Shown here: in pieces, positions 1-64,000 of the stretch
How the letters are laid out: the number at the start of each line of letters is the position of its first letter
How positions within the stretch are numbered: position 1 is the stretch's first letter
Origin: Kangiella sediminilitoris
GTDB taxonomy: Bacteria; Pseudomonadota; Gammaproteobacteria; Enterobacterales; Kangiellaceae
NCBI RefSeq assembly: GCF_001708405.1
Contig: NZ_CP012418.1
Coordinates: forward strand, 124,001 to 188,000
Reading direction: 5' to 3'
DNA: 64,000 nt
Notes under the pieces: generated by a model
What the model was told of the DNA's origin: nothing
Databases searched by the model: none
Seen by the model: only the letters and a program-made list of their open reading frames with translations
Position numbers and translations under genes: made by a program

Positions 1-2
1 AT

Positions 3-1289
3 CCTAACGTAGCAAATGCTGGGGCGATTACGGTTGAGCAATTATTAACTCATCACTCAGGCATACATAACTATACTGCTGATGCTGACTTCCTGACCTA
101 CCACGAGAAGCCACAAAGTAAGACGTTTCTATTAGATAAAATTGAAAGCTTTAAGCCTGACTTTAATCCAGGAGAAAAAGCTCAGTACAGTAATAGTAAC
201 TACTTGCTGTTGGGGTACATCATTGAAGATATTGAAGGTAAGTCATACCAAGATGTACTTCTTGAGCGGATCATTGAGCCGCTGGGATTGGATGACACTT
301 TTGTTGGCGAGGCCATTGACCCCGAGAATGAAGAAGCATATTCCTACCAGCTGGCCGAGAAATGGAATGAAATTCCCGAGTGGGATATGTCTGTGGCATT
401 TTCTGCCGGAGCCATTGTGTCTACTCCGGAGGAGCTTGACCGTTTTATTTCAGCGCTATTCAAAGGAAAATTAATATCTGATTCTAGTCTGAAGAAGATG
501 ATTAATATTGAAAATGGTTTCGGCAAGGGAATATTCGAAACTAAATACGAATGGGATGATAAAGAGCTGCAGGGCTATTGGCACAACGGTGGAATCGAAG
601 GCTTTATTTCCCATCTTGCATACTATCCAGATGAGGATTTAACCATTGTGGTATTAAGTAATGGACTCAATTACGATATCCGGGCCATTTATAATGTCAT
701 GCTGGACGCGTACTTTGAACAAGACTTTGATACGCCGGAGTTTGGGAAAGCGGTCGAAGTACCGGTAAGCGAATTGGAGAAATATACTGGAAAGTATGAA
801 AGCAAGACTCATCCACTGGATATCACTGTAAGTTTGTTAGGGAATAAATTGTATGGCCAGGCTACTGGACAGGGAGGCTTTCCTCTGACGCCTTTGGGGG
901 AGGGAAGGTTCGAGTTTGCCAAAGCGGGAATTGAAATACGCTTTGACGACAATAATAACCAGTTCGAGATCAAGCAGGGCGGACGGGCAGATATTTTTAA
1001 CAAGGTGGAAGATACTGTTGAGCAGGAAAGTGTTGAAGTTCCAATAGAAACCTTGAAACAGTATGTGGGCATCTATCAGTCTGAATCATTTCCTCTGGAT
1101 CTGGAAGTTATGATCAAGGATGGTTATTTGCATGCTCAGGCAACAGGGCAGCCAGCATTCCCCCTGACAGCGGTAAGTCAATATAAGTTTAAGTTTGATA
1201 TGGCCAGTATCGTGATTGAATTCAGGCCAGAGCAGTCAGAATTAACCATCACGCAACGCGGTATGCCAAGGGATATGTACAAAAAGTAA
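3..1289 (+). CDS. Serine hydrolase / class C beta-lactamase-like protein, 5'-truncated
   Basis: The reading frame is open from the left edge of the window, so the N-terminus, with the SxxK nucleophile motif, lies outside. What remains shows a class C beta-lactamase/penicillin-binding fold: a leucine-rich stretch ending HHSGIHNY, the second catalytic motif YSN (bases about 186-194), and an HNGG motif (near base 582) in the place of the KTG box. This is the usual variation in esterase and D-alanyl-peptidase relatives. After the catalytic domain come two tandem copies of a beta-rich module of about 70 residues, each with a VPxxxLxxYxGxYxS start and a QATGQ...FPLT centre, like the DUF3471 tail of such hydrolases. 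The protein is probably exported and acts on a peptide or ester, but the substrate cannot be told. An internal ATG at base 204 is not the true start, because the conserved YSN motif lies upstream of it. Confidence 0.85.
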   Translation, partial: PNVANAGAITVEQLLTHHSGIHNYTADADFLTYHEKPQSKTFLLDKIESFKPDFNPGEKAQYSNSNYLLLGYIIEDIEGKSYQDVLLERIIEPLGLDDTFVGEAIDPENEEAYSYQLAEKWNEIPEWDMSVAFSAGAIVSTPEELDRFISALFKGKLISDSSLKKMINIENGFGKGIFETKYEWDDKELQGYWHNGGIEGFISHLAYYPDEDLTIVVLSNGLNYDIRAIYNVMLDAYFEQDFDTPEFGKAVEVPVSELEKYTGKYESKTHPLDITVSLLGNKLYGQATGQGGFPLTPLGEGRFEFAKAGIEIRFDDNNNQFEIKQGGRADIFNKVEDTVEQESVEVPIETLKQYVGIYQSESFPLDLEVMIKDGYLHAQATGQPAFPLTAVSQYKFKFDMASIVIEFRPEQSELTITQRGMPRDMYKK

Positions 1290-1295
1290 ACCAGC

Positions 1296-1323
1296 AAAAG
1301 CCTCCGTTTCGGAGGCTTTTTTT
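1296..1323 (+). terminator. Rho-independent terminator after the serine hydrolase
   Basis: An 11-bp stem AAAAGCCTCCG with its complement encloses a three-base loop and runs into a T tract, seven bases after the stop codon. The hairpin separates the hydrolase from polA. Confidence 0.85.
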
Positions 1324-1391
1324 ATGGGTATATAGGATTGATGCTGAAGTTGCGTTACACTTAATTCAACTTCAAAAAACACCCAACAAAC

Positions 1392-4115
1392 ATGTCAAAA
1401 CAGCAAACTCCTTTTATTCTCGTGGATGGTTCCTCGTATCTTTTCCGTGCTTATCACGTGCCGCAGTTACAGCGGATGACGAATTCTGAAGGGATGATGA
1501 CTGGCGCCGTTTTTGGTGTGATTAATATGCTGAAAAGCCTGATTAAGGAGTATGACCCTAGTCACATGGCGGTGATTTTTGATGCTAAGGGTAAAACCTT
1601 CCGCAATGATCTGTATCCGGAATATAAAGCTAACCGTCCGCCAATGCCTGAAGACTTAAGACAGCAGATTAAACCCATCCATGAGATAGTGAAAGCCATG
1701 GGTTTGCCTCTTCTGGTCATAGAAGGAGTAGAGGCGGATGATGTCATCGGAACCCTGGCTAAGCAGGCTTGTGCCGAAGGGCGTGAAACGTTGATTTCAA
1801 CGGGAGATAAAGATATGGCACAGCTGGTAAGCCAGCATGTGACCCTGATTAATACAATGGATAAAAATAACCCAATCACAGATTATGATCGGGTTATCGA
1901 AAAGTTTGGAGTAAAGCCAGAACAAATCATCGACTATTTAGCATTGGTCGGAGATAAAGTCGACAATATCCCCGGGGTCAATAAGTGTGGACCTAAAACA
2001 GCTGTTAAGTGGCTGAATGAGTATGGTTCGCTGGAAGGTGTGATGGAAAATGCGGATAAGGTTGGTGGAAAAATTGGCGAAAACTTGCGCGAAGCACTGC
2101 CTCAGCTTCCTTTGTCCTATGAGCTGGCCACCATCAAATTAGATTGCGATTTAGAATACAAGCCTGAAGACTTGACTTTAAATGAGCCAGACTTGGTTGA
2201 ATTAAAAGAACTCTACGGAGAAATGGAGTTTCGTCGATGGTTGACTGAAGTGTTAAAAGAAGGCGGTGAAGAAATTAGCGAAGAAGAAGATCAGGAGTCC
2301 GCCATTGATCGAAGTAAGTACGAAACGATTTTAGAACAGAAGGACTTCGACAAATGGATGGAGAAACTAGGGAAAGCTGACTTGTTTGCTTTTGATACAG
2401 AAACCACTAGCTTGAATTACATGGAAGCACAGTTGGTTGGTATGTCCTTCGCATTGGAAAATGGTGAGGCGGCCTACCTGCCTTTAGCACACAGCTACAT
2501 GGGTGCGCCAAAGCAGCTCGATCGCGACGAAGTGCTAAAAACAATGAAGCCATTACTGGAAAGCGATGAGGTCAAAAAGGTAGGACAGAATTTAAAATAC
2601 GATATGAGTGTGTTAGCTCGATATGATATTAAGCTCGGTGGTGTTGAGTATGACACAATGCTGGAATCCTATTGCTTAAATTCTGTTGCCAGTCGCCACG
2701 ATATGGATTCGCTGGCGCTGAAGCATTTGAACCATGCCAATATAAAGTTTGAAGAAATAGCGGGTAAGGGGAAGAATCAGTTAACATTTGATCAAATTGA
2801 GCTCGAAAAAGCTGCTCCTTACGCGGCAGAGGATGCCGACATCACCATGAAGCTACACCAGAAGCTGTGGGATGAATTAAAAAAAGAAGAAGGCCCGACA
2901 CAGGTCTTTCAGCATATAGAAATGCCGCTAGTGCCAATCCTCTCCAAGGTTGAACGCAATGGCGTTTTAGTAGATGGCAAGCTACTCTTGGACAAGAGCC
3001 AGCAGTTTGAAAAGCGACTGAAGGAAATTGAATCAGAAGCGTTCGACCTGGCCGGGAAAGAGTTTAATTTAGGATCGCCTAAACAGTTACAGGCGATTTT
3101 ATTTGAAGAGCTGGAGCTACCGGTAATCAAGAAAACACCAAAGGGGCAACCATCGACTGCCGAGGAAGTGTTGCAGGAGCTGGCTCTTGATTACCCCTTG
3201 CCAAAAATGATTTTGGAGCACCGTAGTTTAAGTAAGCTAAAGTCCACCTATACAGATAAGTTGCCACAGATGATCAACCCGGAAACAAAGCGGGTGCATA
3301 CATCGTATCATCAGGCTATCGCAGCAACGGGTCGTTTATCATCAACAGAGCCGAACTTGCAGAATATTCCAATTCGTTCAGCTGAGGGTAGAAGCATTAG
3401 AACTGCGTTCATTGCGTCCGAGGGTTGTAAAATTATGGCTGCGGATTATTCGCAGATTGAGTTACGAATTATGGCGCACCTGTCACAGGACAAAGGGCTT
3501 TTAAAGGCGTTTGAAGAGGGGTTGGATGTGCATGCAGCTACCGCCGCTGAAGTCTTTGATGTGGCCTTGGAAGAGGTGTCAGATAATCAGCGTCGAGATG
3601 CGAAGGCAATTAACTTTGGATTGATTTACGGCATGTCAGCATTTGGTCTGGCCAAACAGATTGGCACAGATAGAAACACGGCGCAGGACTATATCAACAC
3701 CTATTTTGCTCGTTACCCGGGAGTGGAAGCCTATATGGATAACACTCGGGAAAAAGCAGCGGATAAAGGGTACGTAGAAACGCTGTACGGTCGTCGCCTG
3801 TACCTACCAGAAATTCACTCGAAAAATGGCATGCGTCGTAAGGCTGCTGAACGGACTGCGATTAATGCTCCGATGCAGGGCAGTGCTGCAGATATCATTA
3901 AATTGGCGATGATTGAAGTCGACCAGTGGCTGCAGGACCAGCCTGGAATCAAAATGATCATGCAGGTGCACGATGAACTGGTGTTTGAAGTAGAAGAAAA
4001 GTATTTGGATGAGGCCAAGGAAAAGGTTCCAGAGCTCATGGCAGGCGTAGCGGAACTATCAGTTCCATTAATCGCAGAAGTCGGTGTGGGAGATAACTGG
4101 GAAGAAGCGCATTAA
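1392..4115 (+). CDS. polA: DNA polymerase I
   Basis: This is a full-length family A polymerase of 907 residues (the E. coli protein has 928), used for Okazaki fragment maturation and gap filling in repair. It has three domains. The N-terminal 5' nuclease (about 1-290) shows GDKDMAQLV and the helix-3-turn region GDKVDNIPGV. The 3'-5' proofreading domain (about 315-500) keeps the Exo I motif DTETT with D335 and E337, so proofreading should be active. The polymerase domain (about 530-907) has motif A ADYSQIELR with D685, motif B KAINFGLIYG and motif C QVHDEL with D861. The ATG start has only a weak ribosome site. It stands alone between a terminator and the putative small RNA that follows. Confidence 0.98.
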   Translation: MSKQQTPFILVDGSSYLFRAYHVPQLQRMTNSEGMMTGAVFGVINMLKSLIKEYDPSHMAVIFDAKGKTFRNDLYPEYKANRPPMPEDLRQQIKPIHEIVKAMGLPLLVIEGVEADDVIGTLAKQACAEGRETLISTGDKDMAQLVSQHVTLINTMDKNNPITDYDRVIEKFGVKPEQIIDYLALVGDKVDNIPGVNKCGPKTAVKWLNEYGSLEGVMENADKVGGKIGENLREALPQLPLSYELATIKLDCDLEYKPEDLTLNEPDLVELKELYGEMEFRRWLTEVLKEGGEEISEEEDQESAIDRSKYETILEQKDFDKWMEKLGKADLFAFDTETTSLNYMEAQLVGMSFALENGEAAYLPLAHSYMGAPKQLDRDEVLKTMKPLLESDEVKKVGQNLKYDMSVLARYDIKLGGVEYDTMLESYCLNSVASRHDMDSLALKHLNHANIKFEEIAGKGKNQLTFDQIELEKAAPYAAEDADITMKLHQKLWDELKKEEGPTQVFQHIEMPLVPILSKVERNGVLVDGKLLLDKSQQFEKRLKEIESEAFDLAGKEFNLGSPKQLQAILFEELELPVIKKTPKGQPSTAEEVLQELALDYPLPKMILEHRSLSKLKSTYTDKLPQMINPETKRVHTSYHQAIAATGRLSSTEPNLQNIPIRSAEGRSIRTAFIASEGCKIMAADYSQIELRIMAHLSQDKGLLKAFEEGLDVHAATAAEVFDVALEEVSDNQRRDAKAINFGLIYGMSAFGLAKQIGTDRNTAQDYINTYFARYPGVEAYMDNTREKAADKGYVETLYGRRLYLPEIHSKNGMRRKAAERTAINAPMQGSAADIIKLAMIEVDQWLQDQPGIKMIMQVHDELVFEVEEKYLDEAKEKVPELMAGVAELSVPLIAEVGVGDNWEEAH

Positions 4116-4239
4116 ATTAAGGTGCGCTATTTATCGTTTTTCATGTGACATAATGCCGTTTTTTGTAGTGAACATCGGTTAACTTCACACTTTGAATATA
4201 TCTTTACACAACCTTACAAAAAATCCTGAAACAAACCAC

Positions 4240-4382
4240 CTGAAAGGGGGTCTATTTTAATGAGCACATTGAAGTGCTCCCCGCGACTCCCTCCTTTCAG
4301 CGGGACTTTGCAATTTGGCCTCCCCAAGCTGAATTGCGTATTTGGGGTGGTTCCTATGTTCCCTCAGGCCACCCCTTTTTTT
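4240..4382 (+). ncRNA. Candidate small RNA in the polA-engB gap (position of Spot 42 / ErsA)
   Basis: The gap between polA and engB holds a structured stretch with no ORF. From 5' to 3' it has a strand CTGAAAGGGGG (4240-4250) that can pair with CTCCTTTCAG (4291-4300), an internal hairpin GAGCAC/GTGCTC (4262-4267 with 4274-4279), and a C/U-rich segment ACTCCCTCCTTTC resembling an anti-Shine-Dalgarno loop. It ends with a rho-independent terminator, GGGGTGG (4344-4350) with CCACCCC (4369-4375), followed by seven T. This is the position where enterobacteria and vibrios carry spf (Spot 42) and pseudomonads carry ersA. I cannot align it to either by eye. The 5' end is a guess and no convincing promoter was found. 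Alternative: a long 3' UTR of polA. Confidence 0.55.
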
Positions 4383-4418
4383 ATGCCTGAAAGAATTGTG
4401 GAGCCCCGTAGTAATTAA

Positions 4419-4442
4419 TAAAAAGCCTGCTTAAAGCAGGCT
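4419..4442 (-). terminator. Terminator of the engB-TPR operon
   Basis: On the minus strand a 7-bp stem AGCCTGC/GCAGGCT with a short loop is followed by a T run. It lies about 33 bases beyond the stop codon of the TPR gene and faces the small-RNA terminator coming from polA. Confidence 0.75.
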
Positions 4443-4474
4443 ATTTGTATGAAGAGTATATTGTTTATTTAATA

Positions 4475-5347
4475 TTAATTTTGTGGCAATAGTTCCTGGA
4501 ACTCTTCAAGTTTATGGAGATCTCTAAAGGCGGGCTCTCTATCCAGTTCATCAACCAGTTTAGGTGCTTTTTCAATGGCTATCTTAATATCATTTATAGC
4601 TTCCTGAGTAGCACCATTAGCAGCGTTAGCACAGGCTCGCTGCCAATAAGCCAGACCATAATCTTCGTCCTGCTCGATGGCGCGGTTGGCTAGACTGAAT
4701 GCCCACTCATTTTCACCAAGCTCAAAGGCGGCATCAGCTTTATAAATAAGTGCCTCAATATCCTCGGGATTAAGGGCCAGGATTTCATCGTACAGTTTAA
4801 TTTTCTGGTGCATGTTACTTTCAAGGCCAGCTCGCATCCAGATTGAGTGAACTTCATTGGCCTTGGATATCTCTTCCTGCGCTGTAATGATTTCCTGAGA
4901 ACGCCGTTTTACTTTATTCTCAAGCTCTAATAGCCTTTCTTCATACTCGCTGGTTAGCTCGTTGATTTTAGTTTCTACCACTTCGTTCAGTTTACTTTTA
5001 ACATCGCGCATCGAACGCCAGCCCATTAAGACTAAAATAGAGGCTGCCGTGGTAATAATGATGAACATGTTATTTAGGGTATCGGCCGTATAGCGGATGG
5101 CACGGTCAGAAGCATCGAGTCGAGCGTGAGCCACTTTCTCTTCAACGTCAGCTCTCAACGCTTGCTGATCCTGGCGCACCGCTTTCAGTTCATCGAGAAT
5201 GTAACGTTCAATCAGGGGTTGGTAGTTACTGGTTTTCTCAACAGCAGGTTTTTGTTTTTCTGGTTGTTGCTGCTCCGCGGCTATCGAGGCTGCAGCATAA
5301 AGAGTAGTAAATACTACCAGCAGAATGTTCACGAATTTTTTGATCAT
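4475..5347 (-). CDS. Exported membrane-anchored coiled-coil TPR protein
   Basis: I do not recognise a named family. The 290-residue protein starts with a signal peptide (hydrophobic residues about 6-22, AxA-like end at SIAA). A Q/K-rich linker follows, then one membrane span around residues 90-110 (MFIIITTAASILVLMGW). A long charged coiled coil with many E/K heptads (about 115-165) is followed by two or three TPR-like helical hairpins, such as a segment beginning NPEDIEALIYKADAAFELGE. It lies five bases after engB and is probably co-transcribed with it, so its expression should follow that of a ribosome-assembly GTPase. The role is unknown; the architecture suggests a scaffold in the periplasm or at the membrane. 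Orientation cannot be settled by eye. Confidence 0.75.
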   Translation of the reverse strand: MIKKFVNILLVVFTTLYAAASIAAEQQQPEKQKPAVEKTSNYQPLIERYILDELKAVRQDQQALRADVEEKVAHARLDASDRAIRYTADTLNNMFIIITTAASILVLMGWRSMRDVKSKLNEVVETKINELTSEYEERLLELENKVKRRSQEIITAQEEISKANEVHSIWMRAGLESNMHQKIKLYDEILALNPEDIEALIYKADAAFELGENEWAFSLANRAIEQDEDYGLAYWQRACANAANGATQEAINDIKIAIEKAPKLVDELDREPAFRDLHKLEEFQELLPQN

Positions 5348-5352
5348 AGCCG

Positions 5353-5970
5353 TTAGTCCTCTGGCTCGGTGCGTATCTCTGGGTTAGCGTACCATGCATC
5401 AAGTTTTGCGAAAAGCTGATCAAGGCCATGTTTTTTTGTGGCTGAAAATGCCTGGACGGTCGCCTCTGGGTGAATAGCATTAAGCTGCTTTTTGCATTGT
5501 AGCAATGCCTTTGATTTAGCTCCCTGCTTCAGCTTGTCAGATTTACTGAGAAGGCAATGAACTGGCAGGCCAACATCGTGCGCCCAGGCCAGGATCTGCT
5601 GATCAGTATCCTTGAGGAAATGTCGAATATCCATCAATAGAACAAGCCCGCGTAAACAGCGGCGTTCCTGGAGGTAACGAGAAAGCTCTTCCTGCCATAT
5701 TTTTTTAGTCGACTCCGAGACCTTGGCGTAACCATATCCTGGCAGATCAACAAGCCTGGCATCATCGGTCAGGGTAAAGACATTAATGAGCTGGGTGCGG
5801 CCAGGGGTTTTGCTGGTTCGAGCCAGACTTTTTTGTCGTGTGAGAGCATTCAGTGCACTCGATTTACCGGCATTAGAGCGCCCTGCGAACGCGACTTCGA
5901 TGCCTTCATCAGAGGGTAGCTGGTCGAGTTTGGCCGCTCCGAGCAGGTATTTGGCCTGTTGATAATGCAT
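5353..5970 (-). CDS. engB: Ribosome-biogenesis GTP-binding protein EngB/YihA
   Basis: A 205-residue TRAFAC-class GTPase needed for 50S subunit assembly and cell division in related bacteria. The nucleotide-binding motifs are visible in order: G1 GRSNAGKSS, G2 with the TPGRTQ segment, G3 DLPGYGYA, G4 SKSD (a variant of the usual TKxD) and G5 FSATKK. Length matches the family (E. coli 210). The C-terminus carries a short acidic tail. It is divergent from the cytochrome c4 gene and leads the minus-strand operon with the TPR protein. The neighbourhood polA / engB / cytochrome c4 / DsbA-like is familiar from Pseudomonas and other gammaproteobacteria, which supports vertical inheritance. Confidence 0.96.
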   Translation of the reverse strand: MHYQQAKYLLGAAKLDQLPSDEGIEVAFAGRSNAGKSSALNALTRQKSLARTSKTPGRTQLINVFTLTDDARLVDLPGYGYAKVSESTKKIWQEELSRYLQERRCLRGLVLLMDIRHFLKDTDQQILAWAHDVGLPVHCLLSKSDKLKQGAKSKALLQCKKQLNAIHPEATVQAFSATKKHGLDQLFAKLDAWYANPEIRTEPED

Positions 5971-5996
5971 AAATGTGGATTTTTTGCCTTAGGGTA

Positions 5997-6026
5997 TTGG
6001 CATTTTAACGGTTAGTTCCCTATAAT
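5997..6026 (+). promoter_or_regulatory. Sigma-70 promoter of cytochrome c4
   Basis: A TTGGCA -35 box (5997-6002) and a perfect TATAAT -10 box (6021-6026) are separated by 18 bases. They sit about 75 bases upstream of the cytochrome start, just outside the engB coding sequence. Confidence 0.7.
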
Positions 6027-6100
6027 TCACCGAGCTTTTCGATTTATTTTGTCAGCGGTTAAAAAATCGCGGCTATTTTATTATTTTAGTAGGTAACCGA

Positions 6101-6721
6101 ATGAGAAAGTTAGCTATTTTTGCTTTTGTTTTTGTAGCGTGGAGTGCTCCTGGTATTGCTGGTGATGCAGCTAAGGGTGCTGAATTAGCAGCAACGTGTG
6201 CGGCTTGCCATGGTCAGGATGGTAATAGCAGCAACCCTATGTGGCCTAAGCTTGCGGGACAAAGCGAGAAATACCTAGAGAAACAGCTTCATGACTTCCA
6301 GGCTGGTATTAAAGATCAGTCACAAGGTCGTTATAACGCTTCTATGGCAACGCCGATGATTTCTGATTTGAGTGATGAAGATATTGCTGATTTAGCAGCA
6401 TATTTCTCAGAACAGGAAACTCAGATGGGCGCAGTGAAAAAAGAATTCTTGGACCTTGGCAAGAAGATTTACTTCCAGGGTGATGCTGAGCGTAAGGTTC
6501 CAGCATGTAGTGCATGTCACGGTGCAACAGGCCAAGGGCTGAACTTGGCTGGCTACCCTGGTTTGTCAGGACAGCACCCTGAATATACTATTAGTCAATT
6601 AAAAGCGTTCTCACATGGTGAGCGTAATAATGACGCGAATGGTGTAATGCGAGATATTGCGATTCGCATGTCGGATCAGCAAATTGAAGCTGTTGCTCAT
6701 TTTGTACTAGGCTTGCACTAA
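6101..6721 (+). CDS. Cytochrome c4, diheme periplasmic electron carrier
   Basis: A 206-residue precursor with a signal peptide (residues 1-20, ending GIAG) and two class I cytochrome c domains joined head to tail. Each has a CxxCH haem site: CAACH at 33-37 and CSACH at 136-140. Methionine-bearing segments after each (MATPM and IRMSDQQ) can supply the sixth haem ligand. Cytochrome c4 carries electrons in the periplasm from the bc1 complex toward terminal oxidases such as cbb3. A ribosome site AGTAGG sits upstream of the ATG. It has its own promoter and terminator. The DsbA-like gene that follows is plausibly linked, since haem attachment needs thiol redox chemistry. Confidence 0.93.
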   Translation: MRKLAIFAFVFVAWSAPGIAGDAAKGAELAATCAACHGQDGNSSNPMWPKLAGQSEKYLEKQLHDFQAGIKDQSQGRYNASMATPMISDLSDEDIADLAAYFSEQETQMGAVKKEFLDLGKKIYFQGDAERKVPACSACHGATGQGLNLAGYPGLSGQHPEYTISQLKAFSHGERNNDANGVMRDIAIRMSDQQIEAVAHFVLGLH

Positions 6722-6751
6722 TTGACTTGCAATAAAAGCAGGGTTCAATGT

Positions 6752-6779
6752 AAAAAGGCGACGTAGAGTCGCCTTTTTT
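6752..6779 (+). terminator. Rho-independent terminator after cytochrome c4
   Basis: A long stem AAAAAGGCGAC with its complement closes a five-base loop, followed by T residues, about 30 bases after the stop codon. Confidence 0.85.
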
Positions 6780-6834
6780 GTGCCAGAATTCATTGGATAG
6801 GTAAAACAGATCATTAGGTTAGGAATACAAACAG

Positions 6835-7416
6835 ATGTATAAGTTCTTACTCATAGTTATATTAACCTGGGCTTCTTTGGGGAAATCAGCTGAATTCAAG
6901 TCCGGGGAGGATTATTGGCAGGTCAGAAGTGGTGATAGTGTGGCCGTAGCTGAGGGGGACAATTTATTTTTTACCTGGTGGGGTTGTGACTCATGTCGCC
7001 AGATTGAGGAAGAATTATCACAGCAGCTCGAAGGTTTTGAAGTGGTGCCTTTGATTGCTCGTCAGGAATGGCGGCCTGCGGCAAAAGCATTTTATGTGAT
7101 GAAGATGCTAGAAGGTAATCCAAATGCAGAAGATGTCATAAAGCAGCGTATAGAAGAAGGTACTTTGGACCCTAAAGATCAAAAAGCATTATTTGATGCA
7201 GTAATTGAGCTGGGCTATGACAAGGAGCAGGTGGCTGAGTTACTGGAGGATAGAGATCTATATGGTCGAATCGATCAAGCCGTTGCGCTGGCAGAAAATT
7301 ATAATATTCAATACGTACCGACAGTGGTGGTCAAAGGGCGTTTTGCTACCGATGCAAGACACACAATGACCGTCAAAAAGTTCGGTGAAGTGCTTGAGTA
7401 CCTTAAGACTCTGTAG
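6835..7416 (+). CDS. DsbA-like periplasmic thiol:disulfide oxidoreductase
   Basis: A 193-residue protein with a signal peptide (residues 1-18) and a DsbA-type thioredoxin fold. The active-site motif is C51-D-S-C54 inside the segment FFTWWGCDSC, followed by the helical insertion typical of DsbA and the cis-proline loop YVPTVV with P162. In the E. coli enzyme the motif is CPHC, so the dipeptide that tunes redox potential differs here. The neighbourhood (cytochrome c4, engB) is the one where dsbA sits in pseudomonads, which supports a role in introducing disulfides into exported proteins. The sequence is divergent, so I leave out the gene symbol. A DsbA paralogue with a narrower substrate range is possible. 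Confidence 0.8.
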   Translation: MYKFLLIVILTWASLGKSAEFKSGEDYWQVRSGDSVAVAEGDNLFFTWWGCDSCRQIEEELSQQLEGFEVVPLIARQEWRPAAKAFYVMKMLEGNPNAEDVIKQRIEEGTLDPKDQKALFDAVIELGYDKEQVAELLEDRDLYGRIDQAVALAENYNIQYVPTVVVKGRFATDARHTMTVKKFGEVLEYLKTL

Positions 7417-7418
7417 CG

Positions 7419-8144
7419 CTAGCCGTTATCGCTGAGTTGCTTTTCATTGCTATGGTGACTGGCGTTATAAAGCGCTGCAAGGGTAGCCGAGTAGAACTCT
7501 CGGCGGTATAAAACAGCGACAACAATGCTTGCAGAAACCATAAAAACGATAGGATTAAAGAACCACCCCAGTGTCGCCAAGGCAAAAGTATAGGCTCGAA
7601 GCCCATAGTTAAAAGAGTTTGAGGCTCTACTTAATAGCCAATTAGTTTGTTTGATATAAATACTCTTGTCCTTGCTCGAATCGCTTTCACTGGGGGCGGC
7701 ACCAAAGAGAACAATAGCAAAGTTATATTGCCGCATGGACCAGGTAAATTTAAAAAAAGCATAAGCGAAACTCACCACCAGAATCAGAATCTTCAACTCC
7801 CATGCAGCGCGCGAGTCAATTTCTATCCAGGGCAATGCTTCCAGCAGGGGTATGGCTTTGTCTGTTGAGCCAAGGACTGTCAGTAAACCAGCTATGATAA
7901 AGATAGTGGTGGAAGCAAAAAAGGTTACGTTTCGCTGCAGGATGCCAATACTGCTAATATCAGCCATGCGCATTTCACGGGAAATCATTCGCTCTAACCA
8001 CTCAACCCGATTAGCCTCAAGTTGATTTGCTATGGTGGAAGTGCTTTTTTGTTTAAAGCGAGCGAAGTAGGTATACCCAATCCAACAGGCCAAAAACCAG
8101 ATAAAAGCTATCCAGTCTAAGAACGGCATAAACGATAAGGTCAT
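7419..8144 (-). CDS. DUF599 family inner membrane protein
   Basis: A 241-residue integral membrane protein that fits the DUF599 family by pattern. It has an N-terminal membrane span followed by the WxGYxxFARxK segment, an ExNRxxWxxxMxxRExRMxD block in the cytoplasmic part, and three more hydrophobic spans (about residues 70-95, 110-135 and 185-215). No function has been assigned to the family. It ends two bases after the stop of the convergent DsbA-like gene, leaving no room for a separate terminator. Nothing in the sequence suggests a substrate. Confidence 0.8.
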   Translation of the reverse strand: MTLSFMPFLDWIAFIWFLACWIGYTYFARFKQKSTSTIANQLEANRVEWLERMISREMRMADISSIGILQRNVTFFASTTIFIIAGLLTVLGSTDKAIPLLEALPWIEIDSRAAWELKILILVVSFAYAFFKFTWSMRQYNFAIVLFGAAPSESDSSKDKSIYIKQTNWLLSRASNSFNYGLRAYTFALATLGWFFNPIVFMVSASIVVAVLYRREFYSATLAALYNASHHSNEKQLSDNG

Positions 8145-8248
8145 GTTAGAGATAATTTCGCGCTAAGGTTGCATTGTTTGGATTAAAAGTGCCATGCTTT
8201 AACATCCAATACAAGCGAATATTATTGATAACTGGTATTAGGACAAGT

Positions 8249-10318
8249 ATGCGAAATACGTTAAGTCAGGCCAGCAGTCCTTATTTACTGCAACATCAGG
8301 ATAACCCCGTTCATTGGCAACAATGGACAGATGAGGTTATAGCAATAGCGAAGGAGCAGGATAAGCCGATACTGTTATCTATAGGATATTCGTCCTGCCA
8401 CTGGTGCCATGTTATGGCGCATGAATCGTTTGAGGACGATTCGGTAGCTGCCGTAATGAATGAGCACTTTATTAATATTAAGGTGGACCGCGAAGAACGC
8501 CCTGATATTGATAAGACGTTTCAGCTGGCGCATCAGCTACTGAATCGACAGGCAGGTGGCTGGCCTCTAACAGCAGTATTGGATCCACAAACCCTGATCC
8601 CGTTCTTTAGTGGAACCTATTTTCCGAAAGAAGCAAAGTTTGGCTTGCCTGCATTCACTGATCTACTTAACAGGATAAAACAGGTTTTCGATGACAAAAG
8701 AGATGACATCGTTGAACAAAATGACCGGTTAAACGAGGCAATAAAAACAATCGCTAAGGGCGCATCACATTCTGATGATGAAATTAGTAGCCAGGCAACG
8801 AACTTTCTTTCGGCTACAGCGGATAGAGCTGATAAGAAGTTTGGCGGTATGGAGGGAGCGCCCAAATTCCCGCAGGCTGCTATTTGGGAGGCCATGTTAA
8901 AACTGATACCGAGCAACTCGTTCAGCTCTGAACAGAGTGATGAAGCGGCTGAAATTTTACGCGAGACGTTGACAGGCTTTACACGCTATGGCCTTTTTGA
9001 TCATCTTGGAGGAGGTTTCTTTCGTTACTGTGTTGATGAGCGCTGGGAAATCCCGCATTTTGAAAAAATGTTATATGACAATGGGCAACTGTTGAGTCTG
9101 ATTTCACAGGCAGGGCATTATTTTGCTGATGGAGATTTAATGCAAAGTGTAGAGCTGACTCTATTATGGCTGAAAGAACAGATGCTATCGCCGGAAGGTG
9201 GGTATTACTCCGCATTGGATGCCGACAGCGAAGACCAGCAAGGTCGAAGCCGTGAAGGCGCTTATTACTGCTGGAGTGATGGGGACTTTGATGTGCTCGG
9301 CAATGAAGAGCAGGATTTTGCAAAAGCTTACTACGGACTGGATAAGCCGGCGAATTTTGAAGGCGACTGGCATTTACAAACTAAAAATCACTGGCGGCAG
9401 GTTGCTGAAGATAGAGGATTTCATGAAAAGCAGGCGCCAATATTGATGGAGTCGGCACGGCAGCAGCTAAAAATGATCCGTGATAAGCGCCCTTTACCTT
9501 TCCGTGACGATAAAATACTAACCTCGTGGAACGCACTGGTGATGCAAGGGTTATTGCAGGCAAAGCGGGCAGGAGTAAGAACAGACATTGATGAATCCAT
9601 TCAGTCGATAAAAGGGTTTTTTAGAAACTGTGTATGGCGAGGAAATGAGCTTTTTGCCTGTTACAAGAATGGGGCTGCCTATCAGGAAGGGTTTCTGGAT
9701 GATTATGCTTATCTCGCAAAAGCATTGGTGTTGTCATTATCAGATAACTTTATTCAGGCGGACTGGGTTTGGTTAAAGCAGCTCTGTGATGAATTATGGC
9801 AGCAATTCGCAGATCAGAACCAGGGAGGCTTTTATTTTACTTCTGATAATCATGAGACGGTGATTGCCCGTCATAAAACTTGGAGCGATGACGCTATGCC
9901 GAACAGTGCCTGCCAGGCATTGGAAGCGGTGTGGGTGGTCGCGGAGATGACGGGCGATACCAAGCGGCTAGAGTTTGTCGAAAAGAGCTTAAAACAGGCT
10001 GCGACTGAAGCAAAGCAGTCACCACTTCAACATTCTTCGGTGATTCATTTAATAGAGCAGTGGCAACAAGGATTGGAAATGTGGGTGCTGCGGGGAGAAT
10101 CCGCGGAAATGGTGTCGTGGCAAAGATATCTTAAAACAGGCCTTAATCCATACCGTTATGTTTTTGCAATAGAGGCAGGAGTGAACGATAAATTACTGGA
10201 AGTGAAGTTCCCAGCAGCAGATGTCATGGTTGGATATTGCTGCCGAGAACATCAATGTTTTCCCGCTGTAAGGGACTTCGAGTCGTTGAAGGCCTTGTCC
10301 AGCGGGGATGAGGATTAG
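8249..10318 (+). CDS. Thioredoxin domain-containing YyaL/SPATA20 family protein (DUF255)
   Basis: A 689-residue protein from the ATG at 8249. The frame extends 25 codons further upstream, but the family begins at the NxLxxxxSPYLLQH block that follows this ATG directly. The N-terminal thioredoxin-like domain (1-170) has the hallmark SSCHWCHVMxHESF motif and the KVDREERPDID segment. The rest is an (alpha/alpha) barrel of the N-acylglucosamine epimerase/glycosidase type, with HPF/FHF-like blocks such as GGGFFRYCVDERW and PHFEKMLYDN. The family is widespread, from bacteria to human SPATA20, and its reaction is uncertain. The stop overlaps the convergent elbB stop by four bases. Confidence 0.88.
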   Translation: MRNTLSQASSPYLLQHQDNPVHWQQWTDEVIAIAKEQDKPILLSIGYSSCHWCHVMAHESFEDDSVAAVMNEHFINIKVDREERPDIDKTFQLAHQLLNRQAGGWPLTAVLDPQTLIPFFSGTYFPKEAKFGLPAFTDLLNRIKQVFDDKRDDIVEQNDRLNEAIKTIAKGASHSDDEISSQATNFLSATADRADKKFGGMEGAPKFPQAAIWEAMLKLIPSNSFSSEQSDEAAEILRETLTGFTRYGLFDHLGGGFFRYCVDERWEIPHFEKMLYDNGQLLSLISQAGHYFADGDLMQSVELTLLWLKEQMLSPEGGYYSALDADSEDQQGRSREGAYYCWSDGDFDVLGNEEQDFAKAYYGLDKPANFEGDWHLQTKNHWRQVAEDRGFHEKQAPILMESARQQLKMIRDKRPLPFRDDKILTSWNALVMQGLLQAKRAGVRTDIDESIQSIKGFFRNCVWRGNELFACYKNGAAYQEGFLDDYAYLAKALVLSLSDNFIQADWVWLKQLCDELWQQFADQNQGGFYFTSDNHETVIARHKTWSDDAMPNSACQALEAVWVVAEMTGDTKRLEFVEKSLKQAATEAKQSPLQHSSVIHLIEQWQQGLEMWVLRGESAEMVSWQRYLKTGLNPYRYVFAIEAGVNDKLLEVKFPAADVMVGYCCREHQCFPAVRDFESLKALSSGDED

Positions 10319-10971
10319 CCTAACATGCTAACCATTTTGTCTACTAGTTTGTTTATGCCTTTAGCAGCTTCAGATATGCTGCCCGCCAGCATATAGGCCG
10401 GGGTGGTAACCAGTTGCTTGTCTTCGTCAACCACAATATCATCGACCTGACAGGCAACGTGAACACCGCCCATTGCCTCAATTGCTTTAGCTGTCTCTTC
10501 ATCGTTACCGATAGTAAGTTTGGTGCCCTTGCCAAAAATTAAGGGCAGCATTGCAGGTGCGATACAGACAAAGCCAACAGGTTTCTTGGCATCAGCAAAG
10601 CCCTGAATGAAACGAACTAGCTCTGGGTTAACTGCACAGTCACTCCCTTTCACAGCAAAGTCAGATAGGTTTTTGGCCGCTCCAAAACCTCCGGGTAAGA
10701 TTACTGCATCGAACTCATCCGCTTTTGCCTCGGCCAGGTCTTTGATTTCGCCACGGGCAATCCGAGCAGCTTCAACTAAAACGTTACGGCTTTCACCTTC
10801 GGCCACTTCTCCCGTAAGGTGATTAATAACGTGCATTTGCTCGATATTCGGAGCGAAACACTGATATTCTATATTATTGCGCTCGAGAGCTTGCAGCGTA
10901 AGAACACTTTCGTAGATTTCTGCGCCGTCGAAGACACCGCATCCAGATAGCACTACAGCAAATTTTTTCAT
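10315..10971 (-). CDS. elbB: ElbB, DJ-1/PfpI-superfamily glyoxalase-like protein
   Basis: A 218-residue protein, close to the 217 of E. coli ElbB (sigma cross-reacting protein 27A, also called GlyIII-like). The start at 10971 is chosen because an AAGGAG site lies seven bases before that ATG and the family begins KKxAVVLSGCGVFDGxEI. A longer frame reaching back to 11022 has no such support. Visible features are the N-terminal SGCGVFDGAEIYE block, the PGGFGAAKNLSDFA loop, and the nucleophile-elbow cysteine in GFVCIAPAM. The family can show glyoxalase or deglycase-type activity, but the physiological role is unclear. It is divergent from the large cyclic-di-GMP gene, with about 150 bases between them. 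Confidence 0.92.
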   Translation of the reverse strand: MKKFAVVLSGCGVFDGAEIYESVLTLQALERNNIEYQCFAPNIEQMHVINHLTGEVAEGESRNVLVEAARIARGEIKDLAEAKADEFDAVILPGGFGAAKNLSDFAVKGSDCAVNPELVRFIQGFADAKKPVGFVCIAPAMLPLIFGKGTKLTIGNDEETAKAIEAMGGVHVACQVDDIVVDEDKQLVTTPAYMLAGSISEAAKGINKLVDKMVSMLG

Positions 10972-11118
10972 GGGAGAACTCCTTATCATGAGTGTTACTA
11001 TAGATGATAATATAGATATCATAATAATTTAAGGCTGAGGGTTTTGATTTTTAATGCTATTTAGTTGAAACTAATGGCCAGAATTTAGAGGTAGATTTTC
11101 TACCCTCAAGGAACGTAA

Positions 11119-14100
11119 ATGCCAACAGCAAAGTTAGGTCAGTTGTTATATTGGGTTATTATCTGTGTGTCACTCTCGTTAGCTGGCACTGCTTCAGTAC
11201 GTGCAGACTATGCGCCCAATGCTTTGCTTGAAGGAGATCTCTCACAAAGCACGGTTACCTCTATTGTCGAAGACCGCTATGGTTTTCTATGGATAGGAAC
11301 AGCCGACGGGCTCAACCGTTTTGATGGTTACGCTGTTAAGATTTTTAATAAGCAAAATAGCCAACTACCCAATACAAGTATTCGTGATCTGGAAATTGAT
11401 CAGAACGGAGACCTATGGATTGCAACACAAAATGGCGTGGCTTTGTTTGAGCAAAACACTGGTAAAATCATTAATTTTTATCACAATGCCCAAGAGCCTT
11501 TTTCTATCGCTGACAATTTCGTAACCAGTCTGGCGATGGATGAAACCGGTGGCATGTGGGTCGGAACCTACAGCGGTCCCTCATACTATGATCCAAAGAT
11601 AAAAGGTTTTAAGACCCTTCCAATCATGAAAAGTCGTCGGGTTCCTGCTCCCCTGATTGAAGTCAGTGACATGATGGTCGATAGTCAGCAACGAGTATGG
11701 CTGGTAACTACAGCTGGTCATCTGGCTCGTTATAATCGAAGTTTGGAGCATTTTGACATCATAGAGAATAACTTTGTCGCAGGTATGGGGACTGTAGATT
11801 CTGTGGTTGAGACCCCTGATGGAAAGTTATGGCTTCTTTCATCAAATCTAGGCTTGATTGAGTTTGACCCTGTAGAGCAGACATATCAGCCGAAGAATCT
11901 GACAGACTTAGGGCTCACACATAATGACATGACTTTGAATCGTCTCTACTTCGATCGTAAGCAACGGCTATGGGTAGGTACGGAGTCTAATGGGCTATAT
12001 ACAATAAAAGAAGGAAAGGTCGTCGACCATCATATTTATGGTAAACCTGGTTCGGTTGGCAGCAACAATATCAACGTTCTTTATCAGGACAGCAGTGACA
12101 TATTATGGATAGGGTCTTCGACTTATCTTAATAAGATCAATCCCAATGCTATTAATTTTACGCATATTGATCACCGCGAGAGTGAACAGGGAAGGCTTAA
12201 AGGAGAGGTTACCTATTCAATTTTAGCTACAGATTATGACCATTTATTGGTTGGTAGTGATACTGGTGGTTTAACGGTTCTACCAAGGCAAGGAAGCGAA
12301 TCTCAGCCTCTTGACTTTGAACTTCCACAGCAGCTGAAGGGAAAAAATATTAATCGACTGCTTCCTATCGGTGCGGGGCGGCATTGGTTAATAGCCGAAC
12401 GTTCTATTTGGATTTTTGATGAATTGCAGCTTGAGTTTGAACTGGTTTTCCAAGCTGCAGATGCCCAGGATTACTTCATAACGGGACACTACGATGGTCG
12501 TTTTCTATGGTTAGGTACAAAAAGGGGACTATGGCGGCTCAATAAAGACAACTCCTTAAAGAAGTTTCGTTTAGTAGATATCGATTTTCACAGAGATAAT
12601 CGTATTAATGTACTTCTTCCTGATAAAAACAATGACGATTATTTGTGGATTGGATCGGATAGCGGCGTTTATCGATTCAGTAAAAGTAATGAAATATATA
12701 TATCTTTAAATAATCTTTTTGCGGACCTGCCGACACAGGCTGAAGACATAGTGTTCAGCTTGGCGATGGACGATGCATCCCGCTTGTGGATTGGTACTTT
12801 CGGAGGTGGTCTGATCGTTGTGGATCTGATCAGTCAGAAGTACACCGTTTTGAATAATGCTGTCAGTAATATCCATGAGACGATCTATTCGCTGGTCAAA
12901 GATGAAGGTGGAAGCATCTGGGCTGGAACGGGTGGCGGCTTATTCAGAATCGATCCCAATGACTTTAGCCTTTCCCATTTTTCGGTGACGGAAGATCAGC
13001 CGATCATTGAGTTTAATACCGGAGCAACTGCTAAAGATCGGCAGGGAAATTTATATTTTGGTGGCATGAATGGAGTGGTTTACTTTAACCCGCAGGCATA
13101 TAGTCGTGATGACAAAGCTCCAACCCCCGTTATAACTGACATATTAGTGAACAACAATTCCATTGTTGTTGGCGAGCAGTATAGGAAGCGACTCTCGAAG
13201 CCTGCAAATATTGCTGACCAAGTTGTAATTTATCCAGAGGATACGGCTGTCAGCTTCGATTTCTCAGGTTTCAATTTCACCGATCCCTGGAATAATCGCT
13301 TCAGATATAAATTGGAAGGCTATGACGATAACTGGACAGAAACCGATGCTAAAAGCCGACGTGTTACCTACACAAACCTGAAGCCTGGCCAGTATCGCTT
13401 CATGGTCAATGCGGCTAATAAAGATGGGCTTTGGAGTGAGCAGCCAGCCGAGATAGATGTTGAAGTCAAAAACCTTGCCTGGCTGTCACCATTTGCCTAC
13501 ACCATCTATGGTTTTATGCTAGGTCTGATCATTCTGGCGTTTTCATACCTGATCTGGGCGCGCATGAGAGAGCGTCAGTTTGCAGCCCAGCAACTTGCTG
13601 AAAGTGAGGAACGATTAAAGCTGTCGCTTTGGGGTAGCGGTGATGAATTATGGGATTGGCAGGTGAATACCGGAGCTTTGCACCTGTCGAATGAGTGGCC
13701 ATATGATTTTCCAAGAGATGGTATTCGAAGCGGTTATTCGATGGCTAACTCCAATATCCACCCGAATGATCTGCCTTATGTTAAACAGGCGTTAAACGCC
13801 CACCTGGCTGGCAAATCATTACACTTCGAGAGTACGTACCGCATCAGTAATGAACAAGGTGGATGGATTTGGGTACTCGATCGGGGAAAAGTGGTATCCC
13901 GCGATAGTGAAAATAAACCGCTACGGATGGCCGGGACATTGAAAAATATCAGTGATTTAAAAGACACTGAGCAACAGTTGAGCATGGTTGTTAAATCATT
14001 CGATAACATTTCGGATGCTGTCTGGATTCTGGACGAAGATTACGTATACATAGCTGTAAATAAAGCCTATACCAAGATTACTGGCTACGAAGCAGAAGAG

Positions 14101-15681
14101 GTTATCGGTCTACCGATTAAAGATACTTCAATTGTGGATGCTCCGGAACAATTCGTTGAGGATCTGAGAGAAGTCCTTGAACAGGAAGGAAGCTGGAGTG
14201 GAGAGTTAGAAGCGTTTCGTAAGAATGGGCAGGTTTACCCAATTGAGATAAATATTGATGTGGTTCGAGACAGCGACGGTAATATCATTAACTATGTAGG
14301 TGTTTTTTCGGATATTACCTTCCGTAAAAAGGCAGAAAAGGAGTTGCGAAGACTTGCAACCGTTGATCAGCTGACAGGTTTGCGTAATCGGAGTAGCTTT
14401 AAACAACGTTTTGAAGAAATTTTAGCCTTATCCTCTGAAACCGATCAGCATGCACTGCTATTTATTGATCTGGATAACTTCAAGAGAATTAACGATTCGT
14501 TGGGGCATGGTGTAGGTGACGAGTTATTAACCTTGGTTGCAAGAGCACTGCTTGAAATCACATCTGATAATAATGGTGTCGTGGCCCGTCTGGGAGGCGA
14601 TGAATTCACTGTGGTTCTAACCGATGTAGACACCTGGAGTCAGCCTGCGAAATACGCCCAGGCTATTCTGGAGTTCTTCTCAAAACCACTGAAGCTCACG
14701 AACGCCGAGGTCGTGGTATCGCCTAGTATCGGTATTGTGATGTATCCTGAAAACGGAGAAAGTGCCGAAGAGCTGCTTAAAAATGCCGATATGGCGATGT
14801 ATTACGCCAAAAAGAAAGGCAAAAATACCTACCAATTCTATACCCGACAGATGAACGAGCAGGCGCAGCTTAGAATAAATTTGGAAAGTGAGCTACGTCA
14901 AGCGATTGAGAAAGATGAGTTTGTCGTTTTCTACCAGCCCAAGGTTAGCTTGGAAACGGGTAAGATAACCAGTATGGAAGCCTTGGTTCGATGGCGTAAC
15001 CCCAATCGGGGACTGGTGATGCCTGGAGAGTTTATCCCTCTGGCTGAGGAGGCGGGATTTATTATTCCTATCAGCCAGAAGGTCATTGAAAAAACCTGCT
15101 TACAGCTGAAAGACTGGAAGAATCGTGGGATTTATGACGGTAAAATTGCCGTTAACCTGTCAGCTGTTCAGTTCTACAGCGAGAACCTTTGGGAGACAGT
15201 CAAAAACGCGCTGCACATTGCAAAAATGGACGCCTCGGCCCTGGAGTTTGAAATTACCGAAGGCATGGTGATGCAAGATTTAGCCCACTCTATACAACAG
15301 ATGCGGAATCTCAAGGAAATGGGCATTAGCCTTGCTTTAGATGACTTTGGTGTAGGCTATTCGTCATTAGGAAATTTAAAGGACTTCCCAATTGATACCC
15401 TGAAAATTGACCGCTCCTTCGTCTGGGATCTGGAAGATTCGGAACGGGATCAGAAATTGGTTGCTTCTATTGTCACGTTGGCACATAACCTGGGTATTAA
15501 AGTTGTAGCAGAAGGTGTTGAAACCGTTTTACAGGTAGATGTCCTTCGTAAAATGGGCTGTGAAGAAATTCAGGGGTACATTTTCAGTAAGCCGGTCCCA
15601 CCTTGGGAAATGGAAGCTATGTTGAGCGATGAAAATACCAATTTAGAGACCGTTTTATACGAGATGGAAGAGGAAGAATAG
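11119..15681 (+). CDS. Membrane sensor with beta-propeller, PAS, GGDEF and EAL domains
   Basis: A 1520-residue protein built to make or break cyclic di-GMP in response to a periplasmic signal. A signal peptide (1-29) is followed by two-component-regulator propeller repeats (about 40-700), marked by repeated WIGT, WVGT and WLGT blades. Next come a Y_Y_Y immunoglobulin-like domain (about 720-785), one membrane span (about 790-812) and two PAS domains (about 825-935 and 945-1070). The GGDEF domain has its motif intact at 1159-1163 and the EAL domain has E1287-A-L and DDFG near 1408. No RxxD inhibitory site is visible just before GGDEF. Both active sites look usable, so it may be bifunctional. 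The propeller resembles those of hybrid sensors that bind oligosaccharides, but the ligand is unknown. Confidence 0.93.
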   Translation: MPTAKLGQLLYWVIICVSLSLAGTASVRADYAPNALLEGDLSQSTVTSIVEDRYGFLWIGTADGLNRFDGYAVKIFNKQNSQLPNTSIRDLEIDQNGDLWIATQNGVALFEQNTGKIINFYHNAQEPFSIADNFVTSLAMDETGGMWVGTYSGPSYYDPKIKGFKTLPIMKSRRVPAPLIEVSDMMVDSQQRVWLVTTAGHLARYNRSLEHFDIIENNFVAGMGTVDSVVETPDGKLWLLSSNLGLIEFDPVEQTYQPKNLTDLGLTHNDMTLNRLYFDRKQRLWVGTESNGLYTIKEGKVVDHHIYGKPGSVGSNNINVLYQDSSDILWIGSSTYLNKINPNAINFTHIDHRESEQGRLKGEVTYSILATDYDHLLVGSDTGGLTVLPRQGSESQPLDFELPQQLKGKNINRLLPIGAGRHWLIAERSIWIFDELQLEFELVFQAADAQDYFITGHYDGRFLWLGTKRGLWRLNKDNSLKKFRLVDIDFHRDNRINVLLPDKNNDDYLWIGSDSGVYRFSKSNEIYISLNNLFADLPTQAEDIVFSLAMDDASRLWIGTFGGGLIVVDLISQKYTVLNNAVSNIHETIYSLVKDEGGSIWAGTGGGLFRIDPNDFSLSHFSVTEDQPIIEFNTGATAKDRQGNLYFGGMNGVVYFNPQAYSRDDKAPTPVITDILVNNNSIVVGEQYRKRLSKPANIADQVVIYPEDTAVSFDFSGFNFTDPWNNRFRYKLEGYDDNWTETDAKSRRVTYTNLKPGQYRFMVNAANKDGLWSEQPAEIDVEVKNLAWLSPFAYTIYGFMLGLIILAFSYLIWARMRERQFAAQQLAESEERLKLSLWGSGDELWDWQVNTGALHLSNEWPYDFPRDGIRSGYSMANSNIHPNDLPYVKQALNAHLAGKSLHFESTYRISNEQGGWIWVLDRGKVVSRDSENKPLRMAGTLKNISDLKDTEQQLSMVVKSFDNISDAVWILDEDYVYIAVNKAYTKITGYEAEEVIGLPIKDTSIVDAPEQFVEDLREVLEQEGSWSGELEAFRKNGQVYPIEINIDVVRDSDGNIINYVGVFSDITFRKKAEKELRRLATVDQLTGLRNRSSFKQRFEEILALSSETDQHALLFIDLDNFKRINDSLGHGVGDELLTLVARALLEITSDNNGVVARLGGDEFTVVLTDVDTWSQPAKYAQAILEFFSKPLKLTNAEVVVSPSIGIVMYPENGESAEELLKNADMAMYYAKKKGKNTYQFYTRQMNEQAQLRINLESELRQAIEKDEFVVFYQPKVSLETGKITSMEALVRWRNPNRGLVMPGEFIPLAEEAGFIIPISQKVIEKTCLQLKDWKNRGIYDGKIAVNLSAVQFYSENLWETVKNALHIAKMDASALEFEITEGMVMQDLAHSIQQMRNLKEMGISLALDDFGVGYSSLGNLKDFPIDTLKIDRSFVWDLEDSERDQKLVASIVTLAHNLGIKVVAEGVETVLQVDVLRKMGCEEIQGYIFSKPVPPWEMEAMLSDENTNLETVLYEMEEEE

Positions 15682-15740
15682 GGTTAAGCTTCAGCTTTTG
15701 CTGCCAAGGCCAGTAAAAAAACAGGATTTTGAATAAAAAA

Positions 15741-15763
15741 CAGCCAATTTATTTGATTGGCTG
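15741..15763. other. Hairpin between the GGDEF-EAL gene and transketolase
   Basis: An 8-bp inverted repeat CAGCCAAT/ATTGGCTG with a seven-base loop lies 60 bases after the GGDEF-EAL stop. No T tract follows it on the plus strand, while six A precede it. It would therefore be a good terminator only for minus-strand transcripts, and no minus-strand gene is present. It may still help end the upstream mRNA. Confidence 0.4.
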
Positions 15764-15826
15764 TGCACGGTTTGAGACAATAAGCGCCCTAAAAATTGCG
15801 GCCCTATCACATCATTAGGAGATTCG

Positions 15827-17863
15827 ATGCCCACTTCTGGTAATGACACGCCAAGTCGTTTTCAATTAGCTAATGTTATCCGTGCACTGAGCATGGACGC
15901 TGTCCAAAAAGCCAAGTCAGGTCACCCTGGCGCTCCCATGGGGATGGCAGATATCGCTCAGGTTCTATGGGGCGACTACCTAAAGCATAATCCAACTAAT
16001 CCTCATTGGATGAATCGTGATCGTTTCGTGATGTCTAACGGCCATGGCTCAATGCTGGTTTATTCGCTATTACACCTCACAGGTTACAATATCGGTATTG
16101 AAGATCTTAAAAATTTTAGACAACTTCATTCAAAAACACCGGGCCATCCTGAATATGGTTATACGCCTGGTGTTGAAACGACCACTGGACCACTGGGTCA
16201 GGGCATTGCGAATGCCGTGGGTTTTGCAATTGCTGAAAAAACTTTAGCTGCGCAATTTAATCGACCCGGCCACAATATCATCGATCACTATACGTATGCG
16301 TTTATGGGTGATGGCTGCATGATGGAAGGTATTTCGCATGAAGTATGTTCATTAGCCGGAACCTTGGGACTGGGTAAGCTCATCGCTTTCTGGGATGACA
16401 ATGGTATTTCGATAGACGGAGAAGTGGACGGTTGGTTCTCTGACGATACACCTAAGCGTTTCGAGTCTTATGGCTGGCATGTTATTGCAGATGTTGATGG
16501 CCATGATCCTGATGCGATCAAACAGGCGATTGAAGAAGCCCGTGCTGATAGTGAGCGTCCAACCTTGATCTGTTGTAGAACAGTGATTGGTTTTGGTTCG
16601 CCGAATAAACAGGGTAAAGAATCCTGTCATGGTGCGCCGCTGGGCGATGATGAAATTGAGCTGGCTCGTAAAGAATTAAACTGGACACATGGTCCATTTG
16701 AAGTCCCTGCCGATGTAGCTAAGGCATGGGATAAGCGTGATGTTGGCCAAAAACTTGAAAGTGACTGGGATCAGAAGTTTATTGCTTACCGCGAAGCTCA
16801 TCCTGAGCTGGCTGATGAGTTGAAGCGTCGCATGGATAAGCGTCTACCAAATAACTTCGACCAAGAAGCGGAAAAATATATTAAGCAATTGCAGGAGGAA
16901 GGTCCTGTCGTTGCTAGCCGTAAAGCATCACAGATGGCGCTGAATGCTTACGCGCCATTGTTACCAGAGATGTTGGGTGGCTCAGCGGATCTTGCAGGTT
17001 CAAACCTGACCATCAATGAGCAATCAAAAGCCATCACAGCAAAAGACGCCAGCGGTAACTACCTGTATTACGGGGTTCGTGAGTTTGGTATGTGCGCCAT
17101 AATGAATGGTATGGCACTGCACGGCGGGCTAATGCCGTACGGCGGCACTTTCCTGATTTTCATGGAGTATGCGCGTAACGCGGTCCGAATGGCTGCATTA
17201 ATGAAGCAACAGTCAATTTACGTGTTCACTCATGACTCTATTGGTCTGGGGGAAGATGGTCCAACTCACCAGCCAGTTGAGCAGCTAGCTAACCTGCGTA
17301 CTACGCCTAACTGTTCGGTATGGCGTCCTTGTGACGCAGTGGAAACTGCAGTGGCCTGGAAATCAGCGATCGAACGTCGCGATGGACCAACGGCATTAAG
17401 TTTAAGTCGCCAGGGATTACCGCATCAGACGCGTACTGATGAACAACTGGCGAATATCGCAAAAGGTGCCTATGTGCTTATCGACAGTGACGATGAGCCA
17501 GAGTTGATTTTGATAGCAACGGGCTCAGAGGTTGGGCTGGCAGTAGACGTCGCAGCGGAGCTTAAGAAAAAAGGTAAGCAGGTTCGCGTTGTGTCTATGC
17601 CATCAACGGATAAGTTCGATGCTCAGGATGCGGCCTATAAAGAAAGCGTATTGCCAGCAGATGTGCCTGCTCGAATCGCTATTGAAGCGGGAATCGCAGA
17701 CTACTGGTACAAGTATGTTGGCCTGGAAGGGCAAATTGTTGGTATGACAAGCTTTGGCGAGTCAGCACCAGCAGGAGATTTATTTGAGCATTTCGGTTTT
17801 ACAGTTGAGAACATTCTTTCTGTAGCTGAAGACATGTTAGAAGAAGGTGGCTTACTGGATTAA
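15827..17863 (+). CDS. tkt: Transketolase
   Basis: A 678-residue thiamine-diphosphate enzyme (E. coli TktA 663) that moves two-carbon ketol units in the non-oxidative pentose phosphate pathway. Visible landmarks are the N-terminal [13 protein letters not shown] block, [12 protein letters not shown], the diphosphate-binding [12 protein letters not shown] motif, the central [10 protein letters not shown] block, the SRQGLP segment and the C-terminal [11 protein letters not shown] start of the third domain. An AGGAG site six bases before the ATG fixes the start. It leads a same-strand series with GAPDH, phosphoglycerate kinase and aldolase, a gene set that together interconverts pentose phosphates and glycolytic intermediates. 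Confidence 0.97.
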
Positions 17864-17968
17864 TTACAACGAGTCGGGAAGCACCCATGAAAGAATACTG
17901 AATCATGGAGCTGACCTGCTTAGAGTGATTTTAATACTAAGCCCAGACTGCAAATTTTGGAGAAGCAA

Positions 17969-18970
17969 ATGACAGTTAAAGTAGCAATTAATGGTTATGG
18001 TCGTATCGGTCGTACAGCGTTACGTGCAATTTATGAACACGGTTATCGTGATCGCATTGAAGTAGTTGCAATAAACTCTTCACATCCAGCTGAAACAACT
18101 AAGCACTTAACCAAATACGATACAACTCACGGTCGTTTTAACGCGGACGTTTCTACGGACGGTGAATACCTGATCGTTAATGGTGACAAAATTAAGTTGT
18201 ACGCTGAGCGTAACCCGGAATTGATCCCTTGGGGCGATCAGGACGTAGACGTTGTATTTGAATGTACAGGCGTATTTAAAGATCAGGCAGGTGCTTCGAA
18301 ACACTTCAAAGGCGGTGCAAAGAAAGTTCTTATATCAGCACCAGGCGCAGAAGACGTTGATGCAACCGTGGTATTCGGTGTTAACGATGACATCTTAAAA
18401 CCAGAGCACCGTGTGGTTTCAAATGCATCTTGTACTACTAACTGCCTTGCACCACTAGCGAAAGTTTTAAACGATAGTGTAGGGATTGAGTCGGGTCTGG
18501 TAAACACGATCCACGCTTACACTAACGACCAGAAATTGATCGATAATCAGCACAAAGATTTGCGTCGTGCTCGAGCAGCAGCGCAAAGCATCATCCCAAC
18601 AAAGACGGGTGCTGCCAAAGCTGTAGGATTAGTTCTACCAGAACTGAACGGCAAAATGGACGGTTTCGCTATGCGTGTACCGACTATCAACGTATCGTGC
18701 GTTGACCTGACATTCAAAGCTGGCCGTGACACAAGCGTTGAAGAAATTAACGAAATCGTTAAGAAAGCAGCAGACGGTCACGTCCTTTGCTACAACGATG
18801 AACCATTAGTTTCTATAGACTTCAACCACAGCCCAGCATCGTCAACGTTTGATGAAGGCCAAACTCGTGTCATGGGTGGCAACCTGATAAAAGTTGTGAC
18901 CTGGTATGATAATGAGTGGGGTTTCAGCAACCGTATGTTAGATGTTGCCATCAAGATGATGAGCGTCTAA
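17969..18970 (+). CDS. gap: Glyceraldehyde-3-phosphate dehydrogenase
   Basis: A 333-residue enzyme of glycolysis and gluconeogenesis. The ATG at 17969 is chosen because GGAGAAG stands four bases before it; a TTG four codons upstream would swallow this site. The N-terminal Rossmann motif is INGYGRIGR and the catalytic cysteine is C155 in SNASCTTNC. The segment after strand beta-2 reads [18 protein letters not shown], where NAD-specific GapA enzymes usually have an acidic residue (INDL). The serine there, and the overall likeness to GapB-type enzymes such as that of Bacillus subtilis, hint at NADP or dual cofactor use. It is followed by pgk after an intergenic region with strong secondary structure. 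Confidence 0.95.
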
Positions 18971-18997
18971 CGTCCTATTTTGAATTTATGCTTTGTT

Positions 18998-19059
18998 GCA
19001 AGTATTTTGCCCAATGCTCATGTGTCAATTAGCACACTCCGCTTGTTCAAAATACTTGC
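18998..19059 (+). repeat. Long inverted repeat in the gap-pgk intergenic region
   Basis: A perfect 12-base inverted repeat, GCAAGTATTTTG (18998-19009) and CAAAATACTTGC (19048-19059), encloses 38 bases that contain a smaller hairpin TGTG/CACA. No T tract follows, so it is not a standard terminator. It could stabilise the 3' end of the gap mRNA or lower pgk transcription. Confidence 0.6.
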
Positions 19060-19135
19060 GCCGCGCCTAAATACCAAAATAGCTTGTTAGATTGTTACTA
19101 GTCGGGTGTGTTTTACGCACCTGAATAATTAAAAT

Positions 19136-19164
19136 AAAAAGGCTTTTTTCGGAAAGTCTTTTTT
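19136..19164 (+). terminator. Probable terminator or attenuator before pgk
   Basis: A stem AAAAAGGCTTT paired with AAAGTCTTTTT (one G-T pair) ends in a T run about 45 bases before the pgk start. It would end gap transcripts at least in part. Confidence 0.65.
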
Positions 19165-19208
19165 GTTATTTAAAGATTTAATAATTTACTGATAAAGGTT
19201 CTGAAAAC

Positions 19209-20387
19209 ATGAACGTTTTAAGAATGTCTGATTTGGATCTTGAGGGTAAGCGAGTTCTTATTCGTGAGGATCTGAATGTGCCAGTGAAAGATGGCAAAAT
19301 TACCAGTGATGTTCGAATCCAGGCATCGCTTCCGACCATTAAATTAGCGTTGGAGAAAGGCGCTAAAGTGATGGTGATGTCACACCGAGGTCGTCCGACA
19401 GAAGGTGTCTTGACCGAAAAAGACTCAATGAAAATCATCGCCGATTATCTGGATAATTTGCTAGACGTACCTGTGCGATTGGTTAGCGAATACCTGAAAG
19501 GTGTTGACGTTGAGCAGGGCGAGGTCGTCATCTTTGAAAACGTTCGTTGTAACGTTGGTGAGAAAGCAAACGATGAACGTTTATCTAAAATGTATGCCAG
19601 CCTTTGTGATGTGTTCGTAAATGATGCATTTGGTACAGCGCACCGTGCACAGGCTTCGACTCATGGCGTCGCTAAGTTTGCACCAGTCGCGTGTGCCGGA
19701 CCTTTATTGGCTGGTGAGCTGGAAGCATTAGGCAAAGCATTGGATAATCCGGCGCGCCCAATGGTGGCCATTGTCGGTGGTTCGAAAGTGTCTACTAAGT
19801 TAACGGTCCTGGACTCGCTTTCAACAGTCGTTGATCAGCTAATCGTTGGTGGCGGTATTGCTAATACCTTCATAGCGGCGACTGGTAAACCAGTAGGTAA
19901 GTCGCTGTGCGAGGAAGACTTGATTCCTGAAGCAAAGCGTTTGATTGAGCAGGCGCAGGCTAAAGGTGGCGAGATTCCTGTACCGGTAGATGTGGTAACG
20001 GGTAAAGAGTTTTCTGAAAGCGCGACAGCTGAGACTAAGTCGGTCGATGAGGTCACAGAAGATGATATGATCTTTGATATTGGCCCTAAGTCAGCAGAGC
20101 ACTTAGCGGAAATTTTAAAAGAAGCAAAAACTATCGTCTGGAATGGTCCAGTGGGTGTTTTTGAGTTCGATCAATTTGGAGCTGGTACAGAAGCGATTTC
20201 TAAAGCAATTGCTGAAAGTGATGCGTTCTCCATCGCTGGTGGTGGCGATACGCTGGCAGCTGTAGATAAATACGGTATTAAAGACAAGGTATCTTATATT
20301 TCAACGGGTGGTGGTGCTTTCCTTGAGTTTCTTGAAGGGAAAGAATTACCAGCAGTTGCGATACTCGTTGAAAGAGCAAATAATTAA
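19209..20387 (+). CDS. pgk: Phosphoglycerate kinase
   Basis: A 392-residue two-domain kinase (E. coli 387) that transfers phosphate between 1,3-bisphosphoglycerate and ADP. The N-terminal substrate domain shows [25 protein letters not shown] and [14 protein letters not shown]. The C-terminal nucleotide domain shows [12 protein letters not shown] and the glycine-rich GGGDTLAA near the end, followed by [14 protein letters not shown]. All substrate arginines expected in the first motifs are present. A modest AAAGG site lies before the ATG. The aldolase gene follows after 37 bases with no terminator between, so the two are likely co-transcribed. Confidence 0.97.
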
Positions 20388-20424
20388 TAGATTAAACAGG
20401 TCAACAGTTTAAGAGGATAACAAC

Positions 20425-21489
20425 ATGGCATTAATTACATTACGCCAGTTACTGGATCATGCGGCAGAGCACGATTACGGTATTCCGGCATTTAACGTGA
20501 ATAACCTGGAGCAGATGCGTGCGGTCATGCAGGCTGCAGATGAAACTGATAGTCCTGTTATCGTTCAAGCATCAGCTGGTGCTCGTAAATATGCAGGTTC
20601 AAATTTCTTACGTCACTTGATCTTGGCTGCAACTGAAGAATTCCCGCATATTCCAGTATGTATGCACCAGGATCACGGTGCGTCTCCGGCAGTTTGTCAG
20701 CAATCAATTCAACTAGGCTTTTCATCAGTGATGATGGACGGCTCGCTTGAAGAAGACATGAAAACTCCAGCAAGCTACGAGTATAATGCTCGAGTAACTA
20801 AACTAGCAGTGGATATGGCCCACGCCTGCGGTGTTTCAGTAGAGGGTGAGCTTGGCTGCCTAGGTTCGCTGGAAACAGGTATGGCTGGCGAAGAAGACGG
20901 CTCTGGCGCAGAAGGTAAATTAAGTATGGATCAGTTGCTGACAGATCCGGAAGAAGCAGCACAGTTCGTAAAGGATACGGGTGTCGATGCCTTGGCTATT
21001 GCTATCGGTACGTCGCATGGTGCTTATAAATTTACACGTCCACCAACAGGTGATGTGTTATCAATTAAGCGCATCAAAGAGATCCATGAGCGTATTCCTG
21101 ATACTCATCTTGTGATGCATGGTTCTTCGTCAGTACCACAGGACTGGTTATCAGTGATTAATGAGTACGGCGGTGACCTGGGTGAGACGTATGGTGTGCC
21201 AGTTGAAGAAATTCAGGAAGGTATCAAGCACGGTGTTCGTAAGGTAAACATCGATACTGATCTGCGTTTAGCGGCGACGGGTGCGGTGCGAAAATTCTTG
21301 AAGCACAACCCAAAAGAGTTTGACCCACGTAAATACAACCGTGCAGCGCAAGATGCGATGCAGGCGATCTGTAAATCTCGTTATGAAGCGTTTGGTACGG
21401 CTGGTAATGCTAGCAAGATCAAACCAATCAACATGGAACAGATGGCATTAGATTATAAAGCGGGAAAGTTAGATCCTCGCGTTAAATAA
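20425..21489 (+). CDS. fba: Fructose-bisphosphate aldolase, class II
   Basis: A 354-residue zinc-dependent aldolase that joins or splits fructose 1,6-bisphosphate. Visible motifs are [10 protein letters not shown] at the N-terminus, the zinc and proton-transfer region MHQDHGAS, the [12 protein letters not shown] block, GTSHGAYKF with a zinc histidine, and MHGSSSVPQ. The length and the long glycine-rich loop fit the CbbA/Calvin-type branch of class II rather than the E. coli FbaA branch (359). An AAGAGGATAA site precedes the ATG. It ends the carbon-metabolism series and is closed by a strong bidirectional terminator shared with serA. Confidence 0.96.
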
Positions 21490-21504
21490 TCTTTATCCTG
21501 GATC

Positions 21505-21536
21505 AAAAAAAGCCAGCATTTCAGCTGGCTTTTTTT
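21505..21536 (+). terminator. Bidirectional terminator between fba and serA
   Basis: A 13-bp stem AAAAAAAGCCAGC with its complement and a six-base loop is flanked by A and T runs on its two sides. It can stop both the fba transcript and the convergent serA transcript. Confidence 0.9.
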
Positions 21537-21544
21537 ATGAGTAA

Positions 21545-22777
21545 TTAATACAAAATCCTAGCTCGAATGGTGCCTTCAATCTGACGCATTTTATCCAACG
21601 CTGTCTGACTCGAGCCTTCCTCGATATCTGTCACCACATAACCCAGTTCACCTTGGGTCTGTAAATATTGGCCGGAAATATTAACGTTATTTTCAGAGAG
21701 GATTTGGTTTATCTGAGTAAGGACACCCGGACGGTTCTGGTGGATATGAAGTATGCGATGGCGATTGTCATGCTCCGGCAAAGACACCTGCGGGAAGTTA
21801 ACAGCGGACATAGTAGAGCCATTATTACTGTACTTGACCAACTTGTCGGCGACTTCGATGGCGATATTTTCCTGAGCTTCCTGTGTGCTGCCACCAATAT
21901 GCGGTGTTAGGATGACGTTATCGAACTGTCGTAGTGGTGAGACAAACTCTTCGGTATTAGACTTTGGTTCGGTCGGGAAAACATCAATAGCAGCGCCTGC
22001 CAGATGCTTATCTTCCAAGGCCTTAGCCAGTGCATCAATATCAACCACGGTGCCGCGTGAAGCGTTAATCAAAATGCTGTCCTGCTTCATTTGGGCAATT
22101 TGCTCAGCACCTATCATGCCCTTTGTTTCCGGAGTTTCTGGAACATGCAAACTGATGACATCAGAAGTAGATAGCAATTCATTAAGCTCTGCAACCGGCT
22201 CGGCATTACCTAATACCAGCTTATTTTCGATATCGAAAAAACGGACTTTCATGCCAATGCCTTCAGCTAGGACACTGAGCTGGGTTCCGATATGGCCATA
22301 ACCTATTATACCGAGGGTTTTTCCACGAGCCTCATTGGACTGAGTTGCTGTTTTTAACCATTCGCCCCGATGAGCCGCAGCATTTTTTGCAGGAATACCG
22401 CGTAGCAGCATAATCATTTCACCCAGAACCAGCTCAGCAACACTGCGAGTATTAGAATAAGGAGCATTGAAAACGGGTATTCCTTTGTTTTGTGCCGCTT
22501 CTAGGTCCACCTGGTTAGTACCGATACAGAAGCAGCCAATGGCAACTAGCTTTTTAGCATGTTCTAACACGTTGGCATTAAGCTGACTACGCGAGCGAAT
22601 CCCAATAAAGTGGTAATCACCAATTGTAGATATCAACTCATCCTGTGATAGGGCAGTTTTGTGGTAGGTAACATTCCTATAGCCATCTTTCTGAAATATG
22701 GTTTCAGCTATTGGGTGAACACCTTCCAGTAGCAGCACTTTTAAGTTGTCTTTATCAAAAGAGTTATTGGTTTGCAT
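21545..22777 (-). CDS. serA: D-3-phosphoglycerate dehydrogenase
   Basis: A 410-residue enzyme, the same length as E. coli SerA, catalysing the first step of serine synthesis from the glycolytic intermediate made by the neighbouring Pgk. The ATG at 22777 matches the family start. A GTG six codons upstream (22795) is possible but has a badly spaced ribosome site. The Rossmann domain shows GIIGYGHIGTQL. The catalytic set is visible as R in NASRGTVVD, E in FPTEP and H in LTPHIGGS. The C-terminal ACT domain (about 335-410, HRILHIHQNRPGVL) binds serine for feedback inhibition in the E. coli enzyme, so similar control is expected. Confidence 0.96.
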   Translation of the reverse strand: MQTNNSFDKDNLKVLLLEGVHPIAETIFQKDGYRNVTYHKTALSQDELISTIGDYHFIGIRSRSQLNANVLEHAKKLVAIGCFCIGTNQVDLEAAQNKGIPVFNAPYSNTRSVAELVLGEMIMLLRGIPAKNAAAHRGEWLKTATQSNEARGKTLGIIGYGHIGTQLSVLAEGIGMKVRFFDIENKLVLGNAEPVAELNELLSTSDVISLHVPETPETKGMIGAEQIAQMKQDSILINASRGTVVDIDALAKALEDKHLAGAAIDVFPTEPKSNTEEFVSPLRQFDNVILTPHIGGSTQEAQENIAIEVADKLVKYSNNGSTMSAVNFPQVSLPEHDNRHRILHIHQNRPGVLTQINQILSENNVNISGQYLQTQGELGYVVTDIEEGSSQTALDKMRQIEGTIRARILY

Positions 22778-22899
22778 GGCCGTCCGTCGTTGCACCTTGG
22801 GTCTTGTGGTTATACCAGTAAAGAATTCTATTTAAGCAAAACCAAAAAGGGAGTGGAAGGGTTGATACGAATTATTCTACCGGTATGACAAAAAAGGTG

Positions 22900-22925
22900 T
22901 TTGTATCGAGAGTTTTTGCTACAAT
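22900..22925 (+). promoter_or_regulatory. Possible extended -10 promoter of the acyl carrier protein gene
   Basis: A TGC-TACAAT extended -10 element (TACAAT at 22920-22925) lies about 80 bases upstream of the ACP start. The -35 region is weak. The intervening leader can form a hairpin CCCAGCT/AGCTGGG (22934-22953) followed by a T-rich stretch, which could act as a weak attenuator. Confidence 0.4.
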
Positions 22926-23003
22926 TTGCCGCCCCCAGCTCTGAAAAGCTGGGTTTGTTGTTCTTAAGACCCGAGTCCGGGGGTTTGTTGAGGAGATTGC
23001 CAT

Positions 23004-23267
23004 ATGGCATATGACGTAAATATCAATAAAATGATTGAGTTACTGAGTGATACTCTATCGCTGTCAGAGGACGAGCTAACAGCTGAGACTCAGCTTATTG
23101 GTAATTTGCCTGAATTTGATTCCATGGCTATTGTTTCGATACTAATGCAGATTGAAGAAACTTTTGGTATTGAGATACCTGATGATGAGCTGTCAGGCGA
23201 AGTATTTGAGACCGTACAGTCTTTAACAGAGTTTGTCGAAATACAACAGGCAGCAACTGCCATCTAA
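23004..23267 (+). CDS. Stand-alone acyl carrier protein
   Basis: An 87-residue four-helix acyl carrier protein. The phosphopantetheine attachment serine is S40 in FDSMAIVS, where fatty-acid ACPs usually have DSL. It is not the fatty-acid AcpP, which sits in the fab cluster and is more acidic. Such single ACPs serve small acyl-transfer pathways and are common in the gene sets for exosortase-associated (PEP-CTERM) polysaccharide. Here it is followed by prsK and prsR, regulators named from those systems, but no ligase, decarboxylase or exosortase gene is present in this window. A GAGGAG site eight bases before the ATG supports the start. Confidence 0.88.
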   Translation: MAYDVNINKMIELLSDTLSLSEDELTAETQLIGNLPEFDSMAIVSILMQIEETFGIEIPDDELSGEVFETVQSLTEFVEIQQAATAI

Positions 23268-23382
23268 TCCTTTCCCCATTGCTATTTGATAGCAACTATA
23301 CTATTGATTTGTAAGGCGTTAATAGTGGATCTTTAGCGCTAATTCTTTTATAACAAAGATTCACTCAAAAAAAGAATATACC

Positions 23383-25365
23383 ATGGCAGGTTTCATCGCC
23401 AGTATTGTCCTGGCAGCATACTTATTCATCTTGACCCTGATGCGGTGGCGTCGTATTGGGCTGTTCTGGCCATTGATGATAATTGCTGTAACCTTAGCTA
23501 TCTGGAGTGGCGCAAAGCTACTGGAAGATTCTCATCAGTTATCATTCTGGATGGTCGAATGGGTACGGCTATTTGGTTTCTTTGTTACTCTGGCTCTATT
23601 CGTGTGGAAGTTTGCCAGACCAAACATATGGGTCAATGTCGCGGCCTCCGGTGTTTTAATGGCATGGCTGGGCTTGCAATGGGTTGAATTAGGAGAGCTA
23701 TCCGACCTGATTAATCCAGGATTTGCCGGTCTGGTGCTTTTGTTACTTCTGCATATTGTCGAGATTGCTGGAAATCAGTTTGCCGAAACCTATCGTAAGG
23801 AGATAGCTAGTCTGGCGGGTGCGATAGGCTTTATTCTGGTCTGGGACCTGTTATGCATGCTGATCTTCATGCTGGATACAACCCGCACGCCTGAAGTTCT
23901 GGATATTTCTCGCTCGATTGTCACAGCATTGGCAGTGACCTTCAGTATTATTCATTTACAAGGGATTGAGCATAGCCGTTTCCAGCTAAATGAAAGCTTG
24001 CCTAGGTATCGTCCTGAGAGCGGTCTAAACATCTTCGCTATTTATTGCTGGATAGCCGTAGTTGGCTATATTTTGATTGAAATAACCACTCGAAATTCAG
24101 AGCTGGCTCTTGCGTTTTTACTGACTGGGGGCGTTGGCTTCGTAATATTGGCCTATAAGAAGCGCTTCTTTGGGCAGCTGAAAATCCTTTACAGAAAAAT
24201 CTTCTCATCCTATAAATATGATTATCGTGAAAGCTGGATCCGCTTTAACCGGGCACTCGATGAAGCTAATGTCACTGGCAATTATTACCAGCTGTCGATT
24301 AAAGCAATCGGTAACATCATTGACAGTCCGGCTGGGAAGTTATGGAGCTTACGAAATGATAAATTTGCGTTTGTGGATCACTGGGAGTCACCACTATCAG
24401 ACGATATGAGCTACCAGCTGCCGACATCCCTAACGCAATTTATAGAGAACACAAACTGGGTAATCGATACTCAGGAGTACCAAAAGGATAAAACGATTTA
24501 TCAGGGTTTGGATATCGATATGAGCGAAGCGGTATTCCGCTATCATCGAATTTTCATACCACTGAGGCGGAACGATGAGCTGATAGGGATTGTTGGACTG
24601 GCAGCAAGTCATAGTAAACCGATTCTGAACTGGGAGGATCATGATTTACTAAAAGCTGCAGGTCTTCAGATGGCTAGCTATCTAGCGATGTTTGAAGCGA
24701 CAACGCAAATTTATGAGCAGAGACATTTTGATGCTTTCAACCGTATTTCTGCTTTTGTGGTGCATGACATAAAGAATGTAACGGCCCAGCTTGAGTTGAT
24801 TACACATAACGCTGAGCGTTACCGGGATAATCAGGAATTCATTGACGATGCATTTGAAACAGTGGCAAGTGCGACAAACAGACTTAATAAGATGTTATCT
24901 CAACTGAAAAGAGGGCGTGCAGGCTCAGAATTAAAGAAATTCTGCAATCTGAAATTAATTGTTGAGGCATTCATGGAGACAGCAGAACGGGCCAGGCTAA
25001 CTGGTGATATTCCGGATGTTGATGTTGTTGGGGACAAAGATGCATTGCTAAACATTATTCAACATTTGCATCAAAATGGTTTGGAGGCCAGTGAAGCGGA
25101 TGCTGAGGTGACGCACCGAATTGAGCTGAAAGAAGGACAGGTTCATTGGCATATCCATGATAAAGGGACTGGCATGGATAGTGATTTCATGAGAAAACAA
25201 TTATTTAAGCCGTTTGCGACCACCAAAGGGAATGCTGGTATTGGAATTGGTGTTTATCAATGCCGCTATTTGCTACAAAGCTTTGGCGGTGATTTAATTA
25301 TCCATAGTGAAGTCAATCAAGGGACACACTGTATTGCGATTTTAAGGTCTCCTGAAGGAGATTAG
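23383..25365 (+). CDS. prsK: PrsK-type membrane histidine kinase
   Basis: A 660-residue sensor kinase. The first 275 residues hold about eight or nine hydrophobic spans. A GAF domain follows (about 300-440), then a dimerisation helix with the phospho-acceptor H461 in VVHDIKNV and a HATPase domain. Its N box is LHQNGLEAS, its G1 box is DKGTGMD, and its last glycine-rich box is NAGIGIGVYQCRYLL. The multi-span N-terminus with GAF and the HDIKN variant of the H box match the PEP-CTERM system kinase PrsK. The cognate regulator gene starts 13 bases after its stop, so the two form one operon. Confidence 0.88.
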   Translation: MAGFIASIVLAAYLFILTLMRWRRIGLFWPLMIIAVTLAIWSGAKLLEDSHQLSFWMVEWVRLFGFFVTLALFVWKFARPNIWVNVAASGVLMAWLGLQWVELGELSDLINPGFAGLVLLLLLHIVEIAGNQFAETYRKEIASLAGAIGFILVWDLLCMLIFMLDTTRTPEVLDISRSIVTALAVTFSIIHLQGIEHSRFQLNESLPRYRPESGLNIFAIYCWIAVVGYILIEITTRNSELALAFLLTGGVGFVILAYKKRFFGQLKILYRKIFSSYKYDYRESWIRFNRALDEANVTGNYYQLSIKAIGNIIDSPAGKLWSLRNDKFAFVDHWESPLSDDMSYQLPTSLTQFIENTNWVIDTQEYQKDKTIYQGLDIDMSEAVFRYHRIFIPLRRNDELIGIVGLAASHSKPILNWEDHDLLKAAGLQMASYLAMFEATTQIYEQRHFDAFNRISAFVVHDIKNVTAQLELITHNAERYRDNQEFIDDAFETVASATNRLNKMLSQLKRGRAGSELKKFCNLKLIVEAFMETAERARLTGDIPDVDVVGDKDALLNIIQHLHQNGLEASEADAEVTHRIELKEGQVHWHIHDKGTGMDSDFMRKQLFKPFATTKGNAGIGIGVYQCRYLLQSFGGDLIIHSEVNQGTHCIAILRSPEGD

Positions 25366-25378
25366 AGGAGTAGGGAAT

Positions 25379-26731
25379 ATGACACAGAACAAGCCTGAAC
25401 TATTAGTCATTGAAGACGACAAAGGGTTACAGAAGCAACTTAAATGGTCGCTGGATGAATATCACGTAGTATTGGCTGAAGATAAGGATACCTCTTTGGT
25501 AGAGCTACGCCGCTTTCAACCGAAAGTTATTACGCTAGATTTGGGACTTCCACCCGATCCGGCTAATGCCTCGGTCGGTCTTGAGTTATTGGATGAAATT
25601 TTAAAGTTATCTCCTTCCAGTAAAATTATTGTTGTCACTGGTAATGATCAGCGAGAAGTGGCAATGAAGTCGGTAGAAATGGGAGCGTATGATTATTATC
25701 AAAAACCAATTCAGCCAGAAGAATTAAAGCTGATCATAAAACGAGCATTTGAGCTTGCCAGTTTAGAAGAAGAAAGCCGAGTATACAGGCGCAATGAAAA
25801 TATGCGTTTCCATGGGGTGGTGGCTACCAGTCCATTAATGCTGAGTGTTTGTCAAAAAATAGAAAAAGTAGCCCCAACCGATCTGAATGTTTTGCTTGAA
25901 GGTGACAGTGGTACGGGCAAAGAAGTCTTAGCACGAGCAATCCATAGCATTAGTCCACGACAAGAAAAACCATTCGTTCACCTTAACTGTGCGGCTATCC
26001 CTGAAAATCTGTTAGAAACGGAATTGTTTGGTTATGATGCTACTGGCTTTAGCGAGAATAAATCTACCAGCAAGGGTAAGATTGAAGAAGCTAATACAGG
26101 CGTGTTATTCCTCGATGAAGTCGGGAAAATGCCAATGTCAGTACAGGCAAAATTAATGCGAGTATTGAATGATGGTGTTGTCGCTCGTGTAGGTAGTCGT
26201 GAAGAGAAAAAAGTCGATATCCGAGTAATTTGTTCAACACATGAAGACTTAAATCAAAAAGTGCAGGAAGGGAAGTTCCGAGAGGATTTATTTTATAAAC
26301 TGGACGAGATTAATATTAAAGTTCCGGTTTTGGCAGAACGTGATGGGGATGTTGTATTAATTGCGCGAACCCTACTAAATAAATTTAACCAACAGTTTGG
26401 ACGAAATATTCGAGGCTTCACTAAAGAGGCGGTGCAGGCAATGGAGGCTTATTCGTGGCCTGGCAATGTCAGAGAGCTGGAAAATAAAATTAAAAGCGCT
26501 GTGGTGATGTCTGAGAGCAGTCAAATTGGTGCAGAAGAATTACAGATAGACGAATCACAACTGCGTGAAATGCCTCTGAACTTGAGGCAGGTAAGAGAAG
26601 CAGCGGAAACTCGTGCAATTCAGCGAGCAATCGTTTTATCGGATGGGAATATTTCACAAGCAGCTAAGTTGCTAGGGTTAACACGTCCTACGCTGTATAG
26701 CTTGATGGACAAGTACAGCATCCACTCCTAA
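25379..26731 (+). CDS. prsR: PrsR-type response regulator with altered sigma-54 contact loop
   Basis: A 450-residue NtrC-family regulator. The receiver domain (1-120) has D54 in ITLDLGLPP as phospho-acceptor. The AAA+ domain has Walker A GDSGTGKE at 175-182 and Walker B VLFLDEVGKM. A Fis-type helix-turn-helix at the end reads ISQAAKLLGLTRPTLYSLM. The family's sigma-54-binding loop is normally GAFTGA; here the aligned stretch, residues 218-227, reads GYDATGFSEN. The second arginine of the FREDLxxR segment is a lysine (K307). Both changes argue against normal sigma-54 activation. It may work as a repressor or with sigma-70. Its stop overlaps by four bases the stop of the convergent gene. Confidence 0.88.
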   Translation: MTQNKPELLVIEDDKGLQKQLKWSLDEYHVVLAEDKDTSLVELRRFQPKVITLDLGLPPDPANASVGLELLDEILKLSPSSKIIVVTGNDQREVAMKSVEMGAYDYYQKPIQPEELKLIIKRAFELASLEEESRVYRRNENMRFHGVVATSPLMLSVCQKIEKVAPTDLNVLLEGDSGTGKEVLARAIHSISPRQEKPFVHLNCAAIPENLLETELFGYDATGFSENKSTSKGKIEEANTGVLFLDEVGKMPMSVQAKLMRVLNDGVVARVGSREEKKVDIRVICSTHEDLNQKVQEGKFREDLFYKLDEINIKVPVLAERDGDVVLIARTLLNKFNQQFGRNIRGFTKEAVQAMEAYSWPGNVRELENKIKSAVVMSESSQIGAEELQIDESQLREMPLNLRQVREAAETRAIQRAIVLSDGNISQAAKLLGLTRPTLYSLMDKYSIHS

Positions 26732-27210
26732 CTGAGCAACTGACTGGTCAGCTGGAATAAACTGCCGAGGCAGACTACGAATATACTAAACATTAACATT
26801 CTGTAGTTTGCCTGCTGATAATGTTCAGTAGTGCTTCGTGCTTTAGTGTTCTGTTGGCGCATCTTTCTGACGACTTCAAGGCGATTGGCATTTTGAGCTG
26901 GCCGGTTGCGTTCACGGCTGTCGAATAACCCGTTGAGATAGCTCTCGTATTCTGAGCACTCATGTAATTTAGCGTAACCATTTTTCAAACGATAAGCCTG
27001 CCATGCCAGCAAACTGCAGCCAAAAATCAAATGCATTGCTCCGATGTAGCTTAAATAATGTGGTTGCAGAAGCATATCCCATGAAAAGGGTTTTGGGACA
27101 AAGAACCACCAGTATAGTCCAATGGTGATTAAATAAATAAGAATTAAATGGTATAACGCAAACTTTCCCTTGCCCATTGGCGTTGGCGGTAACTGAAAAG
27201 ATTGGGACAT
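26728..27210 (-). CDS. Small membrane protein of unknown function
   Basis: I do not recognise this 160-residue protein. It has three hydrophobic spans: about residues 18-37 (a YHLILIYLITIGLYWWFF region), 52-70 and 138-158. A charged middle section of about 65 residues (rich in R, N, Q and E) is probably cytoplasmic. There is no signal peptide and no enzyme motif. It is convergent with prsR and overlaps its stop. The start is supported by the family-like length only; the ribosome site is weak. Confidence 0.6.
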   Translation of the reverse strand: MSQSFQLPPTPMGKGKFALYHLILIYLITIGLYWWFFVPKPFSWDMLLQPHYLSYIGAMHLIFGCSLLAWQAYRLKNGYAKLHECSEYESYLNGLFDSRERNRPAQNANRLEVVRKMRQQNTKARSTTEHYQQANYRMLMFSIFVVCLGSLFQLTSQLLS

Positions 27211-27334
27211 GGGTATACTGTATAAAGTCTCATTAGTGGCGATATGAAGAGACAGATAATAACCTTTTTAAGCCATGATAACTGCCAAGGGAATCATGTT
27301 TCCAGGCAAAGCCTGTGAAGATAGAGATGTTGGG

Positions 27335-27361
27335 ACTTCCTCCTCATAATCAGGAGGAAGT
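27335..27361. repeat. Perfect 10-bp inverted repeat downstream of rpiA
   Basis: ACTTCCTCCT (27335-27344) and AGGAGGAAGT (27352-27361) flank a seven-base loop. It lies 20 bases after the rpiA stop, in the right place for a terminator, but no T tract follows on the minus strand. The paired arms contain a perfect Shine-Dalgarno core and its complement, which would be hidden when folded. Confidence 0.6.
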
Positions 27362-27380
27362 CAGAGGGTTGGGGTTGAGG

Positions 27381-28040
27381 CTAGCGAGTAATGGTCTCTA
27401 CAGTATCCTGCTTACCAAGCAAGAGTACATCGGCAGCACGTTCTGCGAATAGGCCGTTTGTTACAACGCCTACTATATTATTCAGAATACGTTCTAGTTT
27501 GATCGGCTCATTTATCTCAAGACTGTGAACATCAAGAATAACGTTACCGTTATCCGTGACAAATCCAGTGCGATAAACTGGGTCACCACCTAATTTAACG
27601 ATCTCGCGGGCAACATAACTGCGCGCCATTGGTATAACTTCTACCGGAAGAGGGAATTCACCTAGACGGCGAACCAGCTTAGACTCGTCGGCAATACAAA
27701 TAAATCGTTCGGCTACTGCGGCAATGATTTTTTCACGGGTTAAAGCTCCCCCTCCGCCCTTAATTAGCTCAAGTAAATGATTTGACTCATCAGCGCCGTC
27801 GACATATACCGGGATACGGTCCACTTCGTTTAGTTCAAAAACCTCGATGCCATGACTTTTCAGGCGTTCGGTTGAAGCTTCAGAGCTGGACACTGCGCCC
27901 TTAATGGTTTGTTTAATCTTGGCGAGTTCATCTATGAAATAGTTGACGGTTGAACCAGTTCCTACACCTACGATACTGCCATCTTCGACATACTCGATAG
28001 CAGCTTTACCAACTAGAGCTTTTAATTCATCCTGAGTCAT
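27381..28040 (-). CDS. rpiA: Ribose-5-phosphate isomerase A
   Basis: A 219-residue enzyme, identical in length to E. coli RpiA, interconverting ribose 5-phosphate and ribulose 5-phosphate. Visible motifs are the phosphate-binding [15 protein letters not shown], the SSEAST segment, the catalytic-loop region VDGADE and [12 protein letters not shown], and the IADESK block near the middle. It starts one base inside the stop of the EVE-domain gene (TAATG), so the two are translationally coupled. Functionally it links with the transketolase upstream in this window in the pentose phosphate pathway. Confidence 0.97.
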
Positions 28041-28504
28041 TACTGATCCTCAATACTTAAAATAAAATCCCACTCATTTTTTTCAATGGGCATTATAGAT
28101 AGACGGTTTCCTTTTTGTACTAGGCGCATATTGGAAAGTTCAGGATATGACTTGAGCTCATCCAATGGAATTTCACGCTTCAAGTCTCGAACATGTTTGA
28201 CGTCAACCATATACCATCGTGGATTGTCAGGATTGCTTTTAGGATCGTAATACTTTTCGTCCGGGTCAAAAGCGGTATGATCCGGGTAGCCTTCTTTAGT
28301 TACTTCCATAATTCCCACTATTGCGGGTGGCTTACAGTTTGAATGGTAGAAAAATACCTGGTCGCCTACTTTCATATCATCACGCATCATATTGCGAGCT
28401 TGATAATTGCGAACACCATCCCAGTGATCGGTTTGATTAGGTAGTGCTTTGAGATGTTCTATACCAAAAACATCCGGCTCAGACTTCATTAACCAATAGG
28501 CCAT
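28040..28504 (-). CDS. EVE domain-containing protein
   Basis: A 154-residue protein made up of one EVE domain, a PUA-like fold. It begins with the characteristic [17 protein letters not shown] block, has [29 protein letters not shown] in the centre (residues about 29-57), and ends with [16 protein letters not shown] proteins are thought to recognise modified bases in DNA or RNA; the human relative is THYN1. The partner or substrate here is unknown. It is co-transcribed with rpiA through a one-base overlap. Confidence 0.93.
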
Positions 28505-28584
28505 AATACTATTTCTGTTGGGTTATTGATGAGCCAAGTATAAAACAAGGTGGCTAAAATTGTTAGGGGCCTTTGAAGTGTAGC

Positions 28585-29190
28585 TTATTCTTTTGGGAAT
28601 CGGTGATAATTATTGGGAGTAATCACGGCGTCCATCTGTAAATCCCATTTATCTGTAGGGACTTGAGGTACTTTTTGCAGGTTATATGCCAAACCGACCA
28701 GCAGAGGATTACCTGTCTGGTTCTGGCTAACGTCGGCAAAGGTGGTATCGTAATAACCTCCCCCCATACCCAGTCTGTTACCGTCTTTATCAAAAGCTAC
28801 CAATGGCATAAAGACCAGAGATAAATCGGTTGGTTTGACAGCCTCGCTATGATCAGCAATTGGCTCGGGGATACCGAATTGTCCCTTTTCAACGGAATCA
28901 CTACCACTGTAAGGCAAAAACAGCATCTCACGCTTCTTAGTAGAAACGATCTTTGGTACAAAACATTTTTTACCTTGTGACAGGGCGTACTCGATAATGG
29001 GAAGGCAGCTGATTTCACCGCCAGTAGGTAGGTAGAAGGCGATATTGTCATGCTCTTCGATCAATTGGGATTGCGATACGTGGCCCAGTAGAGCAATAGC
29101 TGATCGTTGCATAAACGGCGAGGTAAGAGCCTGCCGCTCATGTTTTATTCTTGCACGAATATAGTTTTTTTGCGCAACAAATTCGTTCAT
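28585..29190 (-). CDS. ygfA: 5-formyltetrahydrofolate cyclo-ligase
   Basis: A 201-residue enzyme that converts 5-formyl-THF to methenyl-THF using ATP. The frame stays open back to 29241, but bases upstream of 29190 belong to the 6S RNA, so the ATG at 29190 (MNEFVAQKNYIR) is taken as the start. Visible motifs are the N-terminal RARIKHERQAL basic block, the substrate region AFYLPTGGEIS, and the ATP-binding LGMGGGYYDTTF near the C-terminus. The gene follows 6S RNA directly, as in E. coli, where the two share a transcript. Its folate role links it with the glycine cleavage, thyA and folA genes in this window. Confidence 0.93.
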   Translation of the reverse strand: MNEFVAQKNYIRARIKHERQALTSPFMQRSAIALLGHVSQSQLIEEHDNIAFYLPTGGEISCLPIIEYALSQGKKCFVPKIVSTKKREMLFLPYSGSDSVEKGQFGIPEPIADHSEAVKPTDLSLVFMPLVAFDKDGNRLGMGGGYYDTTFADVSQNQTGNPLLVGLAYNLQKVPQVPTDKWDLQMDAVITPNNYHRFPKE

Positions 29191-29191
29191 A

Positions 29192-29367
29192 AAAACCCAG
29201 ACTGCCGTTGTAGGTAATAGCCCTGAAACCCGGAGTTTCAAGGGGGGAGTCCATGTGCGGGATCAGGCTTTCCGGTCTAAGCGGACTTGCGCAACACCCA
29301 CATTGAGGAATCCCTAAGTATCAATTATCGGCTCGAGGACGGTCGCTACTGACGAACAGTCCAGGCA
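29192..29367 (-). ncRNA. ssrS: 6S RNA
   Basis: The minus strand between zapA and ygfA matches the 6S RNA plan. The ends pair as a closing stem, CCTGGACTG (29357-29365) with CAGTCTGGG (29196-29204). A GAGCCGATA block near the 5' part and a late CCTTGAAAC...GTTTCAGGG hairpin correspond to conserved blocks of the E. coli RNA as I remember it. 6S RNA binds the sigma-70 holoenzyme in stationary phase by mimicking an open promoter. The order zapA-ssrS-ygfA is standard in gammaproteobacteria. End positions are within a few bases: the 5' end from the promoter, the 3' end from the closing stem. Confidence 0.9.
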
Positions 29368-29373
29368 AGAGCC

Positions 29374-29403
29374 AGTATAACAAAGTCAGGGATTGTCCGT
29401 CAG
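29374..29403 (-). promoter_or_regulatory. Promoter of 6S RNA
   Basis: On the minus strand an extended -10 element TGT-TATACT (TATACT at 29379-29374) lies seven bases before the expected 5' end of 6S RNA. A weak -35, CTGACG, stands 18 bases upstream, inside the last codons of zapA. Confidence 0.6.
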
Positions 29404-29715
29404 CCCTATTTGCTCGCTTTGTTGTAAAGCATCGTCAATTTTTGTTTCAATGAGTTCGATGCGTTGTTTGATCTCGGACGCGTCGGCCGAGTCAAATTTT
29501 GGAGTATTTAACAATTCATAACTCAGATTTAGGGCTGCCATAACAGCTATGCGTTCCAAGCCAAGAACTTTTCCCGAGGAGCGTATTTCACGCATACGCT
29601 CGTCCAGAAAGCTCGCTGCCTGGAGTAATGTCTGGTGCTCGTCCTCTGGACTCGCGACCTGAAACTCTTTCCCCAGTATCGTAATGTTCACTGGAGCGAC
29701 ATTTGATTTAGCCAT
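29386..29715 (-). CDS. zapA: Cell division protein ZapA
   Basis: A 109-residue protein (E. coli 109) that bundles FtsZ filaments at the division site. The N-terminal half has the globular pattern VNITILGKEFQVASPEDE, and a middle block LERIAVMAALNLSYELL leads into a C-terminal helix rich in E and K that forms the tetramer coiled coil. It is followed on the same strand by 6S RNA. A ZapB-like gene lies 80 bases upstream, so two division-related coiled-coil proteins are probably made together. Confidence 0.92.
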   Translation of the reverse strand: MAKSNVAPVNITILGKEFQVASPEDEHQTLLQAASFLDERMREIRSSGKVLGLERIAVMAALNLSYELLNTPKFDSADASEIKQRIELIETKIDDALQQSEQIGLTDNP

Positions 29716-29796
29716 ATGTCAGCGTTCTCTAATTTCTTTAGTTAATACCCAATTAAATTACCAATATCCCTGGTAATAAATCTTTTTATTTAAAGG

Positions 29797-29994
29797 TTAT
29801 AATGATTTTAAACGAGAAATCATTAGATCTATCTGTTTACGAGCCGATTCATTACGGCTCTGCAGACGATCGCGCTCTACTCGTAACTCATTAACCTGTT
29901 GGCGCAGTTGTTGGTTCTCGTTATCGATCACATTAAAGCGCGCCAATAAGGCGTCAATTTTTTCTTCTAATTGTTCAAATTGACTGTTGGTCAT
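29797..29994 (-). CDS. Short coiled-coil protein, ZapB-like (TIGR02449 type)
   Basis: A 65-residue protein that is one continuous coiled coil, with heptads such as LEEKIDALLARFNVIDNENQ followed by LRQQVNELRVERDRLQ. This pattern and its place directly before zapA fit the small gammaproteobacterial family TIGR02449, which resembles the FtsZ-ring protein ZapB. I assign it from architecture and neighbourhood rather than a sequence match, so no symbol is given. It is expected to act at midcell together with ZapA. Confidence 0.8.
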   Translation of the reverse strand: MTNSQFEQLEEKIDALLARFNVIDNENQQLRQQVNELRVERDRLQSRNESARKQIDLMISRLKSL

Positions 29995-30196
29995 AACATA
30001 ATGAGCCGTTATAGCTAGTTACCTAATTTTATTAAAGTATACTATAAAGTTATGAGCAGGGCTGGTCAATGAGTAATCAGCTCCAAAGCTCACAGTTTAG
30101 CTTCTTTTGTCAGAAGATAGCCGCCTTAAACTGGGTTTTGTGGCTCACAAGGGGTACACTAACGCCAAAATGAGTAAATGATTAGTAAGTTAGATT

Positions 30197-30754
30197 ATGA
30201 ACTACACGCAAGTGAGTGAGTTGTGCGAAAATTTTTTCCCTGATCTCAGTCCATCTGAGTTAGCGGGTATGATTCACGGACTCTTTGGTCACGGATTTGT
30301 GGTTGAGAGTGGTCGTTGGCAACAACAAATGAGTGAGTTTCTGGCATCCGGAGATATGTTGCCCGAGCCAGCACTGCAGGGGTTGGAACAATTAATGGCT
30401 TTTACACAGAAGGATTATCAGCCAGATTCGTTTTCGATTGACTTAATTAGACCTGAAGACGATTATCCATTGGCCCAGCGAGCAAAGGCCATTGGTGAAT
30501 GGTGTCAGGGTTACTTGGTGGGATATGGCCTGGTACCTGAAAAAAACGGGCAGAAGCTAGAGGGCGAAGCAAAAGAGGCCTTACAAGATATCAGTGAAAT
30601 TGCCCAGATAGACTTTGAAATGGATGAACCAGATGAAGAGATGGAAAAGGCCTTTATGACGGTTTGTGAGCATATAAAAATGTCTGCTTTATTATTATGT
30701 CAAGCTAACCAGCCTGAGGCGAACGTTGAGGCAGACAAGCAGAACATTCACTAG
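30197..30754 (+). CDS. ygfB: YgfB/UPF0149 family protein
   Basis: A 185-residue all-helical acidic protein of the UPF0149 family. It shows the family's SPSELAGMIHGLFGHG start, the GEWCQGYLVGYGL centre and the acidic DEPDEEMEKAFMTVCEHIKMSALL end. In Pseudomonas aeruginosa, YgfB modulates regulation of ampDh3 and beta-lactam resistance; whether this holds here is unknown. It heads the run ygfB-pepP-ubiH-(unknown)-ubiI, the conserved order of gammaproteobacteria, and is divergent from the zapA side. Confidence 0.9.
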   Translation: MNYTQVSELCENFFPDLSPSELAGMIHGLFGHGFVVESGRWQQQMSEFLASGDMLPEPALQGLEQLMAFTQKDYQPDSFSIDLIRPEDDYPLAQRAKAIGEWCQGYLVGYGLVPEKNGQKLEGEAKEALQDISEIAQIDFEMDEPDEEMEKAFMTVCEHIKMSALLLCQANQPEANVEADKQNIH

Positions 30755-30770
30755 TTAAAAAAATTAAATT

Positions 30771-32096
30771 ATGAGAGCAATTAATTTTGCCGCCAGGCGA
30801 AAAAAATTAATGCAGTGGATGGGTGCAAATTCGATTGCTATCCTTCCTGCGGCGGAAGAAAAGGTAAGAAGTCATGACGTCAACTTCCCATTCCGCCAAG
30901 ACAATAATTTCTGGTATCTGACAGGATTCAATGAACCAGATGCCGTTATGGTATTAATACCGGGCCGCAAACAGGCTGAATTCATTTTATTTAATCGTGA
31001 AAAAGATCCTTCACAGGAGCGTTGGCATGGCAAACGGCTGGGGCAGGATGGCGCAATAGAGCAGCTGGGTGCTGATGATGCATTCCCCATCGACGATATA
31101 GATGACATTCTCCCAGGATTAATGGAAGGTCGTGAGCGGATCTACTTTGCACTTGGAGCCAACTCGGAATTCGACCAAAAGGTTATGGAGTGGCGCAGTG
31201 AACTGATGACGTCACCCAGAAAAAGAACAGATTCGCCGGGAGAGTTAATTGATATCGGTCATCACCTGCATGATATGAGGCTGATAAAGTCCACTGCCGA
31301 GGTACAGCGAATTAGGCATGCTGCAAAAATTTCTGCGAAAGCCCACAAAGCTCTGATGAAGGCGTGTGCGCCAGGAAAAACTGAACGTGAAATGGAAACC
31401 GAGCTCCATTACCATTTTGCCAAGGGAGGATGTCGCCATCCAGCATACCCATCGATAATAGCCTCCGGCGATAATGCTAATATCCTACATTACATAGAAA
31501 ATTCAGACAGCATGAAGGATGGTGAGCTGTTATTGGTTGACGCCGGTGGTGAGTATGAGCAGTACGCATCGGATATTAGTCGCACCATTCCAGTTAATGG
31601 GCGTTATAGTGATACCCAGGCAGAACTTTACGATGTGGTGTTGAAGGCGCAGCTGGCAGCAATTGAAAAAGTAAAACCCGGTAATCATTGGGATCATATT
31701 CATGACGAAGCGGTGAGGGTACTAACCAAAGGTTTGGTTGAGCTTGGCATCCTGAAGGGCCAGGTCAGCGACTTGGTAAAAAGAGGTGTTTATCGCCAAT
31801 TTTATATGCACAAGACAGGCCATTGGTTAGGACTCGATGTACATGACGTGGGTGACTACCATTTACATGGTGAGCCACGGGTATTGGAGCCGGGTATGGT
31901 GCTAACGGTTGAACCTGCTGTCTATATCCCGCGAGATATGACTCGTGTCGAAGGACATAATATTGCCAAAAAATGGCGAGGGATTGGCATCAGAATTGAA
32001 GATGATGTGTTGGTAACGGCGAATGGCTATGATGTTTTATCCAAAGATGTTCCAAAAGAACGTGAGGCTATTGAAAAGATAATGGCAGGTGCATAG
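30771..32096 (+). CDS. pepP: Xaa-Pro aminopeptidase P
   Basis: A 441-residue metallopeptidase, identical in length to the E. coli enzyme, which removes the residue preceding an N-terminal proline. The N-terminal creatinase-like domain (1-170) is followed by the pita-bread catalytic domain. The two-metal ligands lie in VDAGGEYEQYASDISRT (D and D), TGHWLGLDVHDVG (H), LTVEPAVY (E) and GIRIEDDVL (E). It starts 16 bases after ygfB and ends four bases before ubiH, so it is within one operon. Its presence beside ubiquinone genes is a conserved synteny without a clear functional reason. Confidence 0.96.
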   Translation: MRAINFAARRKKLMQWMGANSIAILPAAEEKVRSHDVNFPFRQDNNFWYLTGFNEPDAVMVLIPGRKQAEFILFNREKDPSQERWHGKRLGQDGAIEQLGADDAFPIDDIDDILPGLMEGRERIYFALGANSEFDQKVMEWRSELMTSPRKRTDSPGELIDIGHHLHDMRLIKSTAEVQRIRHAAKISAKAHKALMKACAPGKTEREMETELHYHFAKGGCRHPAYPSIIASGDNANILHYIENSDSMKDGELLLVDAGGEYEQYASDISRTIPVNGRYSDTQAELYDVVLKAQLAAIEKVKPGNHWDHIHDEAVRVLTKGLVELGILKGQVSDLVKRGVYRQFYMHKTGHWLGLDVHDVGDYHLHGEPRVLEPGMVLTVEPAVYIPRDMTRVEGHNIAKKWRGIGIRIEDDVLVTANGYDVLSKDVPKEREAIEKIMAGA

Positions 32097-32100
32097 TTAG

Positions 32101-33312
32101 ATGACGGTAGCGGTAAAACAATTCTACCCGGTGGTGATAGTCGGCGGCGGTATGGCAGGTGCAAGTCTGGCTTTGGCGTTGGCGCAGCAAGGAATTGAAA
32201 GTGCTGTGTTTGAAGCTTTTGAACCGAACAATCAGTCCCAGCCCAGTTTTGATGATCGCACCGTAGCCCTGTCAGCGGCTTCGCTGAATATCCTTGATCA
32301 TCTGGGGGTTCCTGTCCAACAGGTATCAGAACCAATAAAAACCATACACGTTTCTGATAAGGGGCATTTTGGATTTGCTAGGCTCAGTGCGGAAGAAGCT
32401 CAGGTTGAGCAATTAGGAGCCGTTGTTGAAAACTGGCAACTGGGGAATACTTTACATCAGAAAATTGAGTTGGAACAGGCGATCGATTACATTACGCCTG
32501 CCACTGTCACGAAATTACAACAGGATGTATCGCAGGCCACGTTGACAATAGAGATGGAGGGGGATACCGCCGAGGTTGGAGCACAGCTGGTGGTACTGGC
32601 GGATGGTGCCCGGTCGCCGTTACGACAGATGTTGCATATAGAGAGCGAAGTAAAAGACTTTAATACATCAGCGATAGTATGTAACTTATCGACGCAGCTG
32701 CCACATGACAATGTTGCCTTTGAGCGCTTCACTACAGATGGTCCACTAGCATTATTACCCTTGACGCAAAAGCGGATGGCTCTGGTCTGGTCTAAACCTC
32801 GGGATCAGATAGACAACTACCTGAGCATGTCGGAAAAGCAGTTTGCTAAATCACTTGAAGATACATTTGGTGCTCGCCTAGGTCGAATTACCAAGGTGGG
32901 CGAGCGAAAATCATTTCCACTGGTTCAGCAAAAAGCAGAAACCCTATTTCGAGGTCGGTGTGTGATTATTGGTAATGCTGCACAGTCGTTACATCCGATA
33001 GCTGGTCAGGGGTTTAATCTGGGCTTACGCGATGTTTCAGTGCTATCACACTTTTTGAAAAATAAGTCGGACTATGGGGCTTATGAGGTATTGAGCGAAT
33101 ACCAGGAAATGCGTCAGAAAGATAGGGAGCAGACATTATTCGTGACTGAGTCCCTGGCTAGACTCTTTGCCAATAGCTGGGCTCCCTTATCCTTGACTCG
33201 CAATCTTTTACTAAAATTCCTCGATACATCACCTGTGGCAAAATCAGTATTTGCGGAGCAGGCGATGGGTTTTAATTTTAATAACAGCGAGCTGGCGGCA
33301 AATGACAAATAA
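32101..33312 (+). CDS. ubiH: 2-octaprenyl-6-methoxyphenol hydroxylase UbiH
   Basis: A 403-residue FAD monooxygenase of ubiquinone synthesis. The ADP-binding motif is VVIVGGGMAGASLALALA at the N-terminus. A DDRTVALSAAS block follows, the second FAD motif LVVLADGARSPLR lies near the middle, and GNAAQSLHPIAGQGFNLGLRD near residue 300 closes the FAD site. It lies directly after pepP, where E. coli has ubiH. Two homologous hydroxylases occur here, this one and the ubiI-like one 0.9 kb downstream. Which ring position each modifies is inferred from gene order. Confidence 0.92.
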   Translation: MTVAVKQFYPVVIVGGGMAGASLALALAQQGIESAVFEAFEPNNQSQPSFDDRTVALSAASLNILDHLGVPVQQVSEPIKTIHVSDKGHFGFARLSAEEAQVEQLGAVVENWQLGNTLHQKIELEQAIDYITPATVTKLQQDVSQATLTIEMEGDTAEVGAQLVVLADGARSPLRQMLHIESEVKDFNTSAIVCNLSTQLPHDNVAFERFTTDGPLALLPLTQKRMALVWSKPRDQIDNYLSMSEKQFAKSLEDTFGARLGRITKVGERKSFPLVQQKAETLFRGRCVIIGNAAQSLHPIAGQGFNLGLRDVSVLSHFLKNKSDYGAYEVLSEYQEMRQKDREQTLFVTESLARLFANSWAPLSLTRNLLLKFLDTSPVAKSVFAEQAMGFNFNNSELAANDK

Positions 33313-34255
33313 AATCATTGGTGCTCTGGCTGCTATGGTCGTGGCTTTATCCATTGTGGCTTATAACTTGTGGCAGGAAGAGCCTGTTGAGAGCGACGCT
33401 AAGCCGATGGTTAAGGTTAAAGGTAATGTTGACTCTCACGCTTTAGAATCAACTGCAGATAAGGATACCTCTGAACCTCAACAGCAGGTTGCTGAGAGCT
33501 CTGATAGTGCTACGGAAGAGACTCTGACTGAGGCTGTAGAAAAAAAAGAAAATAAAAACAAAGTGCTTTGCGAGTTAGCTTATGAATACGATGACTGGTA
33601 TCAGCAGGGTGATATTTACGAGTCAGACAATTTTATGCGGGACGTGAAAAGCTGGGCTTTCTCCCGGGGCTATTTTGAAACTGAGTATTCAAAGGGCGGA
33701 CTCGAAATTAAAAAGAAATCCGATTATGACTATTATGAGATAGATGCTCTGGAGGACATGGCTAAGGCTGGGGATTCAATGGCTAATGTACGTTTAGCCT
33801 ATAAGCTCTATCTTAAAGGTGACAGAAAAAGCATGGAGCGTGCGCAACCATATTGCGACAAAGCAATAGTTGACGGCTACACTGCTTTGTTAATTTGTAA
33901 ATCATCCAACCTGGCTCGACAGATCTATGATGAGCAGCGGAAAGAAGAGCAGCTCCGAAATCAAGAGTTATTAAAGGAGCTGGAATTAGATTTTTTAGCA
34001 TGGCGCGGCGTGGCTACGGAACTGGACGATAAACTCGGAGAAACACTTTCTACCAGTTTACTGGCCGATTTGGAATACGAGTTTACTGACAAAAACATCA
34101 AGCAGAGAACACAGCAGTTAATAGGTGGGATTAGGTCGCGAAGAGCAGAGCTGGGCTTGGGGCCAATGAAACACCCTCCAATGCCAAAGTTATTAGAGCA
34201 TGTATTAGAAAATAAAGTAGATTCAGAGGATGCATTAAATGTCTGCTTCGAGTGA
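33302..34255 (+). CDS. Unknown membrane-anchored protein between ubiH and ubiI
   Basis: A 317-residue protein from the ATG at 33302, which overlaps the ubiH stop by 11 bases. A longer frame from 33251 would lie mostly inside ubiH. A hydrophobic N-terminal span (residues 5-23) acts as a signal anchor, followed by an acidic, Ser/Thr/Glu-rich low-complexity linker. A helical domain follows, with a short Sel1/TPR-like repeat around SMANVRLAYKLYLKGD and a charged coiled-coil stretch. Its 3' end overlaps the ubiI start by 17 bases. The tight fit implies co-translation with the two ubiquinone hydroxylases. I recognise no family. Confidence 0.72.
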   Translation: MTNKIIGALAAMVVALSIVAYNLWQEEPVESDAKPMVKVKGNVDSHALESTADKDTSEPQQQVAESSDSATEETLTEAVEKKENKNKVLCELAYEYDDWYQQGDIYESDNFMRDVKSWAFSRGYFETEYSKGGLEIKKKSDYDYYEIDALEDMAKAGDSMANVRLAYKLYLKGDRKSMERAQPYCDKAIVDGYTALLICKSSNLARQIYDEQRKEEQLRNQELLKELELDFLAWRGVATELDDKLGETLSTSLLADLEYEFTDKNIKQRTQQLIGGIRSRRAELGLGPMKHPPMPKLLEHVLENKVDSEDALNVCFE

Positions 34256-35441
34256 TAGACGAAATAAGGTTGATTACGACATTACCATTGTTGGTGGTGG
34301 TATGGTTGGTCTGGCGCTGGCCTGCCGACTGGCATCCGAAGATTTGACCATTGCCGTGATAGAACCAAAGCCTGTTGAAATGCAGTGGCCTGAAGGAGAT
34401 GTTGATCAGCGCGTCAGTGCAATCACCCGGGCCAGCCAAAGGTTGTTTGAATCTATTGGTGCCTGGGAGCAGATATCGGCTAGTGAAAAAGCGCCTTATC
34501 GACGAATGATAGTGTGGGATGGCGAGTCGACTCAAGGGGAAATTGAGTTTGATGCCAGCTTAATCGCAGAGCCGAATTTAGGACACATTATTGAAAACCG
34601 GGTATTACGGAGATCCCTGTTCAAAGTTGCAGAGAAGAACAGAAACATTAACTGGATGTGCCCTTATAAATGTCAGGAGGTTGCATATCATGATGATTTC
34701 GCAGAGCTGACACTTAATTCCGGAGAGCGTTTAAAAAGCAGTCTCTTAGTCGCCGCTGACGGAGCTTTTTCGTGGCTAAGAAAAGCCAGCGGCATAGGAC
34801 AAAAGCAACAGCCGTATGGACACAAAGCAATTGTATGCACAGTTAAGACCGAAAGGTCGCATCAGGCAACAGCTTGGCAGCGGTTCGATCATGATGGCCC
34901 CTTAGCATTCTTGCCATTGGCTGATGAACATACCTGCTCTATTGTCTGGTCAGTAAAGGAAGAGCGTGCTAATCAGCTGCTACAGGCAGAAAATTTTAAC
35001 CAGCTGCTGCAGCAACGGTTTGAAAATCGGTTAGGTAATATTAGTGTCGAAAGCGATCTGGTTGCATTCCCTTTATTTGAACGAGCGACAGAGCAAATGG
35101 TTGCTGAACGACTTGCGCTGATAGGTGATGCCGCGCATACCATTCATCCGCTGGCTGGTCAGGGCGTAAATCTTGGCTTCGCCGATGCTGAAGAGCTGGC
35201 TCAGTGCATCCATACTTCAATTATGCGCAAGGCTGATATAGGAAAACGATATCGCTTACGGCCTTTTGAAAGAGCCAGAAAAGCGGAAACCAAAAATATG
35301 CAATTGGCTATGATGGGATTTAAGCGTTTGTTTGAACAGGAAATTCCAATTATTCAGATGGCCCGCAGTTACGGTTTGGCTCAAACTAATAAGCATCCAT
35401 TGTTAAAGCAGAAGTTGATCCGTCAGGCGATGGGAATTTAG
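34239..35441 (+). CDS. ubiI: UbiH/UbiF/VisC-family FAD hydroxylase, probably UbiI
   Basis: A 400-residue FAD monooxygenase homologous to the upstream ubiH. The N-terminal motif is ITIVGGGMVGLALACRLA, the DQRVSAITRAS block follows, and the closing FAD motif is GDAAHTIHPLAGQGVNLGFAD. Since E. coli has ubiH followed by ubiI (visC), this is the likely C5-hydroxylase of ubiquinone synthesis, working in an oxygen-dependent step. The specific reaction is inferred from order; family membership is clear from sequence. No terminator hairpin was found after it before the Fur box. Confidence 0.82.
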   Translation: MSASSDRRNKVDYDITIVGGGMVGLALACRLASEDLTIAVIEPKPVEMQWPEGDVDQRVSAITRASQRLFESIGAWEQISASEKAPYRRMIVWDGESTQGEIEFDASLIAEPNLGHIIENRVLRRSLFKVAEKNRNINWMCPYKCQEVAYHDDFAELTLNSGERLKSSLLVAADGAFSWLRKASGIGQKQQPYGHKAIVCTVKTERSHQATAWQRFDHDGPLAFLPLADEHTCSIVWSVKEERANQLLQAENFNQLLQQRFENRLGNISVESDLVAFPLFERATEQMVAERLALIGDAAHTIHPLAGQGVNLGFADAEELAQCIHTSIMRKADIGKRYRLRPFERARKAETKNMQLAMMGFKRLFEQEIPIIQMARSYGLAQTNKHPLLKQKLIRQAMGI

Positions 35442-35481
35442 GGTTTAATTGATTCTGATCAACAATCTTAGCTTGAAATTA

Positions 35482-35504
35482 TAAATGATAATAATTATCA
35501 TTTA
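35482..35504 (+). promoter_or_regulatory. Fur box upstream of the iron transporter
   Basis: A perfect 11-1-11 palindrome centred on base 35493 has half-site AAATGATAAT and its exact inverse. It matches the Fur consensus GATAATGATAATCATTATC closely and lies 40 bases before the fbpA start. This predicts repression of fbpAB when iron is sufficient. Confidence 0.88.
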
Positions 35505-35542
35505 AGTCAGCATTAATACATTACAGACCACGGGTATCGTCA

Positions 35543-36640
35543 ATGATTTCTACCAATAAATGGCTGCTTGCTCTAAGCCTTGGAACTGTTTTAGGTTTAA
35601 CGGCTTGTGATGACTCAGAACAGCAAAAGCCTCAAACTGACTCAAATGGAGAAGCACAGGAAACTGCCGTCGGCGATAACAAGCCAGCAACAAAAGAACC
35701 TACTCCTAAAGAGATTGTTGTCTATTCCTCGAGAAAAGAGCATTTGATCAAACCTTTTTTTGAGCAGTTCACCGAAGAAACAGGTATTCCTGTCATCTAC
35801 ATCACCGACGCAGCCGCGCCTTTGATCAGTCGATTGAAGTCGGAAGGTGAGCGCTCACCCGCAGATATATTGATGACAGTGGATGCTGGTAATCTGTGGC
35901 AGGCCACTCAGGAACAGATTCTACAGCCTATTGATTCTGAAATCCTGGAAGCGAATATCCCAGAAAGCCTACAGGATCCAGATAATGAATGGTTTGGCTT
36001 AACAGTTCGAGCAAGAACTATCGTATACAGCAAAGAGCGTGTTAATCCTGATGAGCTTAGTACTTATGAAGCACTTGGGGATGAGCAATGGAAAGGCCGT
36101 GTCTGTCTAAGGACTTCTAAAAAGGTTTATAACCAGTCACTGGTTGCCATGCTGATTGCGCGTCATGGCGAAGAGAAAGCTCAAAAAATTGTTGAAGGCT
36201 GGGTAGCCAATCTGGCAACGGATCCTTTCTCCAATGACACTAAAGTGATGAAAGCTATTGAGGCTGGTGCTTGTGATGTTGGAATAGTAAACACTTACTA
36301 TTTTGGTCGCTTGGAAAAAGAAGATCCTCAAATACCTTTGTCGCTGTTCTGGCCAAATCAAGAGACTTCTGGCGTACACGTCAACATTTCCGGCGCGGGT
36401 ATCACAAAGCATTCTTCCAATGTCGAAAACGCAACAAAGCTGATAGAATGGCTGTCCAGCGCGGAAGCGCAAAAAATGTACGCTGGTTTGAACATGGAGT
36501 ATCCGGCGAACCCTAATGTTGAGCCTGTAGAAGAAGTTGAAGCCTGGGGCAGTTTTACCGCTGACGATATGAATCTGTCAAAAGCAGGTGAGCTGCAACC
36601 ACAAGCGGTCAAAGTGATGGATCGAGCAGGTTACAAATAA
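35543..36640 (+). CDS. fbpA: Ferric iron ABC transporter substrate-binding lipoprotein
   Basis: A 365-residue periplasmic iron-binding protein of the FbpA/AfuA/FutA type. The N-terminus is a lipoprotein signal peptide ending LTAC, with C22 as the lipidated residue, then a low-complexity linker. The mature part has the family pattern: EIVVYSSRKEHLIKPFFEQF near the start, a D/A-rich PADILMTVDAGNLW block, and GIVNTYYFGRL with the double tyrosine that coordinates Fe(III). A Fur box sits 40 bases upstream. It is followed 12 bases later, in the same frame, by its permease gene. Confidence 0.93.
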   Translation: MISTNKWLLALSLGTVLGLTACDDSEQQKPQTDSNGEAQETAVGDNKPATKEPTPKEIVVYSSRKEHLIKPFFEQFTEETGIPVIYITDAAAPLISRLKSEGERSPADILMTVDAGNLWQATQEQILQPIDSEILEANIPESLQDPDNEWFGLTVRARTIVYSKERVNPDELSTYEALGDEQWKGRVCLRTSKKVYNQSLVAMLIARHGEEKAQKIVEGWVANLATDPFSNDTKVMKAIEAGACDVGIVNTYYFGRLEKEDPQIPLSLFWPNQETSGVHVNISGAGITKHSSNVENATKLIEWLSSAEAQKMYAGLNMEYPANPNVEPVEEVEAWGSFTADDMNLSKAGELQPQAVKVMDRAGYK

Positions 36641-36652
36641 AAGATTAATACA

Positions 36653-38305
36653 TTGCAGCAAACATATTTATCAAGTTCGACCAATAAAAATGGCGCCAGC
36701 GGTTCTCGCTGGCGTCAGCGTTTCAATGGCTGGTTACCGGCCATTTTGCTGTTCTTTGTTTTTACTCTTTGTATATTGCCATTATTTCCGCTGATAGGAT
36801 CCTGGAATGATATAGAAGCGGGCCTATGGCAACACCTTTGGCAGACCGAACTACCGCAACTTTTTACTAATACAATATTACTAATCGTACTGGTTGGATC
36901 GGCTAGCTTTTTATTGGGTGTCGGGCTTGCCTGGCTGGTTGTGATGTATGACTTTCCGGGACGAGGAATTTTGCAGTGGGGGTTAATGTTGCCTCTGGCT
37001 ATACCGCCTTATATTCTGGCATTTGTGGTGCTGGGTTTTACTGACTTTGGCGGTCCAATGCAGCATGCATTGAATACTATTGGCCTAGGCATCGAATGGC
37101 TGCCAGATATGCGCAGCCCATTTGGCGTATCATTGGTGTTTACCCTTTCTTTATATCCCTATGTCTATTTATTAATGCGCAGTGCGTTACAGCGCAAAGG
37201 ACGTTCCAGTTATGAGAGCGCCAGGACTTTGGGATATGGCAAGATAGCTGCCTTCTGGAAGTTGGTATTGCCGCTGACTAGACCAGCCTGGGTGGCGGGT
37301 CTGGCATTGGTGCTAATGGAAACGTTGGCAGATTTCGGCGCAGTCAGTATTTTTAATTTCAACACCTTCACTACCGCTGTGTATAAATCCTGGTATGGCT
37401 TTTATAGCCAAAATACGGCGGCTCAGCTGGCGTGCCTGCTTCTTTTATTTGTCACTCTGGCGGTGCTAGCTGAGAAGTGGGGACGTGGGCAGGGCCGTTA
37501 CGAGCAATCGGGAGCTGCCCTTAAGCAATACCGGCAGAAACTAACGGGCGGATGGGGTGTTTTTGCGCAAGTGCTGGCCTGGTCAGTATTTTCTCTCGGA
37601 TTTATTCTTCCCGTGATTCAGTTGATCGTCTGGTCAGTTTCAAGTTTTGAGCGACATACTGAAGGTACCTTAAATTTATTGGTAAATACAGTCACTCTGG
37701 CGGTTCTTGCGGCCCTGTTAACCTTGATGATTGCTGCTATCGTGGTTTGGGCACAGCGGCAGAAAAACTCAAAACCCAGAGCAGTCATGGGTGAGTTTTC
37801 ACAGCTTGGTTACGCCATGCCGGGAACCGTACTGGCAGTGGGACTTATGATGGCACTGAATATTATCGACGGATGGATAGCCGATATTGTCAATGAGAAA
37901 GGTCAGTGGTTAGCCACGGGACTGTTTGCCCTATTGCTGGCTTATGTGATTCGCTTCCTCAGAATTGGCTTTGGGCCGTTGTCGAGTTCAATGGGACAGA
38001 TTAAGCCGAGCATCATCGAAACTGCTGGCATCCTGGGAGCTGGTAAGAGGGAAAGACTGTTCAGGGTGTATATCCCGTTACTTCGCCCCGGTGTATTGAC
38101 TGCACTGCTACTGGTATTTGTGGAAGTCATGAAAGAAATGCCAGCAACCCTGATTCTAAGGACCTATGGCTGGGATACGCTGGCAATCCGTATTTATGAA
38201 CTCAGTTCGGAAGGTGAATGGGAGTTAACCGCGTTACCCGCTATCATGCTGGTAGCCGTAGGGATCATTCCGGTTATCCTGCTAATCAAGAAGAGTGAGC
38301 TATAG
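36653..38305 (+). CDS. fbpB: Ferric iron ABC transporter permease
   Basis: A 550-residue permease of the FbpB type, a fused two-domain protein with about twelve membrane spans. Each half has an EAA-loop-like block: ESARTLGYGKIAAFWKLVLP in the first and IETAGILGAGKRERLFRVYIP in the second (near residue 455). The start is the TTG at 36653. No ATG occurs in frame until about residue 100, well inside the membrane domain. The same frame as fbpA, 12 bases after its stop, suggests translation by re-initiation. The expected ATPase gene (fbpC) does not follow; gcvT is next. Confidence 0.92.
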   Translation: MQQTYLSSSTNKNGASGSRWRQRFNGWLPAILLFFVFTLCILPLFPLIGSWNDIEAGLWQHLWQTELPQLFTNTILLIVLVGSASFLLGVGLAWLVVMYDFPGRGILQWGLMLPLAIPPYILAFVVLGFTDFGGPMQHALNTIGLGIEWLPDMRSPFGVSLVFTLSLYPYVYLLMRSALQRKGRSSYESARTLGYGKIAAFWKLVLPLTRPAWVAGLALVLMETLADFGAVSIFNFNTFTTAVYKSWYGFYSQNTAAQLACLLLLFVTLAVLAEKWGRGQGRYEQSGAALKQYRQKLTGGWGVFAQVLAWSVFSLGFILPVIQLIVWSVSSFERHTEGTLNLLVNTVTLAVLAALLTLMIAAIVVWAQRQKNSKPRAVMGEFSQLGYAMPGTVLAVGLMMALNIIDGWIADIVNEKGQWLATGLFALLLAYVIRFLRIGFGPLSSSMGQIKPSIIETAGILGAGKRERLFRVYIPLLRPGVLTALLLVFVEVMKEMPATLILRTYGWDTLAIRIYELSSEGEWELTALPAIMLVAVGIIPVILLIKKSEL

Positions 38306-38350
38306 ACGATAGAGAGTTGTGATAGACTAAAACTATATAATATCGTTGAT

Positions 38351-38364
38351 TGTCTGGTCAGACA
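38351..38364. repeat. Short perfect palindrome before gcvT
   Basis: TGTCTG-GT-CAGACA forms a 6-2-6 palindrome about 100 bases upstream of gcvT and 37 bases before its -10 box. It could be an operator or a short hairpin at the end of fbpB; no T tract follows immediately. Confidence 0.4.
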
Positions 38365-38377
38365 GTTGTCTTTTGGG

Positions 38378-38406
38378 TTCTTTTGTCGGTCAATCCCCTG
38401 TATAAT
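38378..38406 (+). promoter_or_regulatory. Promoter of gcvT
   Basis: A perfect TATAAT -10 (38401-38406) lies about 47 bases upstream of the gcvT start. The -35 at 17-base spacing, TTCTTT, is poor, which is usual for activated promoters. The distance leaves a short leader with no room for a riboswitch. Confidence 0.5.
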
Positions 38407-38453
38407 CTGGCGCCACTATTTCTACTCTTATTTGATTAAGGTACGGTGTCGTT

Positions 38454-39542
38454 ATGGGTAATAAAACACCTTTATATCAGGCTCACGTGGATGCAGAAGC
38501 ACGTATTGTTGATTTCGGCGGTTGGGATATGCCGTTGAACTATGGTTCTCAAATTGATGAGCACAAAGCGGTGCGTGAAACCGCCGGTATGTTTGATGTG
38601 TCGCATATGACCATTGTTGAAATTAAAGGAAGCGACGCCAAACCTTATCTTCAGTATCTTCTTGCAAACGATGTTGCAAAATTAGCGGTAAAAGGGAAAG
38701 CGTTATATACAGGCATGTTGAATGAAAGTGGCGGCGTTATCGACGATCTTATCGTCTATTATCTGAATGACGCTCACTACCGTGTAGTCGTTAACGCTGC
38801 AACCCGCGAAAAAGATCTGGCCTGGCTGGAAAATGTTGCCCAGCAGTTCGATGTTTCCGTTGAGGAGCGTTCGGACTTGGCAATTATTGCAGTTCAGGGA
38901 CCTCAGGCAATTGAAAAGGCGCAGTCGGTATTCAGTGATGAGCAAAAACAGGCGATAGCAGAGCTAACTCCATTTATGGCTGCTTATGCCGGTGACCTGT
39001 TCGTCGCGCGTACTGGTTACACTGGCGAAGATGGTTATGAGATCCTGGTCCCGGACAATAAAGCTGCAGATTTGTGGGCACAGTTAGAAGAAGCCGGAGT
39101 GAAGCCATGCGGCTTGGCTGCACGTGACACTTTACGTCTTGAAGCAGGTATGAATTTGTACGGGCATGACATGGACGAGACTGTTTCGCCATTAGAAGCT
39201 AACATGGGTTGGACCATTGCCTGGGAGCCGGAAGGTCGTGACTTTGTTGGACGTAAAGCTCTGACTGAGCAAAAAGCTAATGGTATCCCACGTAAGCTGA
39301 TAGGTCTGGTGCTAGAGGGTAAAGGCATCATGCGTGAAGGTCAGGACGTTGTGTTAAACGATGAGGTTGTGGGTGTTGTGACCTCGGGCACTATGTCGCC
39401 GACGACAGGTAAGAGTATTGCCATGGCTCGTGTTCAACGTTCGGTTGATGCAGAAGAAGTTCTGGTGCAGGTTCGCAAAAAACAAATTCCGGCGAAAGTA
39501 GTGAAACCGAGCTTTGTACGCAAAGGTAAGTCATTGATTTAG
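38454..39542 (+). CDS. gcvT: Glycine cleavage system T protein (aminomethyltransferase)
   Basis: A 362-residue enzyme (E. coli 364) that takes the aminomethyl group from lipoyl-GcvH and makes methylene-THF and ammonia. Landmarks are [13 protein letters not shown] and MFDVSHM at the N-terminus, the catalytic-aspartate region NDVAKL, the folate-binding [12 protein letters not shown] block, and [18 protein letters not shown]. It heads the run gcvT-gcvH-gcvP. The methylene-THF produced is used by ThyA, whose gene is in this window. Confidence 0.96.
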
Positions 39543-39686
39543 TGTTTTAGTCTTCCATTAGAGGTTAGAACCAGCATTCTGTCCTGCGTTAAAGGCTTGG
39601 GCAGAGGAAATGTTTGATATACAATACGATTAATTTTTGAACGGGTAGTTATCTGAATTTTTCAGACTGCTATAGAGGAAGAGAGA

Positions 39687-40076
39687 ATGAGCCAAATTCC
39701 AGCAGAATTAAAATATGTATCGAGCCATGAGTGGATCCGTGATGAAGGTGACGGCATGGTAACAGTGGGCATTACTGAGCACGCACAAGAATTGCTTGGT
39801 GACGTTGTTTTCGTTGAAGCACCAGAAGTTGATGAAGATGTTGATGCGGAAGACGAAATCGCAGTAGTCGAGTCGGTTAAAGCAGCTTCGGATATTTATG
39901 CACCACTAGCCGGTACTATTACTGAAGTGAACGAAGAGCTGGAAGATTCTCCTGAACTCATTAACAGCGACCCGTATGGCGATGGCTGGATGTTCAAAAT
40001 GAAGTTAGCTGACGCTGGTGATCTGGAAAAATTACTGTCGGCGGAAGATTATGCTGAAGAGATAGCTGACGAATAA
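39687..40076 (+). CDS. gcvH: Glycine cleavage system H protein
   Basis: A 129-residue lipoyl carrier (E. coli 129) that shuttles the aminomethyl group between P, T and L proteins. The lipoylated lysine is K65 in [11 protein letters not shown]. The N-terminal [10 protein letters not shown] and the [13 protein letters not shown] block are typical. A GAGGAAGAGAGA ribosome site precedes the ATG. The 144-base gap from gcvT shows no terminator, so the two are probably on one message. A terminator stands between gcvH and gcvP. Confidence 0.97.
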
Positions 40077-40247
40077 TTTATTGCCCCATAGCATCGTTAA
40101 ATGCATCAGTAACTCAGCTCGTTTAACCTCAAGTAAACGTCGCCTCGTTACAAACGCATTTGCCTTGCTCTGAGAACAATAAAGACTAAGTCTTTGTGAT
40201 TAGGCGAAAAGCTTTCGGTAAAAAGCACTTAGTGGAAAGTAGGATTG
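40077..40247 (+). other. Structured non-coding stretch between gcvH and the following terminator
   Basis: No ORF. It contains a perfect 7-1-7 palindrome, AAAGACT-A-AGTCTTT (40181-40195), enclosed by a longer-range pair TCGCCT (40140-40145) and AGGCGA (40202-40207). It ends at a rho-independent terminator. It may be the 3' UTR of gcvH or a small RNA released from it. Confidence 0.35.
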
Positions 40248-40272
40248 GCCTCGATATGATTCGAGGCTTTTT
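40248..40272 (+). terminator. Terminator between gcvH and gcvP
   Basis: A 7-bp stem GCCTCGA/TCGAGGC with a six-base loop is followed by five T. It lies 65 bases before the gcvP start, so gcvP must have its own promoter or be reached by read-through. Confidence 0.8.
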
Positions 40273-40336
40273 CGGTTTAGATGGTTTGTGTTGGTACCGT
40301 TCTGGTATTACTAAAATGTTATAGGTCGTGACAGGT

Positions 40337-43201
40337 ATGACTGAAAAAACGAATTTGAAAGATTTACAACAGTCGGATGATTTTATCCGTCGTCACTTAG
40401 GTCCGCGCGAGAATGAAATTCAGGAAATGCTCGGTGAATTAGGCTTGACCTCATTGGATGATTTGGTGGAGAAAGCGGTTCCACACAAGATTCAGGTCAA
40501 AGAGCCCATCGCTATTGAAGCTTCGCGCTCGGAACAAGAGACACTTCGTTATCTACAGTCACTAGCCGACGAAAATATCGTAGCCAAGTCATATATAGGT
40601 ATGGGTTATTACGATACAGTTACGCCCAATGTGATTCTGCGTAATGTATTAGAAAACCCAGCATGGTATACCGCCTATACACCTTACCAGCCTGAAATTG
40701 CTCAGGGTCGTTTAGAAGCGATTTTGAACTTCCAGCAAATGACCATGGATTTGACTGGAATGGAGCTGGGAAGCGCATCTTTGTTAGATGAGGCAACTGC
40801 AGCAGCTGAAGCCATGGCTTTAGCCAAGCGTTCTTCGAAAAACAAAAAATGTAATAGCTTCTTTGTTGACGAGAAAACTTTCCCGCAAACTATCGATGTG
40901 ATTAAAACTCGCGCTGACCATTATGGCTGGGACTTAATTATTGGTCCTGTAGAAGAAGCGGTTGAGCATGATGTATTTGGTGCCTTGTTGTCTTATACCA
41001 ACATGCATGGTGACATCGTTGATATTGAGCCTATTATCGAAAAGCTTCACGAGAAAAAGGCTATTGCCTGTGTAGCGTCGGATATTATGAGTCTGGTGCT
41101 ACTGAAGTCACCAGGCGAGATGGGTGCTGATGTGGTGTTTGGCTCGGCACAGCGTTTTGGTGTTCCAATGGGCTTTGGTGGTCCTCATGCAGCGTTTTTT
41201 GGTACGCGTGAATCCTATAAACGTTCTTTACCGGGCCGTATTATCGGTGTATCCAAAGATACTCGGGGTAATAACGCACTGCGTATGGCGATGCAGACTC
41301 GTGAGCAGCACATTCGCCGAGAGAAAGCGACTTCTAACATTTGTACCGCGCAGGTGTTACTGGCCAATATCGCAAGTTTCTATGCCGTGTATCATGGTAA
41401 GAAGGGTTTAACAGCGATTGCTCAGCGGATTAATCGCTATGCATCAATTGTTGCTTCGGCGGTGGTGAATGCCGGCCTGGAAGTGGTTAATGACCATTGG
41501 TTTGATACAGTGACTTTCCGTGCATCAGACGTTGATTCCATTCGGGACCGTGCTAAAGAAGCTTTGGTCAACCTTCGCTACGATGGTGAACTTGTTAGCT
41601 TCTCGATCGATGAAGCTAAAAACCAGGATGATATAGAACAGCTCATTGAAGTCATCACCGGAACGGAAGCGGATATATTTGCTCTAGATAATGAAGCAGA
41701 AGATTCGATCCCTGCTAGCCTAGTTCGTCAGTCAGACTTCCTGACCCATCCTACATTCAAAGATTACTATTCTGAGACGGATATGCTGCGTTATATCAAA
41801 CGCTTGGAAAGCAAGGATTTTTCATTGGTTCACGGTATGATTCCTCTGGGTTCGTGCACCATGAAATTGAACGCAACCAGTGAAATGCTGCCAGTTACCT
41901 GGCCGAAGTTTGCGACTATACACCCGTTTGCGCCAGAAGATCAGACTTATGGTTACATGAAAATGATCAAAGAGCTGGAAGCTGATTTGGTGGAAATTAC
42001 CGGTTATGACTTTGTCTCTATGCAGCCTAACTCTGGTGCACAGGGTGAATATGCAGGCCTGATTGCGATTAAGAAATACCATGAGAGCAATAACGACGGT
42101 CACCGTAACATTTGCTTGATCCCAAGTTCCGCGCACGGCACTAATCCTGCATCAGCCCAGATGGCTGGAATGAAAGTGGTTATTGTTAAGTGTGATGACA
42201 AAGGTAACGTTGATGTAGCCGACCTAGAAGCAAAAGCTGTCGAAATGAAAGATAACCTGGCAGCATTAATGGTGACATACCCGTCCACACATGGGGTTTA
42301 CGAAGAAGAAATTAAACATATTTGCGATATTATCCACGACAACGGCGGTCAGGTTTACATGGATGGCGCAAACATGAACGCGCAGGTCGGAATCTCCCGT
42401 CCAGGTGACATCGGATCCGATGTATCACATCTGAATCTACATAAGACGTTCGCAATTCCACATGGTGGTGGCGGTCCCGGCATGGGCCCAATCGGAGTGA
42501 AATCTCACTTGGCACCATTTGTCTCTGGCCACTCAGTACGTAAGGTACACAGTGTGGAAGCTCGAGATAATGCGGTTTCGGCAGCTCCTTACGGTAGTGG
42601 AATGATTCTGCCGATTTCCTGGGCATACATCAAAATGCTTGGGCAGGTGGGACTACGAAGATCCACGGAAGTGGCTTTGTTAAATGCCAACTACCTGAAA
42701 AATAAGCTGTCTGAGCATTACCCTGTTTTGTATACCGGTCGTAACGACAAAGTGGCTCACGAATGCATAATTGACTTGCGTCAAATTAAGGCAGACACCG
42801 ATATCAGCGAGGTTGATCTGGCTAAAAGACTGATGGATTACGGATTCCATGCGCCAACAATGAGTTTCCCTGTGGCAGGTACTTTCATGATCGAGCCTAC
42901 GGAAAGTGAGTCTAAGTATGAGCTGGATCGTTTTATTGATGCGATGATTCGAATCAAAAAAGAGATTGAGAAGGTAGCAAGTGGCGAATGGGAAAAAGAC
43001 AATAATCCTCTAACCAACGCACCGCATACTCAGGCGGATCTGCGTGATTGGGATAAACCTTACTCTATTGCGGAAGCTATTTATCCTTCTGAAGCAACTA
43101 TTTTAAGCAAGTTTTGGCCAACGACTAATCGTATTGATGATGTTTTTGGTGATCGTAATCTAATGTGTAGCTGTCCCCCCACGGAAAGTTATTCAGAATA
43201 G
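40337..43201 (+). CDS. gcvP: Glycine dehydrogenase (decarboxylating), P protein
   Basis: A 954-residue single-chain P protein (E. coli 957) that decarboxylates glycine using pyridoxal phosphate. The PLP lysine is K703 in [20 protein letters not shown]. The N-terminal half repeats the fold, with [22 protein letters not shown] and a conserved [19 protein letters not shown] block; the C-terminus has GDRNLMCSC. The ATG at 40337 gives the best family alignment. A GTG three codons upstream (40328) is an alternative with equally poor ribosome site. The second terminator (43230-43255) ends the gene. Confidence 0.97.
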
Positions 43202-43229
43202 CTTATTTTGAGAACTTGATACTTGACTT

Positions 43230-43255
43230 AAAAAGCCGGCCTATGCTGGCTTTTT
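43230..43255 (+). terminator. Terminator after gcvP
   Basis: An 11-bp stem AAAAAGCCGGC with GCTGGCTTTTT (one G-T pair) and a four-base loop, ending in T. It isolates gcvP from the borosin locus. Confidence 0.85.
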
Positions 43256-43329
43256 AAGTATTTGTAATGTATAAATAAAGCGTTTTTGACTTATATTTTA
43301 TTGTATTTGGGGAAAGTTAAGGAACTACT

Positions 43330-43551
43330 ATGTCTAAGAAAAAATTTGAAGAGTTTGTCATTAAGCTATCTGAAGACTCACAATTAAATAAATCATATGT
43401 AGAAAACCCAGAGGCTGTGATGAAAGACTTTGGATTGGAAGATAATGAAATTAGGGCCGTGTTGAAAGGTGAGACAAAAGAAGTAGAAAAATTGATTGGA
43501 ACCAAAGCCGTCTGTATTCACATTGTCACACTAATGAAAGATGACAAATAA
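43330..43551 (+). CDS. Split-borosin precursor peptide (RiPP)
   Basis: A 73-residue peptide with an AAGGA ribosome site seven bases before its ATG. Residues 1-50 are helical and charged and contain N26-P-E-A-V-M31, then FGL at 34-36 and AVLKGE at 43-48. This matches the recognition region of split-borosin precursors such as SonA of Shewanella oneidensis, as I remember that sequence. The C-terminal core, about residues 60-69 (AVCIHIVTLM), is hydrophobic and beta-branched, as expected for backbone N-methylation, and is followed by KDDK. The core contains a cysteine and a histidine. It overlaps the methyltransferase start by 11 bases. Alternative readings as a Nif11 or nitrile-hydratase leader are less likely given the partner gene. 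Confidence 0.85.
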   Translation: MSKKKFEEFVIKLSEDSQLNKSYVENPEAVMKDFGLEDNEIRAVLKGETKEVEKLIGTKAVCIHIVTLMKDDK

Positions 43552-44356
43552 ACAGAACGGTTCTTATGTAGCTGTTAGTGCTGGCATGCTGTTGGCGGGG
43601 CATATCTCAGTTAGGGCGAAAAAAATAGTGGAAGAGGCAGATATTGTTTTGTCACTGATGCCTCATCCAATTGCGGAGAACTGGCTGGCGAGTATAAGTA
43701 ATAAGCATATTAGCCTGCAATCGTATTACGGGGAAGGGAAGCACAGAAAACAATCGTATGACGAAATGATTCAGCGTATTCTGGATGAAGTGAAGCAGGG
43801 AAAAAATGTATGTGGCGTATTTTATGGTCACGCGGGGGTATTTGCGTGGGTACCTCATGAGTCAGTTAGGCTGGCTAGGGGAGAAGGATATTCTGCTTAT
43901 ATGGAGCCGGGAATTTCAGCGGAGGCCTGCCTCTATTCTGACCTGGGAATCGATCCGGGTAGTTTTGGTATTCATAGTTATGAAGCGTCACAATTCTTAT
44001 TCTATGGCCACCAACCTAATGTCACCAGTTACCTTTTATTATGGCAAGTTGCTTTAGCTGGTGAGACTACAGCTAGAACGTTTAAGACAAGTAGAAGAAA
44101 TTTAGAAATTTTTGTTGAGTATTTGCTACAGTGGTACCCAAAAGAGCACAAAATCATTCTCTATGAAGCGGCTTTTTTACCACTAGACAAGGTCAGAAAG
44201 GATGAATTAAATCTGGAAGACCTGCCAATGGCTAAGCTTAATCTTCATACAACGATGGTTGTGCCGCCAGCTAAAAAAATGAGTATAAACAAGGAGTTGG
44301 TTGAAAAATTAGGTTTGGATGAACTCCTTATGAATGATAAGCAACAGCAAGTTTGA
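43541..44356 (+). CDS. Borosin peptide alpha-N-methyltransferase (split type)
   Basis: A 271-residue SAM-dependent enzyme with the tetrapyrrole-methylase fold. The N-terminal strand VAVSAGMLLAGH replaces the usual GxGxGD motif. SAM-binding motifs are VFYGHAGVF (93-101) and MEPGISAEACLYSDLGIDP (121-139). The catalytic stretch is Y62-Y63-G-E-G-K-H-R69-K-Q-S-Y73; the spacing Y63, R69 and Y73 equals that of Y66, R72 and Y76 in the fungal borosin OphMA. It should methylate backbone amides of the peptide encoded just upstream. Unlike OphMA it lacks a fused core, hence 'split'. Translation is coupled to the precursor by overlap. The C-terminus (MSINKELVEKLGLDELLM) resembles a short remnant of a leader-binding region. 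Confidence 0.88.
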   Translation: MTNKQNGSYVAVSAGMLLAGHISVRAKKIVEEADIVLSLMPHPIAENWLASISNKHISLQSYYGEGKHRKQSYDEMIQRILDEVKQGKNVCGVFYGHAGVFAWVPHESVRLARGEGYSAYMEPGISAEACLYSDLGIDPGSFGIHSYEASQFLFYGHQPNVTSYLLLWQVALAGETTARTFKTSRRNLEIFVEYLLQWYPKEHKIILYEAAFLPLDKVRKDELNLEDLPMAKLNLHTTMVVPPAKKMSINKELVEKLGLDELLMNDKQQQV

Positions 44357-44387
44357 AAAAAAAGAGTTTTAAAAGGATAATTAAATA

Positions 44388-45473
44388 ATGTCACAGCACA
44401 AGGGATTATTGATGTTTAAATTAATAATAATGCTCGTTGCATGGGTGTATTTAAATACGGTGCAGGCAGTGGACAATAAAAATTATTCTGAGGAACTGAA
44501 AGAAATAGAAGCGGAACTTTTAGTAGATCTGCCTACTTCCCTTGCACGATTAGAAGCTATCGGGAATGAACGAGAAAAATTATCAAATAAAGAAAAGGAA
44601 CATCATAAACTACTCAAAGCGCATGTACTTTACATGACGAATAATATTGCTAAAGCAAAAGCTGATTTAGAAGAATTAGAAAGTAGTCAGTTGGATCCAG
44701 AGCAAGAAGCAAAACGACTTATAGTATTATCGTCTATCTACCACCATAAAGGTGAAAGTGTTGATGCATTTATAACATTAGATAAGTCCCTAAAACTAAT
44801 AGATTCCTTAAGCGATGCCAGCTCTGAGGCGAAAATATTAATAAATGCAGTAGGTATGTATAAAGATGCAGATCTTTTAGAGTTTGCATTGGAGTACGGC
44901 CGGAGAGCAATAAGAGTTGCTAATAAAATTAAAGATTCACGAGCAATGTGCCGAGCAACTTATGAGTTGGGAGCAATTGAGCTCTTAACGCAAAACTTTA
45001 AAATGGCAGAAAACCGTCTGTTGATGGCCAAATCATATTGTGAAAAAAGTAATAACTTAATAGTTTCTTATGCTGTTAACTATGGTCTGATGGAGTTAAA
45101 CCTAGAAACTTCAAATTTAAAAAAAGCTGAGGAAATCGCTAAAGACCTATATCCTAAGGTAGAAGAGTACGGATGGGATGTATTGAGGTCAGCCACAAAT
45201 ACGTTATATGGGAAACTCCATCTTGAAAAGAATAAGTTAAATTTGGCAGAAAAGCATGGACTGAAAGCGTATGAACTAGCTAAAAAAATAGGCGATAAGA
45301 AAAGAACTGAAGCGGCATCAGCCCTATTAGCGCAAGTCTACTCCGAATTAGATAATGATAAAGAGGCAATAAAGTTTTATAAGGAGTATATGGAATTAAA
45401 TGTCGAAAACAAAACAAGGGTTAGGCAAAGGAAATTAGCGTTTGATATTGCAAGACGAGGCAACCTGAATTGA
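44388..45473 (+). CDS. Secreted TPR protein 1 of the borosin locus
   Basis: A 361-residue protein with a signal peptide (about residues 9-27, ending VQA) and otherwise only helical hairpins of the TPR type. The start at 44388 has an AAAAGGA site about ten bases upstream; an internal Met at codon 9 is possible. Cysteines C188 and C218 stand exactly 30 residues apart. The C-terminus has VRQRKLAFDIARR. It begins 31 bases after the methyltransferase and is followed by two paralogues, so a shared role with the peptide is plausible. The architecture looks like the periplasmic sensory part of TPR-GGDEF proteins without any output domain. No enzymatic motif was seen. Confidence 0.8.
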   Translation: MSQHKGLLMFKLIIMLVAWVYLNTVQAVDNKNYSEELKEIEAELLVDLPTSLARLEAIGNEREKLSNKEKEHHKLLKAHVLYMTNNIAKAKADLEELESSQLDPEQEAKRLIVLSSIYHHKGESVDAFITLDKSLKLIDSLSDASSEAKILINAVGMYKDADLLEFALEYGRRAIRVANKIKDSRAMCRATYELGAIELLTQNFKMAENRLLMAKSYCEKSNNLIVSYAVNYGLMELNLETSNLKKAEEIAKDLYPKVEEYGWDVLRSATNTLYGKLHLEKNKLNLAEKHGLKAYELAKKIGDKKRTEAASALLAQVYSELDNDKEAIKFYKEYMELNVENKTRVRQRKLAFDIARRGNLN

Positions 45474-45489
45474 TAGACAGGGTGTTGAA

Positions 45490-46587
45490 TTGAAAGTCTA
45501 TGTAAGGAACCTTTCGTGTGTGGTTCTTATTCCATTCCTACTTACAGCTTGGTTAGTCAAAGCTGATTATTACCAGCAATTAAAAGATATAGAGGAACAA
45601 AGACTAGCTGACCTGACTTTAACTAAGCTAAAGCTCGATAGCATATCGAAGGAACAGCATAAGTTTAGAGAAGAAGAAAAAAATTTATACCTCCTAATAA
45701 GAGCCCACTCCCAGGCAATGCATAGTGATTTTATTAGCGCGGAAAAGACGTTACTGAAAATAATAAATAGCAATGCAAGCCCAGATTATAAGGGAAGGGC
45801 CTATTCAATTTTAGCCTCGGTCCAGCAACTTCAGGCAGATTACATCAACTCCTTTTACAATATGGATAAGTCTTTGAGTTACTTGTCAAAGATGCATAAT
45901 AATAAGTACAAAACAAATATTCTGCAAAATGCCGTCAGCTTCTATAATGATTCCGATATGCTTAACTTTGCAATGGAGCATGCTCGCCGTCTACTCAGAC
46001 TTGGTGTCGAGGGTGGAAGCTTAGCCGATCAATGTCAGGCATATTATGAAATGGTAGTTATAGAACACTCGGCTAACAGAATAGAATTAGCAGAAAGTAG
46101 AATAGGTAAAACGCAGGACATTTGTAGTAAGGCAAAAGAAGTAATAATTTTACTTCACCTGACAAACATGCAGGCACAAATAGCCATGAATAAAGGAAAT
46201 ATTCAAAGGGCAGAAAAACTATTAGAAACTAATTACCAGAAAGTAAAGAATTATGGCTGGAAAATATTAACAGTTAGTACAGAGAATACGATAGCCGAGC
46301 TTCATTTTCTGAAGCAAGAATATAAAAATGCAGAGGAAATAGCGCTTAAAGCACTTAAATCAGCTGAAGAAATTAGCGATATAAAACGTACAAAAGATGC
46401 CACCAAGGTTTTAGCAAAAATATACTCTAATTTAGATCAGAAAGAAGAAGCACTGAAGTTCTATCAGAAATTTATGCAACTGGAGCAAAAGCTCAGTTCA
46501 TCGAATCGTCAACGAAAATTAGCTTTCGATAAAGCAAGACAACGTTTGAGAGCAGACCGAGTTGCCAAGTTCGAGGAAGCTAATTGA
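45490..46587 (+). CDS. Secreted TPR protein 2 of the borosin locus
   Basis: A 365-residue paralogue of the preceding gene, 16 bases after its stop. The start is a TTG at 45490, needed to include the signal peptide (residues 7-24, ending VKA). Conserved with its neighbours are the ARRLLRLG block, cysteines C182 and C212 exactly 30 apart (the second in QDIC), the NYGWKIL block, the DIKRTKDATKVLAKIYSNL hairpin and the terminal NRQRKLAFDKAR motif. The end of the chain is longer and basic. Base composition is A/T-rich like the other two. It is presumably periplasmic. Function is unknown. Confidence 0.8.
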   Translation: MKVYVRNLSCVVLIPFLLTAWLVKADYYQQLKDIEEQRLADLTLTKLKLDSISKEQHKFREEEKNLYLLIRAHSQAMHSDFISAEKTLLKIINSNASPDYKGRAYSILASVQQLQADYINSFYNMDKSLSYLSKMHNNKYKTNILQNAVSFYNDSDMLNFAMEHARRLLRLGVEGGSLADQCQAYYEMVVIEHSANRIELAESRIGKTQDICSKAKEVIILLHLTNMQAQIAMNKGNIQRAEKLLETNYQKVKNYGWKILTVSTENTIAELHFLKQEYKNAEEIALKALKSAEEISDIKRTKDATKVLAKIYSNLDQKEEALKFYQKFMQLEQKLSSSNRQRKLAFDKARQRLRADRVAKFEEAN

Positions 46588-46770
46588 TTTGAGTCACGAG
46601 CGAATAAGGCTGCCACCGAGTTATACTAGTCTAACAAAAATATTACACGGTCTGTGTCAGACTATCAGGTGTTGGTTAAAATAGAGGTTAAAGTTAGGAA
46701 TTGAAGATCATTTTTTCATCAAATGATATTGCAAGAAATACATGGAGGTAGATAGAGAAGGCGATGTGAG

Positions 46771-46821
46771 ATGGCCCTTGAGATAGCAGAAGAGCGTGTG
46801 AAAGAGCTTATTATAAAATGA
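46771..46821 (+). CDS. Short leader ORF coupled to TPR protein 3
   Basis: A 16-codon ORF (MALEIAEERVKELIIK) whose TGA stop overlaps the ATG of TPR gene 3 as ATGA. An AAGG sequence lies about ten bases before its ATG. The peptide would form a short amphipathic helix. It may be a leader peptide that controls translation of the TPR gene, or a chance open frame. It also resembles a fragment of a TPR helix, so it could be a remnant of a lost fourth paralogue. Confidence 0.4.
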   Translation: MALEIAEERVKELIIK

Positions 46822-47909
46822 ATGTTTTGGTAATAGTTATAAAAGTTATTTTATGTATATTGGTTTTTATACCGCCTATATTAAGAGCAGACTTTATTGA
46901 TGAATTAGAAAGGCTAGAAGCTAGTATCCCTAACGACATAGCTCTCGCTACAAAAGAAATCCAAAAGTATGAAAGTAGAGAGCCAGACTTTACGAATGAA
47001 GAAAAAAGCCTTTATCAAGTAACAAGAGCCCATATCGAATTATTGAATAGTAACTTTAAACAAGCAGAGTTGCTATTGGAGGATCTCCTAAATAGCAAAG
47101 CGGGAGCGAATTATAAAGCTCGTGCGCACTCTCTAATGGCATCGATATATAGTGCTACCGGTGAGTATGATGAAACATACTACCACTTAGATTGGTCGAT
47201 TAGATTGTTAGACCAAGTGGATAAAGAACGCTACAAAGTAACCATCTTATCGAATGCATTGAATAGTTATAATGATCTCGAAATGACAAGTTATTCAATG
47301 GACTACGCTGTTAGATTATTAAGATTTGGGGAAAAAACTGATAATAAATTTGCAGTATGTCTAGCTAAGGTAGAGTTAACTTTAATAGAGATCCAATTGA
47401 ATGATATTGCCATAGCTAGAGAGAGGCTTGAGGAAACTAAGGATATTTGTAGTGAAGGAACTACCAATTTAATACAATTAACTATTCAAATTATAGAGGC
47501 TAGAATAGCGTTATTAAGCGATGAAAGAGACAAGGCCAAAAGATTATTAGAAAAATATTATCCAATTACTGAGAAATTTGGTTGGGGCATTTTTACTTGC
47601 ATAGTAGAGGTATCTCTAGCAGAAACATATTACCAATTAGAGCAATATCAGAAGGCAAGAATCATGGCAATGCGTGGGTTTGAAAGAGCGGACCAGGTCA
47701 ATGATTTAAAGCGAAAAAAACAAGCATCGAGAATTTTAGCAAATATCGAGACTGAGCTTGGCAATGAAGATGAAGCAATAAAGTATTATAAAAAATATAT
47801 TCAGTTAGAGCAGGAGTATAATACTTCTTTAAAACAACGAAAGCTTAGTTATTCAAGAGCTGCCGCAAAAGTTTTAAAAGAACAGGAAGCTGAATACGAA
47901 GGGCATTAA
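46818..47909 (+). CDS. Secreted TPR protein 3 of the borosin locus
   Basis: A 363-residue third paralogue, separated from the second by 230 bases that hold small ORFs and a hairpin (GTCTG/CAGAC at 46650-46662). A hydrophobic signal peptide (residues 2-22, with PPILRA before the mature ADFIDEL) is followed by TPR hairpins. The cysteine pair is C181 and C211, again 30 apart with the second in KDIC, and the C-terminal motif reads LKQRKLSYSRAA. The gene's last four bases overlap the convergent mutH stop. No independent terminator was found. The longer upstream gap suggests its own promoter or a processing site. Confidence 0.8.
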   Translation: MNVLVIVIKVILCILVFIPPILRADFIDELERLEASIPNDIALATKEIQKYESREPDFTNEEKSLYQVTRAHIELLNSNFKQAELLLEDLLNSKAGANYKARAHSLMASIYSATGEYDETYYHLDWSIRLLDQVDKERYKVTILSNALNSYNDLEMTSYSMDYAVRLLRFGEKTDNKFAVCLAKVELTLIEIQLNDIAIARERLEETKDICSEGTTNLIQLTIQIIEARIALLSDERDKAKRLLEKYYPITEKFGWGIFTCIVEVSLAETYYQLEQYQKARIMAMRGFERADQVNDLKRKKQASRILANIETELGNEDEAIKYYKKYIQLEQEYNTSLKQRKLSYSRAAAKVLKEQEAEYEGH

Positions 47910-48565
47910 TTAAACTGGCGCTTTAAACAGGATTTAGTGAACTGTGGGCGTAAGTAAAAACCTCTTGGTAGGGTACGGATGGTACTTCCTTCAGGGCCAA
48001 TGGCATCAGTTAGTGCCTTTGAGTTAGCGGCTTTAGGCCTAACTTGTAGTATATCGCCGTAGCGAGCATCAAGATTATCTATATTTCCCATTGAAACTTG
48101 ATCGAGCACATCTTCAAAGTCCTGTTTAAGAGTATTCGCTTCCTCCGCTGTAGGCTTCCATAGAAAAGGCATAGCGATTTGCCTATCTTCTACGGCCAGG
48201 TGCTTACTGGACACAATTGGAACCCATAGGACATGCATCAGCTTATGACGAACCACAGAGTTCTCCCAATAGAGCCCTTGTATGTTAATTAAAGGGACAA
48301 CGCTAACATAGGTCGACTCAAGAGGGTTTCCAAGCTCATCAATCGGCAATGTTTTAAGCTCGACCCCTAGTTCAGGAAAATCAGGCTGTGCCAATGAACC
48401 TGATTCCGCACCAAGGATGAGTTCAAGGAATTGTCCGATCCAGCCCTTTTTATGCAGTAATCGCTGCGGGATCTCTTCTTTATATCGTTCCGCCAATTCA
48501 CCAAGGGTGAAACCGGCAAAGCTTTGCGCGTGCTGTAAAAGGGCCTGTGGGCTGTCGTATTGCAT
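47906..48565 (-). CDS. mutH: DNA mismatch repair endonuclease MutH
   Basis: A 219-residue type II restriction-like nuclease (E. coli 229) that nicks the unmethylated strand at hemimethylated GATC sites after MutS and MutL recognise a mismatch. The catalytic triad D62, E69, K71 lies in PDFPELGVELKTL with the same spacing as D70, E77, K79 of the E. coli protein. The N-terminal GxTLGELAE-like block and the C-terminal FYLRPQFT block are also typical. Presence of MutH implies Dam methylation in this organism. The gene is divergent from rppH, as in E. coli, with 67 bases between. Confidence 0.94.
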   Translation of the reverse strand: MQYDSPQALLQHAQSFAGFTLGELAERYKEEIPQRLLHKKGWIGQFLELILGAESGSLAQPDFPELGVELKTLPIDELGNPLESTYVSVVPLINIQGLYWENSVVRHKLMHVLWVPIVSSKHLAVEDRQIAMPFLWKPTAEEANTLKQDFEDVLDQVSMGNIDNLDARYGDILQVRPKAANSKALTDAIGPEGSTIRTLPRGFYLRPQFTKSCLKRQFN

Positions 48566-48632
48566 AAATTATTATTGTCGAACGCAGTGGTATGTGGAAC
48601 AATGATACCAAAGTTATTATTTGGATGGATAG

Positions 48633-49301
48633 ATGATCGACGCAGAAGGCTTTAGAGCCAACGTCGGCATCATCATTTGTAACAACCAAGGCCAGTTACT
48701 CTGGACGCGCCGTTATGGACAAACATCATGGCAATTCCCTCAAGGCGGGGTACATCCCGGCGAAAGTCCCGAGCAAACCATGTACCGAGAACTATACGAA
48801 GAAGTCGGCCTGGAAAAAGATGATGTCCGTATTCTAGGGAGTACGCAGCACTGGTATAAATACCGGTTGCCACAACGGCTAATCCGCCAGAACTCCCAGC
48901 CACTGTGCGTTGGCCAGAAGCAGAAGTGGTTTTTGTTACAACTGGTTAGCGATGAGAGTAGGATAGATTTTGAAGCAACGAATCATCCTGAGTTTGATGG
49001 TTTTATCTGGGTTAACTATTGGTACCCTGTCAGGAATGTAGTGAACTTCAAACGAGATGTCTATCGAGCCGCTCTTTCTGAGCTGATGGGTTCTATGTTT
49101 CGTTTCCAAATGCATGGCAAATCAAGCCATAAGCCGGAAAAGAAACATAAAAAGAAAAATAATCACCGTCAGAATAAGGCTAAGCATACCGATAAGGGAG
49201 TGCAGACAAACGACGACAATCAGCCGCGGCAAAATAATAATGGTCGCAGGCGACGCCCACGGCATCCTTACCGCGCGCATAAAGAGTCAGAGAGCAGCTA
49301 A
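48633..49301 (+). CDS. rppH: RNA pyrophosphohydrolase RppH with long basic tail
   Basis: A 222-residue Nudix hydrolase that removes pyrophosphate from 5'-triphosphate mRNA and so starts decay by RNase E. The Nudix box is complete: [22 protein letters not shown]. The Nudix core (1-165) matches the family (E. coli 176). The last 60 residues form an extra disordered tail extremely rich in K, R, H, N and Q (for example KKHKKKNNH and [11 protein letters not shown]). This tail is likely to bind RNA or a degradosome partner. The gene sits next to mutH as in E. coli. Confidence 0.93.
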
Positions 49302-49319
49302 TCAGCTGCTCTTTTTTTT
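49291..49319 (+). terminator. Terminator overlapping the end of rppH
   Basis: An 8-bp stem GAGCAGCT/AGCTGCTC with the stop codon in its loop, followed by eight T. The 5' arm lies inside the last codons of rppH. Confidence 0.88.
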
Positions 49320-49331
49320 GTTATATTTAGG

Positions 49332-49931
49332 CTAGAACGAAGAGTTTTTCTGATAAGCCAGCAGCATATTATTAGCCGGCATCTGGTGCCGTTCTACTAA
49401 CTGCAAACCATTGTGCCTGGCGGCTCGATTCATATCGGTATAATCGCGAATCCCACTTTCAGGATTTTTTTCTTTTAGAAACTTATCGAACTCTTCATTG
49501 GACTCAGAAGTATAGCTGCCATTGACATTGAAGGGACCATAAATAAGGAAGTAGCCGCCCGGCTTCAAAATACGACCAACCCCATGAAACATATCTTTGA
49601 CTCTATCCCACGACATAATATGGCAGGTGTTAGCAGTAAAGACAGCATCAACTTGATTCACAGGCCAGAGTTTTTGGCCAACGTTGAGCGTGCGAGGTTT
49701 TCTGATATTAGGCAGTTCGCTGGCTTCTATCCAGGCAGTGATGGAACCATGGTTTTCAGGAAGATCAGTGGTATGCCAGGTAAGGTGTGGCATGGCACCT
49801 GCAAACCAGACGGCGTGTTGGCCGGTACCCGAGCCTATCTCCAATACCTCCTTACTATGAGTGAGGTAAGGTTTGATGATGTCCAGAATTGGTCCCTGAT
49901 TGCGCTCGCAGGCTTCGCTATATCGTCTCAT
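49332..49931 (-). CDS. DUF938 class I SAM-dependent methyltransferase
   Basis: A 199-residue methyltransferase of the DUF938 family. It begins RRYSEACERNQGPILDIIKPYL and has the SAM-binding glycine-rich motif VLEIGSGTGQHAVWFA, the acidic loop TTDLPENH and an ANTCHIMSW block. The acceptor is unknown. The gene is convergent with rppH and shares a compact intergenic region with its terminator. A divergent gene, the TauE-like exporter, starts 157 bases upstream. Confidence 0.88.
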   Translation of the reverse strand: MRRYSEACERNQGPILDIIKPYLTHSKEVLEIGSGTGQHAVWFAGAMPHLTWHTTDLPENHGSITAWIEASELPNIRKPRTLNVGQKLWPVNQVDAVFTANTCHIMSWDRVKDMFHGVGRILKPGGYFLIYGPFNVNGSYTSESNEEFDKFLKEKNPESGIRDYTDMNRAARHNGLQLVERHQMPANNMLLAYQKNSSF

Positions 49932-50088
49932 AGTGATTAGAAATTATATTTATGAATAAGATTCATCATAGCGTAGCAGAATATGACGATAAAGGGCGTG
50001 TCTAGCAAATAGGGGCAATCAAATTAAGGCGAAAAGTGAATGCGATTTATGCCATAATCGCCCTAACGAACAACAACGATATCGTACT

Positions 50089-50895
50089 GTGGATAATCTA
50101 TTGCTATGGCTACTGGCGTTTGTGGCCTTGGGACTGTTCAATGGGGTACTGGCAGGTTTACTTGGAATCGGTGGTGGTATGGTCATAGTACCTGCCATGA
50201 TCTGGCTGGCTCCTCAGCTTGGCGTACCCGAGCAGTATGTCATGCATGTGGCGCTTGGGACTTCAATGGCAACTATCTGTTTTATAGCGATTTCCTCAGC
50301 CCGATCCCATTACCGTAGGGGCTCAGTCAGTGTCCCTTTGCTGAAAATTCTGATTCCGGGGATTGCCATCGGAGGTTTACTCGGAGCGGTCATTGCCAAA
50401 GTTATGAATACAGAATGGCTGGCGTGGATTTTCAGTATCTTTGCGATGCTGGTGGGAATAAAAATGCTGACAGGTCTGACGCCAGAGGCCAGGGGCGATA
50501 GAGCAATGAGTCATCAGCGGTTGCCTGCTGGCATTGTGATGGGCGCAGTTTCCTCATTAGTAGGTATCGGCGGTGGCAGTGTGGTTGTTCCGTATTTACT
50601 GTACCACAAGGAAAAATTAGTCACAGCCATTGGTACGGCGGCAGCTTGTGGCTTACCATTAGCGATTATGGCAACCATTGGGTATATTGTGATGGGTTGG
50701 GATGTAACGAGTTTGCCTGCCTATCACTTTGGATACGTCTATTGGCCTGCTATGATCGCAATAGCCATCGGTTCGGTGATTACAGCACCGTTTGGAGCAT
50801 TTCTGGCGCATAAGTTGCCGACAAAAGTGATTAAGCGCATTTTTGCTGTTCTGTTGATCATTGTGGCAGTGAAAATTATCGCAGAACACCTTTAA
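50089..50895 (+). CDS. TauE/SafE family membrane transporter
   Basis: A 268-residue integral membrane protein with about eight spans arranged as two repeats. Each repeat begins with a glycine-rich loop: GLLGIGGGMVIVPAM near residue 25 and SSLVGIGGGSVVVPYL near residue 160, which is the TauE/SafE (UPF0721) signature. Members export sulfonates or sulfite, but many remain unassigned. The start is a GTG with little ribosome site support. It lies before lgt-thyA-folA in the same direction, with 54 bases before lgt, so it may be the first gene of that operon. Confidence 0.87.
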   Translation: MDNLLLWLLAFVALGLFNGVLAGLLGIGGGMVIVPAMIWLAPQLGVPEQYVMHVALGTSMATICFIAISSARSHYRRGSVSVPLLKILIPGIAIGGLLGAVIAKVMNTEWLAWIFSIFAMLVGIKMLTGLTPEARGDRAMSHQRLPAGIVMGAVSSLVGIGGGSVVVPYLLYHKEKLVTAIGTAAACGLPLAIMATIGYIVMGWDVTSLPAYHFGYVYWPAMIAIAIGSVITAPFGAFLAHKLPTKVIKRIFAVLLIIVAVKIIAEHL

Positions 50896-50949
50896 GCAAT
50901 AACCATAAGAAAGAAAACGAGACAATAAAGAGCGACGAAAGAGACAATT

Positions 50950-51750
50950 ATGGAATTTCCTGAAATAGACCCGGTCATTTTTGAAATTGGCCCCATAGCC
51001 CTACATTGGTATGGATTTATGTATCTACTTGGTTTTCTGGCGGCGTGGGGACTGGGAACCTATCGTGCGAAAAAGCCACACTCGGATTGGACGGTCGAGC
51101 AAGTATCCGATTTCTTATTTTATGGTTTTATCGGGGTTATCCTTGGCGGCAGAATTGGCTATGTCCTGTTCTACGGACTTGAGTTCTGGGCCGACGACCC
51201 GTTATACCCCTTTAAAATATGGGAAGGCGGTATGTCGTTCCATGGTGGCCTATTAGGCGTGATTGTGGCTGGCTGGTATTTTGCCCGCAAGACGAAAAAA
51301 TCATTCTTCGATGTGGGGGACTTTGTTGCGCCACTGGTGCCACTAGGTTTGATGTTCGGCCGTATCGGTAATTTTATTAATGGTGAACTGTGGGGCCGGC
51401 AGGCATCGGCAGATTTCCCGTTGGCGATGCGATTCCCGGGTGACCCTGAGGGTCTTTTACGGCATCCGTCACAGCTATATCAGGCCGCCTTCGAAGGTTT
51501 ACTGTTATTCCTAATAGTCTGGTTTTACTCGCAAAAACCTCGACCCAGTAAGGCCGTATCTGGGGTCTTCCTCGTGGGTTATGGTGTATTCCGATTTGGC
51601 GTTGAGTTCTTCAGAGAGCCAGACGCGCATCTGGGTAAGGTCATTTCCTGGCTCACAATGGGCCAGGTCTTGTGTGTACCAATGATCGCGATTGGTATAT
51701 ATTTAGTGGTCAAGGCATACGAGCAGCCTGAACAGCAATCGAACAAGTAA
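50950..51750 (+). CDS. lgt: Prolipoprotein diacylglyceryl transferase
   Basis: A 266-residue inner membrane enzyme that adds diacylglycerol to the lipobox cysteine, the first step of lipoprotein maturation. The signature [14 protein letters not shown] lies near residue 137, the HGG motif is in MSFHGGLLG, and the H-x-Y segment is [12 protein letters not shown]. About seven spans are visible. The substrate set would include the FbpA lipoprotein in this window. It starts 54 bases after the TauE-like gene and is followed 25 bases later by thyA, the order lgt-thyA being conserved in gammaproteobacteria. Confidence 0.96.
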
Positions 51751-51775
51751 TCTAAAAAGACAACGAAGTAATTCT

Positions 51776-52570
51776 ATGAAACAGTATTTAGATATGATGC
51801 GCCATGTTCTAGAAAATGGTGAAGATAAAGGTGATAGAACCGGTACCGGAACTCGAAGTGTTTTCGGTTATCAGATGCGATTTGACCTGCAGGAAGGTTT
51901 TCCGCTTGTCACAACAAAAAAATTGCACCTGAGATCGATTATCTATGAATTGCTATGGTTTTTGAATGGCGATACGAATATCAAATACTTGAAAGAAAAT
52001 GGGGTATCCATCTGGGATGAGTGGGCTGACGAGCATGGTAATCTGGGGCCTGTCTACGGTGAACAGTGGCGCTCTTGGAAGAGACCTGATGGCACGACGG
52101 TTGATCAGATCAGCAATGTGCTAGAGCAGATTAAAACCAATCCAAATAGTCGTCGACTGATGGTAGTCGCCTATAATCCGGGAGTTGCCGATGAGATGGC
52201 TTTACCACCGTGCCATTCATTATTCCAGTTCTATGTGGCTAACGGCAAACTATCCTGTCAGCTGTACCAACGCAGCGCTGATATTTTTCTGGGCGTGCCT
52301 TTTAATATTGCTTCTTACGCATTATTAACGCACATGATCGCTGAGCAGGCGGGGCTAGATGTGGGAGAATTCATCTGGTCGGGTGGCGATACTCATCTCT
52401 ACAGCAATCACTTCGAGCAGGCCAAAGAACAGCTGTCGCGAGATCCTCTGCCGCTACCAAAGCTAAAGATTAAACGTAAGCCCGACTCTTTGTTTGATTA
52501 CACATTCGAAGACTTTGAGATTGTTGGCTATGAGTGCCACCCTCATATTAAAGCGCCGGTGGCGGTGTAA
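51776..52570 (+). CDS. thyA: Thymidylate synthase
   Basis: A 264-residue enzyme identical in length to E. coli ThyA. It methylates dUMP to dTMP using methylene-THF, producing dihydrofolate. Visible are the [19 protein letters not shown] start, the [11 protein letters not shown] block, the catalytic cysteine in [12 protein letters not shown], and the [16 protein letters not shown] segment. Dihydrofolate is recycled by FolA, whose gene begins one base after the thyA stop. Methylene-THF comes from GcvT and GlyA. Confidence 0.98.
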
Positions 52571-52571
52571 G

Positions 52572-53087
52572 ATGCCCACACAGAAAAAGCCGATTATTAG
52601 TTTTGTCGTCGCCATGGCGAATGATCGAGTGATTGGGAAAGGTAACCAGATGCCGTGGCATTTACCAGCGGATCTGAAGCATTTCAAAGCGGTAACTCTG
52701 GGCAAGCCGGTTGTGATGGGACGTAAAACCCACGAATCGATCGGCATGGTTCTTCCCGGGAGAAAGAATATCATCATCAGCCGTAACCCAAATTACCGTT
52801 CGGATTTTCATAACGATCAGTGCGAAGTGGTAACCAGCATTGAAGCCGCTCTGGAGATGACGCGGAATGAAGACGAAGTGATGATTATTGGTGGTGCCAA
52901 TATATACGGTCAGCTTCTCGATAAGGCGGATAAGTTGTATCTTACCTTTATCGACTTGGACACGGATGGCGACGCACGATTCCCGGACTGGACTCATCAC
53001 CTTTGGGAAGAGGTATCGCGTGAGACACACCAGCCGGATGAAAAAAATCCATATCACTATCAGTTCGTTGAGTTACATCGCATTTAA
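52572..53087 (+). CDS. folA: Dihydrofolate reductase
   Basis: A 171-residue enzyme (E. coli 159) that reduces dihydrofolate with NADPH. A frame upstream of 52572 lies inside thyA, so the ATG at 52572, one base after the thyA stop, is the start. Visible are the N-terminal SFVVAMANDRVIGKGNQMPWHLPADLKHF block with the substrate-binding region, the VVMGRKTHESIG NADPH motif, and MIIGGANIYGQLL. The thyA-folA pair closes the one-carbon cycle. Confidence 0.95.
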   Translation: MPTQKKPIISFVVAMANDRVIGKGNQMPWHLPADLKHFKAVTLGKPVVMGRKTHESIGMVLPGRKNIIISRNPNYRSDFHNDQCEVVTSIEAALEMTRNEDEVMIIGGANIYGQLLDKADKLYLTFIDLDTDGDARFPDWTHHLWEEVSRETHQPDEKNPYHYQFVELHRI

Positions 53088-53143
53088 AATTCTAACCTTT
53101 AAATGCCCCATGGCGGTCTGACTTGGGGCACAGTTATGTTACG

Positions 53144-53215
53144 TTACCTGAGTAGTAGAATAACAATCCCCACTAGCATCAGAATTAATAAAATAAATTG
53201 TAGTAAACGTCTCAT
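53144..53215 (-). CDS. Candidate 23-residue single-span membrane protein
   Basis: In the 300-base gap between folA and the thioesterase gene, the minus strand encodes a 23-residue ORF: MRR, then 19 almost purely hydrophobic residues, and a final R. This is the form of a small single-span membrane protein with positive ends. A weak AGAG sits before the ATG. A hairpin TGCCCCA/TGGGGCA (53104-53130) lies downstream of its stop and could be its terminator. The rest of the gap shows no other feature. Confidence 0.45.
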   Translation of the reverse strand: MRRLLQFILLILMLVGIVILLLR

Positions 53216-53387
53216 AATAATCTCTATGTAGTTGTCCTGATAGTTTAACGTTAACTCTGGGCTTTTATTCCAAAAATAATACACTTACCCTCTTCCTTGT
53301 ATGATGAGGTTGATTGAGTACGTATAATATGACGTCAAAGCATCAACGTTGATGTAGAAATTTTGAACAATTATTTGAGGTGAAATA

Positions 53388-53813
53388 ATGAGTATCTGGT
53401 TTGAGCAACCTAACCTGGACGAGGTCAACAGCTGGAGTAAGGGGACCATGCTGGAACACATTGGTATCGAAATTACGGATATCGGCGATGACTATCTAGA
53501 GGGAACTATGCCCGCAGATCAACGGACCTTTCAGCCTTATGGTTTAGTACATGGTGGTGCTAATATCGTACTTGCGGAAACATTGGGTTCGATAGGCGGG
53601 ATGCTCACCATTGATCCGGATAAATATATTTGCGTTGGCCAGGAAGTGAATGGGAACCATCTCAGAGGAGTGCGTTCAGGCGTGGTTCGAGGCAGAGCAC
53701 AACGAATTCATGGCGGCAGTACATCTCAGGTCTGGGAAATTAAACTGTATGATGACAAGAACAAGCTTAGCTGTATCTCAAGACTAACGTTAGCAGTTGT
53801 TAAAAAACGTTGA
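53388..53813 (+). CDS. Hotdog-fold acyl-CoA thioesterase (YdiI/MenI-like)
   Basis: A 141-residue hotdog thioesterase of the PaaI/YdiI type. The active-site segment is GLVHGGANIVLAETLGSIGG, with the glutamate of AET as the catalytic residue. The preceding MPADQRTFQPYG block and the C-terminal VRGRAQRIHGG...VWEI match E. coli YdiI closely as I remember it. YdiI hydrolyses aromatic acyl-CoA such as 1,4-dihydroxy-2-naphthoyl-CoA in menaquinone synthesis. Since this organism uses ubiquinone and no men genes are in the window, the substrate may be another acyl-CoA. TGAGG precedes the ATG. Confidence 0.88.
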   Translation: MSIWFEQPNLDEVNSWSKGTMLEHIGIEITDIGDDYLEGTMPADQRTFQPYGLVHGGANIVLAETLGSIGGMLTIDPDKYICVGQEVNGNHLRGVRSGVVRGRAQRIHGGSTSQVWEIKLYDDKNKLSCISRLTLAVVKKR

Positions 53814-53902
53814 GCAGTAATTTACAGCTAAAGCTTCACTATTACTATCAATGATGATTTCTGATAACCTGAAACGGGATAACATATATTCAGGGAAAGT
53901 TG

Positions 53903-54283
53903 ATGAATCTCAATCAAGTCACATTACCCGTAAAGAACATGGAGCAAGCCGTTGCTTTTTATTTAAAGCTCGGCTTCACTCAGATCGTTGATTCACCTCA
54001 TTATGCGCGCTTCGAATGTCCAGAAGGAAACTCAACATTCTCTCTATTATTGGAGGATGGAGATTGTAACAATGGAGCCACAATTTACTTCGAGCATGAA
54101 GCATTAGATGAGTGGGTGACGAGCCTTCAGTCAAAAGGAGTTGAGTTTGAACAGTTGCCAACTGAGCAACGCTATCTATGGAAAGAAGCGATCCTAAAGG
54201 ATCCTTCAGGGAACAAAATAAAGTTGTATTGGGCTGGAGAGAATCGACTGAATCCTCCATGGCGAGTAGAAAAGAAGCTATAA
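53903..54283 (+). CDS. Glyoxalase/bleomycin resistance-fold (VOC) protein
   Basis: A 126-residue VOC-superfamily protein. It begins with LNQVTLPVKNMEQAVAFYLKLGF, the standard beta-alpha-beta start, and ends with the second-half pattern ILKDPSGNKIKLYWAGENR. The ATG at 53903 is preferred over an adjacent TTG. A GGGAAAG site precedes it. The histidine of the first half (usual metal ligand) is not present at the expected strand; the glutamate in YFEHE may serve. Function is unknown. The downstream GST gene starts 23 bases after its stop, so they probably form an operon. Confidence 0.85.
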   Translation: MNLNQVTLPVKNMEQAVAFYLKLGFTQIVDSPHYARFECPEGNSTFSLLLEDGDCNNGATIYFEHEALDEWVTSLQSKGVEFEQLPTEQRYLWKEAILKDPSGNKIKLYWAGENRLNPPWRVEKKL

Positions 54284-54306
54284 GCATAGGGATACGGGGG
54301 AGAAAG

Positions 54307-54954
54307 GTGAGCAAGTTAATTTTAAATACATTTGACTGGGTTCCAGATATGCCTCGGGGATACGTTCGTGATCTACGAGTGCGCTGGGCTTTGGAGGAAG
54401 CGGGCTTCGATTATGAAGTGAAGAGCGTTCCATTTCGTGAGAGAAGTACTAAGCATTTCACCAACCAGCCGTTCGGTCAGGTGCCATGGTTAACCGATGG
54501 TGAGCTATCGATCTTTGAAAGTGGCGCGATATTACTTCATTTAGCCGAACGAAGTAAAAAGCTGATGCCCAAAGAAGCTCATGGAAGGAGTGACGTTATT
54601 CAATGGTTATTCGCAGCCCTGAACTCGGTTGAAATGGCCAGCCTGCCTTGGTCTCTATACATCTTTACCGATGATACTGAGGTTACTCCGGGGCGAAAAA
54701 GTATCGATCAGTTTCTGCAGAATCGGTTGAAGCATATGGAATTGATTTTATCGGAACGGGAGTGGTTAACTGAACAGTTCTCTGTAGCCGACATTGCTAT
54801 GGCAGATGTATTAAGGCTTGTTGATCGTTTCGAAGGATTAAAAGAGTATCCCGGCTGCGCCAGTTACGTTAAAAGAGCTACTGATAGACCTGCGTTCAGG
54901 AAAGCTCATAACGACCAGATTGCTCACTTTGCGGCCGGTGATAAAAATAAATAG
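54307..54954 (+). CDS. Glutathione S-transferase family protein
   Basis: A 215-residue GST. The GTG at 54307 is chosen because a GGAGAAAG site stands directly before it and the thioredoxin-like domain starts KLILNTFDWVPDMPRGYVRDL. A frame reaching to 54178 overlaps the VOC gene. The N-terminal domain has NQPFGQVPWLTDG with the cis-proline and SIFESGAILLHLAE with the gamma-glutamyl-binding E-S. The helical C-terminal domain has the FSVADIAMADVLR motif. The substrate is unknown. A detoxification pair with the VOC protein is plausible. Confidence 0.9.
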   Translation: MSKLILNTFDWVPDMPRGYVRDLRVRWALEEAGFDYEVKSVPFRERSTKHFTNQPFGQVPWLTDGELSIFESGAILLHLAERSKKLMPKEAHGRSDVIQWLFAALNSVEMASLPWSLYIFTDDTEVTPGRKSIDQFLQNRLKHMELILSEREWLTEQFSVADIAMADVLRLVDRFEGLKEYPGCASYVKRATDRPAFRKAHNDQIAHFAAGDKNK

Positions 54955-55053
54955 TGTAGAAAACCATTAATTCCCATAACCAAAGGCTTTTGCTAATATC
55001 AATAGAGATAGGTCTTTCCCTTTAATCAATAAACAGGAATGTTTGAGGGAGCC

Positions 55054-55788
55054 ATGGCAAAGAAGCAGAAGGTTGTTGCGAAACTTGAAGCGGAGCTTCA
55101 TAAGAACTTGCTGGAGAACTTCAAGGTTCTCAGGTTTATTTATGCCGTATCATTTGTCATAGGCTATCGAGAACTACTCATACATTTCCGGCCCGGTGTA
55201 TCTGTTTCAATAGAGTTTATCGTTGGCGCGGTGATTCTTCTTTTTCTCGCGATCCGTTTTTTGTGGGGTGTCGGTAACATCCGCCGTTTTGTGTTGGAGC
55301 TGATACCGCGAAATCTTGATAAAAAGGTCGATGATAATGGTAACCTGAGAGGTCACCTGGAGCATGTTGGCATTACGCGTTTTCAGTGGATGCGGATAAT
55401 GGCTTTTGATGTACCGATTTTATTGTGTCACTCATTTTTATTTTTCTTCCTTGCTCAAATCCTGGTGGAAGTTGATCAGCAGACAATACTCGAAACAAAA
55501 GATGATTACATGTATAAATTTATCCGCGTCTATGCGAGTTTACTGCTAATTAACTCTATCTGGCTTAATACGTTAAAAGCGGCTGGTCAGAAACGCTCCT
55601 CAGAATCGAAGTGGATGTTGAATAATATAGTTTTCGGTTTGTTTGGTTGGCTGATGTTTATAGCTGGATGGTTTGAATGGGTTTCGGCGACCACTGCTTT
55701 CTTTATCGCCATGAGCGCTTTCTTTATCAACAGTATGTTGGATTTCTATATGACTGGCTGGGCATATATCGTCGGCAAGCCGGGTTAG
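55054..55788 (+). CDS. Four-span membrane protein of unknown function
   Basis: A 244-residue protein from the ATG at 55054, which has GAGG five bases upstream; an ATG at 55039 is an alternative. Four hydrophobic spans are visible: residues about 30-45, 55-80, 120-140 and 185-225 (two close together). The cytoplasmic N-terminus is rich in K and E. I recognise no family. It converges on the sortase gene, whose stop is about 20 bases away. Confidence 0.62.
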   Translation: MAKKQKVVAKLEAELHKNLLENFKVLRFIYAVSFVIGYRELLIHFRPGVSVSIEFIVGAVILLFLAIRFLWGVGNIRRFVLELIPRNLDKKVDDNGNLRGHLEHVGITRFQWMRIMAFDVPILLCHSFLFFFLAQILVEVDQQTILETKDDYMYKFIRVYASLLLINSIWLNTLKAAGQKRSSESKWMLNNIVFGLFGWLMFIAGWFEWVSATTAFFIAMSAFFINSMLDFYMTGWAYIVGKPG

Positions 55789-55808
55789 GAGAGAAGACAG
55801 CTATAACC

Positions 55809-56378
55809 TCAAGCTCTCTCTCCATGCACCAGATATCGAAGCGGCCCACCGGTTTCGAGTGTGTTAAATGGGTAGCAGGTAATCAGGGTGATTTGATTTT
55901 GTCCGCGATCATAAAGCGTATCTTTTTCGATATGGTGGACTTCAAATTCAGTGACTTTATAGGTAACACTCTCGCCATACTTATTGGTTAGTATTATGGG
56001 GTCGCCAACTTTTAAGTACTGTAGAAATTCAAAATGTGTATCACGGTGACCACCCAGTATCACATGGCCACTTTCAGTTAATTTGGAACTGGAAAGGACA
56101 TGACCGGGACCGAAAGCGAGATTACGCCCTGAAGCTCCCGCGAGGACAACCTGCTCAATATCCTGGGTCGGTGCTTCAAGTTTGGCTACCGGGTAGGTGT
56201 CAGCCCATGACCACGGCTTATGAGGTCGTCCATCTTCCAGCGTCTGTTCCCAGGCGCTATCAAGTAGATGCTGTGCTAAAAGCGCTTTAGCTTTGATGTA
56301 ACCTGCCTGACCAAAAGCAACGAGGCTAATGGTCAGCAGGGCGCAGAAGATACCGTATTTACGTAAGAAACTTTTCAT
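55809..56378 (-). CDS. Class GN proteobacterial sortase
   Basis: A 189-residue sortase. The start at 56378 has a GGAGAG site seven bases upstream; the frame extends further but without support. A signal anchor (residues 8-25) precedes the catalytic domain. The catalytic residues are H111 in LGGHRDTHF, C168 in TLITCYPF and R181 in GGPLRYLVHG. Sortases are rare in Gram-negative bacteria. This type is found in marine proteobacteria next to a single VIT-VWA substrate, here the upstream gene. It probably cleaves the substrate's C-terminal signal at the inner membrane. What the substrate is attached to is not known. Confidence 0.92.
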   Translation of the reverse strand: MKSFLRKYGIFCALLTISLVAFGQAGYIKAKALLAQHLLDSAWEQTLEDGRPHKPWSWADTYPVAKLEAPTQDIEQVVLAGASGRNLAFGPGHVLSSSKLTESGHVILGGHRDTHFEFLQYLKVGDPIILTNKYGESVTYKVTEFEVHHIEKDTLYDRGQNQITLITCYPFNTLETGGPLRYLVHGERA

Positions 56379-56397
56379 TGATGGTCTCTCCATTCGT

Positions 56398-58437
56398 TTA
56401 ATGCTTAGTAGAGGCACGAACTTTACGGCGACGATTGACCGTCAACTGATAGGTCATTGCCAGTAGCAGGGATATAAACCCTATGACCATGGCAAGGTTG
56501 GCTACGGTGCCACCTCTAGGATACCCATGAGGATTTTTCCAACCCTTGGGTAATGGGTTTTTAAGGCGCTTCTGCTTGAGTGCCTCACGGATTCTGGCTG
56601 GAGTTTTATCGACCGCCACCAGGCTGGTGTAATCACTCATCAGATGAAATTCCAAGGCAGTATCAAGGATCTGTTGACGTTTTTCATCATAACCCAAGCC
56701 AAAGTCAGCGTTGATGGCTGCAATTTTCTGTCGTGCCCAGAGTTTGGCGATGCCTTTATCCTTACCATTAACTACGACCGGAATATTTTTAGACCACTGA
56801 TAAACATCAGACTGGCCTGTAACCTTCATACTGATGGCGCTATTTTTCGATGTGCGATATGCAGCAAAGAGGGGTTCACCAAGGTAAAGATCCCTTAGGA
56901 CGGAGGGTTGCATATCAATAGTTTGCTGTTCACCGCCCGCTAGCCGAAGATTAGTCAATGCTGGGTAACGAAGCTTTTTGAAAAGCGTTTCTAACTGACC
57001 CTGTACTTCGTTAATGTTACCAATGTAAGTATAGGTACCTCGTCCGAAGTTGGCAGCGCGATTCATAAAATAGCTGTTGGGCGCAGAACCGATGCCAACG
57101 GTGAACAGACGATTATTACCCAGTTTGTTTTCTATGAGCTCGAACACCTGAGCTTCGTTGCCGATGCTGCCATCGGTTAGAAATACGATTTGGCGGAGGC
57201 GTTCGGCCTCTGGTTTATCTAGCGCCATATCAACGGCTTTGGCTATTTCGGTTCCACCGTCTGCATCCAGCTGCTTCACAAAATACTCGGCAAGTTGAAT
57301 GGTTTCACTAGTATTAGCAACGGCATTGGGGAAGAGCTTTGTTGCTTCGTGATCAAAGTCGATAATATTGAACGTATCGTCAGATCCAAGTTGTTCCAGC
57401 GCAAATAATAAACCAGCTTTAGCCTGCTGCATGGATTCGCCGGACATAGAACCGGACGAATCAATCACGAAAATCATTTCACGGGGCTGAGCCTGCTCTC
57501 CGACCAGGGTGTGGGTTGGTGGAAGCATCATCAGTACGTGGTAGTTGTAGTCCTCTTTTGATTCACTGAACAAAGCTATTTTGGGATCCTGGCCTAACTG
57601 TGGTTGCCAGTTGAGAATAAAGTCACGGTTGGCCTGAGTGGGATTTTCAAGCTCTATTTCATAGCTATCACCATGCTGCTGAGTATAAACCTCATGATAA
57701 GGGCTTTCGAGGAGCGACAGATCAAACCCAGGATTAAGGAATACTTTAACGGTAACTGGACGATTAGGCTGGCTACCAGTATTAAATCCAGTTACTTCTG
57801 AAGATAATACCGTATTATTGATACTGGCTTTTGACTTTGCTTCAGTAGCATTCTTATAGCTGGCGACATGATGTGCTTCGTCATTCCGTAGGGCGTCTCT
57901 ACTGGGCTGATAGCGTGGTGTAATACCAAGCGGCATGCGTAGAGAAAACATGGTGGAGTCCATGGAAACCATACTCTGAAACTCTATCTCTATCGTGATG
58001 CTTTCACCCGGCGCGATATTCGCCAGCTTTGTTGTGAACAGGTTGGCTCTCGATTGATGAACGATGCTGGCACGCTGGCCTTTGTTTTTCGCTTGCTGGT
58101 AAGTGCGTTCGGCCCGTTCCTTTTCCTGAATCTCACCTTCGATAATGCGCTGGCCAATGTACATTTTTAAGGTATCAACAGCAGCATCTTCTGGCAGGGG
58201 AAACTGGTAAACACCTTCCAGCCATTCGGAAGAATTATTTTGAAAAGTCTGCTTTACGCTGACACGAGAGACTACGCTGTTAACGTGCATCTCTATATCG
58301 GTTGACAGTGGTAATTGCTCGAAGGTTTGATCGCTTTCCATAGACTGGTAACGGATCATTGAAGAATCTGTAGCTGATGCGACATTGACTAGCGCTAACA
58401 AACACACAGACATCAAAACTGCGAATAGGTTTTTCAT
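56398..58437 (-). CDS. VIT and VWA domain protein, substrate of the adjacent sortase
   Basis: A 679-residue exported protein. Signal peptide (1-22), VIT domain (about 35-165), and VWA domain (about 315-500) with MIDAS motif D326-S-S-G-S330 and a TDGS loop. A C-terminal part of mixed beta structure is followed by a sortase-type tail: YPRGGT (639-644), a hydrophobic span (about 645-667) and a basic end NRRRKVR. This is the pattern of the marine proteobacterial sortase target family (TIGR03788), with YPRGGT as the probable cleavage signal. The architecture resembles inter-alpha-trypsin inhibitor heavy chains, suggesting metal-dependent adhesion. The sortase gene starts 19 bases after its stop. 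Confidence 0.92.
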   Translation of the reverse strand: MKNLFAVLMSVCLLALVNVASATDSSMIRYQSMESDQTFEQLPLSTDIEMHVNSVVSRVSVKQTFQNNSSEWLEGVYQFPLPEDAAVDTLKMYIGQRIIEGEIQEKERAERTYQQAKNKGQRASIVHQSRANLFTTKLANIAPGESITIEIEFQSMVSMDSTMFSLRMPLGITPRYQPSRDALRNDEAHHVASYKNATEAKSKASINNTVLSSEVTGFNTGSQPNRPVTVKVFLNPGFDLSLLESPYHEVYTQQHGDSYEIELENPTQANRDFILNWQPQLGQDPKIALFSESKEDYNYHVLMMLPPTHTLVGEQAQPREMIFVIDSSGSMSGESMQQAKAGLLFALEQLGSDDTFNIIDFDHEATKLFPNAVANTSETIQLAEYFVKQLDADGGTEIAKAVDMALDKPEAERLRQIVFLTDGSIGNEAQVFELIENKLGNNRLFTVGIGSAPNSYFMNRAANFGRGTYTYIGNINEVQGQLETLFKKLRYPALTNLRLAGGEQQTIDMQPSVLRDLYLGEPLFAAYRTSKNSAISMKVTGQSDVYQWSKNIPVVVNGKDKGIAKLWARQKIAAINADFGLGYDEKRQQILDTALEFHLMSDYTSLVAVDKTPARIREALKQKRLKNPLPKGWKNPHGYPRGGTVANLAMVIGFISLLLAMTYQLTVNRRRKVRASTKH

Positions 58438-58549
58438 GGTATCTCCCTGACTGCTTTATTAGATAGTGATATTAAAGCGCAGAGAGTTGGCAAAAAATTA
58501 ATTGAAAAGGGGTGTGCTATGCCAAATTATGACGAAAAAAGGGCGGAGA

Positions 58550-58574
58550 CGGTGGCAGTCATTAACTGCCACCG
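58550..58574 (-). terminator. Hairpin downstream of yccF
   Basis: A 10-bp stem CGGTGGCAGT/ACTGCCACCG with a five-base loop, 8 bases past the yccF stop. On the minus strand a T run follows after about ten bases, so termination would be imperfect. Confidence 0.5.
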
Positions 58575-58582
58575 GGATGGAA

Positions 58583-58981
58583 TTAAAATAGTGAGTCGCC
58601 GTTAGTGCTGTATATTTGGCGTCCAAAGGGCCAAAGCGCTAGCTTCACCATTTTGAAGTGCTGAATACCGAAGGGAATACCGATGATGGTAATACACAGT
58701 ACAACACCCCAGAAAATATGGTTGATCATGACCCAGATTCCGCCAAAGATTAACCAGATAATATTCAGAATAATATTAATCAAATCCTGTGGAGCCGGTC
58801 TGTCTCTCATGCGGGTATCCTGGCCAAATGGGAACAAAGCAAAGATAGCTAGTTTAAAGCACTGGAAACCCCAGGGGATGCCAATGATGGTAAAGCAAAG
58901 CGCAATTCCGCCAGCAATATAGCCCATCGAGACAAAAAAGCCTCCAAAAATAAGCCATATGATATTCAAGAGTAGTGACAT
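58583..58981 (-). CDS. yccF: YccF domain inner membrane protein
   Basis: A 132-residue protein (E. coli YccF 148) with two YccF domains (DUF307), each with NIIWLIFGG followed by a hydrophobic span, and CxTIIGIPxGxQxFKxxxxALxPFG. The internal repeat (about residues 5-55 and 70-120) is plain by eye. About four spans are present. The function of the family is unknown. The two repeats are separated by a short polar linker. Confidence 0.93.
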   Translation of the reverse strand: MSLLLNIIWLIFGGFFVSMGYIAGGIALCFTIIGIPWGFQCFKLAIFALFPFGQDTRMRDRPAPQDLINIILNIIWLIFGGIWVMINHIFWGVVLCITIIGIPFGIQHFKMVKLALWPFGRQIYSTNGDSLF

Positions 58982-59105
58982 TCAGTTATTCCTTCATTAG
59001 GAGCTTATCTACTATTTAATAATAGAAAAATATGAAAGGACAGTAACAAGTCGCAACAAAAGGTGCGCAACTGTTAGCAGATGTGACAATGAAATTTGGG
59101 GAGAA

Positions 59106-59615
59106 TTACGCTAACAGGTTGAAGTGATATAGATTTATCTCCTCACCGTTACCTTCAAGGTCGTCACATTTTGAAAAATCGAAACCAAGTTTAGTAAGTA
59201 GCTTAATCGAGTTTTCGTTATCAGGACTGGTGATAGCAAGCAGTTCTTTCTGTCCAATCTCCCGGGCGTGCTCAACCACAGCCTGGGATGATTCAAAAGC
59301 AAAGCCCTGTCGCCAATGCTTTTCATCTATGGCAAAACCTATGTCGGGTGCCTCAAGATAATCTCGCTGAATGAGGCCATTAACCCCGATGGGTTCACCT
59401 GAGACCTTATCCTCAACAAGGTAAAGCCAGAAACCATAGCGCTTATAGTTTTGCTGGGTACGAAGAATAAAATTTTTAGCATTGTTGATAGTATTTACTC
59501 CACGATCACCGATCTGCTGCAAAAAAGCAGGTTGGTTATAGAGCTTTAACAGAAACTTAGCGTCGTTGGCATTGATATGCCGTAAAAGGAGACGCTGAGT
59601 GCTTTTGATGATCAT
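59106..59615 (-). CDS. GNAT family N-acetyltransferase (RimJ/RimL-like)
   Basis: A 169-residue acetyltransferase. The ATG at 59615 is chosen because the RimJ/RimL pattern STQRLLLRHINANDAKFL starts here and a GAGAG site precedes it; the frame open upstream lies in non-coding sequence. The acetyl-CoA-binding pattern appears in the HWRQGFAFESSQAVVEHA segment (Q-x-x-G-x-A like). The substrate, an amino group of a protein or small molecule, cannot be told. Confidence 0.86.
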   Translation of the reverse strand: MIIKSTQRLLLRHINANDAKFLLKLYNQPAFLQQIGDRGVNTINNAKNFILRTQQNYKRYGFWLYLVEDKVSGEPIGVNGLIQRDYLEAPDIGFAIDEKHWRQGFAFESSQAVVEHAREIGQKELLAITSPDNENSIKLLTKLGFDFSKCDDLEGNGEEINLYHFNLLA

Positions 59616-59693
59616 GTTCGCTCTCTCAGAAGATTTAATTATTGTTATAAGCGTTATGGCCGCCGGGCACAATAGATCGAAATCAAGCGGACA

Positions 59694-59731
59694 TAAAAAA
59701 ACCAGCGAGCCTGTCAAGGAACGCTGGTTCT
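59694..59731 (-). terminator. Terminator of mdh
   Basis: On the minus strand an 8-bp stem AACCAGCG/CGCTGGTT with a 14-base loop is followed by a run of T, 16 bases after the mdh stop. Confidence 0.8.
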
Positions 59732-59747
59732 TTTTAAAGCGTTACGC

Positions 59748-60725
59748 TTACAGTAAGTCAGATACTGTGTCGCGCTCTTCTTTAAGTTCTGTTTCTGACT
59801 CAACCATTTTACCTTTGATGAAATCAGTTACGTCCAGGTCTTGAACGATTTCGTAATCGCCGTCTTTACATACTACTGGGTATGAGTAGATAAGACCTTT
59901 TTCGATGCCATAGCTGCCATCTGACGGAACCGCCATAGAGACCCAGTCACCGGATTCAGAGCCAAGGCACCAGTCACGCATGTGATCAAGGATAGCATTT
60001 GCTGCTGAAGCTGCGGAAGAAGCGCCACGCGCTGCAATCACTGCCGCACCACGCTTAGCAACGGTAGGAATGAACTCTTCTTTAGCCCAGGCTGCGTCAA
60101 CTTTGTCTGCAGCGTTAGCTCCGTCGATTTGAGTGAAAGTAATATCCGGAACCTGTGTAACAGAGTGGTTACCCCAGATAGTCATTTTCTTAACGCTAGC
60201 GATATCTGAACCAGATTTTTCTGCTAACTGGTAAATCGCACGGTTGTGGTCAAGACGGGTTAGCGCTGTGATATTGCGCTGGTTAATACTTGGTGCGTTT
60301 GCAGCTAAGATATAAGCGTTAGTGTTAGCTGGATTACCAACCACACAGATGCGGATATCTTTATCAGCGACTTCGTCGATCACTTTGCCCAGCGAGCTGA
60401 AGATTTTACCGTTATCAGCGATAAGATCTTTACGTTCCATGCCTGGTCCACGCGGTTTAGCACCAACCATCAGGCCGATCTTAGAGTCTTTAAATGCAAC
60501 TGCTGGATCGTCTGTAACCACAACATCTTTCACTAATGGGAATGCGCAGTCGTTTAGCTCCATAGCTACCGCTTCACAAACTTTTAGTGCTGGTGTGATT
60601 TCTAGAAGGTTTAAAATTACTGGCTGGTCTTTACCTAGCATTTCGCCGCTGGCAATGCGGAATAGTAAAGAATAACAAATTTGACCGGCTGCTCCGGTTA
60701 CCGTAACGCGAACAGGCTCTTTCAT
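59748..60725 (-). CDS. mdh: Malate dehydrogenase
   Basis: A 325-residue enzyme of the citric acid cycle. It belongs to the cytosolic-type branch (SF1) and not to the E. coli branch. The NAD motif is [19 protein letters not shown], the [22 protein letters not shown] block is the family hallmark, and the catalytic histidine is in [12 protein letters not shown]. Arginines in [10 protein letters not shown] contact the substrate. It is preceded by recG on the same strand with a strong hairpin between, so it probably has its own promoter. Confidence 0.95.
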
Positions 60726-60789
60726 TCCTGAATCCTCATCGTTAATGAAGTGTCTAAAATTTTAGGTCGCCAACTTTAACATAAAGTCG

Positions 60790-60820
60790 CTTTAAATCCC
60801 ACATGGCGTGGGTTTTAAAG
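60790..60820 (-). terminator. Hairpin between recG and mdh
   Basis: CTTTAAA-T-CCCAC (60790-60802) and GTGGG-T-TTTAAAG (60808-60820) pair through 12 base pairs with a single T-T mismatch and a five-base loop. It lies 23 bases past the recG stop. There is no long T run, so it may be a weak terminator. Confidence 0.45.
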
Positions 60821-60842
60821 GCTTTTTGGCACATTTAAATTA

Positions 60843-62945
60843 TTATACCTCGGCAAAATCCTGTCGTGAACCAAGCCAGCGCCTGGTGATTCTTTTGGCA
60901 AGCTGCGGAGAATCTGCGGCCAAGTCTTGGGCAACCTGTTGTAATTCCTCAACTAACTCGGAATCGCGGACCAGATCGGCAAAGCGAAGGCCAATATCCC
61001 CGGTTTGGCGAGTGCCCAATAGTTCACCTGGCCCTCTAAGTTTAAGGTCTTCTTCGGCAATAACGAAGCCGTCGTTGGTATCACGCATAACCTGAATTCT
61101 GGCTTTAGCGTTATTAGACAGAGGCTGCTGGTAAAGCAGGACACAGTGACTTTCTATGGAGCCACGACCAACACGGCCGCGTAGCTGATGCAGTTGGGAT
61201 AAACCCAGGCGTTCTGGATTTTCGATGACCATCAGGCTGGCATTTGGGACATCAACGCCTACTTCTATTACCGTGGTGGCGACCAGAATATCAAGCTCAC
61301 CCTGTTTGAAGCGATCCATCACCAGCTGCTTCTGCTCACTCTTTAGGCGGCCATGAACCAGGCCAATTTTAAGATTTGGAAGCTGCTCGGCCAATTGACT
61401 AGCGGTCGTTTCTGCTGCCTGACATTGCACTTCTTCTGATTCATCGATCAGGGTACATACCCAGTAAACCTGGCGGTTTTCATCCTGACATGCAGTGGCA
61501 ATTCGCCTTATGACTTGATCGCGCCGCTGATCGGAAAGAGCTACGGTCTGTACTGGTGTTCGGCCGGGAGGGAGCTCGTCAATGACAGAAACATTCATAT
61601 CAGCATAGACAGTCATCGCGAGGGTTCTTGGAATCGGTGTTGCGGTCATCATCAATTGATGCAGCTGAAAACCTTCGGCCGCTTTCTGCTTTAAAGCGAG
61701 CCGCTGATTCACACCAAAGCGATGCTGTTCATCAATGATGGCAAAACCCAGCTTGTGGTAGGACACTTCTTTTTGAAAAAGCGCGTGGGTTCCAACGATT
61801 AGTTTGGCTTCACCATTGGCAATTTTTTCCATTGCCAGCTTTTTGTCCTTGGCCGGTAGTTTACTGACAAGAAATGTAGTTTCGATTCCAAGGTTATCCA
61901 TCCATTGTGAGAAAGAAATAAAGTGTTGTTCTGCCAGGATTTCAGTCGGTGCCATAATCGCAACCTGATAACCGGATTCTATTGCCTGGAGAGCGGCCAG
62001 AGCTGCGACTAATGTCTTACCGGCACCAACATCCCCTTGCAATAAACGCAGCATGGGTTCGCTTGTTTGAAGGTCGTGAATGATCTCACTGGTAACGCGG
62101 GTTTGAGCCTGGGTCAGAGTAAAGGGCAGTAGCGAAATAAGTTGTTGCTGAAGCGCTCCGTTCGCCTTGAAGGCAGGAGCATTTTGTTCTTTTTGTTTAT
62201 AGCGTTGAAGCATCATGCTTAATTGATGTGCTAATAACTCTTCACAGATCAGTCGTTTCGCCGAAGGTGAACTGAATTCCTGTAAGGCTTCTGGTTTGGC
62301 ATCTTTCGGCGGAGTATGAATCCAGGTCAGAGCCTGGTTGATATCGGGCAAGTTGAACTGTTTCTGAATGGGTTCGGGTAGAAGGTTATCAATTGGATGC
62401 TTTGCCAGTAAAGCTACTGCCTGTCGTGTCAGCTGGCGCAAACTATTTTGATGCAGTCCTTCGGTGGTGGGGTAGACAGGCGTTAAACTATCAAGGAGAG
62501 GTGCCGCATTGTTGGAGTCCACCGCCGTTAACTCGGGATGAACCATGGTGCACTGATAACCAAATCGACGAACTTCACCGAATGCGTAAAATTCGGCACC
62601 TTTTTGTAAACGTTGCTGCTGGCTTTTATTAAAGTAAAAAAATCTGAAATCAATACTGGCACTCTGATCACTGGCTCGACATACAAGCGAACGTCTTTTT
62701 CCGTACTGAACCTGCGCCAGTTCAACCTGAACCTTTATCAGAGCCCGATCACCATCCTGTAGGCTGGCAATCGGCTTTATCTGGGTACGGTCTTCATAAC
62801 GCAGCGGTAAATGTAACAATAAGTCGAGCACATTCCGTACATGGATGCGTTGTAGCTTTTCAGCGAGCTTAGGGCCAACCCCTTTAAGACTGGTACAGTC
62901 AAGGTTAGCCAGGTTGACGTTTGAAGCGAGTTTGGAAATAGCCAT
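60843..62945 (-). CDS. recG: ATP-dependent DNA helicase RecG
   Basis: A 700-residue helicase (E. coli 693) that regresses stalled forks and moves Holliday junctions. The wedge/OB domain (about 1-240) includes an LLLHLPLRYEDRT block. Helicase motifs are visible: I LLQGDVGAGKTLVA, Ia MAPTEILAEQH, II IIDEQHRFGV, III MTATPIPRTLA and VI LHQLRGRVGRG. The C-terminal end carries the TRP-type motif region RGPGELLGTRQTG. Its start overlaps the oxyR stop by one base (TAATG), so the two are co-translated. Confidence 0.97.
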   Translation of the reverse strand: MAISKLASNVNLANLDCTSLKGVGPKLAEKLQRIHVRNVLDLLLHLPLRYEDRTQIKPIASLQDGDRALIKVQVELAQVQYGKRRSLVCRASDQSASIDFRFFYFNKSQQQRLQKGAEFYAFGEVRRFGYQCTMVHPELTAVDSNNAAPLLDSLTPVYPTTEGLHQNSLRQLTRQAVALLAKHPIDNLLPEPIQKQFNLPDINQALTWIHTPPKDAKPEALQEFSSPSAKRLICEELLAHQLSMMLQRYKQKEQNAPAFKANGALQQQLISLLPFTLTQAQTRVTSEIIHDLQTSEPMLRLLQGDVGAGKTLVAALAALQAIESGYQVAIMAPTEILAEQHFISFSQWMDNLGIETTFLVSKLPAKDKKLAMEKIANGEAKLIVGTHALFQKEVSYHKLGFAIIDEQHRFGVNQRLALKQKAAEGFQLHQLMMTATPIPRTLAMTVYADMNVSVIDELPPGRTPVQTVALSDQRRDQVIRRIATACQDENRQVYWVCTLIDESEEVQCQAAETTASQLAEQLPNLKIGLVHGRLKSEQKQLVMDRFKQGELDILVATTVIEVGVDVPNASLMVIENPERLGLSQLHQLRGRVGRGSIESHCVLLYQQPLSNNAKARIQVMRDTNDGFVIAEEDLKLRGPGELLGTRQTGDIGLRFADLVRDSELVEELQQVAQDLAADSPQLAKRITRRWLGSRQDFAEV

Positions 62946-63862
62946 TAGCTGTTAATTGGTGTACCGGGAACCTCGATGGTATTGAGAGCCTGTTTGATCA
63001 GATCCAAAGCCTGCTTACGCGGGAAGCTGCGGCGATAGGCCAGTGCTACTTGACGACTGGGTTTAGGTTCATCGAACTCACGGGTGACCAAGCCGAGTTT
63101 CTCGTTGTGGAAATCGGCAGCAGATTTTGGAATCACACTGATGCCGAGTCCGCTGGCTACCATCTGACGAATGGTTTCAATTGAGCTTCCCGTAATCCAG
63201 TCTTTTTGTGGGTTGAGGCTACTGTCTTTGCATTGCGGACACGCTTCTAATACCTGGTCGCGGAAACAGTGACCCGCGCCAAGCATGATCATGACTTCAT
63301 CGGCAATGTCCACAATACGCAAACTGTCGCGTTTAACCCACGGATGTTTTTCTGGTAGCAGTGCAATAAAGTCTTCCTGATATAAAGGAACGACCTCAAC
63401 TTCTGGCTCATCGAAAGGGAGAGCCACAATAATTGCATCCAGTTCGCCGTGACGGAGCTTAGTGCGCAGATTGTGTGTGTAGTCTTCATCAATATGAAGC
63501 GGCATTTTTGGTGCCAGCTCACGAAGCTGGGGGATAAGCGATGGCAGCAAATAGGGACCGATAGTAAAAATAGCCCCTATCTTTAAAGGACCATCCAGCT
63601 GATCAGAATTTTGCTTGGCCAGCTGTTTCAGTAGACTGACCTGCTCTAGAATTCGTTGCGCTTGCTCGACTACAGCCTCACCCTGAGGTGTGGTTCTCAC
63701 GTCGGACTTACTCCGCTCAAAGAGGGTAATCCCCAGTTGTTCTTCCAGTTTTTTTACACCAACGCTGAGTGTCGGTTGGCTGACGAAGCATGCCTCAGCT
63801 GCTCGCCCAAAATGTCTTTCACGGGCAACAGCTACAATATATCTAAACTCTGTTAATGTCAT
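62945..63862 (-). CDS. oxyR: Hydrogen-peroxide-sensing regulator OxyR
   Basis: A 305-residue LysR-type regulator, the same length as E. coli OxyR. The N-terminal helix-turn-helix reads HFGRAAEACFVSQPTLSVGVKKLE. The redox cysteines are C199 in AGHCFRD and C208, at the same numbers as in the E. coli protein, so the disulfide switch should work. A third cysteine, C211 (in ACPQC), follows and is not part of the usual switch. It is co-transcribed with recG, a pairing known in other gammaproteobacteria. Expected targets are catalase and peroxiredoxin genes, none in this window. Confidence 0.95.
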   Translation of the reverse strand: MTLTEFRYIVAVARERHFGRAAEACFVSQPTLSVGVKKLEEQLGITLFERSKSDVRTTPQGEAVVEQAQRILEQVSLLKQLAKQNSDQLDGPLKIGAIFTIGPYLLPSLIPQLRELAPKMPLHIDEDYTHNLRTKLRHGELDAIIVALPFDEPEVEVVPLYQEDFIALLPEKHPWVKRDSLRIVDIADEVMIMLGAGHCFRDQVLEACPQCKDSSLNPQKDWITGSSIETIRQMVASGLGISVIPKSAADFHNEKLGLVTREFDEPKPSRQVALAYRRSFPRKQALDLIKQALNTIEVPGTPINS

Positions 63863-63943
63863 AATTGATAGCCTCTCTCTATCTATGATCTAGTGCTGAG
63901 AGGGATAAGTCAATCCTTAATCACTGCTTTTTGTCATGTCGGA

Positions 63944-64000
63944 TTACTCGTCCTGAGTGTTTTGGGCTATGAACATAGACAGCGGGCGTCCATCCCCCAG
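63944..64000 (-). CDS. Possible 3' end of a minus-strand gene
   Basis: The last 57 bases are open on the minus strand and end in a TAA at 63944-63946. The 18-residue piece reads LGDGRPLSMFIAQNTQDE. It runs in the same direction as oxyR and would lie upstream of it. I do not recognise the protein. The fragment is too short to exclude chance. Confidence 0.3.
   Translation of the reverse strand: MGDGRPLSMFIAQNTQDE

Follow-up and report, generated by a model that had tools for sequence, protein, structure and literature searches.

A predicted type IV split borosin pair and its neighboring output-less TPR proteins in Kangiella sediminilitoris

The borosin pair and its surroundings

The analyzed stretch of DNA, which comprises 64,000 nucleotides and is called "the window" throughout, stems from Kangiella sediminilitoris, the genome of which is a single contig of 2.50 Mb. 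On its forward strand it contains an open reading frame of 73 codons (43330..43551) for a borosin precursor, which is composed of a SonA-like leader, the borosin binding domain, and a C-terminal core. It is followed by an open reading frame of 271 codons (43541..44356) for a SonM-like alpha-N-methyltransferase. The original prediction had described a 73-residue peptide and a 271-residue methylase that overlap by 11 bases, and both reading frames were found as described. An AAGGA that resembles a ribosome-binding site (43319..43323, forward strand) is read directly from the sequence six bases upstream of the precursor ATG, and a terminator-like hairpin with a 15-pair stem (43226..43259, forward strand) separates the precursor gene from the upstream gene, which we take to be gcvP. 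In the underlying pattern scan, seven terminator-like hairpins were found in the region 43100-48700, compared to 4.0 (sd 1.8) in shuffled sequences.

Downstream of the pair, three tandem genes on the same strand encode TPR proteins. TPR1 (44388..45473) starts 31 bases after the end of the methyltransferase gene, and the paralogs TPR2 (45490..46587) and TPR3 (46818..47909) are 32% and 26% identical to it, respectively. For all three proteins the only Pfam families above the cut-off were TPR families, an output domain is absent, and hydropathy analysis revealed an N-terminal, export-type hydrophobic segment and no inner segment. The neighbors of the pair are these TPR genes and genes that are presumably gcv genes, in agreement with the earlier remark that neither a protease nor an exporter gene adjoins it.

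Comparison of the methyltransferase with solved structures revealed SonM as the top match (E 8e-79), with the fused borosin enzymes of fungi next in rank (from 1.9e-41). The matches listed at E <=0.001 comprise 25 distinct sequences, all of them borosin methyltransferases, and RsmI, CobA and DPH5 are not among them; top matches to the latter three, with no borosin match, had been named in the original prediction as the outcome that would speak against it. The enzyme and SonM have 126 of 253 aligned residues in common (49.8%), and seven of the eight SonM active site positions that were checked are kept (Y58, R67, Y71, Y93, F99, E146, W166). The first three align with Y63, R69 and Y73, the residues originally proposed as the catalytic set, and the other four correspond to Y95, F101, E148 and W168 in the alignment. 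The eighth position, Q178 in SonM, is T180 in the window enzyme. In 146 aligned methyltransferases the seven kept positions are nearly invariant, while position 178 is variable. The motifs that had been pointed out before, YGHAGVF and EPGISAEACL in the enzyme and NPEAVM in the peptide, are all present.

The precursor had seven matches among the solved structures, all of which are SonA chains, the best one with E 6e-9 and without gaps over 58 residues at an offset of 2. Several of these chains carry the label LigA domain-containing protein; the Pfam LigA score of the precursor is 18.1 bits, under the cut-off of 25.3. The structural model (mean pLDDT 77) has five helices in the leader and one in the core. 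In the fold comparison, the first 29 ranks are occupied by chains of SonA length from SonM-SonA entries (TM 0.58-0.72 by query, best E 0.017, none reaching 0.001), followed by LigA and OphMA-type entries. Orthologous precursor/methyltransferase pairs are present at the same place beside the presumed gcvP in other Kangiella genomes, and purifying selection acts on the precursor: nine of 15 pairs allowed dS to be computed and gave an omega of 0.02-0.07 (in the other six dS was saturated, and the window takes part in four of these). Therefore, the pair is more than a chance arrangement. With SonM and SonA as the best solved relatives of enzyme and peptide, the split borosin identity that had been proposed is upheld, and this Kangiella pair is almost certainly, as judged by homology, a split borosin of type IV and a new member of an established group.

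The offset of 2 in the SonA alignment places the predicted core at residues 60-69 (AVCIHIVTLM, 43507..43536, forward strand). SonA carries its methyl groups on L63 and I65 (PMC8429565), and by register I65 and T67 are probably the likeliest methylation sites of the window peptide, within residues 60-69. The window core, AVCIHIVTLMKDDK, lacks the acidic PAEDD-like motif of other borosins. The suggestion that its cysteine and histidine might bind metal has not fared as well as the borosin assignment: H64 is replaced by N in L042-L045, by F in L046, and by V in L048 and L054, and Cys62 is kept in L042-L046, L048, L054 and L051 but missing in L047, L049 and L052. The remark is weak because the histidine is variable and the cysteine is partly lost, and in view of these replacements in class A and A' relatives and the loss of Cys62, metal binding by the core was dismissed as a general role.

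Split borosins and their TPR neighbors

All 20 Kangiella genomes searched contain at least one SonM-type methyltransferase (E <=1e-20), and the examined loci together with the window contain 42. By eye, the precursors were assigned to the classes A, A', B, C, D, E and F according to their cores. Class A is the window type, A' comprises two relatives, C is close to SonA, D is acidic, and E contains two blocks of LLLL. An output-less TPR neighbor accompanies 17 methyltransferases, which are distributed over 16 loci and group in a single clade with a support of 1.0. Fifteen of these 16 loci sit between gcvP and a gene that we take to be MutH-like, and the short contig of L047 reveals the gcvP side alone.

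Several loci have features of their own. L047 contains two methyltransferase-precursor pairs side by side, and tandem precursor copies lie by one methyltransferase in L121 (6768-7283) and L143 (8319-9065). The class E precursors (L055 1135-1338, L056 8017-8280, L057 9534-9737, L058 8118-8321), with the blocks KLLLLEP...HKLLLLTP, each adjoin their own methyltransferase gene, and L056-L058 adjoin a class D locus. Genes for GNAT acetyltransferases (PF13302) adjoin many loci of classes D and E, e.g., L006, L056, L112 and L115; the acetyltransferase is a candidate second tailoring enzyme at these loci.

While the borosin identity was supported, the original prediction had overlooked the conserved TPR neighbors and hence the likely function. 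When a TPR protein of 250 aa or more was required on the strand of the methyltransferase gene, no more than three genes and 2.5 kb from it, 126 of 144 related loci had a partner, namely 84 TPR-GGDEF proteins, 20 TPR-histidine kinases, and 22 TPR proteins without output. The genes in these counts are length-chosen, uncurated open reading frames, and the TPR HMMs were built from Kangiella borosin neighbors and are thus tuned to them; with the identical HMMs, a control set of 430 more remote genes in these loci (250 aa or longer, at a distance of four positions or more) yielded only 4 TPR proteins. In Kangiella, 38 of 42 methyltransferases are paired (17 with output-less and 21 with TPR-GGDEF proteins), and the four unpaired ones all belong to class E, the sole Kangiella borosins without a TPR neighbor under this rule. 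Outside Kangiella the pairing holds for 88 of 102 methyltransferases (63 TPR-GGDEF, 20 TPR-kinase, 5 output-less), and 20 of 22 genera have at least one case; these 102 enzymes represent 100 loci, 34 of them are from the single genus g10, so related genomes are not independent, and the places in G289, G386 and G395 are outside the set. The 18 loci of the 144 without a partner include, in addition to class E, L158, where the TPR-GGDEF gene is on the opposite strand, and L161, L171 and L198, where a contig edge is near the pair. The Colwellia locus L006 is outside the counts. The TPR neighbors recur at differing chromosomal places. Beyond the order, one of seven loci has a TPR partner, and therefore the pairing claim is restricted to this order.

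The neighbors share a common architecture. Among the 104 sensors with output, hydropathy analysis found one inner hydrophobic segment in 101, two overlapping segments in two, and none in one, and an N-terminal segment over the threshold in 69. Pfam identified GGDEF domains in two class C neighbors, one class D neighbor, and the Colwellia protein, in the last of which no TPR family passed 0.001. Of eight other neighbors, six have histidine-kinase domains, two of these together with receivers, and the remaining two have TPR families only. At L117 a TPR frame and a separate GGDEF frame (5848-7089 and an adjacent frame of 154 aa) occupy the usual TPR-GGDEF place, and the sensor is apparently split or broken. 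Two cysteines of TPR1, C188 and C218, are invariant in 34 aligned output-less TPRs and are kept in 84 of 84 borosin-linked GGDEF sensors (compared with 19 output-less rows, which represent 18 distinct proteins because TPR1 occurs twice), while this region is devoid of cysteine in 14 of 20 kinase sensors. The shared cysteine pair and the hydropathy indicate that the window TPRs match the GGDEF sensors in their input domain and stop short of the transmembrane helix.

A profile of the window-type TPR was used to search 10 chosen genomes. Sixteen of 19 matches at E <=1e-12 lie within about 4 kb of a methyltransferase gene, compared to none of 22 weaker matches; the profile overlooked the linked sensor of G220. 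The three unlinked strong matches are a TPR-GGDEF gene of G061 and a pair of output-less TPR genes at the gcv place of G016 (L278), where a methyltransferase and a precursor were looked for and neither was found; the borosins of G016, of classes C and D, are located elsewhere. Output-less TPRs are present in 20 of 20 Kangiella genomes, and in four of these (G008, G013, G014, G016; G016 was the one looked at in detail) they occur away from any methyltransferase. In the genome of the window, no output-bearing sensor with the same cysteine pair was found elsewhere. Three candidates were rejected: cysteine is absent from the TPR part of the TPR-kinase L245 (a partial frame) and of the TPR-GGDEF protein L246, and L247 has several cysteines, none of which are 30 residues apart as in TPR1 (judged by unaligned positions).

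The model of TPR1 has a mean pLDDT of 92. By E-value the TPR domains of the eukaryotic protein LGN were the best fold matches, while by query TM-score 4gyo_B, a Rap protein with its pheromone, was highest among the 50 matches listed (0.67, 15% identity). Other Rap proteins and NprR had TM-scores of 0.49-0.66, with 0.60 by query length for the NprR structure 5dbk_A. The modeled fold is thus close to the Rap/NprR pheromone receptors, which is weak evidence because the TPR solenoid is a common fold that is similar to many proteins. For the acidic class (22 loci), variation of the core follows that of the TPR part (partial r 0.353, p 0.0025, with GGDEF and methyltransferase controlled), but neither that of GGDEF (p 0.69) nor that of the methyltransferase (p 0.57); the leader-core boundary was placed at a weak column of this class (G in 18%), and the matrix tests retain shared ancestry. 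In 23 SonA-type loci the core-GGDEF correlation (r 0.343, p 0.001) is stronger than the core-TPR correlation (r 0.224, p 0.0145), and therefore this set gives no specific support for a matching of core and TPR.

Maturation and possible function

Shewasin A, a pepsin homolog, reportedly cuts a borosin precursor. In Kangiella, a search with PF00026 detected a pepsin in 12 of 20 genomes, and these are exactly the genomes with class D precursors (12 of 12 versus 0 of 8 others), although the pepsin gene is distant from the class D genes (e.g., about 214 kb in G014). Outside Kangiella a pepsin is present in 26 of 78 genomes, in some of them beside the borosin genes (G239, G368, G257). It occurs in 22 of 28 genomes with class D versus 3 of 46 others (n=74, Fisher 1.7e-10, uncorrected for ancestry; class D was assigned by a motif rule, and G289, G378, G386 and G395 are outside the 74). 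In the three pepsin-bearing exceptions, G080, G259 and G145, the pepsin gene is about 1 kb from a methyltransferase gene, and therefore the rule may have overlooked class D precursors there. The pattern says that shewasin-type cleavage concerns class D and not the window-type core. PF00026 has no match in the window's genome, and as pepsin tracks the acidic class D, a maturation of the window borosin by pepsin was rejected. Shewasin D has been described as mainly cytoplasmic (PMC4814920).

Because TPR proteins that resemble peptide receptors adjoin most of the relatives examined, we suggest that the borosin peptides are signals. The SonM-like enzyme would dock the SonA-like leader and N-methylate the backbone of the core, with I65 and T67 as the probable sites, as strong homology implies. 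Some protease other than a shewasin-type pepsin would then free the core. General properties of N-methylated peptides suggest that the short product could be protease-resistant and membrane-crossing, which would make an exporter needless. In the periplasm, as the conserved neighbors and their topology imply, the peptide would bind in the groove of the neighboring TPR proteins. The homologous TPR domain of most examined relatives is linked via a transmembrane helix to an output domain, either diguanylate cyclase or histidine kinase, and binding would alter the c-di-GMP level or phosphotransfer. The window TPRs, without helix or output, may be periplasmic binding proteins, decoys, or presenters of the peptide to a separate sensor.

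We give an even chance to the view that these borosins act as peptide signals and that periplasmic TPR proteins, which at the window have no output domain, are their receptors. Its arguments are the neighbor pairing, the interchangeable outputs (GGDEF, histidine kinase, receiver), the topology, the cysteine pair, the linkage of profile matches, the Rap/NprR-like fold, and the co-variation of core and TPR in the acidic class. Against it count the unlinked TPRs of G016 and three more Kangiella genomes, the co-variation in the SonA-type set, the 18 unpaired loci of 144, the single partner in seven loci beyond the order, LGN as best match by E-value, and, at the window, the missing output and the lack of a cysteine-pair sensor found in the genome. 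A more specific version is put forward tentatively: the split borosins of this order might be Gram-negative, N-methylated, exporter-free pheromones, each with a dedicated periplasmic TPR receptor that feeds into c-di-GMP or histidine-kinase signaling, and Kangiella might have derived an output-less array that binds, buffers, or hides the signal.

Other explanations of the locus have to be weighed against a signaling function. The same biosynthetic pair could produce a secreted bioactive peptide, e.g., antimicrobial or metal-binding, with the TPR proteins as accessories in chaperoning, export, or immunity. The output-less TPRs have no obvious signaling part and would suit a chaperone or an immunity protein equally well, and the cysteine is kept in class A cores. 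However, 104 of the 126 paired loci have the TPR part fused to a signaling output, an arrangement more in keeping with a sensor than with a chaperone, and the core histidine is variable, and thus we regard this explanation as rather unlikely. It is quite improbable that the two gene sets are mere neighbors, i.e., that a TPR array with its own periplasmic role resides at the gcv place and the borosin pair was gained or lost beside it. The ubiquity of output-less TPRs in Kangiella and their unlinked occurrence in four genomes, with G016 as the case studied in detail, would be expected in that case, but TPR neighbors are found at varied sites in the chromosome and, outside Kangiella, in 20 of 22 genera, 16 of 19 strong profile matches are at borosin loci, and a borosin is present in each of the 20 Kangiella genomes. 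That the enzyme is not a borosin methyltransferase, but another protein with the tetrapyrrole-methylase fold (RsmI, CobA, DPH5, YabN) beside an unrelated small protein, is hardly credible: Pfam assigns it to the general TP_methylase family and NCBIfam yields weak matches to YabN and cobalamin methylases, which are far under the cut-offs, whereas the solved-structure search listed borosin enzymes alone, the peptide matches SonA, and the active site is kept.

To our knowledge, chemistry and structures of bacterial split borosins have been described, but no biological function. The near-constant TPR partner, mostly with a swappable output, offers a cheap and direct hypothesis, namely, that the peptide is the ligand of a sensor. 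If true, this would be a route of Gram-negative peptide signaling in which backbone methylation replaces a dedicated exporter. Output-less loci such as that of the window supply soluble, receptor-only proteins for binding assays. The literature search, which left most subscription journals outside, found no paper that joins borosin with tetratricopeptide, with Kangiella, or with shewasin, and none that combines RiPP, GGDEF, tetratricopeptide and precursor peptide. A borosin scheme in PMC11395268 includes a GGDEF domain, according to the legend of Figure 1, and therefore the link between GGDEF and borosins is at least partly in print and the TPR pairing may be partly known already.

Comparison with known systems

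The closest characterized system is SonM/SonA of Shewanella oneidensis (type IV; PMC8429565), which, like the window, has a separate enzyme and precursor with homology over the full length. Common to both are the active site, the five-helix leader, and the register of the core. In contrast to SonM/SonA, the window enzyme, at 49.8% identity, has T instead of Q178, the core sequence differs, the precursor gene precedes and overlaps the enzyme gene, and the neighbors are output-less TPRs. Two loci with an enzyme that is 98% identical to SonM (L121, L124) have a TPR-GGDEF neighbor. The fused fungal borosins OphMA and dbOphMA share the catalytic fold and the tyrosine-arginine-tyrosine set with the window enzyme; however, they unite enzyme, leader, and core in one chain, whereas separate proteins are encoded here. 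The acidic borosins of class D resemble the window in their related methyltransferase and precursor and likewise have a TPR neighbor, there of the TPR-GGDEF type, but they differ in a PAEDD-like core, a GNAT neighbor at many loci, and a pepsin in the genome, all of which the window lacks. The RRNPP receptors Rap and NprR have the TPR solenoid in common with TPR1. They are cytoplasmic and function as phosphatases or in DNA binding, whereas the window TPRs have an export-type segment and no output. The array of output-less putative receptors is what varies from the established kind of split borosin.
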